Made by a program: the position numbers and the translations under genes. From NCBI RefSeq assembly GCF_014217855.1, contig NZ_CP059059.1:1736001-1800000 (forward strand): 64,000 bases of DNA, given 5' to 3'. Below, piece after piece: positions 1 to 64,000 of this stretch; position 1 is the first letter of the stretch; every line of letters begins with the position of its first letter. This DNA is from Synechococcus sp. HK01-R (GTDB taxonomy: Bacteria > Cyanobacteriota > Cyanobacteriia > PCC-6307 > Cyanobiaceae). The notes beneath the pieces are model-generated. The model saw nothing but the letters and a program-made list of their open reading frames with translations. It did no database searches and was not told where the DNA came from.

Positions 1-2087
1 CGACTGTTGCTCAGCATTCTGCGCAGGATGACGGCACTCCAGAGTGCGCCGATCACCACAGACAGGCTTTGACAGAAGGCGATGACGTGGAGGTCTGCTT
101 GCCAATGGGGCAAGTTCCATGCCCCCTCCTCCAGCAGTGGGGATGCACTCACTGGCAGCAAGAGGCCTGCCTCCTCCATTCCGAGGGGAAGGTGGTCGGC
201 CAGCAGAAGGCTCCAGATCAAGGGGAGCAAGCCGTAGACGGTGCGATCCAGGCGGGTCTGGCTGAAGAACGGGCGTGCACAGAGAACCAGTAGAGAAGGG
301 ATTGCCAGGGCGAGGGTCGCGAAGGCAAGCCTTGGAAGCAGTGGTCCGCTGCTCAGGCTTTCCGGTGCCAGGGCATGCCAGCCCCAGAGCCGCTGCCAGT
401 GATCCAGGCTGATGCTGCCGGCCAGGATCAGAAGCAGGGCCGGTTCGCCGAATGGGATTGCCATGCTGCGTTGCAGGTCGGCAGCCGGGGGGCGAATCGC
501 CAGTCGAACGGAGCGATGGAGGCAGGCCTGGGCACAGGTGAGGCAGAGCACACAGTTGCGGTTATCGCGCAGGTGGGCGGGGTGGGTGCCAAGCGGGCAG
601 CCGTTGCTGGCCATTCCTTCACCTTCGGCCGGTCCACCCTTGAAGCAGGCGTAGCTGTTGCAGTTACCGCTACAGATCCCTGCCTGGGCGCGCAGTTCGA
701 GGATCGACAGCTTCGCGAACAGACCGTTCATGCCACCGATCGGGCAGAGGTAACGGCACCAGAACCGCTTCTCGAAACGCAGTGAACAGACCACAGCGCC
801 GGCTGTGATCAGCAGCAGTAAACAGCTGCTCAGCCAGGCTGTATTGGGCAGGTTGCCAAGCGCTTCCCAGATGAGGATCAGGGCAAAGCCAGCGCTCAAC
901 CAGCGGGACGCCCAACCGTCATGGTCTCCGCGGGGCCATGGGGCTGGTCGCCAGCTGAACCTTCGACTCAGCCGCTGGCTGATCTCTCCCCAGACCATGA
1001 AGGGGCAGAACGAACACCAGAGCCGCCCCACCAAGGGGAAGCCGATCAGGATCAGGGGCCACCACCAGGCCCAGAACAGATTGAGGGCTCCGTTATGGGC
1101 TCGATCCTGAGGTCCAAGCCAAAGCCAGAGGTTCACCAGCACGAACACCCAGCTCACCAGGCCGAACAGCAGGGTGTTCCAGAGCCGTGTTGAGCGCATC
1201 CACTCCCTGAGTCGTGGCTTCCAGCGCCAGAGATCGAAGCGGGAGTACTGCTGGCGGGGTGACGTCCAGAACACATCCTCCGGCAACAATTTCGGAGCTT
1301 GTCTGGAGCTCTGGCCATTGTGATGCGTCTCCTGATGGCGCACCTGCTGGATCGCCCGGTCGATCAACGCATCGAGTTCGCGCAGGTTGTTGGGAAAATC
1401 GTGGGTTTGCAGCTGCTTCACCACTCCTTCTGGCACTTCCGGAACTTGCTGCCAGCCAAGGCTTCGGCTCTTTTGCCGTACTTCGTAGCGCAACCATTCA
1501 CCGAGGTCCTGGCGCCTGACCCGCAAAGGGGGAACGCGAATCAGCGTGCAGCAGTCGTCGAACTGGCCGAGGCTTCGTTCGGCGGTGAAGAAGAGGCGAC
1601 CTTCAAAACGATGTCTGGGTGTGCTGGCATCCAGCGGCGCCCATTCACCGGTGCGGGCCAGGTTGAGCAAGGCCTGCCTGGCTGGTTCGGGCACCTGATC
1701 GAGATCATCAACAAGCAAGGATCCAGTCCCGAGCAGCTCCAGGAGGGGCTTTGGCCCCGGGGCATCCCCACTGCCAAACAGATCGGCGCCGTCACTGCGC
1801 ATGCGTGCTCCATCGAGACGAAGCATCAAGTGATGGCGATCAACAGAGCCGAAATGAATCAAGGCCGCCAGGTTGTCTTTCTCCAGCCCGGGTTCGCCGT
1901 ACAGCAATACCGCATGACGGTCCCGATCTGCGGCAGCCGATCGCACGGCATCCCGCAGTTGCTTCGCCTGTCGGCTGCTGCCCACGACCCCGCGTCGCGG
2001 CCGCGCCACCAGATGGGGGGCAAGACGCTGCAGGGTGGCGTTCTCAACCCGATCAGGCGACATCGCGGCGTTGTGCTCTGAATCCAT
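1..2087 (-). CDS. sigma-54-activator-like AAA domain fused to NapH-type membrane polyferredoxin (3' end cut by window)
   Basis: A frame stays open from an ATG at 2087 to the window edge (695 residues visible). Residues 35-260 resemble the AAA domain of sigma-54 activators: a Walker-A-like GEPGLEKD (64-71), a Walker-B-like LLVDDLD (124-130) and FPNNLRELDALI (231-242), which parallels WPGNVRELENVI. The GAFTGA loop that touches sigma-54 is absent. From about residue 303 there are membrane helices and cysteine clusters: C358/C361, C444/C448, C472/C476/C481, C497, and a ferredoxin-like C512/C515/C518/C522. That half resembles NapH/polyferredoxin proteins that pass electrons at the membrane. A further hydrophobic stretch follows to the edge. 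The architecture suggests a redox-linked membrane ATPase, not a transcription activator; the actual function is unknown. It ends 36 bases downstream of hemN, on the same strand. Confidence 0.85.
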   Translation of the reverse strand, partial: MDSEHNAAMSPDRVENATLQRLAPHLVARPRRGVVGSSRQAKQLRDAVRSAAADRDRHAVLLYGEPGLEKDNLAALIHFGSVDRHHLMLRLDGARMRSDGADLFGSGDAPGPKPLLELLGTGSLLVDDLDQVPEPARQALLNLARTGEWAPLDASTPRHRFEGRLFFTAERSLGQFDDCCTLIRVPPLRVRRQDLGEWLRYEVRQKSRSLGWQQVPEVPEGVVKQLQTHDFPNNLRELDALIDRAIQQVRHQETHHNGQSSRQAPKLLPEDVFWTSPRQQYSRFDLWRWKPRLREWMRSTRLWNTLLFGLVSWVFVLVNLWLWLGPQDRAHNGALNLFWAWWWPLILIGFPLVGRLWCSFCPFMVWGEISQRLSRRFSWRPAPWPRGDHDGWASRWLSAGFALILIWEALGNLPNTAWLSSCLLLLITAGAVVCSLRFEKRFWCRYLCPIGGMNGLFAKLSILELRAQAGICSGNCNSYACFKGGPAEGEGMASNGCPLGTHPAHLRDNRNCVLCLTCAQACLHRSVRLAIRPPAADLQRSMAIPFGEPALLLILAGSISLDHWQRLWGWHALAPESLSSGPLLPRLAFATLALAIPSLLVLCARPFFSQTRLDRTVYGLLPLIWSLLLADHLPLGMEEAGLLLPVSASPLLEEGAWNLPHWQADLHVIAFCQSLSVVIGALWSAVILRRMLSNS

Positions 2088-2122
2088 TGTTGTGTGGGCC
2101 CGAGTAAAGCACCGTGTGCTGC

Positions 2123-3481
2123 TCAGATCAGCCGCGAACCGCTGGCCTGGCGTCGCTGATCCGGATCGAACACCGCAGCAATCGTGCGGATCAGCCAGCG
2201 GCCGTCGTTGGTGACCTGAACGCTGACCCCTCCCTCGTGGCGGTTGAGTCGCACCAGACCGTCCCGCTCCAAGGCCTCCAGGTCGCGGAGCTCGCTGTCA
2301 AAGCCGTGCTGGGGAACCTCAACCGTGAAGTGGCACATCACATCGCGGATCAGCTCCCGGCGGCGCAGCACATCCGGATCCTTCACGACCAGACCGCGCT
2401 CCACCGGGAGCGTCCCGTTCGCCAATGCGGTGGTGTAGGCCTTCAGGCCCCGTTCGTTCTGGCTGAACAGATGGCGGAACTGGCTGATCGCGCTCGGCCC
2501 GATCCCGAGCAGATCCAGCTCTCCACCGGTGGTGTAGCCCTGGAAGTTGCGATGCAGACGTCCTTGCCGAGCGGCCTCGGCCAGGCCATCGCTACTCAGG
2601 GCGTAGTGATCCATGCCGATTGCGTCGTAGCCGTTGGCGCAGAGAAGCTGATTGGCGTCCTCCAACATGCTCAGGCGTTGCCACTGGCTGGGGAGATCCT
2701 CCGCCTGAATCTTGCGCTGCATCGGCAACTGCTCGGGCAGGTAGGCAAAGGAAAACAGTGAAATCCGATCCGGACGCAGCTCCTGCACCAGGTTGAGGGT
2801 GCGCCTGAAGCGCTCCTGGGTCTGCAGGGGCAGACCACAGATCAGATCAACATTGACGCTTTCGAACCCCGCTTCCCGCAACCAGTGCATCGCATGACGC
2901 AACTGGGTCTCCGGCACCACCCGGTTGACGGCCCTCTGCACATCGGGATCGGCATCCTGGATACCGAAACTGATGCGGTTGAAGCCCAGCTCCCGTAGCT
3001 GGCAGGCGGCATCGCGGCTGAGACCTTCCGGGTTGACCTCAATCGAGGCCTCCAGCTCGTCGTCGAAATCGAAATAGCGACGGATCAGTTCCCAGAGCTG
3101 GGCCGTTTCCTCGCGATTCAGATAGTTCGGGGTGCCGCCGCCCCAATGCATCTGCGCCAGTCGTCGGCGTTGGGGCATGGCCTCGGCGATCAACTCCAGT
3201 TCCTTTGCCAACGCGGCGAGGTAGGGCTTCACCACCTTGGAACCGAGCTGGGTGGTGATCCGGTTGCAGCCGCAATACCAGCAGGCATGGCGACAGAAGG
3301 GCACATGCACATACAGCGACAGGGGCGCGTCGGTGACGTCCGCCAGCTGTTGCCGCAACTGGAGCTCGCCCACATCGTTGCGAAAGGAAGCGGCGGTGGG
3401 GTAGCTGGTGTAACGAGGCACAGGCCGATCGTGTTTGAGCAGCAACGCGAGGGCTCGGCTGGTCTGGGGCGTTGCTGTCAT
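2123..3481 (-). CDS. hemN: oxygen-independent coproporphyrinogen III oxidase
   Basis: This radical SAM enzyme of 452 residues converts coproporphyrinogen III to protoporphyrinogen IX without oxygen, in heme and chlorophyll synthesis. The cluster motif CX3CX2CXC is seen at C63, C67, C70 and C72, followed by HWGGGTPNYL near residue 111. The N-terminal VPRYTSYPTA is typical of true HemN and separates it from the HemW-type relatives. Length fits the family. It lies 70 bases downstream of the heme oxygenase gene on the same strand and is probably cotranscribed with it. The pairing hemN plus a second heme oxygenase plus an acsF cyclase is known from low-oxygen-induced clusters of other cyanobacteria, so this copy is likely used under micro-oxic conditions. 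Confidence 0.95.
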   Translation of the reverse strand: MTATPQTSRALALLLKHDRPVPRYTSYPTAASFRNDVGELQLRQQLADVTDAPLSLYVHVPFCRHACWYCGCNRITTQLGSKVVKPYLAALAKELELIAEAMPQRRRLAQMHWGGGTPNYLNREETAQLWELIRRYFDFDDELEASIEVNPEGLSRDAACQLRELGFNRISFGIQDADPDVQRAVNRVVPETQLRHAMHWLREAGFESVNVDLICGLPLQTQERFRRTLNLVQELRPDRISLFSFAYLPEQLPMQRKIQAEDLPSQWQRLSMLEDANQLLCANGYDAIGMDHYALSSDGLAEAARQGRLHRNFQGYTTGGELDLLGIGPSAISQFRHLFSQNERGLKAYTTALANGTLPVERGLVVKDPDVLRRRELIRDVMCHFTVEVPQHGFDSELRDLEALERDGLVRLNRHEGGVSVQVTNDGRWLIRTIAAVFDPDQRRQASGSRLI

Positions 3482-3551
3482 GGCGATGGCTGGGTGGCGG
3501 GATGGATGAACGGGGCGGGGGGCAGCGGCCTGTGGTGGTGCTTTGGGGGGA

Positions 3552-4232
3552 TCAGTCGAGCTGGGTCAGCTCCGCCAACAGGGCCTGGGTGGCGTCGAAG
3601 GCCTGCACCGCCTCATCCAGCAGTTCCTCCTCCTCGGCTGCGGAAAGTTCCATCTCTTCGAAGCCGTCGTGCAGCGCCAGCTTGAGCTCGGTGATTGGGG
3701 CGCTGAACGACCAGAAGCTGAGGGCGGGAAGAGCGGCTTTTTGCAGGATGGCGTTGGCCTGGGTTGCCAATTGCTGCCCGCCTGAGAGATCGCCGCCATA
3801 GCGCACATACACGTGGGCCATCAGCCGATGGGGGGCCTCACGGGCCAGCAGGTGCAGTTGCTCCATCCAGATCGCGGCCGCAGCCGATGCCGGCGTGGCG
3901 GGAACGCTGGCGAGAATGGCGAGGTCGTGACGCAGGGCGGTGGTGCGGGCGAGGTCGTTCCAGGGAATCGAATCAGATCCGAGCGAGTGGGCCAGGTCGG
4001 GGGCGTTCTGCTCAAGGAAGGCATAGGCCGGCGCCAGAGCCCGCATCAAGGCCGCCAGCTGGCGGGGGGAGGCGTCACCGGCGAGCAGGGCCCTGGAGAA
4101 GCTCATGCCTTCGGCCTTGTGATGGGCCTTGCCGATCCGGCTATGCAACTTGCGCACTCTGGGGCCAAAGCCGCGACGCATGTCGGCATCGGCGGGATTG
4201 GCGTGATCAGAGATCGAGTGGCTGGCGGTCAT
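3552..4232 (-). CDS. ho2: heme oxygenase, HO2-like
   Basis: The 226-residue product should open heme to biliverdin IX-alpha, the precursor of phycobilins, using ferredoxin. The proximal His is H38 within AHHKAEGMSF, and the distal-helix motif GDLSGGQ sits at about 147-153 after HVYVRY. I chose the ATG at 4232: the frame is open to 4316, but the extra 28 residues look unlike a heme oxygenase N terminus and would run through the palindrome at 4261-4278. The gene precedes hemN and is divergent from a small unknown gene. By analogy with the Synechocystis chlAII-ho2-hemN cluster this is probably the low-oxygen isoform; that is inference from context. Confidence 0.92.
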   Translation of the reverse strand: MTASHSISDHANPADADMRRGFGPRVRKLHSRIGKAHHKAEGMSFSRALLAGDASPRQLAALMRALAPAYAFLEQNAPDLAHSLGSDSIPWNDLARTTALRHDLAILASVPATPASAAAAIWMEQLHLLAREAPHRLMAHVYVRYGGDLSGGQQLATQANAILQKAALPALSFWSFSAPITELKLALHDGFEEMELSAAEEEELLDEAVQAFDATQALLAELTQLD

Positions 4233-4260
4233 GGCAATCAAGCGACCAATGTAAAAACAG

Positions 4261-4278
4261 TAATACGTTGCCGTTATG
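4261..4278. promoter_or_regulatory. imperfect palindrome, candidate operator in front of ho2-hemN
   Basis: The site reads TAATACG-TTGC-CGTTATG. Its reverse complement begins CATAACG, the same half-site found at 7139-7145 in front of acsF and the arsR gene, with the same 4-base spacer. The right arms plus flank of the two sites agree at 10 of 13 positions. It lies 29 bases upstream of the chosen ho2 start and could also act on the divergent small gene. The ArsR-family protein encoded at 7223 is the obvious candidate binder; that is inference. Confidence 0.5.
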
Positions 4279-4314
4279 ACGTGGTTCAATGGTTCTGGTT
4301 TGTTGTGTGTCTTC

Positions 4315-4653
4315 ATGGTTCTCGCCTCTCAGGGCTCCTCCTCAGGTCTGCAGGCGTTGATCGCCCGCGTCGGGCGTCTCAGTGGTGATGGTCAGTTGCG
4401 CGAACTGATCAAGGAACGCCACGCCCATTCCTCCCCCAGCGATGCCGGGATCTGGTACCTGCCCGAGGCCTGGTCCGAGGCGGTGTTCGGCGTGGCAGGT
4501 CGGGAGGCCGTGGTCGTGCAGGACCCGAGCGTCGCCACCTGGTTGGAGCTGCGCTTCGGCGTCACCCCCCAACCCCTGTCGCTCGAACCGGAGTGGCTCA
4601 ATCGCAATGCCAGCGGGCTGCCGCCGGCGGCAGCCCCTGTGGCCCTGGATTAA
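4315..4653 (+). CDS. hypothetical protein inside the tetrapyrrole island
   Basis: This frame of about 112 residues is divergent from ho2 and convergent with the ADO-like gene (20 bases between stops). I do not recognise it. The middle contains ELIKERHAHSSPSDAGIWYLPEAW and then a mixed, soluble-looking stretch, ending with a Pro/Ala-rich tail. An in-frame ATG at 4276 would add MTWFNGSGLLCVF, a weak signal-like stretch, but that codon lies inside the candidate operator at 4261-4278, so I prefer 4315. Neither start has a clear ribosome binding site. Its position suggests coregulation with ho2-hemN. It may be lineage-specific, and it could be missed or called with a different start elsewhere. Confidence 0.55.
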   Translation: MVLASQGSSSGLQALIARVGRLSGDGQLRELIKERHAHSSPSDAGIWYLPEAWSEAVFGVAGREAVVVQDPSVATWLELRFGVTPQPLSLEPEWLNRNASGLPPAAAPVALD

Positions 4654-4673
4654 TCAGGCTTGATTGGGATGGA

Positions 4674-5360
4674 TCAAGGGGCCATCCGGGCGGCCGCTCG
4701 CATCAGCAGTCGCCGCGCCTCCTTGCTCTCAAAACCCACCGCTTCCAACGACTCGCGGAACAGCTCGCTGAAGCTGGCGAGGGTCTCGACCGGATCCATG
4801 CCGATCTGCTGCAGGTCACTGGCGAGCGTCTGCAGGATGGCCAGGGTGAGCGGCAACGCCTCCACCACCACCGCGCTGACCCGGGCCTTCACCTGATCGA
4901 AATGGCGCTGCAGCCAGGTCTCGGCGTAGTCGAGGTGTTCCGATTCATCGTTCATCACCGCTGCGGTGATCGGCCGGGCGTAGGCATCGGCCACCGGCAG
5001 ATAGTGGCGGTAAGCCGCCACGGCGAAACATTCCACGATCAACCCCTGGATCACCAGGCATTCAGCCCGATTGCCGTCGTGGTCGTGACGTTTGAACAGA
5101 TCATGGAGAGGCTGAAACAGGCGGCGGGCCAGGGGGAGATCGGCCACCACGCCGAGGTTGCGGCCACAGCCCACAAAGGCGCTGGCATGGTCCCCCTCCA
5201 TCCGTCCGAGCCGCTGCAGCTCGTCGCGATCAGCGGGAATGCGCCGCGCCAACATCTGAAAATGGCGATTGGCGAGACCTTCGCCCACAATCACAACGCC
5301 GTTGATCCGGCTGTAGGCCTCGCGGTAGGCCGCACTGGCAAAGTCGAGCTGGGTCATCAC
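4674..5360 (-). CDS. aldehyde-deformylating-oxygenase-like ferritin-fold diiron protein
   Basis: The 228-residue product aligns by eye along its whole length with cyanobacterial ADO, the enzyme that makes alkanes from fatty aldehydes. YSRINGVVIVGE, GCGRNLGV, CLVIQGLIVECFAVAAY and LPVADAYARPIT are near copies of ADO blocks. All six diiron ligands are present: E27, E55, H58, E110, E139 and H142. Other stretches diverge, for example MEGDHASAF and the C-terminal third. It is the last gene of the acsF operon, and its start overlaps the glycosyltransferase stop. The usual partner, acyl-ACP reductase, is not in this window. A diverged paralogue with a role in low-oxygen or membrane physiology is plausible; a second alkane synthase cannot be excluded. 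Confidence 0.85.
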   Translation of the reverse strand: MMTQLDFASAAYREAYSRINGVVIVGEGLANRHFQMLARRIPADRDELQRLGRMEGDHASAFVGCGRNLGVVADLPLARRLFQPLHDLFKRHDHDGNRAECLVIQGLIVECFAVAAYRHYLPVADAYARPITAAVMNDESEHLDYAETWLQRHFDQVKARVSAVVVEALPLTLAILQTLASDLQQIGMDPVETLASFSELFRESLEAVGFESKEARRLLMRAAARMAP

Positions 5361-6058
5361 GAAGAAGCTTGAAGCGCTAATGGGTGGTTGAGGGCCTGGC
5401 GGGCCTGTGTCCAGAGCTCAGAGCGAGGCATGGTCTGGCAGTCGTCAAACCAGGGACCGCCCAGGGTGTAATGGAGGATGCGGGCGTCTTCGGGAACGTC
5501 CTGCACACCCACCAGCACATTCCATTGCGGCGGCAGTTCGCCGATCTCGCCGTCCTCGAGCCATTGGAACTGGTGCAGCTCCAGACCGCTGGCCGTGTTC
5601 ACCACCTGGGGGGTGAGTGCCTTGCAGCGACCACAGTTGAACAACATCACCGACGACCAGTTCTTGCGGCGATAGGGGGTCTGGGGCATGCCCTGGAATT
5701 TGGTGCCCGACTCGCAGTCGTGCTGATGCTTGACCACCTGCACCGCATAGCGGTCGTCGCGCAGGGCCCAGAGTTCAGCCAGATCACCGAGGCAGAGCAT
5801 GTCGGCATCGATGAAGAGGGCCCAACCCTCGTAGCCGCAGAGCCACGGCACCAGAAAGCGACTGAAGGAGAATTCCGTGCTCTGCAGTGGATTGTGCGGC
5901 CGGGTGTACACCGAGCGCAGCTGGGAGAGGCGGATCTGGGCGATCTGCACCGGCGCGCTGGCATGACGCTGCATCGAATCGGTGAGGACATTCACCGCCA
6001 CGTCTTCGCGCGGATCAAAACCAATGAAGACGCGGGGAAATGGATCGGTGGGTGTCAT
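5357..6058 (-). CDS. GT8-like glycosyltransferase family protein
   Basis: The 233-residue product starts with VFIGFDPREDVAVNVLTDSM and carries a DAD metal/nucleotide-sugar motif in FIDADMLCLGDL near residue 84. The closing block ILHYTLGGPWFDD is also typical of glycosyltransferase-like (nucleotide-diphospho-sugar transferase fold) proteins. No signal peptide or membrane helix is evident. Donor and acceptor are unknown. It is the middle gene of acsF-GT-ADO-like: its ATG overlaps the acsF stop, and its stop overlaps the next start, both as ATGA. Translation is therefore probably coupled and the three products are likely needed together. Why a sugar transferase belongs with a chlorophyll cyclase is not obvious. 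Confidence 0.75.
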   Translation of the reverse strand: MTPTDPFPRVFIGFDPREDVAVNVLTDSMQRHASAPVQIAQIRLSQLRSVYTRPHNPLQSTEFSFSRFLVPWLCGYEGWALFIDADMLCLGDLAELWALRDDRYAVQVVKHQHDCESGTKFQGMPQTPYRRKNWSSVMLFNCGRCKALTPQVVNTASGLELHQFQWLEDGEIGELPPQWNVLVGVQDVPEDARILHYTLGGPWFDDCQTMPRSELWTQARQALNHPLALQASS

Positions 6059-7098
6059 GCCGCCACCTCGTTGCTGGCCTGCATCGGCTGCAGAAACTGG
6101 CGCAGCAACAACTGACCAAAGCGCAGCCTCAGGCCGAGCCGAGTCCAGGCACCGGCCAGTCCTGGCTGATCCACCTTGCTGTTGTTCAGGCGCCGGAAGG
6201 TGTCGACCAGTTGATCCCGCAGGGCCAGGAACTGGGAGTTCTCCAGATCAAACACCCGGGGGAAGGCGCGCCGGGCTGTGCGATTGGTCTGGCGCATCAC
6301 CTCCGCATCGAAGCGGTCGGGATCCATGCCGAGCAAACGGTAGAAGTCACCGCGCTCACACACCGTGAGGCTGTGGGTCAGGAACACGCTCCACAGGAAG
6401 AAGCGGCTGAGCAGGGAGCCGCGCAGGCCGCTGTTGAGGCCGGGCCAACAACGGATCAGCATGTTGAAAATGTCGCCATGGCGGTTCTCGTCCTGACACC
6501 AGGGCTCGAAGAAATCAAACAACGGCGCGAAGGCATTCTCTGGATGGGCCTTGAGATGTCGGTCGATCAGGATGTAGCGCCAGTAGCCGATCTTCTCGGA
6601 GAGATACACCGAATAGAGCACCCAGTTGAGCGGGAACCAGGTGATCGGTCGCTTGGTGCTGAGGGCGGGCAGGTCGATTTCGATCCCTTCCGCCACCAGG
6701 GCCCGGTTCAGGAAACCGGCGTGGCGGGCCTCATCGCGGGCCATCAGGTTGAACAGACGACTGAGCTCCGGGCGCTTGGCGTCGCGCAGCTGGCGGGAGA
6801 GCTCCTTGAACAGGAGAAAGCCGGAGAATTCAGAGACGCAGGAGCGCACCAGATAGCTTTCATAAGCGCTTTTCTGCTCGGGATTGAGGTCGCGCAGGCG
6901 ATCCAGCGGGGCACGCCGATCGAAGTGATCACGGTTGTAGTCGGCCTCCATTTCACTGAGCATCGCCTCGAAGGAGGAGCGCTGCTCCTCGAGATTCGTG
7001 CGAGCGGCCTTGGCGATCTCCGTGGTGTAGAAGCGAGGTGTGAGCAGGTCTTCACGAAGATGGGGAGCCGTCGGTGCTCCGCTGGTGGTGGCTGTCAT
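6055..7098 (-). CDS. acsF: Mg-protoporphyrin IX monomethyl ester oxidative cyclase
   Basis: This diiron enzyme forms the fifth ring of chlorophyll, giving divinyl protochlorophyllide. The 347-residue product begins with the characteristic LREDLLTPRFYTTE block and has the diiron motif DEARH (in MARDEARHAGF) and the later DENRH (in CQDENRHGD). I chose the ATG at 7098 because it gives the usual short N terminus; an in-frame ATG at 7119 is also possible. It heads an operon with the glycosyltransferase and ADO-like genes and is divergent from an arsR-type gene. The link to heme oxygenase and hemN suggests it is the low-oxygen isozyme (chlA-II type), but whether another acsF exists in the genome cannot be seen here. 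Confidence 0.93.
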   Translation of the reverse strand: MTATTSGAPTAPHLREDLLTPRFYTTEIAKAARTNLEEQRSSFEAMLSEMEADYNRDHFDRRAPLDRLRDLNPEQKSAYESYLVRSCVSEFSGFLLFKELSRQLRDAKRPELSRLFNLMARDEARHAGFLNRALVAEGIEIDLPALSTKRPITWFPLNWVLYSVYLSEKIGYWRYILIDRHLKAHPENAFAPLFDFFEPWCQDENRHGDIFNMLIRCWPGLNSGLRGSLLSRFFLWSVFLTHSLTVCERGDFYRLLGMDPDRFDAEVMRQTNRTARRAFPRVFDLENSQFLALRDQLVDTFRRLNNSKVDQPGLAGAWTRLGLRLRFGQLLLRQFLQPMQASNEVAA

Positions 7099-7138
7099 GG
7101 TGTCGAGAGCGCAGGGCATGTCGCTTCGAGGACTATGC

Positions 7139-7156
7139 CATAACGAAAGCGTGATG
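7139..7156. promoter_or_regulatory. imperfect palindrome, candidate operator between acsF and arsR
   Basis: The site reads CATAACG-AAAG-CGTGATG, with arms matching at 6 of 7 positions. It lies 40 bases upstream of the acsF start and 66 bases upstream of the arsR-type gene, so one bound protein could control both. A related site with the same half CATAACG/CGTTATG and the same spacer lies in front of ho2 (4261-4278). ArsR proteins are known to bind short palindromes and often autoregulate, which fits. Confidence 0.5.
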
Positions 7157-7222
7157 ACACGGAATCGGCGATCAACGGATCCGTGCCATGATGATGGCGT
7201 TTGAAGCTTGTGACGCGGCCCG

Positions 7223-7528
7223 ATGGAGCATCTCGCCGATTATTTCAAGGTCTTTTCCGAACCCAACCGTCTGGCGGTGTTGGAAGCCCTGCGCGATGGG
7301 CCGATCAATGTCACCGCTGTGGTGGAGAAAACCGGTCTGAGTCAGGCCCTGGTCTCCAAGCACCTCAAACTGCTCACGATCGCCGGTGTGGTGGAGCGCC
7401 GCCCTGAAGGATCGCTGGTGTTCTACGAAGTGATCGATCGCTCGGTGTTCCGCTTCGTGGCCCAGGCCGAGAAGCTGTTGCTCGCCTCCCGGCGTCAACA
7501 GCTCGATGCCCTCAGCGCCATCGTTTGA
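7223..7528 (+). CDS. ArsR-family winged-helix repressor without cysteines
   Basis: The 101-residue product is almost entirely one winged-helix DNA-binding domain: FSEPNRLAVLEALRDGPINV (start of the domain), the recognition helix TGLSQALVSKHLKLL, and the wing GVVERRPEGSLVFYEV. There is no cysteine at all, so neither the ELCVCDL metal site nor the dithiol switch of SqrR/BigR-type members is present; the inducing signal is unknown. It is divergent from acsF across 124 bases holding a candidate operator, and its stop TGA overlaps the next gene's ATG. Best guess: local regulator of the acsF and ho2-hemN operons, in the place occupied by the MarR-type ChlR in Synechocystis. That role is inferred from position. 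Confidence 0.85.
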   Translation: MEHLADYFKVFSEPNRLAVLEALRDGPINVTAVVEKTGLSQALVSKHLKLLTIAGVVERRPEGSLVFYEVIDRSVFRFVAQAEKLLLASRRQQLDALSAIV

Positions 7529-8193
7529 TGGCTGGTTTCAGCGCCCTGCCCACCACGGTCGAGGAGCTGCGGGATCAACTGAACTCCGGGCAGACCCGAT
7601 TTCCGGGATTGCGCCTCGGTGAGATTGATGGCGTCGATCTCGATCTGGCCGGATGTGATCTCCACGGTGGCTGCTTCAAGGAAGCCCGTTTCGGCCACGC
7701 CTGTCTGGCCGGCACCAACATCGAAGGCTGCTGCTTCCAGCAGTCGCTGATCTGGGGCGCCGACCTCTCCGGCGTGCTCGCCCAGGGCTCCTCCTGGCAT
7801 GACGCCGACCTCTCCGGCTCCCGCCTGCAGAAGGCCGATTTCAGTGGCGCCTTCCTGCACCGCTGCTGCCTGCGGGGCGTGGTGGCCGCCGGAAGCCTCT
7901 GGCGCGGCGCCCGTCTGGTGGAAGCGGATTTCCGCTCCGGGCTCGACCAGCTCACCGATCTCGGCGGCGCCGATTTCGCTGCCGCCGATCTCAGCTTTGC
8001 CCTGCTCCAGGGGGTCAACCTGCAGGGCGCCAATCTGCGAAACAGTTGCCTCTATGGCGCTGATCTCAGTGGGGCCGATCTGCGGGGTGCCGACCTGAGT
8101 GGCTGCGACCTGCGCGACACGCGCCTTTGCAACGCCGATCTGAGCGGAACGGTGCTGGATGGCGCTTTTCTGCCCGAAGAACGTGCTCTCTGA
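7528..8193 (+). CDS. pentapeptide-repeat protein
   Basis: The 221-residue product consists, after a short N-terminal segment, of A(D/N)LxG-type pentapeptide repeats, best seen in ADLSGADLRGADLSGCDLRD near the C terminus. Such repeats fold as a right-handed quadrilateral beta-helix. The repeats are irregular in the middle (GSSWHDADLSGSRLQ, GSLWRGARLVEADF). There is no signal peptide or membrane anchor, so it should be cytosolic. Several Cys residues point outward in repeat positions (GCDLHGGCF, GCCFQQS). Its ATG overlaps the stop of the ArsR-type gene, so the two form a coupled operon. Function is unknown; most cyanobacterial members have none assigned. Confidence 0.88.
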   Translation: MAGFSALPTTVEELRDQLNSGQTRFPGLRLGEIDGVDLDLAGCDLHGGCFKEARFGHACLAGTNIEGCCFQQSLIWGADLSGVLAQGSSWHDADLSGSRLQKADFSGAFLHRCCLRGVVAAGSLWRGARLVEADFRSGLDQLTDLGGADFAAADLSFALLQGVNLQGANLRNSCLYGADLSGADLRGADLSGCDLRDTRLCNADLSGTVLDGAFLPEERAL

Positions 8194-8197
8194 TCCG

Positions 8198-8302
8198 ATG
8201 CAAGACCAGCCCGATACAGGTCAACGCATCCAGTACGAGGCCATGGTCCTGGCCACCGGCCTGCAATGCCGCGAACCGAAGGCCACGGCGGGCCACTCCT
8301 GA
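8198..8302 (+). CDS. possible 34-residue small protein
   Basis: A short frame runs from an ATG at 8198 to a TGA at 8300-8302, filling most of the gap between the pentapeptide gene and pdxH. The product is polar at the N terminus ([16 protein letters not shown]), has a short hydrophobic middle and a Cys (GLQCREPKA). Spacing of 4 bases to the upstream stop and 5 bases to the pdxH start would suit an operon. No family is recognised, and the frame could be chance. Confidence 0.3.
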
Positions 8303-8307
8303 TCGGC

Positions 8308-8940
8308 ATGGATCCGGCGGAACTGCGACGTCACTACGGATCGGCGGCCTTACGGCGCCGCGATCTCGCGGATGACCCGATCGCCCAGTTCCGCCTCTGG
8401 TTCGAGCAGGCCCTTGCCGCTGAGCTGCTCGAACCCAACGCGATGGTGCTCAGCACCGTGGCGGCGGATCAGCCGAGCAGCCGCACCGTGCTGCTCAAGG
8501 CCTATGACCAGCGCGGTTTTGTCTTCTTCACCAACAGCAGCAGCCGCAAAGCGAGGCAGATCGCTGCCAATGGCCGGGTTGGCCTCCTCTTTCCCTGGTA
8601 TGGCCTCGAACGCCAGGTGGAAATCCAGGGTGAGGCGACGCCCATTGCCCTCCTGGAGACCCTGGCTTACTTCCGCTCCCGGCCCCGGGGCAGCCAGCTG
8701 GGTGCCTGGGTCTCCCAACAGAGCTCGGTGATTTCCGGCCGCCAACTGCTGGAGCAGCAGCTGGCGGCGATGCGGCAGCGGTTTGAGGCTGGTGAGGTGC
8801 CCTTGCCTCCGTTCTGGAGTGGCTATCGAGTGCGTCCGCAGACGATCGAGTTCTGGCAGGGGGGCGCCGATCGACTGCACGATCGCTTCCTCTACCAGCG
8901 CGAGGGCGAGACCTGGAATGTGGAGCGACTTGCCCCCTGA
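8308..8940 (+). CDS. pdxH: pyridoxamine/pyridoxine 5'-phosphate oxidase
   Basis: This FMN flavoprotein makes pyridoxal 5'-phosphate from the pyridoxamine or pyridoxine phosphate. The 210-residue product shows the FMN/substrate blocks [20 protein letters not shown] and SRKARQI near residues 57-90, then RQVEIQGEA, the [13 protein letters not shown] block, and the C-terminal [16 protein letters not shown] and LHDR segments. I chose the ATG at 8308 ([11 protein letters not shown]) over 8266, because known family members begin close to this point. Length is as expected. It probably belongs to the same transcription unit as the upstream pentapeptide gene, though coordination of function is not obvious. 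Confidence 0.96.
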
Positions 8941-8975
8941 ACGCAGAGGCGATCCGACCAATCCCTTGATGCGCT

Positions 8976-8993
8976 TATGCCGGTAAAGGCATA
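8976..8993 (+). promoter_or_regulatory. small inverted repeat upstream of the OsmC-like gene
   Basis: TATGCC and GGCATA form a perfect 6-base inverted repeat around the 6-base loop GGTAAA. No T-run follows, so a terminator is unlikely; it may be an operator or leader hairpin for the gene starting at 9027. Confidence 0.3.
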
Positions 8994-9026
8994 CCATGGA
9001 CTCATTCGGTGGATCACCCTCCTCCC

Positions 9027-9488
9027 ATGGCCGATCGCATCTTCCAGTTCCGCCTACGCAGCGACCACACCGCGCCGGATCGTCAGACCGAAGCGTTGGT
9101 CGTGGACTTTCTCAATGCTGAGGGGCAGTGGGAACCCCAGGATCCAACCCTCACCACGCCGGGATTTCGGCTCCTCCTGCTCTCGCTGTTGCTCTGCCAA
9201 CACTTCTATCTCGTGGCCAATGCCCGGGAGATGGCGCTTCCCCTCCATCGCGTCGAAGGCGACATCAAGGTCACCACCGGCGACGACTGGATTCTGACCG
9301 CCTTCCAGGGTGACTTCCGCATCAGCCTCGACCCCGCGGCCAGCCCAGACGATCGCGCCAAGGCCGATGCCGCTGCCCTTGATCACATCCGTCAGCGCAT
9401 GGCCCTCTGCCCGGTGTCGCGCAACCTGCCTGGCACCGTGCAGAAGCTCACCAGCCTCTGCTTGAGCGAGGGGAGGGGCCCCGCCTGA
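9027..9488 (+). CDS. OsmC/Ohr-like protein
   Basis: The 153-residue product fits the OsmC-like fold, a family that reduces organic peroxides or handles thiol stress. The two cysteines expected at the active site are present in a helix (LLCQHFYLVANAREM) and in the C-terminal LCPVSRNL. The charged VEGDIKV strand also matches the family. The start at 9027 (MADRIFQF) was preferred to 9009, which adds only a Pro-rich tail. The sequence is divergent from the classic OsmC and Ohr subgroups and probably belongs to a cyanobacterial branch, so peroxidase activity is likely but not certain. It stands alone between pdxH and a small secreted protein gene. Confidence 0.75.
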   Translation: MADRIFQFRLRSDHTAPDRQTEALVVDFLNAEGQWEPQDPTLTTPGFRLLLLSLLLCQHFYLVANAREMALPLHRVEGDIKVTTGDDWILTAFQGDFRISLDPAASPDDRAKADAAALDHIRQRMALCPVSRNLPGTVQKLTSLCLSEGRGPA

Positions 9489-9547
9489 GGGCTGTGGTCG
9501 GGGCCGCCGATCCGTGGCTATGGATCAGGGTGGTCGCCTCCACCGGC

Positions 9548-9916
9548 ATGCCCCGCTCGTCCTTCCTGGTGATGCTGCTGGCTCTGGGCATGGCGCCCGT
9601 GGCCGCCCAGCCGAGGCGCGGTCTGCCGCTCAGCGCAGGTCAGTCGATTCTGGAAGCGGATGCGGTGCTGGTGTCCTCAGGCTGGCGTCCGCATCCGATC
9701 GGTCCAACCTTGCCCCTGGATCAGGAACGGGCCGGCGTGCCCCTCACCAGCCTGTCGGCCTGTTCCGGAACCGGGGTGGGGTTCTGCCGGTTTGATTACC
9801 GCCGCAACGGTCGCCAACTGTCGGTGGTCACGATCCCTGCCCCTGCTCGTGTCGAGCGTGGTCGGGCCATCGGTGGTGTTGTGGAGCGCTGGTGGGTCGA
9901 GACGGTCGGGCCTTAA
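9548..9916 (+). CDS. small exported hypothetical protein
   Basis: The 122-residue product starts with a clear signal peptide, MPRSSFLVMLLALGMAPVAAQ, with a likely cleavage after AQ or VAA. The mature part contains SILEADAVLVSSGWRP, a Cys pair (LSACSGTGVGFCRFDYRR) likely to form a disulfide, and a closing RWWVET. A GTG start at 9494 would place 18 residues before the signal peptide and was rejected. I do not recognise a named family; the SGW/CSGTG/CRFDYR pattern suggests a small periplasmic domain of unknown function. It is convergent with the next minus-strand gene (20 bases between stops). Confidence 0.65.
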   Translation: MPRSSFLVMLLALGMAPVAAQPRRGLPLSAGQSILEADAVLVSSGWRPHPIGPTLPLDQERAGVPLTSLSACSGTGVGFCRFDYRRNGRQLSVVTIPAPARVERGRAIGGVVERWWVETVGP

Positions 9917-9936
9917 TTCGCTCAGAGCTCCCGACC

Positions 9937-10149
9937 TCAGCTGATTGTTCCGGTGAGCCGGATGGTCCCCCAAAGGTCAAACACGCAGAACACGATGCCG
10001 ATCACGATGAGATCCCAGGCACGGTGACGGACCGCCCAAGGGGCCAGAAACAGTTCGGCAATGCCATGCAGAGCGGTTCCAATCGCCACGTGCTCCAAAA
10101 CCAGCAGGCCATGGGCCAGCAGGAATAGAGCACTGGCCAGGCAGCGCAT
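9937..10149 (-). CDS. small membrane protein
   Basis: The 70-residue product has two likely membrane helices, CLASALFLLAHGLLVLEH and WDLIVIGIVFCVFDLWGTI, joined by a loop with APWAVRHRAW. The frame is open far upstream, overlapping the end of the cpdA-like gene, but only the part after about 10185 looks like protein; ATG at 10149 is preceded by two GTG codons that could also serve as start. It lies 59 bases downstream of the phosphoesterase gene on the same strand and may be cotranscribed. No family recognised. Confidence 0.55.
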   Translation of the reverse strand: MRCLASALFLLAHGLLVLEHVAIGTALHGIAELFLAPWAVRHRAWDLIVIGIVFCVFDLWGTIRLTGTIS

Positions 10150-10208
10150 CACCACTTGCCAGGATCCGGCCAAAGCCTTCAGCAAACCATTCAGGAGGAT
10201 GGGGCACC

Positions 10209-11009
10209 CTACCCCCAGCGCAACAGGGTTGTCCCCACGCTTCCGTCTTCCTTGATGTCCAGCAAGCGCCCGCCGGGGTGTTCCGGTCGATTCAGGGGGC
10301 AGGGTTGCACGGCCTGGAATGACGCCAGGGTTGATGGACAGCCCAGCAGGATCACATCCTGACGCCCTGGCAAAACACCTTGCCAGTGTTGATGGATATG
10401 GCCGAACACCACAGCGCGCAGGTCCGTCGCCGGCTGAAGCATGGCGATCAGCGCGGCGGCATCCTTCAGGCCGATGGCATCCATCCCTGGATCTCCGATC
10501 GCCACGGGGGGATGGTGGAGGGCCACCAGCAGCGGTCGTCCCGCCTGGCTGGGGTCTGTCAGCCGTTTCTGAAGCCAGGTGAGCTGCGCGGTTCCCAAGG
10601 CACCGGCGCAAGCTCCGGCCTGATGGCTGGAGAGAAGCAGCACCCTTGCGTTGCCAACCAGCAGCTCGGCGGGCGCCACCGCCGCAGTTCTGCCAAGCGC
10701 GGCTCGCAACAGGGCTGGATGATCATGGTTGCCTGGCAGCAGCGCTACCGCCACGGTGTCTGGTAGCCGTTCCAGGGAGTCGCGCAGTTTCTGGTATCCG
10801 CCCCAGCTTTCGTCCTGGCAGAGGTCACCGCTCACCAGCAGCAGATCAGGGTGAAGGGTCAGGCCCTCCTCCAGGGCTTGATGCCAAAGCCGCAGAGCTG
10901 GCTTGCCGCGCACCAGCGCAGAAGCCCGGTTCACCAGATGGGGATCACTCAGCTGCAGCAGGCGCACAATGAAAGCCTGATCGGCACCACCATTGTCGCC
11001 TCCTCTCAT
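10209..11009 (-). CDS. cpdA: calcineurin-type metallophosphoesterase, CpdA-like
   Basis: The 266-residue product carries the dimetal phosphoesterase motifs in order: [10 protein letters not shown] (DxH) near residue 17, [11 protein letters not shown] (GD), LLPGNHDHP (GNHD), LVALHHPP and [10 protein letters not shown] (GHxH). This arrangement matches 3',5'-cyclic-AMP phosphodiesterase (CpdA/Icc). In this organism it could cleave cAMP or another phosphodiester. No signal peptide is seen, so it should be cytosolic. It is divergent from the Fur-family gene, with only 34 bases between starts, so their promoters must be interleaved. The first ten residues ([10 protein letters not shown]) are dispensable, and a later start is possible. 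Confidence 0.85.
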
Positions 11010-11043
11010 TAGTGGTTACTGTTGAGAAGATCGACGGAAACCG

Positions 11044-11496
11044 ATGTCAGCAGGATCGCCGTCGACGCGGGTGAAGGAGCCGTTGGAGCGTGGGCTTCAC
11101 GAGGACGGTCGGCGTCTCACCCCACAGCGTCGGCGAGTGCTCAATCTGTTTGAGCGGATCGGTTCCGGCTCCCATCTCAGTGCGGAGGATGTGCATCAGC
11201 ACTTGCTGGAAGCGGAAGCCAGGGTGTCCCTCGCCACGATTTACCGCACCCTCAGGCTTCTGGTGGAGATGGGATTTCTGCAGGAGCTGGAGCTCACGGA
11301 AGGTGGACGTCGCTTTGAGCTTTGCTCTGGTGACCATCGCGATCACCATCATCTGGTCTGCATCCGCTGCGGACGCACCGAGGAGTTTGAAAGCATTCCT
11401 GTGATTGAAGCTGGCCGCGAGGCAGCTCAAAGCCATGGGTTCGAGTTGATCGAATCGAGCCTCAATGTGCGTGCGATTTGCCCGGATTGTCGCTGA
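11044..11496 (+). CDS. fur: Fur-family metalloregulator
   Basis: The 150-residue product is a complete Fur-type regulator. The winged helix includes RLTPQRRRVLNLFE, LSAEDVHQHL and the recognition helix VSLATIYRTLRLLVEMG. The metal site HRDHHHLVCIRCGRTEEFE carries the His cluster and first CxxC, and the second CxxC is ICPDCR at the end. Ferric uptake control is most likely, but Zur and PerR share the layout and cannot be excluded by eye. It is divergent from cpdA, and its 3' end overlaps the convergent DUF3721 gene by 35 bases. No clear iron box is visible in the 34-base divergent gap. Confidence 0.88.
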   Translation: MSAGSPSTRVKEPLERGLHEDGRRLTPQRRRVLNLFERIGSGSHLSAEDVHQHLLEAEARVSLATIYRTLRLLVEMGFLQELELTEGGRRFELCSGDHRDHHHLVCIRCGRTEEFESIPVIEAGREAAQSHGFELIESSLNVRAICPDCR

Positions 11497-11989
11497 CGGC
11501 CTCTGCATGGTTCAGGCAGGGCATCCAGTAGTCACCCATCCGATGGCTACCTGAACAGCCGAGTCTCAGGGCTTGCTGTTCGGCCTCTTCGCGGGTCGGA
11601 TAGGCGAGCAGGGTGTCTGGTTCGCTGGCGGTGGCGGTTCCAGAAGGGCTGTGTTGATGCGAGGCGCCCTGATGGGCGTGATGGCTTCCTGTTCCGCCGC
11701 CCAGATGCACGAGGCCCATGCCCTGGGGCCCTGCGGTCCAGACCCCCATGGTGTTGACGCCTACCGCCAGAAGACCCATGCCCACCACCGCACAGTTGAT
11801 GACTCCCATGGCCACGACACCGATGGACACCACGCCCATGGGCACAACGCCAATGCAGATCACACCCATCGGCACGATGCCGATGGAGATGGTGCCGAGG
11901 GGGGCAACGCCGAAGGCAATCCGCTTCGGTTTACTGCCGCAATGGGCCGGAGCCTGATCTTGCATGCTCAAGTCTGGTGGTTGGTTCAT
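11462..11989 (-). CDS. decapeptide-repeat protein with C-terminal DUF3721-like domain
   Basis: The 175-residue product has three parts. Residues 26-95 are seven tandem ten-residue repeats with consensus IGVVxMGVxx, for example IGIVPMGVIC then IGVVPMGVVS; the glycine-spaced hydrophobic pattern could be a beta-solenoid or packed membrane hairpins. Residues 97-118 are His/Ser-rich (SHHAHQGASHQHS). Residues 130-160 (YPTREEAEQQALRLG, then GSHRMGDYWMPC) match the DUF3721 pattern. The last residues are KSHAH. Metal binding is suggested by His and Cys content. It follows arsS with 4 bases between genes and overlaps the fur 3' end. Function unknown. Confidence 0.8.
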   Translation of the reverse strand: MNQPPDLSMQDQAPAHCGSKPKRIAFGVAPLGTISIGIVPMGVICIGVVPMGVVSIGVVAMGVINCAVVGMGLLAVGVNTMGVWTAGPQGMGLVHLGGGTGSHHAHQGASHQHSPSGTATASEPDTLLAYPTREEAEQQALRLGCSGSHRMGDYWMPCLNHAEAVSDNPGKSHAH

Positions 11990-11993
11990 GCTC

Positions 11994-12968
11994 TCAGCTC
12001 AGGGACCCGCAGCAACTGGAACCATGACCAGCGGTGCAGCCGAAGCAGTGATCCGCGACGTGAATCTCCATGCCGATCAGCTGATTGGTCTGATCCAATA
12101 AATCCTCCAGATGGCGGATCGGTCCCTTGATCGAAAGCCCGAGCTGCTGGTTGAAATCACAGTCGAAGAGTTCACCCGTCCAGTTGACGCTGATCAGTCC
12201 TCGGCACATCACGGCCTCGAGGTTCTCGTGGCGATGGGCGAGCTGAAGCGTCTTTTGGTAAGTCTCCAGCTCGCCGCGATGGGCGAGGTCGCGGGCGAAT
12301 CGCTCGATCGGCATGTTGGTGATAGTGAGCAAGCGGTTGAAACGCAGGCCGTAGCTGTCTGCAAGGGCCCGCTGATAGTGCTCTTGCAGCTGCGCCTGGG
12401 GTGGTGGCAGCGCCGCTCCTGCCGGGTTGTAAACCAAATCCAAGGGCAAGGAGCCGTCAGGGTTCCCATAGCCGAGGGCATTCAGGCGCTGTAGAGCTTG
12501 GATGCTGCGCTCGAACACTCCGTCACCCCTCTGGCTGTCGACTCGCTCCGCCTCCGTACAAGGCAGCGAGGCCACAACATGCACGTTTTGAGCTGCCAGG
12601 AACTCCGCGAGATCCTCCTGACCATCCTCCTGAAGGATGGTCAGATTGCAGCGATCGATCACCGCAATTCCCAAGGATCGTGTCCGCTCCACCAGAGAGC
12701 GAAAGCGTGGATGGAGTTCGGGTGCCCCACCAGTGAGATCAAGGGTTTTGATTTGTAGCCGTTCCAGCAAGTTGGGGATGATCTCGATCAGATGATCCGC
12801 CATCATTTCGGTCCTCCAAGGACCGGCATTCACATGACAGTGGCTGCAGCTTTGGTTGCAGCGGTAGCCCAGGTTCACCTGCAACGTGTGCAGCTGGTTC
12901 CGATGCAGCGTGGGGAAGCTCGTGGTTCGGGTCGTCGAGGCCAGGGCGTGCAATCCAGTGGGGACCAT
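11994..12968 (-). CDS. arsS: arsenosugar biosynthesis radical SAM protein
   Basis: ArsS adds the adenosyl group of SAM to dimethylated arsenic in the arsenosugar route. In the 324-residue product the cluster motif CX3CX2C is at C37, C41 and C44 (GYRCNQSCSHCHVNAGP), followed by LDLTGGAPELHPRFR. The C-terminal region has the DUF3641 features DCDFNQQLG and a Cys-rich end (CFGCTAGHGSSCC). I chose the ATG at 12968; the frame is open to 13223, but the extra 85 residues look non-coding and would cover a hairpin at 13013-13038. Whether an arsM methyltransferase is encoded elsewhere is not visible. It is followed at 4 bases by the decapeptide-repeat gene. Confidence 0.88.
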   Translation of the reverse strand: MVPTGLHALASTTRTTSFPTLHRNQLHTLQVNLGYRCNQSCSHCHVNAGPWRTEMMADHLIEIIPNLLERLQIKTLDLTGGAPELHPRFRSLVERTRSLGIAVIDRCNLTILQEDGQEDLAEFLAAQNVHVVASLPCTEAERVDSQRGDGVFERSIQALQRLNALGYGNPDGSLPLDLVYNPAGAALPPPQAQLQEHYQRALADSYGLRFNRLLTITNMPIERFARDLAHRGELETYQKTLQLAHRHENLEAVMCRGLISVNWTGELFDCDFNQQLGLSIKGPIRHLEDLLDQTNQLIGMEIHVADHCFGCTAGHGSSCCGSLS

Positions 12969-13012
12969 TCTGGATTGTGAAGACTCCAGGGTGTGAATAA
13001 CAGACAGACAGA

Positions 13013-13038
13013 GAGGCCCGACCATGGGGCCGGGCCTC
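13013..13038 (-). promoter_or_regulatory. strong hairpin in the arsS leader
   Basis: GAGGCCCG and CGGGCCTC make a perfect 8-base stem around a 10-base loop. On the minus strand it lies 45 bases before the arsS start and is followed by a pyrimidine-rich TCTGTCTGTCTGTTATTC, a weak T-tract. It could be an attenuator or a processed leader structure in the arsS mRNA. Confidence 0.45.
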
Positions 13039-13238
13039 AGGTTCAATGGCTGCTTTGGCAGTGGATCTTTGTGATCGCGAACCGAATAGATAGAACGTGC
13101 AGGCTCGATCGACTCTGCACAAAATGATTCAATTGTTGTGCGGAGTTGCTGGCGCAGGGCCCTGGGGCCATGACGTTTCAGCAATGAAATCTTTGCGACC
13201 CTGGGGCACCTGGCACGGCGCATAGGGAGATCATAAAC

Positions 13239-13254
13239 CCCTTTTTGAAAAGGG
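13239..13254 (-). terminator. hairpin downstream of the PilZ-like gene
   Basis: CCCTTTT and AAAAGGG form a 7-base stem with a 2-base loop; on either strand the stem itself supplies a T-run. It lies 197 bases past the PilZ-like gene stop, so it may end that transcript or another minus-strand RNA. Weak evidence. Confidence 0.35.
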
Positions 13255-13450
13255 CTTGACTGACCTTAAGACTTCAGAAATTCGAACGAGACTGTTGGAG
13301 CAGGGTCCGAAAACGTCAGCCAACTCCTTGTTGCTGGCGGGGTGGAGTGTCTTCCGACATGGAGCCTCCGAATCAGTGATCTAACTGTTGTTCAGGTTTT
13401 TAGGGGTTGCAAGCGCAAGTGAGTCAATGGGGTCAATTCTTGATGTTGCT

Positions 13451-13771
13451 TCAAGTCTCTTCATTGCCGTTACAGCGTGTGCTTGGCGTTTTGAAGCGCA
13501 GCCCCAGGCAGCTATGCCCCAGTTCATGGCGATGCCACAGCACCTGGACGGCGCGGGACTCGCCGAAATGCCCCTGGGCATCTTCCAGGCTCAGGTGTCC
13601 CTGCTGGCTGGGCAGCGTGCCGATCTCTCCATCCAGGATCACGCAGGCGCCGTCCTCGCTCAGGGCGCTGAGCTCTCCCTGGATGCAATCCCAGCTGCGG
13701 GCCTGGGCACCGATCTCAAGACAGAGACAGGCATGCCTGGGAGTCAACAGGCGTTGAAGTGTGTCGGCCAT
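13451..13771 (-). CDS. PilZ-like small protein
   Basis: The 106-residue product has a pattern reminiscent of PilZ domains: QGELSALSEDGACVILDGE (compare the DxSxxG block), HLSLEDAQGHFGESRAVQVLWHR and the closing CLGLRF. The arginine pair that normally precedes the DxSxxG block, and the aspartate, are not obvious (the block reads LSEDG), so cyclic-di-GMP binding is doubtful. The ATG at 13771 is divergent from the exported protein gene at 13896. No membrane segment. Family assignment is tentative; it may be a PilZ-fold relative without ligand binding. Confidence 0.5.
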   Translation of the reverse strand: MADTLQRLLTPRHACLCLEIGAQARSWDCIQGELSALSEDGACVILDGEIGTLPSQQGHLSLEDAQGHFGESRAVQVLWHRHELGHSCLGLRFKTPSTRCNGNEET

Positions 13772-13895
13772 GGCCCCACCTCTCGGCTGTCATCAGTCTC
13801 TGATCCATCACAGCCACCGGAGCGTTCGTTTCGGTGAGGGTTTGGTGAATGTTGGCTGTCCATGCCTGCGATCCGGTCAGGATGATCTTCGAGAT

Positions 13896-14810
13896 ATGGG
13901 CCATGCCGTGAGGGCCTTGCCACTGGTTGTGCTCGGTGCAATCTCCGGGTTGCTTGGCAGTGGATTCGCCCTGATCCGTCCTGATCTCCTGCTCCAGACT
14001 CCTCAGGGTGAGATCGATCCGATTGCCTGGCTGGTTCCAGAGCAGCCCCCGCAGCCCCCGCCCCTCGATCAGATCGCGAGCTATCAGCCCGATCAGGCGC
14101 TGCCGCTCGAGCGAGCTGACGGCAGTGCCGTCACCGTGGGCTACAGCAGCATGATCCTTGATCCACGCTGGGTGGATCTTGAATTTTTCGGCGGCTGGCA
14201 GCGGGAGCTGGAGGCCAATGACGACGCTGCAGCCTTGCTGTTCTTCACGGGCCCCACCTTTGAGAAGGGGCACCCGAATGAGCCACTTGGGATCGCCTTG
14301 CACGGTGATCTCAAACTTCGCAATGGCCTCTGGCGCGCCGGAAACCGTGCCGCCGCCGCAGGTCGGGCCTACGTGGCGGTTTCCGAATCAGGGGAGCTGG
14401 TGTTTGGCTACGGCGATCTCACCCCGGAACGCCAGGCGCGTTACCGCTGGTTCATCGGTGGCCTGCATGCCTTCGATCACACCGTCAGTCATCCACCAGA
14501 GAGCTATCGCGGCGTGTACGGCGCCATGAAGCTCGCCGATGTGCGCATCGTCTACGGCTTGCGGGCCGATGGTCGGCTGGAGGTGATCGAAACCGCTGAC
14601 GGCGTTCATTTCGATGATCTACGCCTACTGGTTAAGGCCCTGGGCTTCCAGGCGGCCTATCTGCCGGATCATGCCTCCAAGTCGCGCCTGATCGTTCCGG
14701 GTCGACGTCTCTGGAGCGAGGAGCAGGCGGTCTGGGTGAGCGGAGGGAAACCGTCGATCACCGCTCTGCCCTTCATGGTGCGTGTCCTGCCCCGCTCCGG
14801 GCCTGCGTGA
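13896..14810 (+). CDS. exported conserved hypothetical protein, NAGPA-like
   Basis: The 304-residue product starts with an N-terminal hydrophobic anchor (LPLVVLGAISGLLGSGFALI), a Pro-rich linker (PEQPPQPPPL) and then a single globular domain. Blocks such as AYVAVSESGELVFGYGDL, RYRWFIGGLHAFDHTV and FDDLRLLVKALGFQAAYLPD are reminiscent of phosphodiester-glycosidase-like (NAGPA/DUF2233) proteins, but the match is weak. ATG 13896 is preferred to 13761, which adds 45 non-protein-like residues. Likely periplasmic or membrane-anchored. Its 3' end overlaps the convergent stpA by 38 bases. Confidence 0.65.
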   Translation: MGHAVRALPLVVLGAISGLLGSGFALIRPDLLLQTPQGEIDPIAWLVPEQPPQPPPLDQIASYQPDQALPLERADGSAVTVGYSSMILDPRWVDLEFFGGWQRELEANDDAAALLFFTGPTFEKGHPNEPLGIALHGDLKLRNGLWRAGNRAAAAGRAYVAVSESGELVFGYGDLTPERQARYRWFIGGLHAFDHTVSHPPESYRGVYGAMKLADVRIVYGLRADGRLEVIETADGVHFDDLRLLVKALGFQAAYLPDHASKSRLIVPGRRLWSEEQAVWVSGGKPSITALPFMVRVLPRSGPA

Positions 14811-15993
14811 GTGCCTTGAACCAGGCCACATAGGCCTGCGGTCCATCGGGAATGCAGACATCCATGCGAAGGGGGTCTTCAGGGTCACTGATGCCCTTCA
14901 GGGATCCATCAGCGAGGGATGGCCGGTCGACCTCGCCGCCGCTGCTGTCCACCAGGACCACCCGGTTGGCTTTGTCGTAGCGGTCGCCGATCTCCTGGAG
15001 CAAGGTCAGAAAGCCCCTGTCGCTGCCGCCCCTCAGCCAACCGGTCCCGGAAGGACAGGGGGTTGAGGTGACCGTGTCTCCGACTCCCACCAGATGGGGC
15101 ATTTGATCCGGGCTGATGCGCTCATGGCAGAGGCTCAACAGGGCTTCATGGTTGTGGGGGGCGGTGCGCACGTTGAAGTCATCGCCCAGGGGAGCGCTGC
15201 CGGTGCGGGCGGCGATGTGACGGTTAATCAGCACCAGCAGCCCCGCCTCTTTGATGGCTCCGCGCAGCATGAACTGGATGTCGGTGCTGCCCACATCGTT
15301 GGGTTCAGCCGGTTTCAATCGCTCTTGCCCCTGGGGATCTCGCCCCAGATTGGGGGCCACATGCAGGAAGAAGGAGTTACCGAGTCCCTGGTTGTCGGCT
15401 GCGGCCATCAGTGCATCCATCAGGGACGCGAGCATCGTCTGCAGCTCTCGCTGCCGGGTCACATCACCTGGAACTCTCGCGAACAGGCTGTTGAGGTTGA
15501 TGGTCGGTGACACCTGAGTGTCGAGAATCGCCCGTTGGATCTCCTGCTTGAGATCCCCAGCTGTTAGCTCCGGCATCAGTGCCGGCAGCCGCTCGGTCAG
15601 GAGCCTCTCCATGCGTTGCGGAACCTCTGCCAGAAACGCCATCTCTTCATCGCTGACCCCAGGGTGGCTGAGGCGGCCGTAGCGGTCCTGGAGCTGCACA
15701 CCTCCAGCGGCGAGGCCAGGGAGGTAGAGACCATCGCGCCCTGGCCGAACACGATCGCCGAGGGCCTGCTCCACCAGCCGGTTCACGCCACGACGTCCCT
15801 CATGTTCTCCATTGGTGAGCACAGCGAAACAGCCGTGCATCTGCGCCACACACTCCACGTAACCGCGATCCATCCTCCGGGTGAGTGGATCTTTCACGAG
15901 ATCCATGCAGACGCCATCGAGGTCTTGCACGATCAGGAGGTCAGAGCTGGCGGCCAGCTCAGCGTTCAAGCAGTCAAGGCTGATTGGTGTCAT
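14773..15993 (-). CDS. stpA: glucosylglycerol-phosphate phosphatase
   Basis: StpA (GgpP) removes phosphate from glucosylglycerol 3-phosphate, the last step in making the compatible solute glucosylglycerol. The 406-residue product opens with LLIVQDLDGVCMDLVKDPLTRR, the HAD-type nucleophile region typical of this family, then AVLTNGEHEGRRGVN and GLYLPGLAAGGVQLQDR, all near copies of the Synechocystis protein as I remember it. The C-terminal MPHLVGVGDTVTSTPCPSG holds the metal-binding acid. No ggpS synthase lies in this window. It follows gst by 4 bases, so the two form an operon. The gene is a good marker of a salt-tolerant cyanobacterium. Confidence 0.93.
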   Translation of the reverse strand: MTPISLDCLNAELAASSDLLIVQDLDGVCMDLVKDPLTRRMDRGYVECVAQMHGCFAVLTNGEHEGRRGVNRLVEQALGDRVRPGRDGLYLPGLAAGGVQLQDRYGRLSHPGVSDEEMAFLAEVPQRMERLLTERLPALMPELTAGDLKQEIQRAILDTQVSPTINLNSLFARVPGDVTRQRELQTMLASLMDALMAAADNQGLGNSFFLHVAPNLGRDPQGQERLKPAEPNDVGSTDIQFMLRGAIKEAGLLVLINRHIAARTGSAPLGDDFNVRTAPHNHEALLSLCHERISPDQMPHLVGVGDTVTSTPCPSGTGWLRGGSDRGFLTLLQEIGDRYDKANRVVLVDSSGGEVDRPSLADGSLKGISDPEDPLRMDVCIPDGPQAYVAWFKALTQARSGAGHAP

Positions 15994-15997
15994 CGAT

Positions 15998-16582
15998 TCA
16001 GCGCGCTCCCATGGCGATCTGATAAGCGGGGCGTTCGCGAACCCGCTCGATCATCGTCTGAATCACCGGGTATGGGCTCAGGTCAATGTCCGGGAAGAAG
16101 ATCGGCAGATAAGCCAGGTAGGCCTGCACAGCACAGTCCGCTGCTCCCCAGCTCTGGCCCACCAGTGGATGGCCTGGGTCGAGTTGGCGGTTCAGCTCAC
16201 CCATGAGGCGTGGGAACTCCCGCTCCCGGTTGCTGGGCACGAACAGGGCGATGGCCAGGGTTGCGTTAGCGAACAGCAGCCATTGGCTGGTGAGAGCCCG
16301 TTCTGCCGCGGAGTGAATGTCGCTGCTGTGCTGTTCTGCAAGATGCAGCAGGATCGCGCCGCTCTCAAACAGTTTCAGGGGCTGTCCATCTGGACCCTGG
16401 AGGCTGTCATCTTCCAGAGCAGGAAGCTTTCCAAACGGGTTGATCGTCAGAAAATCCGGCTGGCGGTGTTCTTGGGCCTGCAGGTCGAGCTCCACCAGGT
16501 TGTAGGGGATGCCCTTCTCCTCCATGTACCAGCGCGGCATCGAGGCGCGGGTGCGTTGACCGCCGTAAAGGGTGAGCGCCAT
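15998..16582 (-). CDS. glutathione S-transferase family protein
   Basis: The 194-residue product has the thioredoxin-like N-terminal domain (MALTLYGGQRTRASMPRWYM, then PFGKLPALEDD with the cis-proline, and LFESGAILLHLAEQ with the Glu-Ser glutathione site) and an all-helical C-terminal domain (SWGAADCAVQAYLAYL). The catalytic residue near the N terminus would be Ser or Thr of TRAS. Substrate unknown. It is directly upstream of stpA in the same operon, although no functional link to solute synthesis is evident. A 62-base gap separates it from the divergent large protein gene at 16645. Confidence 0.9.
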   Translation of the reverse strand: MALTLYGGQRTRASMPRWYMEEKGIPYNLVELDLQAQEHRQPDFLTINPFGKLPALEDDSLQGPDGQPLKLFESGAILLHLAEQHSSDIHSAAERALTSQWLLFANATLAIALFVPSNREREFPRLMGELNRQLDPGHPLVGQSWGAADCAVQAYLAYLPIFFPDIDLSPYPVIQTMIERVRERPAYQIAMGAR

Positions 16583-16644
16583 GGAAACGCGTGTTTAGGG
16601 TGTCGGGGGATCATGGCCCCGAGGCCTCGCGCGCTGCCAGCAGC

Positions 16645-18174
16645 ATGGATACGGCCCTGAAGAGCAACACCTTCTTTCCCCGCAGCCTCGATGCTGAGCC
16701 GATCAGGCGGCGCATCCTGGAGCTCGAGTCCGGCCGCGTCGGTTTCTACAGCGTGGGGCTGTATCCAGCCTCTCTCGCCTACAACTGCGCGATGCAGCAG
16801 GACGAGACCCCCAATCTCCTGCTGGCACCAAGGCCTGGCCGTGATCTGTTCGGGGCCTTCCCCCCAGCGGCCCTTGAGGGCATGGATCCTGCGCATGTCG
16901 ACGCCGTCGAGCGCATGGCGAGCCATTTCAGCGAAGGTCAACGCCTGACCAACACCCTGGCCGACCTCCTTCAGCGCTGTGAACTGGTGGTGCTCAGCGC
17001 TAACAGCAACCATGTGGAGGAGGATCTGGCTGAAGCCTGTCGTCTGCGAGAGGAGCTGGGTCGGGAGCAGGTGGTGCTGGCCTGCCTAGCCGGCTCCTTC
17101 AGCCATGACCACATCGCCAATGAGTCCTATGTGCTTTGTGAGAAGGTTCCGAACCTCGCGTTCTTCTCTGGCTTTCATCGCCATGGGGCCCTGCGCAATC
17201 CCCTCGACAGCTTCACGGCGAACTTCTGCCATCCCAATGCACTCACGGCCCTTCTCGGTGCCCGCATGCTGGACCAGCTTTCACCCAATATTCAGGTCTC
17301 TCCAGGCGTCCACAACATCGAAGGCCAATACATCAAGGCGGCCAAGAACATGTCGTCGGTCTTCGCCGGTTTCGGTTACAGCTTTCACCAGGACAACCCC
17401 GGTGTTTTGCCGACGTTGCTGACCTTATTGCTCGATCAGTGCCTTGATCAGGCCGCCACCGTTTCGATAGCGCGCCGGGATCGCCAGCGGCTTTACAACC
17501 GTCAGCCCTTTCCGCTCACGGAACTCGGCTACGGCGTGCAACGGATCGAAGCGGCTCTGGTGCGCGGTGGTGATATGGAAAAGGTGCGCGATCACACCTT
17601 CGCCCAGCTCACGGCCATGGTGGCCGATGTGCGCGGCAGCATGATGCTTCCGGTCTCGGGAAAACCCACACGCAACTTTCAGGCCGGTCAGGTTCTGGCG
17701 GAAAGGATGCGCAGTGAACAGCGCTGTCCCGCCTCGATGGAAGAGCTGGAGGGGTGGTGCGAGCAGGCCGGTTTACGCAAGGGAGGGCTTGAGGGGCTCA
17801 AGGCTTTGCGTTTCTGGCCTCAGATCGCCCGCAAGTACGCCATTCCCGTGCATGACGCCTCGATGTTGAATTTGCTCTACATGGCGATCTACGGCAACAG
17901 CGCCACCAAGGAGGTGGCCTTCTCGGTGATGACCGACAGCCGCGAACTGTCGAACTACTGCCAGGAGTCCGTACGTCCAACCCATAGCCGTCGCTATGCG
18001 GAGGCCCTTCAGAACCTCGCGCAGCCCGAAGCCATGGATTTGATGGTGAATGCGGTGATTGCCGACAACGCCCGTCGCCTAATCCGCGACGACGCAGTTC
18101 TGGACGACCTAGAAGCCACTGGTGAACCCCCCGCCTACCTGAAGGCGATGAACGTGATCGAAAACGCTCTCTGA
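16645..18174 (+). CDS. large conserved protein resembling glycerol-3-phosphate dehydrogenase
   Basis: The 509-residue product is not a family I can name. The order of blocks recalls NAD-dependent glycerol-3-phosphate dehydrogenase and 6PGDH-fold proteins: a possible dinucleotide region (RVGFYSVGLYPASLAYNCAM), CELVVLSANSNHVEEDL, VVLACLAGSF, then EGQYIKAAKNMSSVFAGF, where the Lys-Asn pair matches the catalytic KN of that family. It is longer than G3PDH (usually about 330), with an extra C-terminal region (HDASMLNLLYMAIYGNSATKEVAF). The GxGxxG motif is not intact. It is divergent from gst-stpA; glucosylglycerol is built on glycerol 3-phosphate, so a role in supplying that precursor is conceivable. 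ATG 16645 was chosen over GTG 16591. Confidence 0.7.
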   Translation: MDTALKSNTFFPRSLDAEPIRRRILELESGRVGFYSVGLYPASLAYNCAMQQDETPNLLLAPRPGRDLFGAFPPAALEGMDPAHVDAVERMASHFSEGQRLTNTLADLLQRCELVVLSANSNHVEEDLAEACRLREELGREQVVLACLAGSFSHDHIANESYVLCEKVPNLAFFSGFHRHGALRNPLDSFTANFCHPNALTALLGARMLDQLSPNIQVSPGVHNIEGQYIKAAKNMSSVFAGFGYSFHQDNPGVLPTLLTLLLDQCLDQAATVSIARRDRQRLYNRQPFPLTELGYGVQRIEAALVRGGDMEKVRDHTFAQLTAMVADVRGSMMLPVSGKPTRNFQAGQVLAERMRSEQRCPASMEELEGWCEQAGLRKGGLEGLKALRFWPQIARKYAIPVHDASMLNLLYMAIYGNSATKEVAFSVMTDSRELSNYCQESVRPTHSRRYAEALQNLAQPEAMDLMVNAVIADNARRLIRDDAVLDDLEATGEPPAYLKAMNVIENAL

Positions 18175-18200
18175 TTGTTCAGCTGCTGGGCAGGAGCCGT

Positions 18201-20891
18201 TCAGTTGTCAGTCAGTTCCACCACCGCATCGGCGATGGGGCGATAGGCATCGGGGTCACAGCTCATCACGATGACTTGCAAGCCCCGCTCGACGGCCTCC
18301 CGCAGCATGGAGAGAACAGCCTGCAGGCGATTGGGGTCGCTGTTGGTGAAGGCGTCATCGAACAGCACCGGAAGGCAGCCGTCATGGCCATGACGCAACA
18401 CATCGGCAATCGCCAACCGCATGGCGGCATTCAGCTGTTCTTTCATGCCGCCGCTGAGATCCTCAAAGGCAAAGGCAAGGCCGTCTCTCTCCAGCCCAAG
18501 GGCTTCGAGCCCCTGTTTCGGGTCGTAGCCAAGTTGAACGCCATCGGCTCCCCGCCTGCCCTCTGGAGGCTTCGTCTGTCTGAGCAGCGGGGTGAGGAAG
18601 TGGTTGATGCTCAGGCGTAAGGGTTCCGTGTAGCGGCTGGAGAGATCGCTTCGGGCCTGTTGGAACAAGCTCAGCAGGTGACGGTGGGCCTCCACGCGCT
18701 GGCGTTCCTGTTGCTCCCTAGCTATGCACTGGTCGAGCCGGGTACGTGCTTCCTCCTCGGCGCCATAGGGATCCGCAAGGCTGAGGGCTTCGCAGCGCTC
18801 CTGAAGAGCACCTCGCTGGGCGCTCAGCTCCTGCAGGCGCTTGCGCAGCAGGCTGTCCTTGTACTCCAGTTCCTTTCCGTCTAAGCCTTCCTCTTGCTCG
18901 AGGGGGATGAGGCGCTTCCGCAGGGCCTGCTCTTGCGCACGCAGGGCTTCCAAGGCCGGATCCAGTGTCGCGAGTTCGCCACTCTGTTCCACCACTTCGG
19001 CGCGCTGCCGACGGCGTGCCTCGGATGCAGCATCCAGGCGCTCCCGGCGCAGCCGACGCTGTTGCAACTCCTGGTCGCTTCTTCGCAGTTCCTGTTCTTG
19101 CTGTCGGCTTTGCTCCCTTGCCAGTCGCAAACTGTCTTGCACCCTCCGGTAGGTGATTCGACATTGCTCCAATGCCTCGCGCAGTGTCGCTTGTGCGTGT
19201 GTTGGAGAGGTGGTGGATGCTGACGGCTCCTCCTCCTGGGATGCCATGGGTTCCTCGAGGGCTTCCAGACGGTCTCGCAGGGTGGCGATCGCCTCAGCTG
19301 GATCCTGCTGATCCTTCGATCCTTGGCGTTGAAGCTGTTCCCCAAGGAACCGATACTCAGCCTCGAGTTTGGTGCGTCGACGCCATTGCTGCTCAGCCTC
19401 AGCCAGGCTGCTCACCCCCAGGGCTTCAAGCCTTTGTGCCTGTCGCCGTTCTAAGGCGGTCCGCTCCTCCACCAGGACCTTGAGATCGCTCCCTCCCCCG
19501 GGGATGACTTCCAGTTCCATCGCCTCGCCGACTTGGAGCCTGAAGGCTTCGCTCAACAGCCGCTCCTCTCCGGTTTCAAGGGGACTGCCATCGATGAGAA
19601 TGCTCTCTTGCGCCCGCAGAAGTTTCACCCGGGTGGCCATCGTCTCCTGACGGATGCGGAGGTGTTCAAGTTGCTTCTCTTGCGCCTGCAGGGCCTTGAG
19701 TTGCTCTTCGCTCAGGCTGATGGTCTGCTTCAACTGCTCCTGCACGGCCTGGAGCTGGTTCTGGAGGGATGATCGCGTGCGTTGCTTGCTCTCCAACTCC
19801 TCCAATTGCGCCGTCAGGTCCTGCCGCTCCTCCCGGCGGCGCAACGACTGGCCACGTTGTTCAAGGCTCTGGCGTTGCAGCTCGAGCTTCTCGAGCTCCA
19901 CTTGCGTCTGTTCGTGCTGTTGGTGTTTCTGCTTCAACGCTCTTTCCATGGGCTCCAGGCCTGCATCGAGCTGCTGGCGTTCCAGGGCTTGCTGTTGTTC
20001 CTCCGCATCGAATTGCATCAAGGCGGCGCGATTGCGTTCCAGCCGTTCCCGTTTCAAGGTCAGCGGTTCGATGGCCTGCTGCAGGGAGCGTCGCTGCTCG
20101 AGGCGCTCGCGGCTTCGCTGCAGAGCTGGGAGCTGTTCTCGTTCAATCGTCTTCATCTCTCCGACGATTCGATCCAGCTCCTCGCTGCTGTCTTCGAAGT
20201 TCTGTCGCTGACGCCGCGCCTCCTCCAGGGTGTTTCGCGCTGCGCTCAGGTCCTGCTGGCATTGCCAGAGCAGGCTGTTTTGGCGCACGCCTCGAGTGCT
20301 GAGGCTGCTTTGAACAAGAAGCTCCAGTTCGTCATGGATGCGTTGATCCAGCGGAGATTGCAGCGCTCCTTCCGCCCGTGCCTCCAGCTGTTCAATCAGG
20401 GCATCGAGGGCATAGTGCTCCGGGCCGCGGCCGAGCAGGTCTTGACCGGCATCTCCCTGCATCACCCAGAGGTGGGCCCAGCGGCTCGGCAGGATCCGGT
20501 TGGCCTGGCGACTGCCGAGGATCTCCTCAACGCCGAGCAGCGTTGCCAGGGTCTCTTCTGCTTCGCTGCCCAACAGGGCTGGCTGACCATCGGACCGCAG
20601 TCGCACGCTGCCACTGCTGCCACTGAAGCGTTTCTGAACAGTCCAGCTCTGATCTCTTGCCTCAAAGCCGACCTCCACTAAGGGATGGCCGGCGTGGAGA
20701 CGAGAGCACAGGGTTTGTACCGCCGCTCCCGTCGCGCTAGCCCGCAGGAACAGACCCCGGTGCATGGCGGTGACCAGGGAGCTCTTTCCACTCTCGTTGG
20801 CGCCGCTGATCAAGGTGAGACCTGGGGCAAAGCTGAGTTCCAGATGGCGATGACGGCGCACGCATTCCAGGCGGCAATGGGTCAAGCGCAT
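18201..20891 (-). CDS. YhaN/SbcC-like coiled-coil ATPase
   Basis: The 896-residue product has split ABC-type ATPase halves around a long coiled coil. The N-terminal Walker A is SGANESGKSSLV near residues 30-41. The C-terminal half has the signature LSGGMKEQLNAAM and the Walker B LPVLFDDAF. The middle is Gln/Glu/Leu/Arg-rich coiled coil. No CxxC zinc hook is present, which fits YhaN-type proteins rather than SbcC or Rad50. The start overlaps the end of the partner phosphoesterase gene by 10 bases, so the two are translated together. The complex probably acts on DNA ends or secondary structures during repair; the exact substrate is unknown. Confidence 0.85.
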   Translation of the reverse strand: MRLTHCRLECVRRHRHLELSFAPGLTLISGANESGKSSLVTAMHRGLFLRASATGAAVQTLCSRLHAGHPLVEVGFEARDQSWTVQKRFSGSSGSVRLRSDGQPALLGSEAEETLATLLGVEEILGSRQANRILPSRWAHLWVMQGDAGQDLLGRGPEHYALDALIEQLEARAEGALQSPLDQRIHDELELLVQSSLSTRGVRQNSLLWQCQQDLSAARNTLEEARRQRQNFEDSSEELDRIVGEMKTIEREQLPALQRSRERLEQRRSLQQAIEPLTLKRERLERNRAALMQFDAEEQQQALERQQLDAGLEPMERALKQKHQQHEQTQVELEKLELQRQSLEQRGQSLRRREERQDLTAQLEELESKQRTRSSLQNQLQAVQEQLKQTISLSEEQLKALQAQEKQLEHLRIRQETMATRVKLLRAQESILIDGSPLETGEERLLSEAFRLQVGEAMELEVIPGGGSDLKVLVEERTALERRQAQRLEALGVSSLAEAEQQWRRRTKLEAEYRFLGEQLQRQGSKDQQDPAEAIATLRDRLEALEEPMASQEEEPSASTTSPTHAQATLREALEQCRITYRRVQDSLRLAREQSRQQEQELRRSDQELQQRRLRRERLDAASEARRRQRAEVVEQSGELATLDPALEALRAQEQALRKRLIPLEQEEGLDGKELEYKDSLLRKRLQELSAQRGALQERCEALSLADPYGAEEEARTRLDQCIAREQQERQRVEAHRHLLSLFQQARSDLSSRYTEPLRLSINHFLTPLLRQTKPPEGRRGADGVQLGYDPKQGLEALGLERDGLAFAFEDLSGGMKEQLNAAMRLAIADVLRHGHDGCLPVLFDDAFTNSDPNRLQAVLSMLREAVERGLQVIVMSCDPDAYRPIADAVVELTDN

Positions 20892-22189
20892 GGGGCCTCC
20901 TTCTGAGCCCTTGGGTTCTCACCGCTCTCCCGTTCGCAGAGACGATGCAGTTCACACAGGGCTGTCTCCAGCAGCGTGACCTGCTCGGGATCGTTGCTTC
21001 GCTCCAGCTCCCCCAGTAACTGCAGCGCCACAGCACTGAGCAAGGGGCCGTCTCGGCGATCCGTCAGCTCACTCAACTCCTCTGCTTGCGGCCTTCGATG
21101 GATGCCTTCCCCGCGGAGACGTAGGTGCAGCAACGATGGCTCCAACTGCTCGAGGCGCTGCGCGAAGGCCTGATGGTCAGCGAGGCTCAGCTGTCCCTCG
21201 AGTTCGAGCCTGATCAGATCCTTGCCCACCCGGCGGCCCACTTGCTGATCCAGCCAGTGCTCCAGTCGCTCCAGGTCGGTGTTGGAGTTGAGCTGCATCT
21301 TGAGGCCATGCCATTGGATGCCGGCGGTTCCCAGAGTCGTGACCTGGGGCGGCCTCTGCCGCTTCAGGTCCACTTGCAAGATCTGTCCGCGTTGCTCAGC
21401 GCTCGAGCGTGAAAAGCGATCGGGTTCGGGGGTGCCGCTGTACCAGCAGCGCTCGCTCACCCGATGGAGAGCATGCCAATCGCCCAGGGCGATGTAGTCG
21501 ACCTCCCGCTCAATCCCGGGCCCGAGCCGGAGACGGTTGCTCTCTGCCCTGCCGCCACCTCCGGCTTCAAGGTCGTCATCGCCACCGTTGAAGCCTTGCA
21601 CTGAGCCATGGGCCAGAACCACACGACTGGAGTCCGAAGGAAGGCTGCTCCAGTCGAGGGCATCGAGCCATGCGGTGGGGCTTTCGCCTTCGTGCTGACG
21701 CAGCAGTGGACAGGGCAGGACCACCAGCTCCGGAAGCTTGATAGGGCGGCGCTCCAGCAGAAGCTGTAGCCCGGGGCAGCGTTGCTGCATCTCCCGTTGC
21801 ACGTCAGTTCGGCGCCAAATGCCACCAGCTCCCCCATGGTCATGGTTGCCGGGAATCACCAGCACCGGGCAGGGGATGGAGGCCATCACCTCCAGCACCT
21901 CCATCACCGTGGCGGTGGGGACGGCAGCGGAATCGAAGAGATCTCCTGCCACCAGCAGTGCATCAGCGTTCTGCCTCTGGGCGTGCTCCGCGATCCGGCT
22001 GATCGCTTCGATCCGCGCCTGTTGCAATCGAATCCGCTTCTGTTGGTCTTCCACCCAGCGGAACGGCTTGCCGATCTGCCAGTCGGCTGTATGCAACAGA
22101 CGGGGCAAGGCAAGCCGTGTGCGGACGTGGCCCCATGCTGCCTGAGGTTCTGACCACTCGCCCCTGGTGTGGCGATGGAATCGCGCCAT
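20882..22189 (-). CDS. YhaO/SbcD-like DNA repair phosphoesterase
   Basis: The 435-residue product carries the Mre11/SbcD-type motifs LLHTADWQIGKPF, LLVAGDLFDSAAVP, VLVIPGNHDHGGAGG, VVLAHGSVQGF and YIALGDWHALHRV, in which the usual GH-x-H is replaced by GDWH. An extended C-terminal region (VGKDLIRLELEGQLSLADHQAF) is typical of the nuclease partner of SbcC/YhaN proteins. The frame is open to 22282 and would overlap the divergent phosphotransferase gene. ATG 22189 is plausible but leaves about 30 residues before the first motif, and a start nearer 22110 is possible. It overlaps the ATPase gene by 10 bases. Confidence 0.85.
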   Translation of the reverse strand: MARFHRHTRGEWSEPQAAWGHVRTRLALPRLLHTADWQIGKPFRWVEDQQKRIRLQQARIEAISRIAEHAQRQNADALLVAGDLFDSAAVPTATVMEVLEVMASIPCPVLVIPGNHDHGGAGGIWRRTDVQREMQQRCPGLQLLLERRPIKLPELVVLPCPLLRQHEGESPTAWLDALDWSSLPSDSSRVVLAHGSVQGFNGGDDDLEAGGGGRAESNRLRLGPGIEREVDYIALGDWHALHRVSERCWYSGTPEPDRFSRSSAEQRGQILQVDLKRQRPPQVTTLGTAGIQWHGLKMQLNSNTDLERLEHWLDQQVGRRVGKDLIRLELEGQLSLADHQAFAQRLEQLEPSLLHLRLRGEGIHRRPQAEELSELTDRRDGPLLSAVALQLLGELERSNDPEQVTLLETALCELHRLCERESGENPRAQKEAPCA

Positions 22190-22218
22190 TCTCCGGATTG
22201 AGACGCATGCGATCACCC

Positions 22219-23373
22219 ATGGCTGAAGGGGCTCTTCATCACGAATCGTCCCTGCAGCAAATCGCCGGGCAGTTTCACCCACCTGAGCGGATCGCTGGGA
22301 TTCAGTCGCTTGGCAGCGGCAATGTCAATGACACGTTTCTGGTTCGGCTGGATGGAGAGGGTGATCCTCCGGCTTTCGTGATGCAGCGCTTGAACACGAC
22401 TGTGTTTGCCAGGCCGGAACTGGTGATGGGCAACTTGCTCACCCTGGGTCGTCATGTGCAGCGCCGTTTGGCGTCCCCACCACCCGAACTCGCAGGTCGG
22501 CGCTGGGAGGTGCCCCGCGTGCTCGCCGCCCGCGGGGAGGCGGGCCATTGGGTGGAACACGATGGCCAGTTCTGGCGATCGATCACCTACATCGGAGCTG
22601 CGACCACCACGGATGTGATCCGTGATGCCAGCCATGCCCGTGAGATCGGCTACGGCCTGGGGATGTTCCACCACCTGATTAGTGACCTACCAGCGGGGGA
22701 GCTGGCCGACACCCTCGAAGGGTTCCATGTTACGCCAGCGTACCTGTCTCGTTACGATGCCGTGCTGTCTTGCTGCTCGGTCGATGGAGCGTCCGAGCCC
22801 AGGTTGCAGCAGGCTCTCGAGCATGTGGAGCGCAGGCGTGTGGGGGTGGATGTGTTGGAGGCTGCCTGTGCTCGAGGCGAGCTTCAACGTCGTCCCATCC
22901 ACGGTGATCCGAAGATCAACAACGTCATGATCGATGAGAGCAATGGCCAGGCCGTTGGCTTGATCGACCTCGATACGGTCAAGCCTGGCCTGATCCATTA
23001 CGACATTGGTGACTGTCTGCGCTCCTGTTGCAATGCCGCCGGAGAGGAAACCCTCGACCTCGCCTCCGTGCGCTTTGATCTCTCGCTGTGTCGTTCCATC
23101 CTCGATGGCTATCTCGCCATTGGTCGCTCTTTTTTGACGGATGCCGATCTGCGTTATCTCCCCGATTGCATCCGCCTGATTCCCTTCGAGCTGGGTCTCC
23201 GCTTCCTGACGGATCATCTCGAGGGCGACATTTATTTCCGTACGGAGCGGCCTGAGCACAACCTCGACCGCGCGCTTGTGCAGTTCGCCCTCACCGAGTC
23301 GATCGAAAGCCAGTGGGACGCGATTTCAGATCTAGTCCAGGCATCGATCAGCGCCTGTCCTGTCCGCTCCTGA
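22219..23373 (+). CDS. APH-family sugar kinase-like phosphotransferase
   Basis: The 384-residue product has a protein-kinase-like fold with aminoglycoside-phosphotransferase motifs: GSGNVNDTFLV (nucleotide loop), PAFVMQRLNTTVF (Lys equivalent replaced in the loop context), the catalytic block RPIHGDPKINNVMID near residue 230, and VGLIDLDTVKPGLIHYDIGDCLRS (metal-binding DxD). The arrangement resembles N-acetylhexosamine 1-kinase and related sugar kinases. ATG 22219 or 22207 are both possible. It is divergent from the YhaO-like gene and followed after one base by a DOMON-like gene, with which it is likely cotranscribed. Natural substrate unknown. Confidence 0.8.
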   Translation: MAEGALHHESSLQQIAGQFHPPERIAGIQSLGSGNVNDTFLVRLDGEGDPPAFVMQRLNTTVFARPELVMGNLLTLGRHVQRRLASPPPELAGRRWEVPRVLAARGEAGHWVEHDGQFWRSITYIGAATTTDVIRDASHAREIGYGLGMFHHLISDLPAGELADTLEGFHVTPAYLSRYDAVLSCCSVDGASEPRLQQALEHVERRRVGVDVLEAACARGELQRRPIHGDPKINNVMIDESNGQAVGLIDLDTVKPGLIHYDIGDCLRSCCNAAGEETLDLASVRFDLSLCRSILDGYLAIGRSFLTDADLRYLPDCIRLIPFELGLRFLTDHLEGDIYFRTERPEHNLDRALVQFALTESIESQWDAISDLVQASISACPVRS

Positions 23374-23374
23374 C

Positions 23375-23956
23375 ATGGCCCGCCATTCCGTGATGGTGCG
23401 TCAGGTCTGCTCTTTGCATCCCTTTGCATCAGAACTGAGTCCGACCCTCTCCATCCGTGTCGAGTTTGTCTGGAGAGAGTCCGGCCAGCTTGAGCTCAGC
23501 TTTGGTCTTCGCCCGTTGCTGCCCAGTGGCGATCTGGAGGAGCTCTTGTTACCCCCGCTCCAACCGACCCCTCAACGTCGGGATGATCTCTGGCAGCACA
23601 CTTGTTTTGAGGCCTTTCTCGGTTTACCCGGAAGCCCTTGCTACTGGGAGCTCAATGTCTCCCCCTCCGGCGACTGGAACCTTTATGCCTTTGACGCCTA
23701 CCGGGTGCGACGGGAACCTGTTGATGTGCCGTTGGCTGTCGAACAACCACCCTCGCTCACCCTCCAGCGCGGCCTCCGCGATCTTCGCGGCGATATCCAG
23801 CTTCCCCTGCACCCCTGGTGGCCTCCAGGAGTGCAGCCCGAGCTCGGTCTTGCCATGGTGGTGGAGGAACGGGATGGTCGCTTGAGCACCTGGGCCCTTC
23901 GCCATCCAGCGGAGCAGGCTGATTTCCACGACCGTCGCGCCTTTCTGTCGTTCTGA
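23375..23956 (+). CDS. DOMON-like domain protein
   Basis: The 193-residue product matches the cyanobacterial DOMON-like pattern: an N-terminal LHPFASELSPTLSIRVEFVWRE, a centre with DDLWQHTCFEAFLGLPGSPCYWELNVSPSGDWNLYAFDAYR, and a closing STWALRHPAEQADFHDRRAFL. DOMON folds often bind heme or sugars. No signal peptide is visible, so it is probably cytosolic. It starts one base past the stop of the kinase-like gene and is followed after 17 bases by a lytic transglycosylase gene. A role in sugar handling would fit the kinase neighbour; this is inference only. Confidence 0.75.
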   Translation: MARHSVMVRQVCSLHPFASELSPTLSIRVEFVWRESGQLELSFGLRPLLPSGDLEELLLPPLQPTPQRRDDLWQHTCFEAFLGLPGSPCYWELNVSPSGDWNLYAFDAYRVRREPVDVPLAVEQPPSLTLQRGLRDLRGDIQLPLHPWWPPGVQPELGLAMVVEERDGRLSTWALRHPAEQADFHDRRAFLSF

Positions 23957-24976
23957 TCGCTGCCCTCAACCGGATGGCCCGTGCCCGTTCACGTCGTTGG
24001 TGCTGGACTCTGCTGGCGGCGCTGCTGATACCGGCGGTCATCGTCAGTCAGCGCAGCGGAGGGGGGGGATCCCAGGCCTCAAGGGTCGCGCCTGCCTCCC
24101 TGCCGGTGCTTCCCACCCACCCCGCTCTTCCCCGCAGTGCGGACGGTCGCCACTATCCCTTGATCCCGCAGGATCCCAGCGCGCTGGCGACGTTGCTGGA
24201 GGCTCTTGAGGCTGCGATCCGGGCGCCGGCGACACCGGATTCAGCCCTGCCGCGACTCGCCCATCAGCAGCAGGTGATCTATCGGGTGCTCTCCCGCGAT
24301 CCCGCAAGGGCTCGACAGGTCCGCCAAGCCCTGTCGCCCTCCTGGCATTGGTTGTTTGATCAGCACGTCGCGGCCCGCCGGGAATTTCTGGCCATGCACC
24401 GGGGGCCGGCTGGTTCGACGCTGCCCGCATGGCGCATTCAGGCACCGGCCCCGGCTGAGCGCCTGCTCGAGGCGTACCGCAGTGCTTCGGCCAAGACCGG
24501 GATTCCCTGGGAGGTTCTAGCGGCGGTGAATCTGGTCGAAACCGGTATGGGTCGGATCGATGGGGTGTCGGTCGCCAATGCCCAGGGACCTATGCAGTTT
24601 TTGCCCAGCACGTGGGCGGAGCCAGGCATCGGTCGTGGCGGCAACATTCGTGATCCCTGGGATGCGATCCATGCCGCTGCTCGCTACCTCGTGCGTCGGG
24701 GGGGACTCAGCGATATCCGCCGCGGGCTCTGGGGGTACAACAACAGCCATCACTACGGAGAGGCCGTTCTGCGCTACGCCGCGGTTTTGAAGGCTGATCC
24801 GGCTGCCTACCGGGGCCTGTACCACTGGGAGATTCACTACGCCTCGGCTGCAGGGGATCTCTGGTTGCCCGTGGGCTATGCCCAGGCAAAACCGATTCAT
24901 GTTCGGGACTATTTGCGTCGCCAGCCCTTCAGCAGCCCACCAACTACGCTGCGACCAACTGAGAACAATCCTGCGC

Positions 24977-27036
<2,060 letters not shown>

Positions 27037-27060
27037 TCTGCGACCTCAAGGCGTGACCCC

Positions 27061-27954
27061 ATGGCACTGATTCTTCCGCGCAGCTATCACAAGATCGCCG
27101 CGGTCGAACGCAACGGCATTTCCTGGATCGAGCCCGAGCTTGCCGAGCGTCAGGACATCCGGCCCCTGAGGATCGGCATTCTCAACATCATGCCCCTGGG
27201 AAAGCAGTACGAATTCAACCTGCTCCATCCCCTCGGGCTATCCCCTCTGCAGATCGAACCGATCTGGATCCGACTCACCAGTCATTCCTATAAAACCTGG
27301 GACCATCACCACCTCGATCAGCTCTACGTGAGCTGGGAGGAGGCCACCGCTCAGGCGCCCCTCGATGGCCTGATCATCACCGGTGCTCCAGTGGAGCATC
27401 TTCCTTTCGAGCAGGTCACCTATTGGCCAGAACTTGTGGATCTGATCGAGGAAGCCCGACGCAGTTGCGCCAGCACCCTTGGGCTTTGTTGGGCCGGATT
27501 TGCCTTGGCGTATCTGGCTGGAGTCGACAAGATGCCGTTTGAAAAGAAGCTGTTTGGGGTGTATCCCATGCGCAGCCTGGTGCCGGGCCATGCCCTGATG
27601 GGAACCCAGGATGATCGCTTCTTCTGCCCCCAGAGTCGCCATGCCGGACTGGCGGATTCGGCGATGGAGGCCGCTCAGCGTCAGGGAAGGCTGCGCTTGC
27701 TCGCCCATGGCGAAGACGTCGGCTACACCATCTTCGAGACCACCGATCAGCGTCAGCTGATGCACTTGGGGCATCCCGAATACAACACGTCCAGGATCCT
27801 GGGGGAGATGGAGAGAGACCGGGCTCGCGGTGATGTGCCGCCTCCCGAGAACTTTGATGCTGATCACCCCCAGACCCTCTGGCGCTCCCATCGCAATCTG
27901 CTGTTTCAGCAGTGGGTCTGGTTCTGTTATCAGCGCGTCAGTCTGGCGGGCTGA
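27061..27954 (+). CDS. metA: homoserine O-acyltransferase, probably acetyl-specific
   Basis: MetA activates homoserine for methionine synthesis. The 297-residue product has the amidotransferase-like fold: RIGILNIMPLGKQYEF, LDGLIITGAPVEHLPFE, catalytic Cys in STLGLCWAGFALAYL, and YTIFETTDQRQLMHLGHPEY with the catalytic His. In the acyl-specificity position after ITGAPV there is Glu (E. coli succinyl-type has Gly), which is the residue reported for acetyl-CoA users. That agrees with the adjacent metY, which uses O-acetylhomoserine. Length and start at 27061 fit the family, and the two genes are likely one operon. Confidence 0.93.
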   Translation: MALILPRSYHKIAAVERNGISWIEPELAERQDIRPLRIGILNIMPLGKQYEFNLLHPLGLSPLQIEPIWIRLTSHSYKTWDHHHLDQLYVSWEEATAQAPLDGLIITGAPVEHLPFEQVTYWPELVDLIEEARRSCASTLGLCWAGFALAYLAGVDKMPFEKKLFGVYPMRSLVPGHALMGTQDDRFFCPQSRHAGLADSAMEAAQRQGRLRLLAHGEDVGYTIFETTDQRQLMHLGHPEYNTSRILGEMERDRARGDVPPPENFDADHPQTLWRSHRNLLFQQWVWFCYQRVSLAG

Positions 27955-28477
27955 TGGGCTGCGCTTTGTCGCTGTAGAACACCGTGCAGCGATAGCGATC
28001 GCTTTCGCGCACCTGGATGGTGGTGCATTGGGTGTCGGTCACAGTGCTGCCTTGCGGCACCTGTTGCTGGGCCCTTTCGCTGGCATCCTGGGCATCCCAG
28101 ACCGACTCGGCGGTGATGCTTCCCGCCACGAGGGCTGAAGGGGCAAGAAGGAGAAGGAGCAGAACACCAGCGCTCTTGCCAATCACCTGGTTCATCACGG
28201 AGGCGCTGGTCTCGATCGCACGCTCGCTGGATGGGCCCCGATTGAGCTCCCGTTCGAGAGCTTCCACACGTTTTTCCCTGACGCAGTGGCGACATCCGCC
28301 TGTGGTCTGGAGATGTTTTTCAGGTGTGATGCAGATCTGCTGCACAGGGTGTTTGCGGCAGAGAATTTTGATCGGGCTTTTGTAGCTCCGGTAGTGAATA
28401 CCCGAATAATCGAACCGGTCTCCGAAGCGCTGACGCGCCCGTTCAAGGAATTCCTCTTCGGAGATTCGTGCCGCCAT
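27938..28477 (-). CDS. zinc-ribbon DUF723-like domain fused to a membrane-anchored C-terminal domain
   Basis: Residues 7-65 of 179 match a small zinc-finger pattern of the DUF723 type: FLERARQRFGDRFDYSGIHY, then KILCRKHPVQQICITPEKHL and GGCRHC (Cys/His ligands). These are mostly known next to homing endonucleases and in phage proteins. Residues 94-115 (MNQVIGKSAGVLLLLLLAPS) look like a signal or membrane segment, followed by a 60-residue tail with two Cys (TQCTTIQVRESDRYRCTVFYSD). Met94 could be an independent start for a secreted protein. The pairing of a zinc finger with a membrane tail is odd. The gene overlaps the metA stop by 17 bases, on the opposite strand. Confidence 0.6.
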   Translation of the reverse strand: MAARISEEEFLERARQRFGDRFDYSGIHYRSYKSPIKILCRKHPVQQICITPEKHLQTTGGCRHCVREKRVEALERELNRGPSSERAIETSASVMNQVIGKSAGVLLLLLLAPSALVAGSITAESVWDAQDASERAQQQVPQGSTVTDTQCTTIQVRESDRYRCTVFYSDKAQPISPPD

Positions 28478-28530
28478 TTCCGAAATTTATCGGCCATCGC
28501 AGGCTTTTTCTTGACCAGCTTTATTGCTTG

Positions 28531-30165
28531 TTACTCAGATGCATCGCCTGCAACAGGCTCTCCAAGGAGCTTGGATCTGAGCACCGGCAGCAGATTGGAT
28601 GGCCGATCCCCCTCTCGGAAGACAACACTCTGCGCCTGTTCCTGTGAATCCAGAGGCTCGATCCACTGTTTCTGTCGCTCACGGACAGAGCAATCGGCCT
28701 CGGATGGGTCGCGACCAAGGGCCTGGCGCTGTTGGATCCGGGTCGACGCCGTGGCATCACTGCATTGGCAGTGCAGGATCACCATGGCGCGGTCCATCCG
28801 TTTCGCCAAAAGGCGCATCCACTCCCTCTCCCTGCGTCGCAGGAAGGTGGCATCCACGATCACATCAAAACCACTGCTCAGTAGGGACTCCACCAGCTCT
28901 GGGAGCCTTTGCTCGAACAGCCATGCTGTGACCTCAGCGCTGTAGGGGTCAGGATCCGTGCGCCAGCCGACCTGCAACGGCAGTCGCCCGAAGGCCCTGG
29001 CGCGTTCGAGATCCGAGCGAACCCGCAGGGCCGGCAGCGCTCCCACCAGGAAGCGGCTGAGGGTGGATTTGCCACTGCCGCTCAGCCCATGCATCAACAC
29101 CAGCCCTCCCTTCGCTGGTTGTTCCATCTGGGTAGCCCGCTCGATGTAGTCGCTCACTCTTCCCATCAACGTTGCATTGGGTTGTTGGCCCTGGCGCACG
29201 GCAGTGACCTTCGCCCGCACCATGGCCCGGTAGGCGACATACCAGCGCCAGAGGTCCATGGCTCTGTAGTCACCACTGCACTCCAGCCAGCGGTTGAGGA
29301 GGATGGCGCCGGCTCCCGATTGCTGCTGCACCTGGAGATCCATCACCAGAAAAGCGATCTCACTGATTGGGTCGATCCATCGCAGCCCTGGGTTGAAGTC
29401 TATGGCGTCAAAGACCTCGAGCTTGCCGTCGGCTCGGCGGTGGATATTGCCGCAATGCAGATCGCCATGGCACTCACGGATGGCTCCCGCTTCGAGCCGT
29501 TGTTGGAAGCGTGGGGAGAGTCGTTCGCTCTCCTGCTCAGTCCAGGTGCGGTGCCTGGCGAGGGCGGCGTGGATCGGCCCCTTGGGTGTTCGTTGATCCA
29601 GCACCAGCAGATTGGCCTGGACTGGTTCAATCACTGCTGAAGCGGTGCCGAGAGGGCCTGTCGGGGCCGCACGGGCTGCCTGATGGTGGAACTGGGCGAG
29701 GCTGTCGGCCAGTTCCTCGAAGCAGCTGTCCGGTAATGGTTCGTTGAGGCAGTTGCTCAGCAGAGATCTGGAGGGGAATTGGTGCATGCGCACCGTCGCT
29801 TCCAGCAGATCTTGTTGGTTCCGTCGTGCTTGGTCGGGGTCGCAGGCAAGGATCCGGGCCGACTCCGCTGGGCCGACCACGGAGTCCACGGCGGCGTAAA
29901 GATCTGGGGCCAGCCGCTGATTCAGGCGTAGCTCCTCTCGGCAGTAATGCAGGCGTTGCTCAAAGGTGGCGGCCTGCACAAAGCCGAGATCGATCGGCTT
30001 TTTGATTTTGTAGGCCCACAGGCCAGTCAGCAGCACCCAGGAGATATGGGTCTCCACCAGCTGCACTGATTCCACCGGATGGGGGTAGGCCTCTGGACGC
30101 AACAGGGCCTTGATCAGAGGCGGCTGCCCATCTGGGGTTTGCGCATCGGGGGAGTCAGCCAGCAT
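28531..30165 (-). CDS. APH-like kinase fused to P-loop kinase
   Basis: The 544-residue product joins two phosphotransferase folds. Residues 1-330 carry the aminoglycoside-phosphotransferase-like blocks IRECHGDLHCGNIHRRADGKLEVFDAIDFNPGLRWIDPISE. Residues 355-530 form a P-loop kinase: LVLMHGLSGSGKSTLSRFL, LRVRSDLERARAFG, FDVIVDATFLRRREREW and ILHCQCSDATASTRI. The family is known in many bacteria as an AAA/APH fusion of unknown substrate (often annotated gluconate-kinase-like or BAE81-type). It is divergent from alkB across 23 bases. Confidence is high for domains, low for substrate. Confidence 0.85.
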   Translation of the reverse strand: MLADSPDAQTPDGQPPLIKALLRPEAYPHPVESVQLVETHISWVLLTGLWAYKIKKPIDLGFVQAATFEQRLHYCREELRLNQRLAPDLYAAVDSVVGPAESARILACDPDQARRNQQDLLEATVRMHQFPSRSLLSNCLNEPLPDSCFEELADSLAQFHHQAARAAPTGPLGTASAVIEPVQANLLVLDQRTPKGPIHAALARHRTWTEQESERLSPRFQQRLEAGAIRECHGDLHCGNIHRRADGKLEVFDAIDFNPGLRWIDPISEIAFLVMDLQVQQQSGAGAILLNRWLECSGDYRAMDLWRWYVAYRAMVRAKVTAVRQGQQPNATLMGRVSDYIERATQMEQPAKGGLVLMHGLSGSGKSTLSRFLVGALPALRVRSDLERARAFGRLPLQVGWRTDPDPYSAEVTAWLFEQRLPELVESLLSSGFDVIVDATFLRRREREWMRLLAKRMDRAMVILHCQCSDATASTRIQQRQALGRDPSEADCSVRERQKQWIEPLDSQEQAQSVVFREGDRPSNLLPVLRSKLLGEPVAGDASE

Positions 30166-30188
30166 GGGGGGCGTCCAGCGCCGATTCC

Positions 30189-30782
30189 ATGATGCTCGAG
30201 CCTTGGCATCTGCACCGCCGTTGGATGGAGGCAGAGGCCTGCAGGCACTGGATGGGTCGATTACAAGAGCAGTTGCTCTGGGAGCAGCCTGTGGTTCAGG
30301 TGTATGGACGCCGCCATCCCGTGCCCCGGCTGACGGTGTTCCTGGCAGACCAGCAGGTCTCCTATCGCTACAGCGGAGTTCTCCATCGCGGTGGGGGCTG
30401 GCCCGATTGGTTTCAACCTTTGCTGGAGAAGGTCAATGCTGCCTGCGGCACTGCCTTTAACGGCTGTCTGCTCAATCTGTATCGCCATGGTGATGACCGC
30501 ATGGGCTGGCACGCCGATGATGAGCCTGAGATCGATGGCGCCCATCCGATCGCATCGCTCTCCTTCGGGGCATCCCGGACGTTTCAGTTTCGCCATCGCC
30601 TCTCCAAGGAGCGCCGTGACCTCGAACTTGCTGATGGCGATCTGCTGGTGATGGCCCCTGGCTGTCAGCAGCAGTGGTTGCATGCTGTGCCGGTGCGGCG
30701 GCGGTTGCAGGAGGTTCGGATCAATCTCACCTTCAGGGTGTTCCGAACCACTGCAGCAGCCACCACCAGAGAGGGACGCTGA
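30189..30782 (+). CDS. alkB: AlkB-family alpha-ketoglutarate-dependent dioxygenase
   Basis: AlkB proteins remove methyl lesions from DNA or RNA by oxidative demethylation. The 197-residue product shows the iron-binding HxD in NLYRHGDDRMGWHADDEPEI, the block ASLSFGASRTFQFRHR, the second His in QQWLHAVPV, and the RINLTFR Arg that binds 2-oxoglutarate. The layout is closest to the ALKBH2/3-like branch seen in many cyanobacteria. Either Met1 or Met2 could be the start. Its 3' end overlaps the convergent AEC transporter gene by 50 bases. Confidence 0.92.
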   Translation: MMLEPWHLHRRWMEAEACRHWMGRLQEQLLWEQPVVQVYGRRHPVPRLTVFLADQQVSYRYSGVLHRGGGWPDWFQPLLEKVNAACGTAFNGCLLNLYRHGDDRMGWHADDEPEIDGAHPIASLSFGASRTFQFRHRLSKERRDLELADGDLLVMAPGCQQQWLHAVPVRRRLQEVRINLTFRVFRTTAAATTREGR

Positions 30783-31647
30783 TCAGCGCCAGCAGAGTGC
30801 TGCGCAGCACCAGCAAGGCTGCGGTGTCGTGTTCACGCTGCACGGCCTCCGCCATCAGCAGCACGGAGATTGCCGTGGGGGCAGCTGCCTGCAACACCAG
30901 CGCATCCCGACTGCTGCTGGCCAAGGGCAACAGGCGTGTGACCAGAAGCATCAGCAGGGGATAGAACGCCAATTTGGCGATCAGCGAGGCGCCGAGACCT
31001 GCTCTGGAGGCGGTCGCCTCGCCCTTCGGTTCGATCGCTCCTAGGCGCATGCCCACCACGGCAAGGGCCAGCACAATCACCACCCTGGAGGGAAACCACA
31101 GCAGCGCGGCGATGTCCGCTCGCCAGGGGGTTAGCTGAACCATCAGAGCGCCCAGCAGCCCACGACTGGCAGGGCTTTCACTGATGTGGCGTAACAATGA
31201 GATCAGGGTTCCAGCCTGTTCCTGCCCCTGCGTCCTCGCCAGCCAGAGGGGACCCAGTCCCCACGCCAGCAAGGTGGCACCGAAGTCGTAGCCGATGCTC
31301 ACTGGAAGAGCTTCCTCCGGAAGCAGGGCCAGGGCAACGGGAATCCCGAAATAGGCGGTGTTGCCGACGCAGCTGCCCAGTTGCAGGGTCGGTGTGCCGA
31401 GCCCCAGGGCCTGGCAGCGCTGCTGCTGCGTGATGGTGAGCATCAGCAGGATGCCGAAGACGGCGATCGCGGCGTAGCCGAGCACAGCCCAGTTCAGTCC
31501 GCTGCGAAGCAGGAGTCCCATCAGACTGATCGGCACTCCGAAACGCACCAGTGGCAAGGCAAGGGGCCTTGTCCAGCTCGGGCGCCGACGGCCGATCAGA
31601 TAGCCGAGCCCCAGCGTGGGTACGAGTTCGGCGAAGAGGCGAAGCAT
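30733..31647 (-). CDS. AEC (auxin efflux carrier) family transporter
   Basis: The 304-residue product is an integral membrane protein with about ten hydrophobic helices in two repeats. Typical blocks are LALPLVRFGVPISLMGLLL, TLQLGSCVGNTAYFGIPVALALLPEEAL with the family NxxYxGxP motif, and AAPTAISVLLMAEAVQREHDTAALLVLRSTL with the family SxP/TxP region. Bacterial members export or import small organic acids or amino acids, and some are malonate transporters. Substrate unknown here. The gene ends with a 50-base convergent overlap with alkB. Confidence 0.88.
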   Translation of the reverse strand: MLRLFAELVPTLGLGYLIGRRRPSWTRPLALPLVRFGVPISLMGLLLRSGLNWAVLGYAAIAVFGILLMLTITQQQRCQALGLGTPTLQLGSCVGNTAYFGIPVALALLPEEALPVSIGYDFGATLLAWGLGPLWLARTQGQEQAGTLISLLRHISESPASRGLLGALMVQLTPWRADIAALLWFPSRVVIVLALAVVGMRLGAIEPKGEATASRAGLGASLIAKLAFYPLLMLLVTRLLPLASSSRDALVLQAAAPTAISVLLMAEAVQREHDTAALLVLRSTLLALISVPLWWWLLQWFGTP

Positions 31648-31727
31648 CCGCGATCAGCCGAACAGGGGTGATTCGATCTTGACCCACGACCCCTGTGACA
31701 GACTTCAGATTGTCTACAGGTTGACCG

Positions 31728-31928
31728 ATGCGTGCTGCTGGCCCCGTCTGCTCGATCCCTCGCCACTGGGAGCGGTTGGCGCTCAGTCTCAGTGACCGAC
31801 GGGATCAGTTGCTCGAGCGCTTGGCTCAGCAAGTGGAGGCCCTTCCTGCAGACAATGAGAGTTGGCTGAGCACCGAACGGGAGCTGATGGCTGCTGAGAG
31901 CGCCCTGAGGCGTTTGCAGGCCATTTAG
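31728..31928 (+). CDS. small hypothetical protein
   Basis: The 66-residue product is charged and helical, with a possible coiled-coil segment DRRDQLLERLAQQVEALPAD, followed by TERELMAAESALRRLQAI. It stands alone between the divergent AEC gene and the convergent ABC ATPase gene, whose stop overlaps by 4 bases. Codon use looks protein-like and the frame fits the gap exactly, but no family is recognised. Confidence 0.55.
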   Translation: MRAAGPVCSIPRHWERLALSLSDRRDQLLERLAQQVEALPADNESWLSTERELMAAESALRRLQAI

Positions 31929-32668
31929 TGCTGCATTTGGCTCAGGAAGCGGCGACTGCGTTCCTCGCGGGCATGGTTGAAAAAGGAGGACGCATCATTG
32001 AGTTCCACCACCCGCCCGCGGTCCATGAAGAGAACGCGGTCGGCCACGTCCCTGGCGAATCCGAGTTCGTGGGTGACCACCACCATGGTCATGCCCTCAG
32101 ATGCCAGGGCTCGCATGGCATCCAGCACTTCCTTGACTCGCTCGGGATCCAGGGCGCTCGTGGGTTCATCGAAGAGCATCACCTCCGGTTTCAGCGCCAG
32201 GGCACGGGCGATCGCCACCCGCTGCTGCTGACCGCCACTGAGCTGGGCAGGGAATTTGTCTGCCTGCTCCGCAATCCCCATCTGCGACAGCAGGCTTCTG
32301 GCCTGTTGTTCTGCTTCCGGCCTGGCAATTCCCTGAACCCGGATCGGTGCCAGGGTGATGTTGTCGAGGATCGAGAGATGGGGGAAGAGGTTGAATTGCT
32401 GAAACACCATGCCCACCCGCTTGCGGATCCTGCGGATCTGCCGCTCATCCCCCTCGGCATCCAGGGGGATTCCGAGCACGTTCAGAGTCCCCGAATCGAT
32501 CGACTCGAGACCGTTGAAGGTGCGAATCAGGCTGCTCTTGCCGGATCCTGAAGGCCCCATCACCACGAGCACCTCGCCCAGCTTCACCTCCAGGGAGACG
32601 TGATCCAGAGCCAGGGGCCCGTTCCCATAGCGTTTGCAGAGGTCTCTGGCCTGGATGGCTGTGGTCAT
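31925..32668 (-). CDS. aapP: polar amino acid ABC transporter ATPase
   Basis: The 247-residue ATPase drives uptake of polar amino acids. Walker A is GPSGSGKSSL, the Q-loop is FQQFNLFPHLSI, the signature is LSGGQQQRVAIARALAL, Walker B is VMLFDEPTSALDPE and the switch His lies in VVVTHELGFA. I chose ATG 32668 (MTTAIQARDL); the frame upstream to 32812 lies within the permease gene. It is the last gene of a five-gene set (binding protein, permease, HdeD-like, permease, ATPase), matching the AapJQMP/NatFGH-BgtA type of transporter in cyanobacteria. It starts 4 bases after the permease stop. Confidence 0.94.
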   Translation of the reverse strand: MTTAIQARDLCKRYGNGPLALDHVSLEVKLGEVLVVMGPSGSGKSSLIRTFNGLESIDSGTLNVLGIPLDAEGDERQIRRIRKRVGMVFQQFNLFPHLSILDNITLAPIRVQGIARPEAEQQARSLLSQMGIAEQADKFPAQLSGGQQQRVAIARALALKPEVMLFDEPTSALDPERVKEVLDAMRALASEGMTMVVVTHELGFARDVADRVLFMDRGRVVELNDASSFFNHAREERSRRFLSQMQH

Positions 32669-32672
32669 AGCT

Positions 32673-33677
32673 CTATCGACTGGTCTCAAGGCGGCTGGCG
32701 AGTAGGGCCATGGCGGTTCCGACCAGCCAGTACACCACGCCAAGCCAGAGGTAGACCTCGAGGTGACGACCAATGAAGTCGGGATTCGCGAGCAAACTGC
32801 GGCTGATCCCAAGCAGTTCCACCAATCCGAGTAAAGCCATGAGGCTGGTGTTCTGCAGCAGGCCGATGGCTTGGTTGGTCAGTGCCGGCAGCGAGATCCT
32901 CAGCGCTTGAGGGAGCACCACCCAGCGCAGGCTTTGGATCGTGGTGAGCCCAAGAGCGGCGGCGGCTTCTCGCTGGGTGCGGGGGATGGCCTGCAGGCCC
33001 CCGCGAATGTCTTCCGCCACGTAGGCGGCAGCAAAGAGACCAAAAGCAACCACGGCCCGGAGCACGCGGTTGATCTCCAGATTCACCGGTAGAAACAGTG
33101 GGATCAGCAGTTGCCCAAAGAAGAGCACGGCGATCAGGGGGACGGCACGCATCAGGTCGACGTAGAGGCGACTGCTGTGATGCAGCACGGGCCAGGGGCT
33201 ATTGCGTCCGAGCGCGAGCAGGATGCCTAGGGGCAGTGCCAGAAAGCCACTCGCTCCCGTCAGCAGCAGGGTCAGGGCCAGCCCTCCCCAGGCACGGGAG
33301 GGAACGGCGGGTAGCCCCATCCCCCCTCCGAGCAGGGTGATGCCGAAGGGAAGCATGGCCAGCCATAGCCAGGGGAGCAGCAGCCTGAATACACCCCTGC
33401 TCTGTGGGCTGCGTTTCACGGGCAGCACGAGCGTGCAGAGGGTCAGGAGCAGCAACAGCAGCAGCCACAGGATCGGTCTCCAGCGTTGGTCCGCTGGATA
33501 AGTGCCGCTGGCGAACAGAGGCAGGTTGCTGCTGACGACAGACCAATCTGCTGCTGTTAACACCCAGGCACCTGTGCTCCAGAGAATCCAGGCGATCAAG
33601 ATCAGGATCGCCAGGGTGAGGAGCGCATCGAACGGATGGCGGCGCAGGTAGTGGATCAGGCGCCCCGATCGTCCCAT
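32673..33677 (-). CDS. aapM: polar amino acid ABC transporter permease (AapM-like)
   Basis: The 334-residue membrane protein has several N-terminal helices and the permease core with AapM-like sequence: SRLYVDLMRAVPLIAVLFFG, FAAAYVAEDIRGGLQAIPRTQREAAAALGLTT (the EAA loop that contacts the ATPase) and VVLPQALRISLPALTNQAIGLL. The ATG at 33677 overlaps the stop of the preceding HdeD-like gene as TGATG, so translation is coupled. The frame upstream of 33677 is open, but belongs to another gene. It works with the upstream AapQ-like permease as a heterodimer. Confidence 0.93.
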   Translation of the reverse strand: MGRSGRLIHYLRRHPFDALLTLAILILIAWILWSTGAWVLTAADWSVVSSNLPLFASGTYPADQRWRPILWLLLLLLLTLCTLVLPVKRSPQSRGVFRLLLPWLWLAMLPFGITLLGGGMGLPAVPSRAWGGLALTLLLTGASGFLALPLGILLALGRNSPWPVLHHSSRLYVDLMRAVPLIAVLFFGQLLIPLFLPVNLEINRVLRAVVAFGLFAAAYVAEDIRGGLQAIPRTQREAAAALGLTTIQSLRWVVLPQALRISLPALTNQAIGLLQNTSLMALLGLVELLGISRSLLANPDFIGRHLEVYLWLGVVYWLVGTAMALLASRLETSR

Positions 33678-34183
33678 CAGGCTTGCTCGCTCGGTGATGT
33701 GGGGGCTTGGAAGTGGTTCAGGGCCGAGAGGAACAGGCCAACGCCTAACAGGGTGCCGAGGGCCCAGAGGCTGTCGGAGGGCCACTCGAGCACAAGCAGT
33801 AGGCCAAGAATGGCTGTCACGACCCCGTCGAGCACAGTCAGACCTGCCGCTGGGTCCGCTGTCGTGGCTCCGGCCGCCAATTCCATCACCCCTTCGACAA
33901 GAAGCAGCACGCCCACGAACAGCGTCAGGCTGATTTCACTGTCGATCGGATCGATCAGGACCCAAAGGGCGGCGCCGCAGTAAAGCAGCCCGGTGAGCAC
34001 TCGGAACAGCCGAGCTTGGCCACCAGCTTCGCTCCCAAGCCGGAGAAATTGTCCAATCCCGGCGGCGAAAGCAATGCCGCCGAGCCCGATGGTGAGCAGC
34101 GAGCCGGAGGCGAAGGGCAGAAGCACGGCAGCGACCGCAGCGACGACCAACAAAACACCCGCGATGCGGCGTTGGGACCCCAT
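33677..34183 (-). CDS. HdeD-family (DUF308) membrane protein
   Basis: The 168-residue product has about six short membrane helices in three repeated pairs: RIAGVLLVVAAVAAVLLPFA, LLTIGLGGIAFAAGIGQFL, LYCGAALWVLIDPID and others, as in HdeD proteins linked to acid or stress tolerance in enterics. It sits between the two permease genes of the amino acid ABC operon, overlapping the aapM start by one base (TGATG), with 27 bases to the aapQ stop. Its insertion into a transport operon is unusual, and a role in stabilising or regulating the transporter is possible but unproven. Confidence 0.85.
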   Translation of the reverse strand: MGSQRRIAGVLLVVAAVAAVLLPFASGSLLTIGLGGIAFAAGIGQFLRLGSEAGGQARLFRVLTGLLYCGAALWVLIDPIDSEISLTLFVGVLLLVEGVMELAAGATTADPAAGLTVLDGVVTAILGLLLVLEWPSDSLWALGTLLGVGLFLSALNHFQAPTSPSEQA

Positions 34184-34210
34184 GACCGTCGAGGGAACAA
34201 CGCCGGAAGC

Positions 34211-35116
34211 TTAACGGTGGCGAAGCGTTTGCATCACAAGGCGATTGAGAAGTTGCATGCCGCCATTGATCAGAAGGTTGAGAAGGAGAAAGCTGAGCAA
34301 AAGGAGCAGGAACCCCTCGATTGCTCGCCCTGTCTGGGTGATGGACGTGTCACTCACGGCATAAAGATCGGCATAGCCAACGGCGATCGCCAGGGTGCTG
34401 TTCTTGGCCAAATTCAGATACTGGCTGCTTAGTCCTGGAAGGATGGCGGGCAGGGCCTGGGGCAGCACAATCCGCCTCAGGCCCATGCCCTCAGGTAAGC
34501 CCAGACTGCGAAAAGCCTCCCATTGCCCACGGGGAACGGCATCGAGACCACCGCGCACCACTTCGGCGATGGATGCGCCGCTGAAGACGGCCAGCCCGAC
34601 CAGAACCGCACAGAACTCCACACTGAGGGGGACTCCCAGCAGGCTGATTCCCTGGTTGGAGAGTCGAAACAGGAGCGGCAGAGGACTCATGGAGTCCGGA
34701 TTGGAGGGGAGTGCAAGAAAAGCGACGAAATACCAGAACAGCAGCTGAAGGACTAAGGGGATCTGCCGAATCAAGCCCACATACAGCGCTGCCAGGCCCC
34801 TGAGCAGGTGGTTGGAGCTGCGCCTTGCCGCTCCAGCGCTCACGCCGATCAGGGTGGCAGCCACCAGGCCTGCGCCAATCACCTTCAGGCTGTTCAACCA
34901 GCCCATCAGCAGGGCCCAGGCATAACTGTCAGATGGGCTGAAGGGCAGAGGATGTTCGGCCAGAGCGAAGCCGGCTGGACGGGTGAGCCAGCTGAAGCTG
35001 AGCCCCAGGCCAGTGCGAATCAGGTTGACGGTGAGGTTGTTCACCAAAACGCCCAGCAGGGTGAGAACTGCAAGCAGCACCACAGCCTGTAACCACCAGT
35101 GGCGAGGCCGTTTCAT
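34211..35116 (-). CDS. aapQ: polar amino acid ABC transporter permease (AapQ-like)
   Basis: The 301-residue membrane protein carries the His/Glu/Asp-type amino acid permease core: RGLAALYVGLIRQIPLVLQLLFWYF, FSGASIAEVVRGGLDAVPRGQWEAFRSLGLPEGMGLRRIVLPQALP with the EAA loop, and YLNLAKNSTLAIAVGYADLYAVSDTSI. Length fits the family. The start overlaps the stop of the binding-protein gene by 4 bases. It forms the channel with the AapM-like permease, the ATPase at 31925 providing energy. Confidence 0.93.
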   Translation of the reverse strand: MKRPRHWWLQAVVLLAVLTLLGVLVNNLTVNLIRTGLGLSFSWLTRPAGFALAEHPLPFSPSDSYAWALLMGWLNSLKVIGAGLVAATLIGVSAGAARRSSNHLLRGLAALYVGLIRQIPLVLQLLFWYFVAFLALPSNPDSMSPLPLLFRLSNQGISLLGVPLSVEFCAVLVGLAVFSGASIAEVVRGGLDAVPRGQWEAFRSLGLPEGMGLRRIVLPQALPAILPGLSSQYLNLAKNSTLAIAVGYADLYAVSDTSITQTGRAIEGFLLLLLSFLLLNLLINGGMQLLNRLVMQTLRHR

Positions 35117-36180
35117 TGGAAAGGGGGAGCGATCATCACGCCACCGTCTGCGGCAAGCCGATTGGGACCGCGGGGGATCGGTACCTGGCTGTTGTCTCCG
35201 AGATGGCGGCTGTAGATCTCGCCATAGTTGCCGGTGCGTTCGATCACCTTCACGACGAAATCATCGGGCAGTCCAAGTTTTTCGCCCAGGCCTCCGTCCA
35301 CCCCGAGAAACCGCCGTAGTCCGGTGAGCTCAGGTCTGCGTTTGGCCTCCTCGAGACGATTCAGCACATTCGCTTGGGTGATGCCTAACTCCTCAGCTGT
35401 GATCAGCGCGTACACAACCCAGCGCATCGCATCGGCGAGCCGTTGGTCTCCGCCAACAGACGCTGGGGCCAAAGGCTCCTTGCTGAGCACATCGTCGAGG
35501 ATGCGATGGCTTTGGGGATCGGCAAATCCGGAGCGAGCAGCAGCGAGTTGGGATCGATCGGAGGTCATGGCGCTGCAGCGGTCCTGCAGGTATCCCGCCA
35601 CGACTTGGTTCAGATCCTGGTATTTGATTGGCTTGTAGCTGATTCCTCGTACTTCGAAGGCGTCATTGAGGTTCTGTTCGGTTGTCGTACCCGAACCAAC
35701 ACAGATCGCTTGGTTAGCGAGATCTTCGAGCCGATTGATGCCACTGCTCGCTTTCACCATCAGTCCTTGTCCATCGTGGAAAACCACCGGTGCAAAGCTC
35801 AGGCCATTACCTCCGGCAGCATCGCGGCTCAAGTTGAAAGTCGTGTTGCGTGAGAGCAGGTCGATTTCTCCGGTGCGCAGGGCCGTAAACCGTTCGGGGG
35901 CGGTCAGAGGGCGAAACTCAACGCGTTGATCACCTGGTTCATTCGCTTCGCTTGGGATGAAGGCAGCGGCAAACGCGCGACATAGATCCACATCCAGGCC
36001 GGAATAGCTGCCATCGGCCTTCAGAAAGCTGAAGCCGGGGATCTTGCCGCTCACGCCGCAGCGCAGTGAGCCTCGCTGTCGGATCAGATCGAGTCGGGAG
36101 GCGCCCCCTTCGCCGAGGGTGGCGCAGGCACTCACCGACATCAACAAAGCGAGCAGGCCGATGCGCTTGCGAGTGGGCAT
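35113..36180 (-). CDS. aapJ: amino acid ABC transporter substrate-binding lipoprotein (AapJ-like)
   Basis: The 355-residue product starts with a lipoprotein signal (MPTRKRIGLLALLMSVSACATLG) whose lipobox ends at Cys19. The mature protein has the family blocks LRCGVSGKIPGFSFLKADGSYSGLDVDLCRAFAAA, RFTALRTGEIDLLSRNTTFNLSRDA, ICVGSGTTTEQNL and ERTGNYGEIYSRHLGD. It captures neutral or acidic polar amino acids in the periplasm for AapQM/AapP. It heads the operon, and its stop overlaps the permease start by 4 bases. Exact specificity cannot be read from the sequence. Confidence 0.93.
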   Translation of the reverse strand: MPTRKRIGLLALLMSVSACATLGEGGASRLDLIRQRGSLRCGVSGKIPGFSFLKADGSYSGLDVDLCRAFAAAFIPSEANEPGDQRVEFRPLTAPERFTALRTGEIDLLSRNTTFNLSRDAAGGNGLSFAPVVFHDGQGLMVKASSGINRLEDLANQAICVGSGTTTEQNLNDAFEVRGISYKPIKYQDLNQVVAGYLQDRCSAMTSDRSQLAAARSGFADPQSHRILDDVLSKEPLAPASVGGDQRLADAMRWVVYALITAEELGITQANVLNRLEEAKRRPELTGLRRFLGVDGGLGEKLGLPDDFVVKVIERTGNYGEIYSRHLGDNSQVPIPRGPNRLAADGGVMIAPPFQ

Positions 36181-36284
36181 GGCGCGGCAGGCTCAAGATC
36201 CGAAAAGTGTCTCAGATCGATTGGACTCGTGGTCAGCTCAGGCCAGTTTCCTTAGCGTCAACACTGCATCGCCGACAACCGCGG

Positions 36285-36608
36285 ATGGGGAATTGCCGTT
36301 GGTTGCTTGGTTTGTTCACAGCCGTCCAGGTGGGTTCCGTCTCCTTGCCCGTGCTGGCCTGGGACGAGGGTGCACGCGGCCTTTACAACAACAAAATGAC
36401 CCTCCTTCAGGTGCTGAAGGACGGAGCCGCGCAGCGTGCTGCCGACAGTGGTGACGTGGAAACCCTCTGTCTGTTGCTGAGCATCGGCAATGACGTGACC
36501 GAACGTTATCTCGCGCGCCAGCCCAAGGACGCCCAGATTCGTGATCGACTGAAGACGATGCGCAGAGACCTGGGACGCTGCCTCAGCTTGATGCAGCGAT
36601 CCCGTTGA
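36285..36608 (+). CDS. small exported hypothetical protein
   Basis: The 107-residue product has a signal peptide (MGNCRWLLGLFTAVQVGSVSLPVLAW) with cleavage likely near the last Ala, followed by a helical, charged domain: YNNKMTLLQVLKDGAAQRAADSGDVETLCLLLSIGNDVTERYLARQPKDAQ. Two Cys (in ETLCLLL and LGRCLSL) might form a disulfide. ATG 36285 was chosen; the frame upstream to 36066 overlaps the aapJ start region and lacks protein-like sequence. Divergent from aapJ across 104 bases. Function unknown; the family appears to be cyanobacterial. Confidence 0.65.
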   Translation: MGNCRWLLGLFTAVQVGSVSLPVLAWDEGARGLYNNKMTLLQVLKDGAAQRAADSGDVETLCLLLSIGNDVTERYLARQPKDAQIRDRLKTMRRDLGRCLSLMQRSR

Positions 36609-36649
36609 ACGGATCCGGGCGCCACGATGGGTGCAGTTGAGAGACTGCC

Positions 36650-36763
36650 ATGGATTCCGATCTCACCCTTCCGCTGTTGGGCGGTGGATTATTGATTTTG
36701 ATGATCGTGGCGGGCACGGTCGTGGTGCTGCTCAGACCGTCGGATACCCCTGATCCCGACTGA
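36650..36763 (+). CDS. 37-residue single-membrane-span protein
   Basis: A short frame from ATG 36650 to TGA 36761-36763 encodes a typical small membrane protein: an acidic N terminus (MDSDLTLP), one hydrophobic helix (LLGGGLLILMIVAGTVVVLL) and a short acidic tail (RPSDTPDPD). The pattern resembles small subunits of photosynthetic or other membrane complexes, but I do not recognise a known Psb, Psa, Pet or Ndh subunit. It starts 41 bases after the upstream secreted protein gene and is convergent with the SulP transporter gene. Confidence 0.55.
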   Translation: MDSDLTLPLLGGGLLILMIVAGTVVVLLRPSDTPDPD

Positions 36764-36771
36764 AGCATGGC

Positions 36772-38325
36772 TCAGCCGTGGGCGTTCTCCGCTTGGCTGC
36801 CGATCCGTTCAAAGAGGTTGAGGCTCTCTTGATTGAGGCCTTCCACGCGCACCTCGGAACCTCCCTTCTCCAGCTTTCGGATGAGCTGATTGAGGGCGCT
36901 GACGCCCGTCTGATCCCAGATGTGTGCATCAGAGAGATCGATGATGATCCTGGCAGGGTGGTCGTGAACATCGAAACCCTGCAGGAAATACACCTTGCTG
37001 ACGAAGAAGAGCTGACCGCTCACCACGTAGCGCCGCTCCTCAGGGCTGATCTGCTCGACTTCCACACGAATCACTTTCGCCACTTTGCGGCTGAACAGAA
37101 TGGCGGCAAGAGCAACGCCGGCAATGACTCCCAGGGCGAGGTTATGGGGGGTTGTGAGCATGGTGACGGCGAAGGTCATCAGCATCACCGCGGTGTCGCT
37201 TTTGGGAATCCGCAGCAGCTGGCGGAGACCGGCCATATCAGCGGTGCTCACAGCGATGCTGATCATCACTGCGACAAGGGCTGCCATCGGAATCTGTTCC
37301 AGCCAGGGGCGGCCCAGCAGGATCATGGCCATCAGGCTCACACCAGAAAACAGAGTCGAGAGTCGACCGCGGCCACCGTTTTCAATATTCATGACTGACT
37401 GGCCCACCAAGGCACAACCAGCCATCCCTCCGAAGAGTGAGGACACGATGTTGGCGATGCCTTGACCGCGCGCTTCTACGTTTTTGTTGGAGTTGGTGTC
37501 CGTCCGTTCGTCGAGGATGTCTTGAGTCAGGAAGGTTTCCATCAGACCCACCAGTGAGATCGCCAGCGCGGTCGGCAACACGAATCCAAACGTTTCCATG
37601 TTGAAGGGGACGCGTCCATCCGCAAGTGCTCCGAACGGCTGCTGAAGGAAGGGAAGTCCCTCTGGCAACTTGCCGAGACTTTGCACCGTGGGGATGTTCA
37701 GCTTCAGGCCAACGCTGATGGCCGTGAGCGCCACGATGGCCACCAGCTGTGCCGGAATCACCTTGGTGAGACGTGGAAGTCCATAGATGATGACGAGCCC
37801 CAGGACCACGAGTAACCAGATCAAGGGCAGTTGGCTTCCATGGGGAAGCAGGGAGCTGCTGTGCTCGACCGACTGGATTTCGCCGTAGTGAAGACTGATC
37901 CCCAGCTGGGGTAGTTGGGCCTGAACGATCAGAAGGGCCAGGGCATTCACGAAACCGCTCAACACTCCCTGGGGCACGAAGCGCATCTGATCAGCGAGTC
38001 GCAGGTACCCCCAGAGAACCTGAAACACCCCTGTGAGCAGACCGGCCACCAGCAGGTAAGTCAGGCCAAGGCCCTCACCTCTGGCGTTGCCGCTAGCAAC
38101 AAGCCCTGTCATCAACAGGGCTGTGGATCCTGTGGCTGAGGTGATCATCGCCGACCGCCCCCCCACGAGAGCGATCGTGATCGAGAGGCAGAAGGCACCG
38201 AAGAGGCCCACTTGGGGGTCCACACCTGCGATCCCTGAGAAGGCGATCGCCTCCGGGATCATCGCGAAGGCCACCACTAAGCCCGAGAGCAGTTCCGGAC
38301 CCGGCTGACTGAACCACTGCCTCAT
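36772..38325 (-). CDS. SulP-family anion transporter with STAS domain
   Basis: The 517-residue product has the SulP membrane domain (start: VVAFAMIPEAIAFSGIAGVDPQVGLFGAF, then ATGSTALLMTGLVASG, and QDILDERTDTNSNKNVEARGQGIANIVSSLFGGM) and a C-terminal STAS domain (RIIIDLSDAHIWDQTGVSALNQLIRKLEKGG). The family moves sulfate, bicarbonate or other anions, usually with sodium or protons. The sequence is not close to the BicA bicarbonate transporter as I remember it, so substrate is left open. It starts 30 bases downstream of the FAD oxidoreductase gene stop and may share its transcript. Confidence 0.9.
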   Translation of the reverse strand: MRQWFSQPGPELLSGLVVAFAMIPEAIAFSGIAGVDPQVGLFGAFCLSITIALVGGRSAMITSATGSTALLMTGLVASGNARGEGLGLTYLLVAGLLTGVFQVLWGYLRLADQMRFVPQGVLSGFVNALALLIVQAQLPQLGISLHYGEIQSVEHSSSLLPHGSQLPLIWLLVVLGLVIIYGLPRLTKVIPAQLVAIVALTAISVGLKLNIPTVQSLGKLPEGLPFLQQPFGALADGRVPFNMETFGFVLPTALAISLVGLMETFLTQDILDERTDTNSNKNVEARGQGIANIVSSLFGGMAGCALVGQSVMNIENGGRGRLSTLFSGVSLMAMILLGRPWLEQIPMAALVAVMISIAVSTADMAGLRQLLRIPKSDTAVMLMTFAVTMLTTPHNLALGVIAGVALAAILFSRKVAKVIRVEVEQISPEERRYVVSGQLFFVSKVYFLQGFDVHDHPARIIIDLSDAHIWDQTGVSALNQLIRKLEKGGSEVRVEGLNQESLNLFERIGSQAENAHG

Positions 38326-38355
38326 GACGGGGTCGCATCTGGCGCTGACCGTATC

Positions 38356-39588
38356 TCACAACCGTGGCAGCAGGGTGCGGGGATCGACGTCTCTCTTGAG
38401 TTCACGCAGCTGGGGAAGCCAGTCTTCGAAGGCCGCTTCCAGTTCCCGTTCATGCCAGGGCAGATGGTCATGCAATTGGGCGAGATGGACCCCTGGGCAG
38501 AGAGGGAGGAGCTGGTCGCGAACGGCTTCAAGCCAGTGGAGACTCCTCTTGCGTGCCTCTGCATCACCAGGAGGCCAGGCGGCTGTGATCCAGGGTTTCC
38601 AGTGCGCTGTTCTGTGCACAAAGGAGCTGGTCTCTGGCCTGACCTGCGCGGTGCACCCTCCCAGTTGCTGACCGGCAAAGCTGCAGCGGTGATCCGGTCG
38701 GTTTCCCATGAGTGGGACCAGGGTTTGGATGAGCTCTCTGCTGGCGGCTCCCCAGGCAGGGCCTAATAGACCCAGAACCTCCTGATCCCTGGCGGTTGGG
38801 CGCTCCGCTGATTGGGCAAGCTGTCCAAAGGCCGGCAGGGCCGCAAGCCCTGCCAACTGGCTGGCTTGGAGCGTTTCTATTCCGCCGATCCTGTCGTTCA
38901 GCCATCCTTCCAGGCTCATGACAGCCGCTCGGTCTTGGCTCAAGGCCACCACCAGCACTTCAATCCTCTCCGCCCAGAACCAGTGCAGGGCAATGCCTTC
39001 GGGCCAGTGTTCAGCCTCCTGGATCAGGGTGATTAACTGCTGGGGGCTGACCACGCCTCTGCCGATCTGCAAGGGCTGTAGGGGTGTGGTCATCATCGAG
39101 ATCGATGTCACGATCGCAAGGAAGGGGGCGGCTCCGAGCAGCGCTCGCCACTCCTTGGTCTGACCGTGTTTTGCTGCGCAGAGATCAAAGAGCTCGCCGC
39201 TCCCCCACACGCCGCTGATCGCTTGAATGCGATCGATGGCAAGACCTTGGCTGCGACTGAGAGGACTGATCCCCCCGGTGAGCCAATAGCCAGCACCGGG
39301 TAACCCCGACAGACCTGTGGGCAGTGAGCGCTTGTGAGCGTTCAGAACCGTTTGCACCTCGGCTGTGGTGAGACCGGTCTCCACGCGAACCGTGCCGCTG
39401 TTCTGATCCATGGCAATTCCTCTGAAATGCCTGCTGAGGTCAAGGGTCCAGTGGCCCGGAGCTGAGCAACGGCTTGAGGTTCCACCGCTTCGCACCAACA
39501 ACGGGCTTGGGCTCAAGTCCTGCTTTAGAAGGGTGGTGAGCTTCTCCGGTAAGGGCTGAAGAATGCGTTTGTTCGGCTCCTTGGTCAT
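38356..39588 (-). CDS. FAD-binding (PCMH-type) oxidoreductase
   Basis: The 410-residue product has the FAD-binding PCMH pattern, with LLVRSGGTSSRCSAPGHWTLDLSRHFRGIAMDQNSGTVRVETGLTTAEVQTVL, PTGLSGLPGAGYWLTGGISPLSRSQGLAIDRI and the C-terminal LPWHERELEAAFEDWLPQLRELKRDVDPRTLLPRL, close to the berberine-bridge-type ending. It oxidises an unknown small alcohol or sugar. No signal sequence or covalent His motif is obvious. It lies upstream of the SulP gene on the same strand and is divergent from the sirohydrochlorin chelatase gene across 36 bases. Confidence 0.82.
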   Translation of the reverse strand: MTKEPNKRILQPLPEKLTTLLKQDLSPSPLLVRSGGTSSRCSAPGHWTLDLSRHFRGIAMDQNSGTVRVETGLTTAEVQTVLNAHKRSLPTGLSGLPGAGYWLTGGISPLSRSQGLAIDRIQAISGVWGSGELFDLCAAKHGQTKEWRALLGAAPFLAIVTSISMMTTPLQPLQIGRGVVSPQQLITLIQEAEHWPEGIALHWFWAERIEVLVVALSQDRAAVMSLEGWLNDRIGGIETLQASQLAGLAALPAFGQLAQSAERPTARDQEVLGLLGPAWGAASRELIQTLVPLMGNRPDHRCSFAGQQLGGCTAQVRPETSSFVHRTAHWKPWITAAWPPGDAEARKRSLHWLEAVRDQLLPLCPGVHLAQLHDHLPWHERELEAAFEDWLPQLRELKRDVDPRTLLPRL

Positions 39589-39624
39589 GACTGGCGATAG
39601 GGTCCGGACAGGTGTTTTGCCGTT

Positions 39625-40755
39625 GTGACCCCATCGTTACCCGAACTGAAAGCCCAGGGCTATGGGGTGCTGATTTGCGGCCATGGCAGTCGCAACCGCC
39701 TGGCGGTGGAGGAATTTGCCCAGCTTGCTGAAGGACTGAGACCCAGGCTGGCAGGCATTCCCGTCGAGCATGGCTATCTGGAATTTGCGCGGCCGATCCT
39801 GCGCGATTCCCTCGATCGCTTGCGGGAGCAGGGTGTGCAACGGGTGCTCGCTGTGCCGGCGATGCTCTTCGCTGCGGGTCATGCCAAGAACGATATTCCG
39901 TCGGTGCTGAACACCTACAGCGCTGAAACCGGCCTCCCGATCGATTACGGGCGAGAACTTGGGGTGGATCGACTCATGATTGCAGCGGCTGGGGCCAGGA
40001 TCCGAGAAGCCCTGAATCAGGCCAGCCCCTTTCCACTCTCCGACACCCTCTTGGTGGTGGTTGGCCGTGGCTCCTCCGATCCCGATGCCAACTCCAATGT
40101 GGCCAAGGTCACGCGCATGTTGGTGGAGGGTTTTGGCTTCGGCTGGGGTGAAACGGTCTACTCCGGCGTCACATTCCCCTTGGTGGAACCTGGTCTCCGA
40201 CATGTGGTGCGACTCGGTTTCCGGCGGATCGTCGTCTTTCCTTATTTCCTGTTTTCAGGGGTGTTGGTGAGTCGCATTCGCCAGCACACGGATCTCGTGG
40301 CTGCGGACCATCCGGAAACGGAGTTCCTCTCCGCCTCTTATCTGGGGGACCATCCACTCGTGCTGGACACCTTCCTTGAGCGGGTCGCCGAGGTGCTCGG
40401 TGGCGAGGCTGTGATGAACTGCTCCCTGTGCAAATACCGCGCCCAGGTGCTGGGTTTTGAGGATGAGGTGGGGCTTGCTCAAGCGAGCCACCATCACCAC
40501 GTGGAGGGGCTGACCGATGGCTGCGACCTCTGCGAGCGTGAGTGCACCGGTGCCTGTCAGCCCGACGGTGTGCCGCTGCCGCTGGGCAGCTCAGCCAGCT
40601 CCCACGACCACAGCCATCAGCATGACCACAGCCATGGGCATGACCACAGCCACGACCATGGTCATCACCCCTATCCCCACGCGGAGCACCCTCTTGGCCC
40701 CAAAACCCTGCGCTCCGGGGCAACTAAGTATGAAGCGACTGATGCGGAAACCTGA
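39625..40755 (+). CDS. cbiX: sirohydrochlorin chelatase with His-rich tail and FeS-type motif
   Basis: The 376-residue product is a long CbiX-type chelatase that inserts a metal (Co or Fe) into sirohydrochlorin for cobalamin or siroheme. Two chelatase halves are visible: GVLICGHGSRN with catalytic His and later LLVVVGRGSSDPDANSN. FPYFLFSGVLVSRI is typical. The C-terminal part holds MNCSLCKYR, the MxCxxC motif of long-form CbiX that binds an iron-sulfur cluster, further Cys (CDLCERECTGACQ), and a His/Asp-rich run at about 325-360 for metal storage or delivery. The start is a GTG at 39625. It stands alone, divergent from the FAD oxidoreductase gene. Confidence 0.92.
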   Translation: MTPSLPELKAQGYGVLICGHGSRNRLAVEEFAQLAEGLRPRLAGIPVEHGYLEFARPILRDSLDRLREQGVQRVLAVPAMLFAAGHAKNDIPSVLNTYSAETGLPIDYGRELGVDRLMIAAAGARIREALNQASPFPLSDTLLVVVGRGSSDPDANSNVAKVTRMLVEGFGFGWGETVYSGVTFPLVEPGLRHVVRLGFRRIVVFPYFLFSGVLVSRIRQHTDLVAADHPETEFLSASYLGDHPLVLDTFLERVAEVLGGEAVMNCSLCKYRAQVLGFEDEVGLAQASHHHHVEGLTDGCDLCERECTGACQPDGVPLPLGSSASSHDHSHQHDHSHGHDHSHDHGHHPYPHAEHPLGPKTLRSGATKYEATDAET

Positions 40756-40803
40756 AGCAAACACCATCAAATGCGTCAGCTCAACCTTCTCAGTCTCGAG
40801 TGG

Positions 40804-40840
40804 GTCTCGTGAGACTTTTGGAGATAAGAAGGGCTTATCT
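40804..40840 (+). terminator. hairpins downstream of cbiX
   Basis: Two hairpins follow each other: GTCTC-GT-GAGAC with TTTT directly after (40804-40819), and AGATAAG-AAGGG-CTTATCT (40822-40840). Either could end the cbiX transcript 50 to 90 bases past its stop. T-runs are short, so termination strength is uncertain. Confidence 0.4.
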
Positions 40841-40866
40841 TTCCTCCTCGGGGCTCTTTTTGGAGT

Positions 40867-40898
40867 CGTTTTCCACAGTTTTGATCCCGTTTTCCACT
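40867..40898 (+). repeat. direct repeat CGTTTTCCAC, DnaA-box-like
   Basis: CGTTTTCCAC occurs at 40867-40876 and again at 40888-40897, exactly 21 bases apart start to start (two helical turns). The first copy continues as TTTTCCACA, the DnaA box reported for Synechococcus elongatus; the second continues as TTTTCCACT, one mismatch. No dnaA or dnaN gene is nearby in the window. Confidence 0.4.
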
Positions 40899-40978
40899 GA
40901 CCCTCCTGGTTGTTCTCAGTCACGATCTCGCCGTTGTGGTTTCTGGGCTTTGTGGCAACGGTCGCTTGACATTGCCTC

Positions 40979-41004
40979 GCCTCCGCCTAGGGCGGGGGCT
41001 TTTT
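40979..41004 (+). terminator. strong rho-independent terminator
   Basis: GCCTCCGCC and GGCGGGGGC form a 9-base stem (one G-T pair) around the loop TAG, followed by TTTTT at 41000-41004. It is on the plus strand, 224 bases after cbiX and 145 before the DUF2811 gene, so it ends either a long cbiX transcript or an unlisted small RNA from the gap. Confidence 0.7.
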
Positions 41005-41149
41005 GATTGGCAAGGCTCTGGGCGAACCCTGTCGCCGCAATGAGACTCGCCTGAGATTCGGTGGGTTGTTGGGGAGTGTGATCTTTTGACTGGGTCCCTT
41101 GTTTTGTGGCTTCCTAGGAGGGAAATCAAACCGACGCCAGAGGCGCTGC

Positions 41150-41413
41150 ATGGATAGGAATCATCTGGAACGCTGCGTGGAAGCAGGCGTTTCCGGAGAG
41201 GGCTCGGCCCCGGCGAGCTACGTCAGCATGGAGGCGGAAATTCCTGAAGTTCTCTACCGGGGGATGAAGGAGTTCATCGGAGCCCACCCCAATTGGGACC
41301 AATACAGAGTGATGAGCTCTGCTCTGGCTCATTTCCTCTTCCAGAACGGATGTGAGGACCGTGCTGTCGCAGAGCGATACCTCGACGATCTGTTCAGTCG
41401 TTCCCAGGCCTGA
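41150..41413 (+). CDS. DUF2811 family protein
   Basis: The 87-residue product contains the cyanobacterial DUF2811 core: SMEAEIPEVLYRGMKEFIGAHPNWDQYRVMSSALAHFLFQNG, followed by a C-terminal YLDDLF. The fold is small, helical and soluble; function unknown. ATG 41150 is preferred because homologues have residues before the EIPE block; the ATG at 41228 would be the minimal start. An AGGAGGG sequence lies about 25 bases before 41150, a little far for a ribosome binding site. The 3' end overlaps the convergent GMC oxidoreductase gene by 20 bases. Confidence 0.82.
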   Translation: MDRNHLERCVEAGVSGEGSAPASYVSMEAEIPEVLYRGMKEFIGAHPNWDQYRVMSSALAHFLFQNGCEDRAVAERYLDDLFSRSQA

Positions 41414-43037
41414 CGGCTGCGAGGCAGGCCCGGCGGGTGATCGCCATCATCGTGAGCGTGGGGCTCTGCCAGGCGGAGCTTGTCCAACAGGCGCCATCCA
41501 CCACCAGCACATTCGGGCAGCGCCAGAGGCGGTTCCAGCGATCCACGACACCCTCCTCTTCTTTGGCGGCCATCGCTGCGCCTCCGACTTCGTGGATGTA
41601 GTACCCGGGTGGTGCAGCTCCGGCTCCAAGGGCCGCGGACCGGCGCAGCAGAGGCTCAATCAGTGGAGCCTTCACCAGGTCGGTGAGGGGCAGCATGCGT
41701 CCACCGGCAGCGCTGATCGCTTCTCCCATGCTGTGGTGCATGTGTTCAACCATGGCTTGTTCGTTCGCTCGCCAGTGGCAGTCGATCGTCACGGTTGGGG
41801 TACCCCAGCGGTCCGGGGGACCAGTGAGTGTGACTTGATTTCTTGGATCCGGTAGGACCTCTCCGTGGCCGATCAGGAAGCCCAGACGATGCTCTGGAAT
41901 CCGCTTGAGCAGCGCTGGAGGATCGAATCGATTGATGGCACCCCAGAGTCCATAGCCTCTGAGCACCCTTTGGCCACCTCTCTGGGCTAATTCCTGTCCG
42001 AAGGGAATGAAAAAGCTGCCCGCGCCTGAAAGGGCCTCTGCGCTTCCCGACTTGCCCGGTCCACAGCTCGGCATGGCGAAGAATCGACAGGTGGAGACGT
42101 GGTCCATGAGGCGCTGGCCCAGCCGGCCAGATGGATCCACAAAACCATCGCTGCTCTGTTGCTCTTCCGACTGCAGCAGCAGACGAACGGTCTGAATCGT
42201 TGAGGCGCAGAGCACGATCAGCTTGGCTTCCAGCCTGCGGCGGCTGCCATCGCTCCGATTCACGCAGATCACTGCTTCGGCTCGGTCGCGACTGCGGTTG
42301 AGTTCGAGCCGTTCCACTCGCTCCCCGCAGAGCAGTTCGACCCGTCCGCTGGCTAGTGCCTCCTTGAGGCTGCTGCCAGGGCTGCTGGATCGAGGCCAGG
42401 CCCCATCCCGCTTGCGGTGATGGGGGCCGAAGCCGCGCGATGGCATCCACGGATAGCCAAGCTCTTTCTGCACGCAGGAGGCGAACTGCTGCTCCTCAGC
42501 GGTGGAGGGCAGGGGTTCGGTTGCCCAGCCATCGGGGACTTGGCTCAGGCCATTGCGGGCCCCGTGAACGCCCAATCGTCGCTCGAGCTCGGTGTAGTGC
42601 TCGTCGAGATCCTCGTGCTGGATCGGCCAGTCGAGCCCCGCGCCATCCCGTTGGCTGGCCTTGAAATCAGCATCGGAGAGCCTCAGCGTGATCCCCCCCC
42701 ACGTCAGGCTCCGCCCTCCCATCTGGTCACCTCGGGTCCAAAGAAACGGCCGATCGGGTGGATGGCTGTAAGGGTTGTCCTGTTCGTCGATGAACAGATC
42801 AGGGTTGTGTTTCCAGTAGCCCGGATGCTGGCTCTGGCGACGATGTCGACCGCTGCTCAGCCCGGCCAATCGGCGCAGCATGTTCTGTGGTTCTGCTCCC
42901 AGCGCCTGCTTGGCATCCAGTGAGGGCCCCGCCTCGATCACGAGAACTCGTAGGCCTGCTTCCGCAAGGGTGAGGGCCGCAACGCCGCCGGTGGCTCCAG
43001 AGCCAACCACGATTGCCTCCCATGGGCGAAGCTCCAC
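41394..43037 (-). CDS. GMC family FAD oxidoreductase
   Basis: The 547-residue product has the GMC oxidoreductase layout: the dinucleotide motif AIVVGSGATGGVAALTLAEAGLRVLVIEAG at the start, GGRSLTWGGITLRLS, IVLCASTIQTVRLLL, and the C-terminal block HEVGGAAMAAKEEEGVVD followed by NVLVVDGACWTSSAWQSPTLTMMAITRRA with the active-site pair region. Such enzymes oxidise alcohols or sugars. I set the start at GTG 43037, just before the FAD motif; the frame is open to a TTG at 43103, where a TTGACA promoter-like hexamer sits instead. Function beyond the fold is unknown. Confidence 0.88.
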   Translation of the reverse strand: MELRPWEAIVVGSGATGGVAALTLAEAGLRVLVIEAGPSLDAKQALGAEPQNMLRRLAGLSSGRHRRQSQHPGYWKHNPDLFIDEQDNPYSHPPDRPFLWTRGDQMGGRSLTWGGITLRLSDADFKASQRDGAGLDWPIQHEDLDEHYTELERRLGVHGARNGLSQVPDGWATEPLPSTAEEQQFASCVQKELGYPWMPSRGFGPHHRKRDGAWPRSSSPGSSLKEALASGRVELLCGERVERLELNRSRDRAEAVICVNRSDGSRRRLEAKLIVLCASTIQTVRLLLQSEEQQSSDGFVDPSGRLGQRLMDHVSTCRFFAMPSCGPGKSGSAEALSGAGSFFIPFGQELAQRGGQRVLRGYGLWGAINRFDPPALLKRIPEHRLGFLIGHGEVLPDPRNQVTLTGPPDRWGTPTVTIDCHWRANEQAMVEHMHHSMGEAISAAGGRMLPLTDLVKAPLIEPLLRRSAALGAGAAPPGYYIHEVGGAAMAAKEEEGVVDRWNRLWRCPNVLVVDGACWTSSAWQSPTLTMMAITRRACLAAVRPGND

Positions 43038-43157
43038 CTCAGATCTGGTTAATCCTTGCCTAGTTCTACTCTCCTGCCAAGGAATGCTCCTTTTGGCTGT
43101 CAATCCTTACAAGCGGAGTGTTGCGCTACAGCAAGAGCGAAACCGTTGCTGACCAAT

Positions 43158-43180
43158 AAAAAAGGGGCCCTGTTGGACCC
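43158..43180 (-). terminator. terminator of initiator tRNA gene
   Basis: On the minus strand GGGTCC-AACA-GGGCCC forms a 6-base stem (with one G-T pair), followed by C and TTTTTT. It lies 36 bases past the tRNA 3' end and should end its transcript. Confidence 0.75.
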
Positions 43181-43185
43181 AGTGA

Positions 43186-43204
43186 CCATCAATGTTCTTG
43201 ATGG
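43186..43204 (-). other. hairpin in the tRNA 3' trailer
   Basis: CCATCAA and TTGATGG form a perfect 7-base stem with a 5-base loop, between the tRNA 3' end and its terminator. It probably belongs to the precursor trailer and may guide 3' processing. Confidence 0.5.
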
Positions 43205-43215
43205 TTTTAATGATG

Positions 43216-43292
<77 letters not shown>

Positions 43293-43348
43293 TCGACTTG
43301 TTCATCATACAACTTGGTGTTGAAGGACACTGGTACAGCAGGATCTCT

Positions 43349-44344
43349 TCAGCCTTCTTGAAAGCGCAGGGAACCCTCAACCTCGAGCTGAACCCCTGGG
43401 CTAATGATCAGGACCTGCTCCTCGAGCTCTTGAAGCCCCGTTGGTGTCAGCCAGTCCAGCTGCCTGAGCAAATGCAGTGCCACAGCCTGTTTGGCGCGAC
43501 GGCTGCCGTCTTCAACCTTGATCGCCACTCCAAGCCCCTCACCAATCCGGCTAAGGCATTGAACGCCTTCTGCCCCTCCTTTGCTCAGCACCTGGCTGTG
43601 GGAGCGGCGCATTAATTCGGTATCAAACCGACCTTCGCCTGCCACGAGGTCAGGATGGGCCAACATCGCCCTGGAAATCTGTTCGAGCTCCGTTCGGGTG
43701 GAGGCGCCGAGGTGGGCATAGAGCAAGGCCATCTGGGCGAGTTGCAGGCGCAGTGTTGGCGCTCCACAGTCGTCCCGTGCTGCCACCATCTCCGCCGAGG
43801 GCAGGCCCAGCAGTTCAGCCACCCGCCGATGGATCTCCACCTGGATCGGGTGGTCACCCTGGAGATAGCTCTCCGTTGGCCAGCCCATCTTCCGGCAGGT
43901 GGCGAGGAAGGCAGCGTGTTTACCGGAACAGTTGTGCTCTAGAGGGCTGCTTGCACCCTCCGGCACTGGACATTGCAGCTGGCTTGCATCCAGTTCCGCA
44001 TTCCAAAGCAGTCGGAAGGCCTCCCGGGCATGGGTGGGAGTGCCGGCATGGGACGCGCAGCTGATCGCCAGACCCCGCTCCCCGCAGTTGAATTGTTCGG
44101 CTGCACCGCTGCTGAGCAGTGGCATGGCCTGAAAGGGTTTGAGCGCTGAACGAATAAAGGTCTCGTAATCAGCGCGACCTGCCCGCATCAGAATGCGGCC
44201 GCGATGGTCGCAGACCACAGCATGAACCCGATGGATCGACTCGAGGCTGCCGCCCCGTTTGAGGCGCACCTCAAGCGGGGATGGGCCACTGCTGGAGAGG
44301 CCGCCACTGCCAAATGCTGCGGGTAAGGCCATGGCCGACGGCAC
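43349..44344 (-). CDS. L-asparaginase, Rhizobium AnsA type
   Basis: The 331-residue product matches the thermolabile asparaginase family of the Rhizobium etli type: SALKPFQAMPLLSSGAAEQF, ISCASHAGTPTHAREAF, SSPLEHNCSGKHAAFLATC and VAARDDCGAPTLRLQLAQMALLYA. It hydrolyses asparagine to aspartate and ammonia. The first residues are Ser/Gly/Pro-rich (about 25), so a slightly later start (Met5) is possible. No signal peptide. It is downstream of the CGLD27-like gene on the same strand (8 bases apart), likely one operon with it. Confidence 0.9.
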   Translation of the reverse strand: MPSAMALPAAFGSGGLSSSGPSPLEVRLKRGGSLESIHRVHAVVCDHRGRILMRAGRADYETFIRSALKPFQAMPLLSSGAAEQFNCGERGLAISCASHAGTPTHAREAFRLLWNAELDASQLQCPVPEGASSPLEHNCSGKHAAFLATCRKMGWPTESYLQGDHPIQVEIHRRVAELLGLPSAEMVAARDDCGAPTLRLQLAQMALLYAHLGASTRTELEQISRAMLAHPDLVAGEGRFDTELMRRSHSQVLSKGGAEGVQCLSRIGEGLGVAIKVEDGSRRAKQAVALHLLRQLDWLTPTGLQELEEQVLIISPGVQLEVEGSLRFQEG

Positions 44345-44352
44345 GGAATGCT

Positions 44353-44847
44353 TCAGAGAGCCTGGCAGAGACTGGCTCCAAAGAGCAGAAGCCCTGTGAT
44401 CCAGGCCATGGAGCGGGCCAGGCGTCCGAGGATCGGTCGGACTTCGTGTCTGGCCATCAAGAGGTCACGCTCTCTCCAGGCCAGCGGCTTCTCCCAGACC
44501 TGACCGTCATACCAGCCAGACTCCTCATATTCGACCTGCTCAGCGAGCAAGCGTTTGTGCACATAGCTCCAGCCAAGCCACTGGCGCATGAGCAGCAGCA
44601 TTGGAAGCACGAGGGCAGCCACGCTGCCGGCGGCAATCAACCGTGGCAGATCATTCCTGAGCGTCCAGCTCCCACTGGCGACAAGGAGGGTGAATGGAAC
44701 GCAGAGGAACCAGCTGATCAGCAGAGCACGGCCAAGTCCACGAGTTTCTTCGGTTGGCCAGGTGAAGAACCAAGACCTGGCGAGTTGCTGAAACTCCTCT
44801 TGGGGACGTTGTTCTGGAGGAACTGGACAGGCGCTGGTGCTGGCCAT
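44353..44847 (-). CDS. CGLD27 (DUF1230) family membrane protein
   Basis: The 164-residue product starts with the family hallmark CPVPPEQRPQEEFQQLARSWFFTWPTEE, then two membrane helices (ALLISWFLCVPFTLLVASG and LIAAGSVAALVLPMLLLM), and a cytoplasmic stretch SYVHKRLLAEQVEYEESGWYDGQVW, ending in a third helix (WITGLLLFGASLC). The family is conserved in cyanobacteria and chloroplasts and has been linked to iron-deficiency response in plants and algae. It lies 9 bases upstream of the asparaginase gene. Confidence 0.9.
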   Translation of the reverse strand: MASTSACPVPPEQRPQEEFQQLARSWFFTWPTEETRGLGRALLISWFLCVPFTLLVASGSWTLRNDLPRLIAAGSVAALVLPMLLLMRQWLGWSYVHKRLLAEQVEYEESGWYDGQVWEKPLAWRERDLLMARHEVRPILGRLARSMAWITGLLLFGASLCQAL

Positions 44848-44884
44848 CGTTGGATTTCGGTAGGCCTGGATCGAAGGTCGAGGA

Positions 44885-45283
44885 TCAGCTGCCCTGATCC
44901 GACCCAGACGCTACGAAGCTTCGCCGTTCGCCGTGACCCCAGAAGGCTTCGAGGTCGTAATAGCCCCGCTCTCCGGGTTGGAGGATGTGCACGATCAGCT
45001 CGCCGTAGTCGAGCAAGGCCCAGCGCCCCTCATTGATCCCCTCCTTGCGGAGGGGGAGGCGACCGGCCTCAAGCTCAAGGCGGTCTTCGACGGAACGAGC
45101 GATTGCTCGCACTTGCACATCGCTCTGCCCACCAGCGATCACCAGCCAGTCGGCCAAGCTCGAGACTTCATCCACCCGAATCATCTCGATGTCGGTGGCT
45201 TTGCGGTCATCACAGGCATCCGCCGCAAGTTCCGCCAGCTGGTGACTGTCTAAAGCCGCCACTGCGGAATTGGCTTCATCCAT
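44885..45283 (-). CDS. rsfS: ribosomal silencing factor
   Basis: RsfS binds ribosomal protein uL14 and blocks subunit joining when nutrients are low. The 132-residue product shows AELAADACDDRKATDIEMIRVDEVSSLADWLVIAGGQSDVQVRAIARSVEDRL and the terminal WALLDYGELIVHILQPGERGYYDLEAFWG, both typical. ATG 45283 overlaps the stop of the DUF3318 gene by 8 bases, so translation is probably coupled. The frame upstream is open but belongs to the neighbouring gene. A C-terminal tail of about 12 residues is non-conserved. Confidence 0.94.
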   Translation of the reverse strand: MDEANSAVAALDSHQLAELAADACDDRKATDIEMIRVDEVSSLADWLVIAGGQSDVQVRAIARSVEDRLELEAGRLPLRKEGINEGRWALLDYGELIVHILQPGERGYYDLEAFWGHGERRSFVASGSDQGS

Positions 45284-45911
45284 AAACGTTCTCGCTGCTA
45301 ACAGATTGACGTGAACCCTGTTGCTGGGCCATTTCAGCCCTTGCCTTCCCTGCACTCTTGCGCAGAGCCTCAAGCCGATCTTCGTAGAAACTGCGCTTCT
45401 TCTTCTTGCGGGTCTGCTCGATCAGATCTTTCAGAGCTCCTCCCAGGCTTTTGTAAGCATTTGGAACGCTGTATCCAAAACGGCAAGCAAGATCGATCGC
45501 CCGCTCGTCAGCGGCGATCGCATCGCGCAGACGCTTCTCAGCATTGTTCTTGAGGTACAGGCGGTAGCCGGCGAAGCCGGAGAGACCAAGGGCCATCAGC
45601 AAAAGAAGCCCGTCCTGAACCCACAACTCTCCAATGGCGCCCCCAAGGCCAATGGCGAGGGCCGCCATCTCCCAGCCATCCCTGGGAATCGTGTCGTTCT
45701 GTACACGACCGACTTCGTGCCAGAAGAGCAGGTTGCGGTGATCGAGAGCCAAGTTGTCCCAGGATTCGAGATCCACCTGGATCTCCACCTCATCCCGGCC
45801 AATCTCTTCCAGCGTGATGAGTGGAGGTTCTACGGCTGCTGCCGCCTCCACGAACACCCAGCTCTGCATCTCCGGGGGCAGCAGCCCCTTCAGGCGCTGG
45901 AGCTCGCTCAT
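45276..45911 (-). CDS. DUF3318 family protein
   Basis: The 211-residue product has the cyanobacterial DUF3318 layout: SELQRLKGLLPPEMQSWVFVEAAAAVEPPLITLEE, then RNLLFWHEVGRVQND (a HExx-like block, though not a full zinc-protease motif), two membrane helices (ALAIGLGGAIGELWV and LLLLMALGLSGFAGYRLYL), and a basic tail (QTRKKKKRSFYEDRLEAL). ATG 45911 was chosen from the usual MSELQRLK start. It overlaps rsfS by 8 bases and is divergent from carB across 134 bases. Function unknown. Confidence 0.85.
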   Translation of the reverse strand: MSELQRLKGLLPPEMQSWVFVEAAAAVEPPLITLEEIGRDEVEIQVDLESWDNLALDHRNLLFWHEVGRVQNDTIPRDGWEMAALAIGLGGAIGELWVQDGLLLLMALGLSGFAGYRLYLKNNAEKRLRDAIAADERAIDLACRFGYSVPNAYKSLGGALKDLIEQTRKKKKRSFYEDRLEALRKSAGKARAEMAQQQGSRQSVSSENVYG

Positions 45912-46045
45912 GATCTCAATTCTGCTTCCAGATCCATTCACGCTAGCGACTTGACCCCTCAGTCAGGCCCCGCTGTGACGTGGATCCCTCCGATGAGGGT
46001 CGACAGCATGGGAGGCTTAACAGGTTTGCCTATCTCCAGAGGCCC

Positions 46046-49000
46046 ATGCCCCGGCGGTCTGATCTGCGTCGCATTCTGCTGCTGGGTTCAGGTCCGATCG
46101 TGATCGGTCAGGCCTGCGAGTTTGATTACTCCGGCACCCAGGCCTGCAAGGCCCTGCGGGCCGATGGATTTGAGGTTGTTCTGGTCAATTCCAACCCCGC
46201 CTCGATCATGACCGATCCGGACATGGCGGATCGGACCTATGTCGAGCCTCTGACGCCTGAGGTGGTGACGCGGGTGATCGAACGAGAGCGACCGGATGCC
46301 CTCTTGCCAACGATGGGCGGTCAGACCGCCCTCAACTTGGCTGTGGCCTTGGCTGAGAACGGAACCCTGGACCGTTTTGGGGTTGAACTGATCGGTGCAG
46401 ATCTGCAGGCAATTCGCAAGGCCGAGGATCGGCAGCTCTTCAAGCAAGCCATGGAGCGGATCGGCGTCAAGGTCTGCCCCTCAGGCATCGCTTCAAGCCT
46501 CGAGGAAGCGGATGCTGTTGGCGCAGCAATCGGCAGTTATCCACGGATCATTCGACCAGCCTTCACTCTTGGGGGCAGCGGTGGCGGCATCGCCTACAAC
46601 CCAGAGGAATACGCGGCGATTTGCAAAAGCGGCCTTGAGGCCAGCCCTGTGTCGCAAATTCTGATTGAGCAGTCTCTTCTCGGTTGGAAGGAATTTGAGC
46701 TCGAAGTCATGCGGGATCTGGCAGACAACGTTGTGATTGTCTGCAGCATCGAAAATCTGGATCCGATGGGTGTGCATACCGGTGACTCGATCACCGTGGC
46801 ACCGGCTCAAACCCTGACCGATCGGGAGTATCAGCGGCTGAGGGATCAGTCGATCGCGATTATTCGAGAGATCGGTGTTGCCACCGGCGGCAGCAACATC
46901 CAATTCGCCATCAACCCCGCCGATGGCGATGTGGTGGTGATTGAAATGAATCCTCGCGTGAGCCGTTCTTCGGCTCTCGCCAGTAAAGCCACCGGGTTCC
47001 CGATCGCCAAGATCGCTGCTCGTTTGGCGGTGGGATACACCCTCGACGAAATCCTCAACGACATCACCGGTAAGACGCCGGCTTGTTTTGAGCCGACGAT
47101 CGATTACGTCGTGACCAAAATCCCACGGTTTGCTTTTGAGAAATTCCGTGGTTCCCCTGCGGTGCTCACCACGGCGATGAAATCCGTGGGTGAAGCCATG
47201 GCCATCGGTCGCTGTTTCGAAGAATCGTTCCAGAAGGCGTTGCGATCTCTTGAAACGGGGCTTGCAGGTTGGGGCTGTGATCGTTCAGAGCCGTCCTTCA
47301 CGTCCGCTGAACTGGAACGCAGCCTGCGCACACCTTCTCCAGATCGGATCTTGGCTGTGAGGTCAGCGATGGTTGCCGGTCGCTCGGATGAGGAGATCCA
47401 TCAGCTCAGCAAAATCGATCCCTGGTTCCTGGCCAAGCTGCGCAGGTTGATCGAAGCCGAACAACGACTTCTTCAGGGCCGCAGCTTCGATCAGATCAGT
47501 GCAGAGTCGCTCTTGGAGCTCAAGCAGCTTGGCTATTCCGATCGTCAGATTGCTTTCGCTACCAGCACCAAAGAACTCGAGGTGCGAAGTCGGCGGGAAT
47601 CCCTCGGGGTGATCCCTGTGTTCAAAACGGTGGACACCTGCGCGGCCGAATTTGCCTCCACGACTCCGTATCACTATTCGACCTATGAGCGGCCGGTCCA
47701 GAGGCTCTCAGCCGATGGCGCCCTTGAGCTTTTATCTCCGGCATCTGAGGTGCTGCCCGAGCAACGACGCAAGGTGATGATTCTTGGCGGTGGGCCCAAT
47801 CGGATTGGGCAGGGAATTGAATTCGATTACTGCTGTTGCCACGCCTCCTTTGCTGCCCAGGAGCGTGGCTTTGCCACGGTGATGGTGAACAGCAATCCAG
47901 AGACTGTCTCCACCGATTACGACAGCAGTGACCGTCTCTATTTCGAACCGCTCACCCTCGAAGATGTGCTCAATGTCATTGAGGCAGAGCGGCCAGAAGG
48001 CGTGATTGTTCAGTTTGGTGGCCAGACCCCTCTCAAGCTGGCCCTGCCGTTGCTCGATTGGCTGGATAGTCCTCGGGGCAGAACGATCGGTACCCGGATT
48101 CTCGGCACCTCACCAGGCTCGATCGATCGAGCTGAAGACCGGGAACAGTTCGAGGCGATTTTGCGTCAGCTGGAGATTCGTCAACCTCGCAATGGCCTCG
48201 CCCGCAGTGAGGAAGAGGCACGTCGTGTCGCAGCGTCCGTTGGTTACCCCGTTGTGGTCCGCCCTTCTTATGTGCTGGGTGGGCGCGCGATGGAGGTGGT
48301 CTTTGATGAGTCGGAGCTCGATCGCTACATGGTTGAGGCTGTGCAGGTGGAGCCCGAGCACCCTGTACTCATCGATCAATACCTTGAAAACGCGATCGAG
48401 GTGGATGTTGATGCCCTCTGTGATTCCAGCGGATATGTTGTGATCGGAGGACTGATGGAGCACATCGAGCCGGCGGGAATTCACTCCGGTGATTCCGCCT
48501 GCTGCTTGCCCTCTGTGTCGCTCGGGGCTGAGGCTCTCACTGTCATTCGTCAATGGACCGAGGCGCTTGCTCTCGCCCTTCAAGTGCAGGGACTGATCAA
48601 TCTGCAGTTCGCCGTTCAGCGTGATGGCAACGGTGAGGAGGTGGTTTACATCATTGAGGCCAATCCAAGGGCATCGCGCACGGTGCCTTTTGTGGCCAAG
48701 GCCACTGGTCAGCCTCTGGCCAGGATCGCCACCCGCCTGATGACTGGAGAAACCCTCGCGGATGTTGGCGTAGTGGAGGAGCCCAAGCCGCCTCTCCAAG
48801 CGGTGAAGGAGGCGGTACTGCCTTTCCGTCGTTTCCCTGGCGCCGATTCCCTTCTGGGTCCGGAGATGCGTTCCACCGGCGAGGTGATGGGCTCCGCTGG
48901 CGGCTTTGGGATGGCCTATGCCAAGGCGGAACTGGCTGCCGGTGATGGGCTCCCAACGGCCGGCACCGTGTTCCTCTCAACCCATGACCGGGATAAACAG

Positions 49001-49369
49001 GCCCTGGTTCCCGTCGCTGCACGATTGATTGAACTGGGCTTTCAGCTCACTGCAACGGCCGGCACCGCCAAGGTGCTGAGCGCCGCAGGCTTGCAGGTCA
49101 CCCCTGTGCTGAAAGTGCATGAAGGTCGTCCCAACATCGAAGACCGGATTCGCTCCGCCGGGGTTCAGCTGGTGATTAACACCCCCATTGGTCGGCAGGC
49201 GGCCCATGACGACCGCTACATCCGTCGAGCAGCGCTCGATTACAGCGTGCCAACCGTCACCACCCTGGCCGGAGCGCGGGCAGCGGTGGAGGGGATCGCC
49301 GCCCTTCAGCAGCAACAGCTGGAGATTCATGCCCTCCAGGATGTGCATGCTGGCGCGACTGGCCGTTAG
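46046..49369 (+). CDS. carB: carbamoyl-phosphate synthase large subunit
   Basis: The 1107-residue subunit makes carbamoyl phosphate from ammonia (from CarA), bicarbonate and two ATP, for arginine and pyrimidines. The two homologous halves are visible: [27 protein letters not shown] at the start and [27 protein letters not shown] near residue 580, each with an ATP-grasp domain (for example [16 protein letters not shown] and [16 protein letters not shown]). The C-terminal methylglyoxal-synthase-like domain ([24 protein letters not shown]) binds allosteric effectors. ATG 46046 begins just before the conserved start; earlier in-frame codons add residues without family likeness. carA is not in the window. 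Confidence 0.98.
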
Positions 49370-49395
49370 GGTCCACTTCAGCGAAGACGTTCACC

Positions 49396-50076
49396 GTGAC
49401 CATTGCCACCACCTCCCTGCCGGCCCAGGGTTCTGACTGCCGCGACGCCTTCCGTGCTGCCTACGAGAATCGCTACACATGGGATCCAGGTTTCCCCGGT
49501 TACGAGGGGCGCTGTGTCTGGATCCAGGCAGAGCGCACGGTCGAGGGCTCCTTCAAGGTTGGTGCTGACTTAAAGGCCGCTGTTGAAGGGGTGGATGATC
49601 CTGAGGTGGCGAAGGCGATCAACTCCCAGCTCTGGGAGGTGGCGATTCATCGGGTGCGGCGCAGTTTTGATCAGGTGCATGGAGAGAACACCTTCACCGC
49701 GGGCGACAACAGTGCCGAAGGGCTGGAAGTGATCGTCGGTGGCAAGAACAGTGGAGATCGCTATCGCATTCGTGATCGCGTCGTGACCATGGTCCATCGC
49801 CACATTCATGGAACCGTGGTGACGATTCACACGGGCTCCATCACCGAAACCGGTTCTGGTTATCTCAGTCACACCTACACCAGTGCCTATGCCGATCCCG
49901 CCACCGGTGCACCGAGGGGAGGCCTGAGCCGTTTCACCGACACCTTTGTCACCCTTCCGGGTTCTGGACTCTGGGTTCTCCAGGAGCGGGTCGTGGCTGT
50001 GGAGGCCCATGGCGAGACTCCCGCCTCCGAACAGACCTTCCGCTTCCTGGATTGCCAGGTTCTTCAGGCAGCTTGA
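49396..50076 (+). CDS. DUF3386 family protein
   Basis: The 226-residue product matches the cyanobacterial DUF3386 pattern: CRDAFRAAYENRYTWDPGFPGYEGRCVW, INSQLWEVAIHRVRRSFDQVHGENTFTAGDNSAEGLEVIVGGKNSGDRYRIRDRVVTMVHRHIHGTVVTIHT, and GYLSHTYTSAYADPATG. No signal peptide or membrane helix is visible. It follows carB after 26 bases and may be cotranscribed with it. Function unknown; often associated with photosynthetic organisms. Confidence 0.85.
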   Translation: MTIATTSLPAQGSDCRDAFRAAYENRYTWDPGFPGYEGRCVWIQAERTVEGSFKVGADLKAAVEGVDDPEVAKAINSQLWEVAIHRVRRSFDQVHGENTFTAGDNSAEGLEVIVGGKNSGDRYRIRDRVVTMVHRHIHGTVVTIHTGSITETGSGYLSHTYTSAYADPATGAPRGGLSRFTDTFVTLPGSGLWVLQERVVAVEAHGETPASEQTFRFLDCQVLQAA

Positions 50077-50141
50077 TTGCTCTTCAGGATTTCTTCGCTT
50101 GAATCGACAGATCGTCTGATCGCAGCAGGACCTGTCGCAGC

Positions 50142-51470
50142 ATGGAGTTTCTGAACACTCTGAACGGATGGGTCTGGGGGCCAATCACCCTGGGACTCAT
50201 CGGGTTCACCGGCCTCTATCTGATGGTGGGGTTGCGGTTCATGCCCCTGCGCCGCATTGGCTTTGCTGTGCGGGCGATGGTTGATTCGATCCGACACACC
50301 GAGGGTGAAGGTGATGTGAGTGCGTTTCAGGGCCTGATGACGGCTCTGGCAGCCACAATCGGCACCGGAAATGTGGCTGGTGTTGCCACAGCCATTGGTG
50401 TCGGTGGTCCGGGTGCTGTGTTTTGGATGTGGCTTGTGGCCCTCCTGGGTACGGCCACGAAATACGGCGAGTCACTTTTGGCTGTGCATTTCAGGGAAAC
50501 CGATGCGCTCGGAGAGCATGTCGGTGGGCCGATGTATGCGATCCGTCACGGGCTTGGTCGCCACTGGGGCTGGCTGGCCACCGCCTTTGCTGTCTTCGGA
50601 ACCCTCGCCGGCTTCGGGATCGGTAATGGGGTGCAGGCCCATGAGCTGGCCAATGCGCTGGATGACTACGGCATCCCTGCCCTGGCCACCGGGGTGGTGA
50701 TGGCCGTGATCACCTTCGCTGTGATTATTGGCGGTATCGAGCGCATTGGCCGGGTGGCGGCTGTGGTGGTGCCGTTCATGGCCGTGCTCTATGTGCTCGG
50801 TGCCCTGATGATCTTGCTCGGCCATCTGGCGGAGATTCCCGCTGCCCTGGGGTTGATTCTTCGTGATGCCTTCACCGGCGAGGCTGCGGCTGGAGGTGTG
50901 GTCGGGGTGGTGATTCAAAAGGGCATCGCCCGAGGCGTTTTCTCCAACGAGGCGGGGTTGGGTACAGCTCCGATCGCCCAGGCCGCTGCTCGCCCAGGTG
51001 ATCCGGTTCTTCAGGGAGCGGTGGCGATGCTTGGCACGGTGATTGACACCTTGATCATCTGCACGATGACGGCTTTGGTCATCGTGATCAGTGGTGCCTA
51101 TGGCGAAGGGTTGGCTGGTGTTGACATGACCAAGGCCGCCTTTGTCTGGGGGATCCCCGCTGGCGATCATCTCGTTGCTATCGCCACCATGCTGTTCACG
51201 GCCACGACGATCCTGGGTTGGGGGTATTACAGCGAACGCTGCTTGGAATTCTTGGTTGGAGTTGGTGCTCCTCTGCGGATCTTCCGCTTCGTTTGGGTTG
51301 CGGTTGTGGTGATTGGTGCCGTGGCCAGCTTTGAGACCGTGTGGACCGTCGCCGACATCCTCAACGGGTTGATGGCCCTTCCCAATTTGGTGGCTTTGTT
51401 GCTGCTGTCGCCGGTGGTCTTCAGACTCACCGGCGAGTATCGATTCAGTTCTCGTCAGGAAGCGGAGTGA
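50142..51470 (+). CDS. alanine/glycine:cation symporter (AGCS) family
   Basis: The 442-residue membrane protein has about ten or eleven helices and the family blocks SAFQGLMTALAATIGTGNVAGVATAIGVGGPGAVFWMWLVALLGTATKYGESLLAVHFRE, GGPMYAIRHGLGRHWGWLAT, and RGVFSNEAGLGTAPIAQAAA. It takes up alanine or glycine with sodium. An unusual feature of the family, the GTGNVAG motif, is intact. The 3' end overlaps the convergent DUF6447 gene by 26 bases. It lies 65 bases after the DUF3386 gene. Confidence 0.93.
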   Translation: MEFLNTLNGWVWGPITLGLIGFTGLYLMVGLRFMPLRRIGFAVRAMVDSIRHTEGEGDVSAFQGLMTALAATIGTGNVAGVATAIGVGGPGAVFWMWLVALLGTATKYGESLLAVHFRETDALGEHVGGPMYAIRHGLGRHWGWLATAFAVFGTLAGFGIGNGVQAHELANALDDYGIPALATGVVMAVITFAVIIGGIERIGRVAAVVVPFMAVLYVLGALMILLGHLAEIPAALGLILRDAFTGEAAAGGVVGVVIQKGIARGVFSNEAGLGTAPIAQAAARPGDPVLQGAVAMLGTVIDTLIICTMTALVIVISGAYGEGLAGVDMTKAAFVWGIPAGDHLVAIATMLFTATTILGWGYYSERCLEFLVGVGAPLRIFRFVWVAVVVIGAVASFETVWTVADILNGLMALPNLVALLLLSPVVFRLTGEYRFSSRQEAE

Positions 51471-51681
51471 CGCTCTTGAGGCGTTCATTCATTTGCATGG
51501 CCATCGACTGACGACCCACGGCCAAGACCTTCAGGGTGTCTTCGTGCATCCGCAGCTGGGCATCGGCCACCTGCATGCCACGGACGAGTTCCTTGAGCTC
51601 ATCGGGAAGGGCATTGAGGTCGTAGCGCTTGCCCTCAAAGGTGAGCACGGGGTTTTGGTTGTCTCCTGTGGAGCTAGTCAT
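51445..51681 (-). CDS. DUF6447 family small protein
   Basis: The 78-residue product fits the family of short cyanobacterial proteins containing VLTFEGKRYDLNALPDELKELVRGMQVADAQLRMHEDTLKVLAVGRQSMAMQMNERL. It is soluble and helical, with no known function. It is convergent with the AGCS gene, overlapping by 26 bases. Upstream on the same strand is the ABC exporter gene, 66 bases away, so it may lie on the end of that transcript. Confidence 0.8.
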   Translation of the reverse strand: MTSSTGDNQNPVLTFEGKRYDLNALPDELKELVRGMQVADAQLRMHEDTLKVLAVGRQSMAMQMNERLKSVTPLPDEN

Positions 51682-51747
51682 TTTGAGGTTCTCGTCAGTC
51701 CTGAGGTTGATCCTTGGATCGTGCAGATTTTAAGGGCTCTTGCCCTG

Positions 51748-53493
51748 TCAAGCGTTCTGCAGATCGCGGATGAACTGGCGTTCACAGAGCTCCCGGTACC
51801 GGCCACCCCTCTGCATCAGGGAGTCATGGCTTCCCTGTTCAGTGATCCGACCCCGTTCCAGCACGACGATCGAATCGGCCTCTTGCACGGTGGCCAGTCG
51901 GTGGGCGATCACCAGAACGGTGCGTCCGTTCATCGCTTGTTTCAGGCCCACCTGCACGGCAGCCTCGGCTTCGGCATCCAGGGCGCTAGTGGCTTCGTCC
52001 AACAGGAGGACGGCGGGATTGCCAAGAACGGCTCGAGCGATGGCCACCCGCTGCAGCTGGCCGCCGGAGATGTTGGTGCCTCGCTCCTCGAGTCGGGTGT
52101 TGTAGCCGTCAGGTAGCCGGATGATGAACTCGTGGGCATTGGCCAGGGTGGCGGCTTCGATCAGTTGCTCCTGGCTCGCCTCCCGGCCGAATCGGATCGC
52201 TTCGGCAATCGTTCCAGAGAAGACGCTGCTGCGCTGAGGAACCAAGGCCACCTGTTGACGCAGCTCCCTCGCCCGCACTCGGGACAAGTCCTTGCCATCA
52301 AGAAGCAGTTGCCCTTGTTGAGCTGTGTTGAAACGCAGCAGCAGTGAAAACAGCGTGCTCTTGCCAGCTCCGGAAGGGCCCACGAGTGCAACGATCTGCC
52401 CGGCCTCGATCCTGAGGCTCAGATCATCAAGAACTGGTTGACCAGGTGTGTAAGCAAAAGAGATCCGATCCAGGGTCAGCTGGCCGCTGGGGCGTCCGAG
52501 CTCAAGCGCAGGAGTTGGATCCGGCGCTTCGGATGGCTCTCGCTCGATGGCACGTAACCGACGCAACGACGCTTGACCCTGCTGAAATTCGTTGTAGTTC
52601 GTGGTCAGGTGGGCAATCGGATCGATCAGCACGATCAGCCCTGTGAGATAGCTGCTCAAGCCCTCACTGTTGAGATCTCCATTGCTGATCCTTGCTGCAG
52701 CAAGCACGAGCACTGTGGCGATGCCGAGGACTTCGATGATTCCGACAACGGGATGCTGAAGGGCCACCAAGCGGTAAGTGGTGTAGCGGGCCCTGCGGTG
52801 CTGATCGATCTCCTGCTCGAACCGTGCCTGGAGCCAGGGTTCGGCTGCAAAGGCACGCACCAGTGGGAGTCCTTCGATCGCTTCTCCGAGCAGGCCTGCG
52901 AGCTCGCTGACTTTCTTCTGGCTTCGTTCAGTTGCAGCCATCACTCGCGCACCAAACAGGCTGATCAGCCAGGCGATCAATGGGGCAAGCAGCACGATGG
53001 CCATCGTGAGCTTCCAGTCAAGCCAGAGCATGTAGCCGAGCACGGCTATGAGCTGCAGGGCGCTGGGGATGGTGTCGTGGAGGGTCTTGTAGATGACCTC
53101 ACTGACCCGATCGGCATCTTCGGTGAGTCGGTAGGTGAGATCCCCAGCAGAGAGTTTTTCGAGGGCACCCAGCTCCACCCGTTGCAGCCTCTGAAACAGG
53201 TCGCTGCGTAGAGACTGGCTCACCTGGAGAGCTGGTCCGGCCAGAAGAGAGTCCTGCAGAAACTGGGCCAGCTTTTGGACGAGGAAGACCACCAGCACCA
53301 CGCCCAGCACGGGAAGCACCACGTCAAGCTGGCCCGAGCCAAGAGCGGGGATCAAGCGGCCCACCAGGTTCATCAGCAGGGGCCAGCTGCCGACGAACAC
53401 CGCCATGCTCAGGAGCCCCAGGATCAGCCGGCGCAGGTGGGGACGCAGCAGGGGGAGCAACCTGCGGAATCCGGCTTCAGAGGATTTCAGCAT
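51748..53493 (-). CDS. ABC exporter, membrane and ATPase domains fused (MsbA-type)
   Basis: The 581-residue product has six membrane helices at the N terminus (for example LILGLLSMAVFVGSWPLLMN, LDVVLPVLGVVLVVFLVQ, YMLWLDWKLTMAIVLLAPLIAWLIS) and a C-terminal ATPase with Walker A VGPSGAGKSTLFSLLL, signature NISGGQLQRVAIARAVL and Walker B VLLLDEATSALDAEAE. It functions as a homodimer to export a lipid, peptide or drug-like substrate. No neighbouring secretion genes define the cargo. It lies upstream of the DUF6447 gene and is divergent from the S4-domain gene across 41 bases. Confidence 0.93.
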   Translation of the reverse strand: MLKSSEAGFRRLLPLLRPHLRRLILGLLSMAVFVGSWPLLMNLVGRLIPALGSGQLDVVLPVLGVVLVVFLVQKLAQFLQDSLLAGPALQVSQSLRSDLFQRLQRVELGALEKLSAGDLTYRLTEDADRVSEVIYKTLHDTIPSALQLIAVLGYMLWLDWKLTMAIVLLAPLIAWLISLFGARVMAATERSQKKVSELAGLLGEAIEGLPLVRAFAAEPWLQARFEQEIDQHRRARYTTYRLVALQHPVVGIIEVLGIATVLVLAAARISNGDLNSEGLSSYLTGLIVLIDPIAHLTTNYNEFQQGQASLRRLRAIEREPSEAPDPTPALELGRPSGQLTLDRISFAYTPGQPVLDDLSLRIEAGQIVALVGPSGAGKSTLFSLLLRFNTAQQGQLLLDGKDLSRVRARELRQQVALVPQRSSVFSGTIAEAIRFGREASQEQLIEAATLANAHEFIIRLPDGYNTRLEERGTNISGGQLQRVAIARAVLGNPAVLLLDEATSALDAEAEAAVQVGLKQAMNGRTVLVIAHRLATVQEADSIVVLERGRITEQGSHDSLMQRGGRYRELCERQFIRDLQNA

Positions 53494-53534
53494 CGCGCCA
53501 CACTATCAATGGTGATCCGTTGCGTTCGATGCTG

Positions 53535-53732
53535 ATGAGGCTGGATCAATTCCTCAAATGGCAGGGCTGGGTTGGGACTGGAGGTGAGGCCAAGCTGCGG
53601 ATTCAGGCTGGTGATGTATCGGTGAATGGCGCCATTGAGACCCGGCGCGGCCGTCAGCTGCAGCCTGGTGATCGCATCAGAATGGGCGCCGATGAGGCCA
53701 CGATGGAACCTCAGCAGCAGGTCGGGCCGTAA
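53535..53732 (+). CDS. S4-domain RNA-binding protein
   Basis: The 65-residue product is a single S4 RNA-binding domain: MRLDQFLKWQGWVGTGGEAKLRIQAGDVSVNGAIETRRGRQLQPGDRIRMG. Members of this small family bind the 50S ribosome or RNA and are sometimes called YlmH/RlbA- or YaaA-like. ATG 53535 was preferred, although ATG 53529 is two codons away. It starts 33 bases before tpiA and is probably cotranscribed with it and folP. Confidence 0.8.
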   Translation: MRLDQFLKWQGWVGTGGEAKLRIQAGDVSVNGAIETRRGRQLQPGDRIRMGADEATMEPQQQVGP

Positions 53733-53765
53733 GTTGTCTGCTGCTGAGCTGCAGAGGACGCAAGC

Positions 53766-54497
53766 GTGCGCAAACCGGTGATCGCTGGCAACTGGAAGAT
53801 GCACATGACCTGTGCCCAGGCCAGGGACTGGCTGGCTGCGTTCTTGCCCTTGATCAGTGACACCCCGGATGACCGCCATTTGGTGGTGGCGCCACCGTTC
53901 ACAGCGATCTCCACGCTCTCAGACCTCACCAAGGGCTCGAAGCTCGAACTCTCCAGCCAGAACGTTCACTGGGAGGGTGAAGGGGCTTTTACAGGTGAGA
54001 TCTCACCCAGCATGCTTCAGGAGCATGGGGTGACCTATGCCATCGTCGGCCACAGCGAGCCACGCAAATACTTCAGCGAGAGCGATGAACAGATCAACCA
54101 TCGCGCCCGCTCGGCCCAGTCCCATGGACTGATCCCCATCGTTTGTGTGGGTGAAAGTGACGAGCAACGCACTCGGGGCGAAGCCGAGCGCGTGATTCGC
54201 AGGCAGGTGGAGCAGGGGTTGGAGGGGCTGGATCCTGCGACGCTGGTTGTTGCTTACGAGCCGATCTGGGCCATTGGCACCGGCAAGACTTGTGAGGCCA
54301 GTGAGGCGAACCGAATCTGTGGCCTCATCAGAAGCTGGGTGGGATCCCCCGATCTGATCATTCAGTACGGAGGGTCTGTGAAGCCGGCGAACATCGATCA
54401 GCTGATGGCGATGAGCGATATCGACGGTGTGTTGGTGGGTGGTGCCTCCCTTGATCCTGAGAGCTTCGGCCGCATCGCTAATTACCAGATCACCTGA
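53766..54497 (+). CDS. tpiA: triosephosphate isomerase
   Basis: The enzyme interconverts dihydroxyacetone phosphate and glyceraldehyde 3-phosphate in glycolysis and the Calvin cycle. The 243-residue product has all three catalytic residues: Lys in [10 protein letters not shown], His in [10 protein letters not shown] and Glu in [13 protein letters not shown], plus the phosphate loop LVGGASLD. The usual GHSERR reads GHSEPRKYF here, a variant I associate with marine picocyanobacteria. The start is a GTG at 53766. It sits between the S4 gene and folP in a compact plus-strand run. Confidence 0.97.
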
Positions 54498-54504
54498 GTT
54501 GAGC

Positions 54505-55371
54505 ATGCGCTGGCCTAATGGCTGGGGGCGGCGTCCGGCTGTGATGGGCGTGTTGAACATCACGCCCGATTCTTTTAGTGATGGAGGCCGTTATTTCGAC
54601 CCCTCAGCGGCTCTATCCCAGGGGCAAGCGATGGTCAAGGCAGGGGCTGATCTCTTGGATCTTGGTGCTCAGAGCACCCGTCCCGGAGCTGAAGAGGTTG
54701 GAGCCAGTGTCGAGATTGCAAGGCTGATCCCCGTGCTCAAAGCCCTGCGTGACCGCTGCCCTGAGCTGATCCTTTCGGTGGATACGTTCTTAGCACCTGT
54801 AGCTGAGGCGGCCCTTGCCGCCGGTGCCGACTGGATCAATGACATCAGCGGTGGGCGCCGTGATCCCGGGATGTTGCCTCTGATCGCTTCCACCGGTTGC
54901 CCTTTTGTGTTGATGCATTCCCGCGGCGACAGCCAGACCATGGATGCGTTGACGGACTACGGAGTTGAGGGTGTGGTGCAGGGTGTGATCAGAGAGCTTC
55001 GGATTGATACGGAGCGGGCGCTTGCAGCAGGGGTGACACAGGAACAATTGCTCTGGGATCCGGGCCTTGGCTTCGCAAAGACCACGGAGCAAAACCTTGA
55101 GCTCATCAGGCACCTAGAGCGACTCACTGACCAGGGGATCCCCGTCTTGCTCGGACCATCGCGCAAGCGCTTCATCGGGGCTGTCCTTGACGAACCCAGG
55201 CCTAGAGCTCGCCTATGGGGTACGGCTGCAGTGTGTTCTCGGGCTGTGTCGGCCGGTGTGGCGGTGCTGAGGGTCCATGATGTTGGCCCGATCCGCCAAA
55301 TTGCGGACATGTCCGCTGCCATCAGGCCGGTCAAGGAACACCATGTCACCACGCCTAACCCTTCTCTTTGA
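54505..55371 (+). CDS. folP: dihydropteroate synthase
   Basis: FolP joins p-aminobenzoate with the pterin diphosphate in folate synthesis and is the target of sulfonamides. The 288-residue product carries GVLNITPDSFSDGGRYFD, LDLGAQSTRPGAEEV (pterin site), LSVDTFLAPVAEAALAAGADWINDISGG, VLMHSRGDSQTM, and WDPGLGFAKTTEQN and GPSRKRFIGAVLD later. It starts 7 bases after tpiA. An earlier open frame is a tpiA shadow. Its end overlaps the DCC-family gene by 29 bases. Confidence 0.96.
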   Translation: MRWPNGWGRRPAVMGVLNITPDSFSDGGRYFDPSAALSQGQAMVKAGADLLDLGAQSTRPGAEEVGASVEIARLIPVLKALRDRCPELILSVDTFLAPVAEAALAAGADWINDISGGRRDPGMLPLIASTGCPFVLMHSRGDSQTMDALTDYGVEGVVQGVIRELRIDTERALAAGVTQEQLLWDPGLGFAKTTEQNLELIRHLERLTDQGIPVLLGPSRKRFIGAVLDEPRPRARLWGTAAVCSRAVSAGVAVLRVHDVGPIRQIADMSAAIRPVKEHHVTTPNPSL

Positions 55372-55735
55372 TGGCGGCTGCCCGCTCTGCGTGCGTGAAG
55401 TGAATTTTCTGCGACGACGCGATCGCAAAGAATTGATCCGTTTCGTGGATATCGACAGTCCTGATTACGAGCCATCGCTGTGGGGTGGAATCACCTACCG
55501 CCAGGCGATGAGCAGGATTCATGCGATCGAAGCCGATGGAACGGTTCTGAAGGATGTGGCGGTGTTTCGCAGCGCCTACCGTTTGATCGGCCTTGGCTGG
55601 TTGTATGCCCCAACCAATTGGCCCGTGATAGGCCCAATCGTGGATGGAGTGTATGGGCTGTGGGCATCCCAGCGACTGAAACTCACAGGCAGGCCCGATC
55701 TCGACAACCTGTGTGGCTGCCGAGACCGGGAGTAG
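55343..55735 (+). CDS. DCC-family thiol-disulfide oxidoreductase-like protein (DUF393)
   Basis: The 130-residue product starts with the DCC hallmark LLFDGGCPLCVREVNFLRRRDRKELIRFVDIDSPDYEP, in which CPLC resembles a thioredoxin site. Then RIHAIEADGTVLKDVAVFRSAYRLIGLGWLYAP and a membrane-proximal region follow, and it ends with NLCGCRDRE. Members are found in bacteria and chloroplasts and are poorly understood. Its start lies inside the last 29 bases of folP, in another frame. It is convergent with chlH, and a shared terminator sits between them. Confidence 0.9.
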   Translation: MSPRLTLLFDGGCPLCVREVNFLRRRDRKELIRFVDIDSPDYEPSLWGGITYRQAMSRIHAIEADGTVLKDVAVFRSAYRLIGLGWLYAPTNWPVIGPIVDGVYGLWASQRLKLTGRPDLDNLCGCRDRE

Positions 55736-55741
55736 CGCCAG

Positions 55742-55756
55742 ACCCCTTAAAGGGGT
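55742..55756. terminator. bidirectional terminator between DCC gene and chlH
   Basis: ACCCCTT-A-AAGGGGT is a perfect 7-base inverted repeat with a single-base centre in the 58-base gap between two convergent stops. No long T-run follows, but the position supports termination from both sides. Confidence 0.5.
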
Positions 55757-55793
55757 GACTCTTCACCTGAAGAAGGATCCGAGCAGGAGTGGA

Positions 55794-58700
55794 TCAATCG
55801 CCGACGTTGACGCCTTCGATTCGATCTTCCACCTCCTGATAAAGCTCCTGAAGTTGCTGGATGTTTTCATCGGATGTTTCCCAATAACCACGCCCGTTCA
55901 CTTCAAGCAGTGTGCCGACAATTCGACGGAAGCTGTGAGGATTCAGTTCCATAAGACGCTTTCGCATCTCAGGATCATTGATGAAAGTCTCGTTCGCTTC
56001 TTCATAAACGAAGTTGTCGACTTGACCTGAAGTGGCACTCCAGCCGAGGGTGAAATTGAGGCGCTTGGCGACTTCTCTCACGCCTTCATAACCTGAATTA
56101 AGCATGCCCTCGTACCACTTGGGATTGAGAAGCTTCGTGCGTGAGTCCAAACGGATGGTTTCACTGAGCGAGCGAACCTGCGCATTGGCTGTGGTGGTGT
56201 CAGCGATGTAGCTCGTGGGAGCCTTGCCGTCGTCCCGGAGACCCTTGATGAGATTGGTGGGGTCGCTGTCGAAATAGTGGCTGACATCCGTAAGGGAAAT
56301 TTCAGCGGAATCAAGGTTCTGGAATGTCACATCAGCGGTCTTCATGACCGATTCAAAAACCTCGCGTTTTTGATTCATTTCACCGGGATTGTCGGCATTG
56401 AATGCGAAGGTCTTACGGGAGAGATACATCTCTTGTAGTTCTCCCTCTTCCTCCCAGGTGCTGTTCTCAACAGCCAGGTTCACATTGGAGCTGTAGCTGC
56501 CGCTGGCATTGGAGAACACCCGGCAGGCTGCATCACGAAGGCTTGTGCCTTCCTTCTCAGCCTGCTCGAGAGCGTGTTTCCGAACAAAGTTGTGCTCGAG
56601 AGGCTCCTCGGCTTCTGCCGCCATCTTCACGCCCTGATCAATTAGTGCCATTTGGTTGATGAACAGGTCGCGGAAAACACCCGAGCAATTCACCACGACG
56701 TCAATCCGAGGACGGCCCAGCTCCTCAAGGGGAATCAGTTCGAGCTTGTTCACCCGTCCAAGGGAATCGGGCACAGGACGCACACCAATAAACCAGAGGA
56801 TTTGGGCCAGGGATTCGCCGTAAGTCTTGATGTTGTCAGTTCCCCAGAGCACGCAGGCAATCGTTTCAGGCCAGGCACCCTGTTCCTGTTTTTGACGTTC
56901 AATCAGCTTGTCGACAACGCCCTTGGCTGCTGCCACGGCAGCTCTGGTGGGGATCGCCTGGGGATCAAGGGCATGGATGTTTTTGCCGCTGGGCAACACA
57001 CCGGGGTTGCGAATCGGATCGCCTCCAGGCCCTGGCAGGACGTATTCCCCATCCAGAGCTCGAAGCAAGCTCTGCATTTCCATGTCAGCGCAGACCTGTT
57101 CGAGACAGAACCGCAGGTAGGCAAACAGTTTGTCTAGCGCGACTGAATCAACGCTGGTGAAACCAGCACTGCAGCAGGCTCGGAGCCAAGGCGTTGGCAG
57201 TTTGAAGCCGAAACGGGTCAGAAGATCCAGAAGCCAACCAAAATTGCCGCGCAGGTTGACGCGTCCATCCAGGCCGGTCAGGGACCGCACCATCGCACCA
57301 ACCGCCGCTCGGGACGTCTCGGTAATGGTGCGGTTCAGCTCAACGTCAGCAAGGACGCCATCGTCGTTGCCTTTGTAGATGTCTTCAATTTTGCGACCGA
57401 GCGCTTCGGCGAGTAGGCCGGGGAGTGAGCGGATCTCTTCCTCTTCACGTTCAAGTGCAGCGATATTCACAAGTGTTGCTATCGCTTCTTCGGCCGTCGG
57501 TGGCTTGCCGATCGTGTGCAGTCCGCAGGGGAGCAGACGGCTTTCGATCTCCATCAGCTGGCGGTAGACCGCGCCGACTACGGCATCCCTGGCCTCCAGG
57601 TCAAGACCTGCCGCATCCTCTCCAGGAAGCTGCACGTCTTTGTCAAGATTGCACTGACGGGCGGTTTCAACGATTGCGTTGACGATCTGAACGCCACGGC
57701 CGCCTTCACGGAGCTGTTGGTAGGAGCCAACGAGTTCACCGAGCTCCTTGAGTCCCTTGTAGAGCCCAGCATTTTCTGCCGGTGGGGTGAGGTAGCTGAT
57801 TGTCGAGGCGTACCCCCTGCGCTTAGCAATCGTTGCCTCCGAAGGATTGTTGGCGGCGTAGTAATAGAGATTGGGAAGTGCGCCGATCAGGGAATCCGGG
57901 TAGCAGCTTTCGCTCATACCCATCTGCTTTCCTGGCATGAACTCAAGGGAGCCATGGGTGCCGAAGTGGAGCACCGCATCGGCTTTCCACACCTTCTCCA
58001 GATAGGTGTAATAGGCGGCAAAGCCGTGATGAGGGCTTGCACTGCGGGAGTAAAGAAGCCGCATTGGATCACCTTCGTAGCCAAAGGTGGGCTGAACGCC
58101 GACGAACACGTTGCCGAAATGGCGGCCATAGATCAGAAGGTTCTGACCATCGCTGTTCAGGTTTCCGGGTGGCTTTCCCCAGTTCTCTTCTAGTCGCTCG
58201 GAGTAAGGGGTCAGACGCTCGTACTCCTCAACGCTCATCCTGTGGGCAATAGAGAGTTCCGGTGCACCCTGCAGGGCCTCGGGATCATGAATGACCGCCT
58301 CCATCAAGCTCTTCGAGTCACGGGGCAGGTTCTGCACGTCGTAACCCTTTGCCTTCATCTCCTCGAGAACCCGGTGGATCGAGCTGAAAACATCGAGATA
58401 GGCCGCAGTTCCGACGTTGCCTTTGTCGGGGGGGAAACTGAAGACCGTGATGGCGAGTTTTTTGTCCTTGCGTGGCTTGATCCGCAGGGATGACCAGCGG
58501 ATTGCTCGCTCGGCGATGGCATCAACGCGATCCTGAAGGGTGTGCGCTTTACCGGTGGCATCGTCACGACCGGAGAGCACGATGGGTTCAATCGCTCCGT
58601 CGAGCTCTGGAATCGCGATCTGAAGGGCAACCTGCACGGGGTGGAGGCCGAGATCACTGTCTTCCCATTCCTGCGTTGTCTGGAACACCAGGGGGAGCGC

Positions 58701-59807
58701 CACCATGTAAGGGCGGTTCAGCCGCTTGAGGGCATCAATGGCTTTCGGGTGATCCTGACGGGCAGGACCGCCGACGAGAGCAAAACCGGTGAGTGATACG
58801 ACGCCGTCAACCGAAGGTTGATCGGGGTTCAAGGGGTCATAAAAGAAGGAGTTGACCGGCCTGGAAAAGTCGAGACCACCGCAGAAGATGGGAATCACCC
58901 TGGCTCCACGGAACTCCAACTCCTGAACGACAGCCACGTAGTGGGCATCGTCGCCGGTCACGATGTGGCTCCGCTGGAGCACCAGGCCAATTACAGGGCC
59001 CTGACGGGCTGCGTCGCTGAGATCGCTGCGGCTGCTGTTCCAGTTCAGATATTCCTTGAGGTCCTCGAACATCGAAGGAGCGAGGGGATGCCAGATGCCC
59101 AGGTCAGGGAACACCTCCGGGTCAGCGACCTCCAACTCCGGACGTTGCTCCCCTGTTGCCGGAGGGAAGACATATTTGTCAGCCAGCATCAACAGGAAGT
59201 TGCGCAGGTTGTCAGGTGTGCCACCCAACCAATACTGAAAGCTGAGCATGAAGCTTCGGGCGTCCTGCGCTTTCTCCACAGGCAGGTACTTGAGCACCGT
59301 CGGCAGGGTGTTCAGCAGCTTGAGCATGGCGTCTTGGAATCCAGCTCCGCCTGACTCCTTCCGCTTCTTCATGAAGCCGGCGATCGCGCTCTTGCTTTGG
59401 CCGAGCTGGGCCATGGAGAAGCTGCCGAGCTTGTTGAGACGCATCACCTCCGGCATCGAAGGGAAGACCACAGCGGCCTTGAGACGGTCTCGATGGGGAG
59501 CCACGGCGTCCACCACCTTTTGAGCCAAATCTTCGATGAAGATCAAAGAGGCGATGAACACATCGGCCTCGGCCACATCGGCCTGGAAATCGGCGTAGTT
59601 CTGTGGATCGCGCAGCTCTTCAATTAGGTATCCGCTCAGCTGGAGGCCCAGTGGACCGTTCTGGGCATTGAGGCTTTGGGCCGCCTGTGTGAGGGCGTTT
59701 TGGTACTGAGGCTCGAGCACCACATACACCGCCTTCATCACCGCCTGGTGATTGTTGTTGTCAGCAGGAACAATCCGGCGATCGCTGGAGCGGACCTGCG
59801 TGAACAT
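55794..59807 (-). CDS. chlH: magnesium chelatase subunit H
   Basis: ChlH binds protoporphyrin IX and, with ChlI and ChlD, inserts magnesium as the first step committed to chlorophyll. The 1337 residues match the usual family length. The early block [33 protein letters not shown], the cobN/Mg-chelatase core (for example [31 protein letters not shown]), and the C-terminal [46 protein letters not shown] are all recognisable. ATG 59807 adds about 23 residues before [11 protein letters not shown]; the ATG at 59738 is an alternative. It is divergent from dapB across 120 bases. Confidence 0.97.
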
Positions 59808-59927
59808 CGGCGTGGTTTGAGCAATGTGAAGAAGCCTACGGGCGTTGGTGTCCCTGCTGCGAGGGTTGAAGCTCGGGTGTTACACAGACGGCCGCCCCAT
59901 AGGCTCTGGCCAGAGAACCCCCACGCC

Positions 59928-60779
59928 ATGGCAACCCCGACAGCAAGTCCGATTCCTGTGGTGGTGGTGGGCGCCCTTGGGCGCATGGGTGCCGAGGTTG
60001 TGAAAGCAGTTCTGGCTTCAGACGACTGCCGGGTTGCTGGGGCTGTGGACACCACGCCCGGCAAGGAGGGGGTGGATCTCGGCAGCGAACTCGGGCTCGG
60101 TGCTCTCGATGTGGCCGTCACCTCAGATTTCGAAGGCTGTCTCTGCGCCGTTAGCCAGGAGGTGCGTCAGCTAGGCCAAGGCCAGGGCGCTGTGATGGTG
60201 GATTTCACCCACCCTTCGGTGGTTTACGAGCACACCAGGGCTGCGATCGCCTATGGAGTGCATCCTGTGATCGGAACAACCGGTCTCTCACCTGAGCAGT
60301 TGCAAGACCTCCAGGTTTTTTCGGAGAAAGCCTCTGTAGGTGGAGCGGTGATCCCCAATTTCTCGGTGGGCATGGTGCTGTTGCAACAGGCAGCTGCTGC
60401 AGCGGCGCGCTTTTATGACCATGCGGAACTCACGGAACTCCATCACAACCGCAAGGCGGATGCCCCTAGCGGCACGTGCATCAAAACCGCTGAGTTGATG
60501 GAGGAGCTAGGCAAGAGCTTCAACCCTGAGGAGGTTGAGGAACACGAATCGCTTGCAGGAAGCAGGGGGGGGCGGCGTCCTAGTGGTCTGCGCCTTCATT
60601 CCCTGCGTCTTCCTGGGCTCGTTGCCCATCAGGAAGTCATGTTCGGAGCTCCTGGGGAGACCTATACGCTCCGCCACGACACCATGGATCGGTCTGCCTA
60701 CATGCCAGGTGTTCTGCTCACTGTTCGCCGGGTGCGTCAGCTCAACGCCCTGGTCTATGGCCTAGAGCGCATTCTCTGA
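59928..60779 (+). CDS. dapB: 4-hydroxy-tetrahydrodipicolinate reductase
   Basis: DapB reduces the dipicolinate precursor in lysine and diaminopimelate synthesis. The 283-residue product begins with the dinucleotide motif VVVVGALGRMGAEVVKAV, then AVMVDFTHPSVVYEHTRAAIAYG, PVIGTTGLSPEQ, IPNFSVGMVLLQQAA and the catalytic block LTELHHNRKADAPSGTCIKTAELM. ATG 59928 gives a family-like N terminus. The frame upstream to 59676 is antisense to chlH. It is divergent from chlH and followed after 30 bases by a conserved membrane protein gene. Confidence 0.97.
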   Translation: MATPTASPIPVVVVGALGRMGAEVVKAVLASDDCRVAGAVDTTPGKEGVDLGSELGLGALDVAVTSDFEGCLCAVSQEVRQLGQGQGAVMVDFTHPSVVYEHTRAAIAYGVHPVIGTTGLSPEQLQDLQVFSEKASVGGAVIPNFSVGMVLLQQAAAAAARFYDHAELTELHHNRKADAPSGTCIKTAELMEELGKSFNPEEVEEHESLAGSRGGRRPSGLRLHSLRLPGLVAHQEVMFGAPGETYTLRHDTMDRSAYMPGVLLTVRRVRQLNALVYGLERIL

Positions 60780-60809
60780 TCAAGCCTCCGACAAGCAGCG
60801 AAGCGCACC

Positions 60810-61472
60810 ATGCTGATCCCTCTTCGACCTGGCGAACTGCAACGGCTGATCCCGGCGATTGCCACCGGCAATCAGTTTTCTGCCGCTCTCGGGAATCCAC
60901 GCAAGATTCTCCAGCGGGTGTTGATTTCCACCATCGGTGGCGTGATCACCCTGCTGATCAGCCAAAGTCTCTCGTTCAATCGTTGGGGATCCATTTGGCT
61001 GATCCTTGGCGTCGCACTTCTGCTCTACGTCCTCTGGGGACCCATTCTTGAGGCTGGTCAACGCAACGCCACACTGCGCCGTTATCCCGCGGCGGCCATT
61101 TTTGAGGGGCAAGTGGCGGAGGCCTACACCCGCGAAAGAGTGGAGAGCCAGCGGGAGCAAGCGGATCAGAACGGCCGCCTGGAGCTTGTCGAGCAACGAC
61201 GAACCTGGATGGTTCTGGAGCTCGCCGATGAGGACGGGTATCTGGGCCGGTTGAGCTTCCCAATGGAGAAAAAACACGGGGTGATTCGTGCCGGGCTGCC
61301 GCTGCGTTGCCTGGTGCTCAGCGATCGCAAAGACTTCTCTCGGGTTGCCGCCTTCAGTGATGCCTGGTTACCCGGCCTGAAGCTCTGGGTCGGCGAGTAC
61401 CCCTACCTTTTGCGACCGGCTTTCGAGGAGCTTTGCCAGCGCCGCCTGGCGCGCGGGCGCAAAATTTCTTAA
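60810..61472 (+). CDS. conserved cyanobacterial membrane protein
   Basis: The 220-residue product has two membrane helices near the N terminus (VLISTIGGVITLLISQSLSF and WGSIWLILGVALLLYVLWGPI) separated by RW, followed by a soluble part with RRYPAAAIFEGQVAEAYTRERVES, RTWMVLELADEDGYLGRLSFPMEKKHGVIRAGLPLRCLVLSDRKDF and WLPGLKLWVGEYPYLLRPAF. I recall similar unnamed proteins in many cyanobacteria, without a known role. It lies between dapB and hli on the same strand and may be cotranscribed with dapB. Confidence 0.8.
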   Translation: MLIPLRPGELQRLIPAIATGNQFSAALGNPRKILQRVLISTIGGVITLLISQSLSFNRWGSIWLILGVALLLYVLWGPILEAGQRNATLRRYPAAAIFEGQVAEAYTRERVESQREQADQNGRLELVEQRRTWMVLELADEDGYLGRLSFPMEKKHGVIRAGLPLRCLVLSDRKDFSRVAAFSDAWLPGLKLWVGEYPYLLRPAFEELCQRRLARGRKIS

Positions 61473-61475
61473 TAA

Positions 61476-62907
<1,432 letters not shown>

Positions 62908-62937
62908 CATCCAGCCGCTGACGGTCAGACTGGATGC

Positions 62938-63153
62938 ATGGTGTTCAGCAGCTCACCCCAGCCCCGGCCCCCAGCGACGCTCCTGAAGTTTCTCCAGGAG
63001 AAGCTGGGCCTCAGCGACAATGCGCTCCAGCTTGGCCTTCGTCAGGCTGAGCTGGAGCAAGCTCCCCTGCCGATCGTTCTTTGGAGCTTCGGGCTTCTCA
63101 GCCTTGCTCAGTATCAGGCAGTTCTTGATTGGCAGCAGAACGAGCAGATCTGA
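62938..63153 (+). CDS. DUF2949 family small protein
   Basis: The 71-residue product has the cyanobacterial DUF2949 core: LLKFLQEKLGLSDNALQLGLRQAELEQAPLPIVLWSFGLLSLAQYQAVLDWQQNE. It is soluble and helical; function unknown. It starts 30 bases after the UbiH-like gene and ends immediately next to the stop of convergent apt (no bases between). Confidence 0.85.
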   Translation: MVFSSSPQPRPPATLLKFLQEKLGLSDNALQLGLRQAELEQAPLPIVLWSFGLLSLAQYQAVLDWQQNEQI

Positions 63154-63705
63154 TCAGTTGTAAACAACCAGCGATTCCACCGGGGTCTGCTCCGGAAGCC
63201 GCCGCCGACCCTCCAGGGCTGCTAGCTCAACAACAAACCCGCAACCAACCAATTGCCCGCCCGCTTCGGACACGAGCGAGGCGGTGGCGCTTGCGGTTCC
63301 ACCGGTTGCCAGGAGGTCGTCAACAATCAGTACGCGGGCGCCATCGCGCAAGGCCTCGGCGTGCATTTCCAGTCGATCACTCCCGTATTCCAGGGAATAA
63401 TCGATCGCGATCACCTCGCCCGGCAGCTTTCCAGGCTTGCGCACGGGTACGAAGCCGATGCGTTGGTCGGTGGCCAGAGCAGTGCCAACAATGAATCCCC
63501 GGGATTCAATCCCCACGATGAGATCAGGCTGCACTTGTTCGCAGACCGTCCCGAGTCGACGCATGACCTCAGCCCATCCCTCGGGATCTCGAAGCAAGGG
63601 GCTGATGTCGCGGAACAGGATTCCCGGCTTGGGGAAATCGGGAATGTCCCGGATGTACTGGCGAAGATCCAAGGAAGGGTGACGCAGAGGCCTCAGCCCT
63701 GTCAT
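63154..63705 (-). CDS. apt: adenine phosphoribosyltransferase
   Basis: Apt recycles adenine to AMP using PRPP. The 183-residue product has [27 protein letters not shown] at the start, the block [32 protein letters not shown] and the PRPP loop [16 protein letters not shown]. The ATG at 63705 gives an 18-residue lead before the conserved start, as expected; further upstream the frame overlaps the divergent gene. Only 10 bases separate its start from that of the divergent DUF3038-like gene. It is convergent with DUF2949 without any gap. Confidence 0.96.
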
Positions 63706-63715
63706 CATCGCAGCC

Positions 63716-64000
63716 ATGACCGACGCCACTGCTGAACTGGGCCGACGCGGATTCGAGCGTCTCGACCTGTTGCTCCTCACTGTTGAGGCTCTCGATCTCA
63801 ATGGTGGGGAGGCCATGGTCTGGGCGACCCAGCAACTGGGCTTCTCTGATCTGTTCCCCAATCGGGTGGAGCTGTGGAAGCGGCGCTGCCATAACCCCCT
63901 GAGGCGGTCCACCCGTCGAGGCTCCGTGACCTCGAAGGAAACGGATGCACTGATCCAGTTGCTCTGTGCCATGGCCGATCGCCTCTATCCCCTGCTGCAT
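63716..64000 (+). CDS. DUF3038-like protein (3' end cut by window)
   Basis: A frame open to the window edge (95 codons) starts at ATG 63716. The sequence [34 protein letters not shown] followed by [26 protein letters not shown] and [21 protein letters not shown] resembles the cyanobacterial DUF3038 family, helical soluble proteins of unknown function. The start lies only 10 bases from the divergent apt start, so promoters must overlap the coding ends. The gene continues past position 64000. Confidence 0.75.

Follow-up and report, generated by a model that had tools for sequence, protein, structure and literature searches.

Aldehyde-deformylating oxygenase (ADO) needs O2, and why cyanobacteria make alkanes is, to our knowledge, still an open question. 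If a dedicated ADO accompanies low-oxygen pigment genes, it would tie the metabolism of hydrocarbons or aldehydes in freshwater and coastal picocyanobacteria to hypoxia. Low oxygen induces chlAII-ho2-hemN, the closest described pigment gene cluster, which in Synechococcus 7002 also includes desF (PMC4500134). The desF product is probably a low-oxygen isoform of the O2-dependent DesC, and cells survive its loss except at low oxygen (PMC4500134). Coates 2014 (PMC3903477) lists second ADO homologues for PCC 7425, PCC 6307, PCC 7375, CB0101, and RS9917; these include some of the lineages treated here, and the passage that lists them gives no clade, context, or function. Genomes with two ADOs are already published, and one member of the group described below has already been crystallised.

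Here, we describe a second ADO-like protein, ADO2, encoded in a stretch of 64,000 nucleotides of the Synechococcus sp. HK01-R genome (the window; contig NZ_CP059059.1, positions 1,736,001 to 1,800,000). We found no account of the ADO2 clade, its gene cluster, its loss of docking residues, or its sequence motif in the open-access literature, to which the search was confined.

ADO2 and Its Gene Cluster

ADO2 is encoded on the minus strand, a detail missing from the first-pass annotation. It starts at a GTG codon, with an ATG one codon later, and consists of a single Pfam domain without an output domain. PF11266 (Ald_deCOase) matches residues 6-220 at 210 bits (E 4e-62), above the gathering cut-off of 28 bits, which excludes a chance match. 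TIGR04059 gives 212.6 bits, under its equivalog cut-off of 222.65 bits, as against 407.7 bits for the canonical ADO of the same genome. The protein has three cysteines and is 42% identical to SeADO. The first-pass annotation had assigned six diiron ligands to it (E27, E55, H58, E110, E139, and H142); all are present at those residues and are invariant in the 41 ADO2 sequences aligned. The gene is under purifying selection, with a dN/dS of about 0.12, and this value together with the conserved ligands rules out a pseudogene.

The same annotation had placed the gene in an operon with acsF and a glycosyltransferase-like gene, and not beside the gene for acyl-ACP reductase (AAR), and both observations hold. 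The GT8-like gene shares 4 bases with ADO2 at one end and 4 with acsF2 at the other, so translational coupling of the three genes is likely. The aar gene is found at another place in the genome, next to the canonical ADO. The heme oxygenase (HO) and hemN genes lie on the strand of ADO2, downstream of acsF2-GT8-ADO2 (Table 1). The HO reading frame extends to 4316, but translation more probably begins with the ATG at 4232, since the second motif copy falls inside the extension. This HO is about equally distant from Synechocystis HO1 and HO2 in a search of the PDB, and its designation as a plain HO2 is unsupported. No match to the small ORF was found in Pfam or NCBIfam.

Table 1. Features of the ADO2 cluster, in window coordinates.
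Feature	Position	Strand	Basis
hemN, oxygen-independent coproporphyrinogen III oxidase	2123..3481	-	TIGR00538, 481 bits
Second, divergent heme oxygenase (HO)	3552..4232	-	PF01126, 91 bits
Weaker second copy of the putative operator, upstream of HO-hemN	4262..4277	-	2 mismatches
Small conserved ORF, 125 aa, opposite strand between ADO2 and HO	4276..4653	+	In 32/40 ADO2 loci
ADO2, second aldehyde-deformylating-oxygenase-like protein, 228 aa	4674..5360	-	PF11266, TIGR04059, identity to 5UX2, clade
GT8-like glycosyltransferase	5357..6058	-	PF01501, 30.8 bits (cut-off 24.3); adjoins ADO2 in 16/40 loci
acsF2, second Mg-protoporphyrin IX monomethyl ester oxidative cyclase	6055..7119	-	TIGR02029, 355 bits
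Putative operator ATAACGAAAGCGTGAT, between acsF2 and the ArsR-type gene	7140..7155	+	Motif search
ArsR/SmtB-type regulator without cysteine, divergent from acsF2	7223..7528	+	NF033788, 72.5 bits
Pentapeptide-repeat protein, conserved neighbour of the regulator	7525..8193	+	PF00805, 119.6 bits; synteny

The 2.48 Mb genome holds O2-using counterparts of these enzymes at other places. Another AcsF is 44% identical to acsF2, a more typical heme oxygenase scores 294 bits (about 91 to 92 for the cluster HO), and hemF is present. The canonical ADO lies at C1:1528396-1529049 (PF11266, 400 bits), with aar directly downstream (TIGR04058, 616 bits); this is the ado-aar pair for which the first-pass annotation had proposed a search, and it disposes of the idea that ADO2 is the single ADO of the genome in an unusual place. 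Because AcsF, HO, hemF, and the canonical ADO are all found elsewhere, the cluster offers an alternative for four O2-dependent steps. A second AcsF, a second HO, and HemN are clustered here apart from their O2-using counterparts, and HO, hemN, and the divergent ArsR-type gene, none of which the first-pass annotation of ADO2 names, define the locus as a low-oxygen type tetrapyrrole cluster. Within the cluster neighbourhood, no MarR-type ChlR was found; the divergent neighbour is of the ArsR/SmtB type.

Phylogeny and Distribution

In a tree of 86 sequences (41 ADO2, 43 canonical ADOs, and two orphan second copies), a branch with 100/100 support sets the 41 ADO2 apart from the 45 other cyanobacterial sequences; the bootstrap was not fully settled, and this branch was present in all resampled trees. 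ADO2 is accordingly a separate, deep clade. Given also the canonical ado-aar pair, ADO2 is a genuine paralogue linked to low-oxygen pigment genes, as had been proposed from the window alone, and the converse case set out at that time, that of an only ADO clustering with canonical enzymes, fails on both counts. The second ADOs of two other cyanobacterial loci (L139, 6051-6749, and L141), which lack an aar, sit across this branch from ADO2, with the canonical sequences, and are not ADO2. The L139 gene has different neighbours, by eye thioredoxin-reductase-like, methyltransferase-like, and rhodanese-like genes; in its product, E196 is likewise gone and Y39 is replaced by F.

An ADO2-type match occurs in about 53 of 300 Cyanobiaceae genomes, a count tallied by hand from the search table, at 53-96% identity, the window itself aside. 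Every ADO2 genome of this set has a second, canonical-type ADO match. Within the genus of the window, ADO2 was present in 3 of the 24 genomes drawn, its own included. A profile search of 386 genomes of the phylum found no ADO2 outside Cyanobiaceae; the scores fall into two groups, at least 347 bits (Cyanobiaceae only) and at most 270 bits, with a gap between them, and no wide spread across cyanobacteria was found. An alignment-based scan of genome contigs recovered 50 ADO2 loci, and a single-sequence scan recovered none. The named hosts are mostly Cyanobium, Vulcanococcus, and Synechococcus strains together with MAGs, one from Lake Pavin. Two MAG titles are apparently wrong: the picocyanobacterial low-oxygen cluster is filed once under 'Bifidobacterium breve' (L148) and once under 'Prochlorococcus marinus MIT 9215' (L147).

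The same neighbourhood was found at all 40 ADO2 loci fetched with their flanks, in the order hemN, HO, small ORF, ADO2, optional GT8, optional desaturase, acsF2, divergent regulator, and pentapeptide protein. Gaps in this order usually reflect a contig end or a position of HO-hemN outside the stretch read. The acsF2 gene lies just upstream in 38 of the 40, the remaining two running off their contigs. In 17 of the 40 (for example L035, L038, L041, L047, and L068), the acsF2-ADO2 operon also contains a fatty-acid desaturase (PF00487, 72 bits). In L037 and L044 (also L143 and L147), ADO2-GT8 is on the strand opposite to acsF2 and HO-hemN, which looks as though the two genes had moved together.

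The regulator, counted by hand in the same way, is present in 91 of the 300 Cyanobiaceae genomes: 50 of the 53 with ADO2 and 41 of the 247 without it. Among 20 regulator loci picked for lacking ADO2, 15 keep acsF2 and two carry a degraded or partial ADO2. The low-oxygen programme can thus do without ADO2, since 41 of 247 genomes that lack the gene retain the regulator, and acsF2 persists in most of those read. ADO2 appears degraded, partial, or split in L119, L121, L187, and L189, and the G209 copy (L007, L036, and L144) has a TAG within the matched stretch.

Active Site, Channel, and Docking Surface

Residues are given in SeADO numbering, which is offset from the window protein by 5 without gaps, and 41 ADO2 were compared with 43 canonical sequences. 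Y122 and D143 are kept in all 41 ADO2, and Q110 in 40, the remaining row being unread at this position. The second shell is changed throughout, with N38 replaced by H and Y39 by F in 41/41. Both residues are described as lying beside Q110 and the ligands; in SeADO, Y39F alone costs at most 20% of activity and R62A costs 91% (PMC5356278). R62 is kept in 34/41 ADO2 and is D in the group of the window. Along the channel and gate, F86 is L in all 41, the gate residue W178 (R in canonical ADOs of Cyanobiaceae) is L in 35, and F82 and I126 are also changed to L.

The surface that meets AAR is altered as well. Helix 7 residues E196 and E200 are needed for binding in the AAR-ADO complex, and E196A and E200A leave no detectable AAR binding (PMC7089970). 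Position 196 is E or D in 43/43 canonical ADOs and in none of the 41 ADO2; position 200 is E in 37/43 canonical ADOs, six of Cyanobiaceae having A there, and in none of the ADO2, which mostly have A or G. Position 201 (D201) is mostly E or S in ADO2. The window protein has V191, A195, and S196 in place of E196, E200, and D201, so the acidic docking residues are absent from it. With the acids at 196 and 200 lost, docking of ADO2 to AAR in the known way is unlikely. ADO works without docking to AAR, at about half the yield (PMC7089970).

Structural Evidence

An AlphaFold model of ADO2 (pLDDT 96.6) superimposes on SeADO (4RC5) with an rmsd of 0.8 A and a TM-score of 0.95, and on canonical ADOs at 0.6-1.6 A. 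The fit to PDB 5UX2 is 0.4 A. The 5UX2 sequence is identical to the ADO2 orthologue of locus L033 and 96% identical to the window protein; its title reads 'Protein 19 with aldehyde deformylating oxidase activity from Synechococcus', and we take Mak 2020 (cited in PMC9743570) to be the work behind it. The conversion of fatty aldehyde to alkane and formate by this orthologue is supported only by the depositor's title. The title may describe a side activity, since 6D9F, a remote ferritin-like protein in the same series, is likewise credited with 'ADO activity'; it is a sign of capability and not of role.

A Putative Operator and the ArsR-Type Regulator

The region between acsF2 and the divergent regulator carries a conserved motif. 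ATAACGNNNNCGTGAT occurs within one mismatch in 48 of 61 distinct acsF2-regulator intergenic regions and in none of 1220 mononucleotide shuffles, although 48/61 overstates independence, the motif having been derived from these same regions, which are related by descent. The motif is likely functional because it persists in regions that range from 103 to 1324 bases. If A is fixed at position nine, the genome has no exact match other than the window copy; one-mismatch sites elsewhere were taken as chance, the one that could be tied to a gene sitting inside an apparent petC. Upstream of HO, the motif is found within three mismatches in 47 of 57 regions, as against 37 of 1140 shuffles. Judged from these intergenic regions (L033-L192), ATAACGNNANCGTGAT before acsF2, with its diverged copy before HO, is probably an operator. 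The regulator is cysteine-free in 56 of 58 distinct sequences. Both units, acsF2-ADO2 and HO-hemN, would answer to this ArsR-type protein, in what is apparently a low-oxygen regulon distinct from that of ChlR.

Possible Roles of ADO2

With modest confidence, we regard ADO2 as an ADO isozyme for low oxygen whose substrates are free fatty aldehydes. A part in hydrocarbon or aldehyde chemistry under low oxygen agrees best with two observations: every other cluster enzyme of known role is an alternative to an O2-dependent housekeeping one, and the title of 5UX2 names ADO activity. As a spare copy of an O2-using enzyme, ADO2 follows the same rule as the desF cluster, which favours the isozyme. Under falling oxygen, the ArsR-type regulator, which has no cysteine, would act at the conserved motif and allow expression of acsF2-(desaturase)-(GT8)-ADO2 and of HO-hemN. 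The cluster enzymes would then back up or replace the housekeeping AcsF, DesC, HO1, and HemF, and ADO2 would do likewise for the canonical ADO (ADO1). Its chemistry would be of the same diiron type (fatty aldehyde + O2 + 4 electrons giving alkane or alkene + formate), with a second shell changed relative to ADO1. Lacking the usual AAR docking, it would take free aldehydes, including those that may escape from AAR while a shortage of O2 slows ADO1. We infer the low-oxygen induction of ADO2 from its neighbour genes, and likewise infer the pairing of regulator with motif and the free-aldehyde role; a higher O2 affinity of ADO2 than of ADO1 is assumed. The N38H and Y39F changes in all ADO2, and D at R62 in the lineage of the window, speak against this isozyme, as do the activity claimed for 6D9F and the genomes that have the regulator but no ADO2.

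The main rival keeps the chemistry and changes the substrate. ADO2 would act on a different physiological aldehyde, branched or pigment-derived (for example from phytol) or linked to GT8, and would not be an isozyme for alkane supply. The loss of the docking acids agrees with it, as do the channel and gate changes (F86L, F82L, I126L, and W178 or R to L), the GT8 neighbour, and the ADO2-GT8 unit of L037 and L044. Canonical ADOs, however, are already broad in substrate (PMC9743570), the cluster holds no candidate aldehyde-forming enzyme, and GT8 is missing from most ADO2 loci; we consider this reading rather unlikely. Independence from AAR docking and the low-oxygen type of the cluster would equally suit a protein that detoxifies or scavenges, clearing free aldehydes or consuming O2 with hydrocarbon as a by-product, as would AAR still supplying aldehyde when ADO1 is short of O2. 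As regards aldehydes this proposal overlaps with the isozyme, and a kcat below 1 per minute (PMC5356278) makes ADO a poor O2 scavenger; we regard it as improbable. A wider reading, which we offer tentatively as a possibility, is that ADO2 forms a diiron oxygenase family of its own, which diverged from alkane synthase, receives no substrate from AAR, and acts on another aldehyde or clears aldehydes only at low oxygen. It would belong to a picocyanobacterial low-oxygen programme under a cysteine-free ArsR-type regulator at ATAACGNNANCGTGAT.

Two further proposals fare worse. That ADO2 is an ordinary redundant ADO relocated to another operon would agree with the fold that it shares with 4RC5, but the deep clade, the sub-cut-off TIGR04059 score, the lost docking residues, and the strict conservation of the cluster leave it little credence. 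The first-pass annotation had also suggested an oxygen or redox sensor in place of an enzyme. A diiron site binds O2, and the gene is placed among those of low-oxygen type; yet the protein has no output domain, the cluster already has a DNA-binding regulator, the catalytic residues are conserved in 41 sequences, and 5UX2 is titled with an activity, so that a sensor is very improbable.

If ADO2 is the low-oxygen isozyme, the picocyanobacterial cluster suggests a kit of spare O2-using enzymes that extends into lipid metabolism (desaturase and ADO2) under a regulator other than the ChlR already described. The ADO2 that has been crystallised, which probably does not depend on docking to AAR, may also be of use for engineering.

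Comparison with Known Systems

ADO2 resembles the canonical ADOs (SeADO, 4RC5; PmADO, 2OC5) in fold, length, the six diiron ligands, Q110, Y122, and D143. It differs from them in its separate clade, in N38H, Y39F, and F86L, in the loss of the docking acids, in its position away from aar, and in its TIGR04059 score; 5UX2 belongs to the same clade as the window protein. The chlAII-ho2-hemN(-desF) cluster under ChlR in Synechocystis 6803 and Synechococcus 7002 likewise brings together a second AcsF, a second HO, and HemN, and the desaturase that joins the ADO2 operon in 17 of 40 loci recalls desF of Synechococcus 7002. A divergent regulator beside acsF2 is common to both clusters, but ChlR is a MarR-type Fe-S protein, whereas the regulator of the ADO2 cluster is of the ArsR type without cysteine. 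To the chlAII-ho2-hemN kind, the ADO2 cluster adds ADO2, GT8, and a distinct motif.
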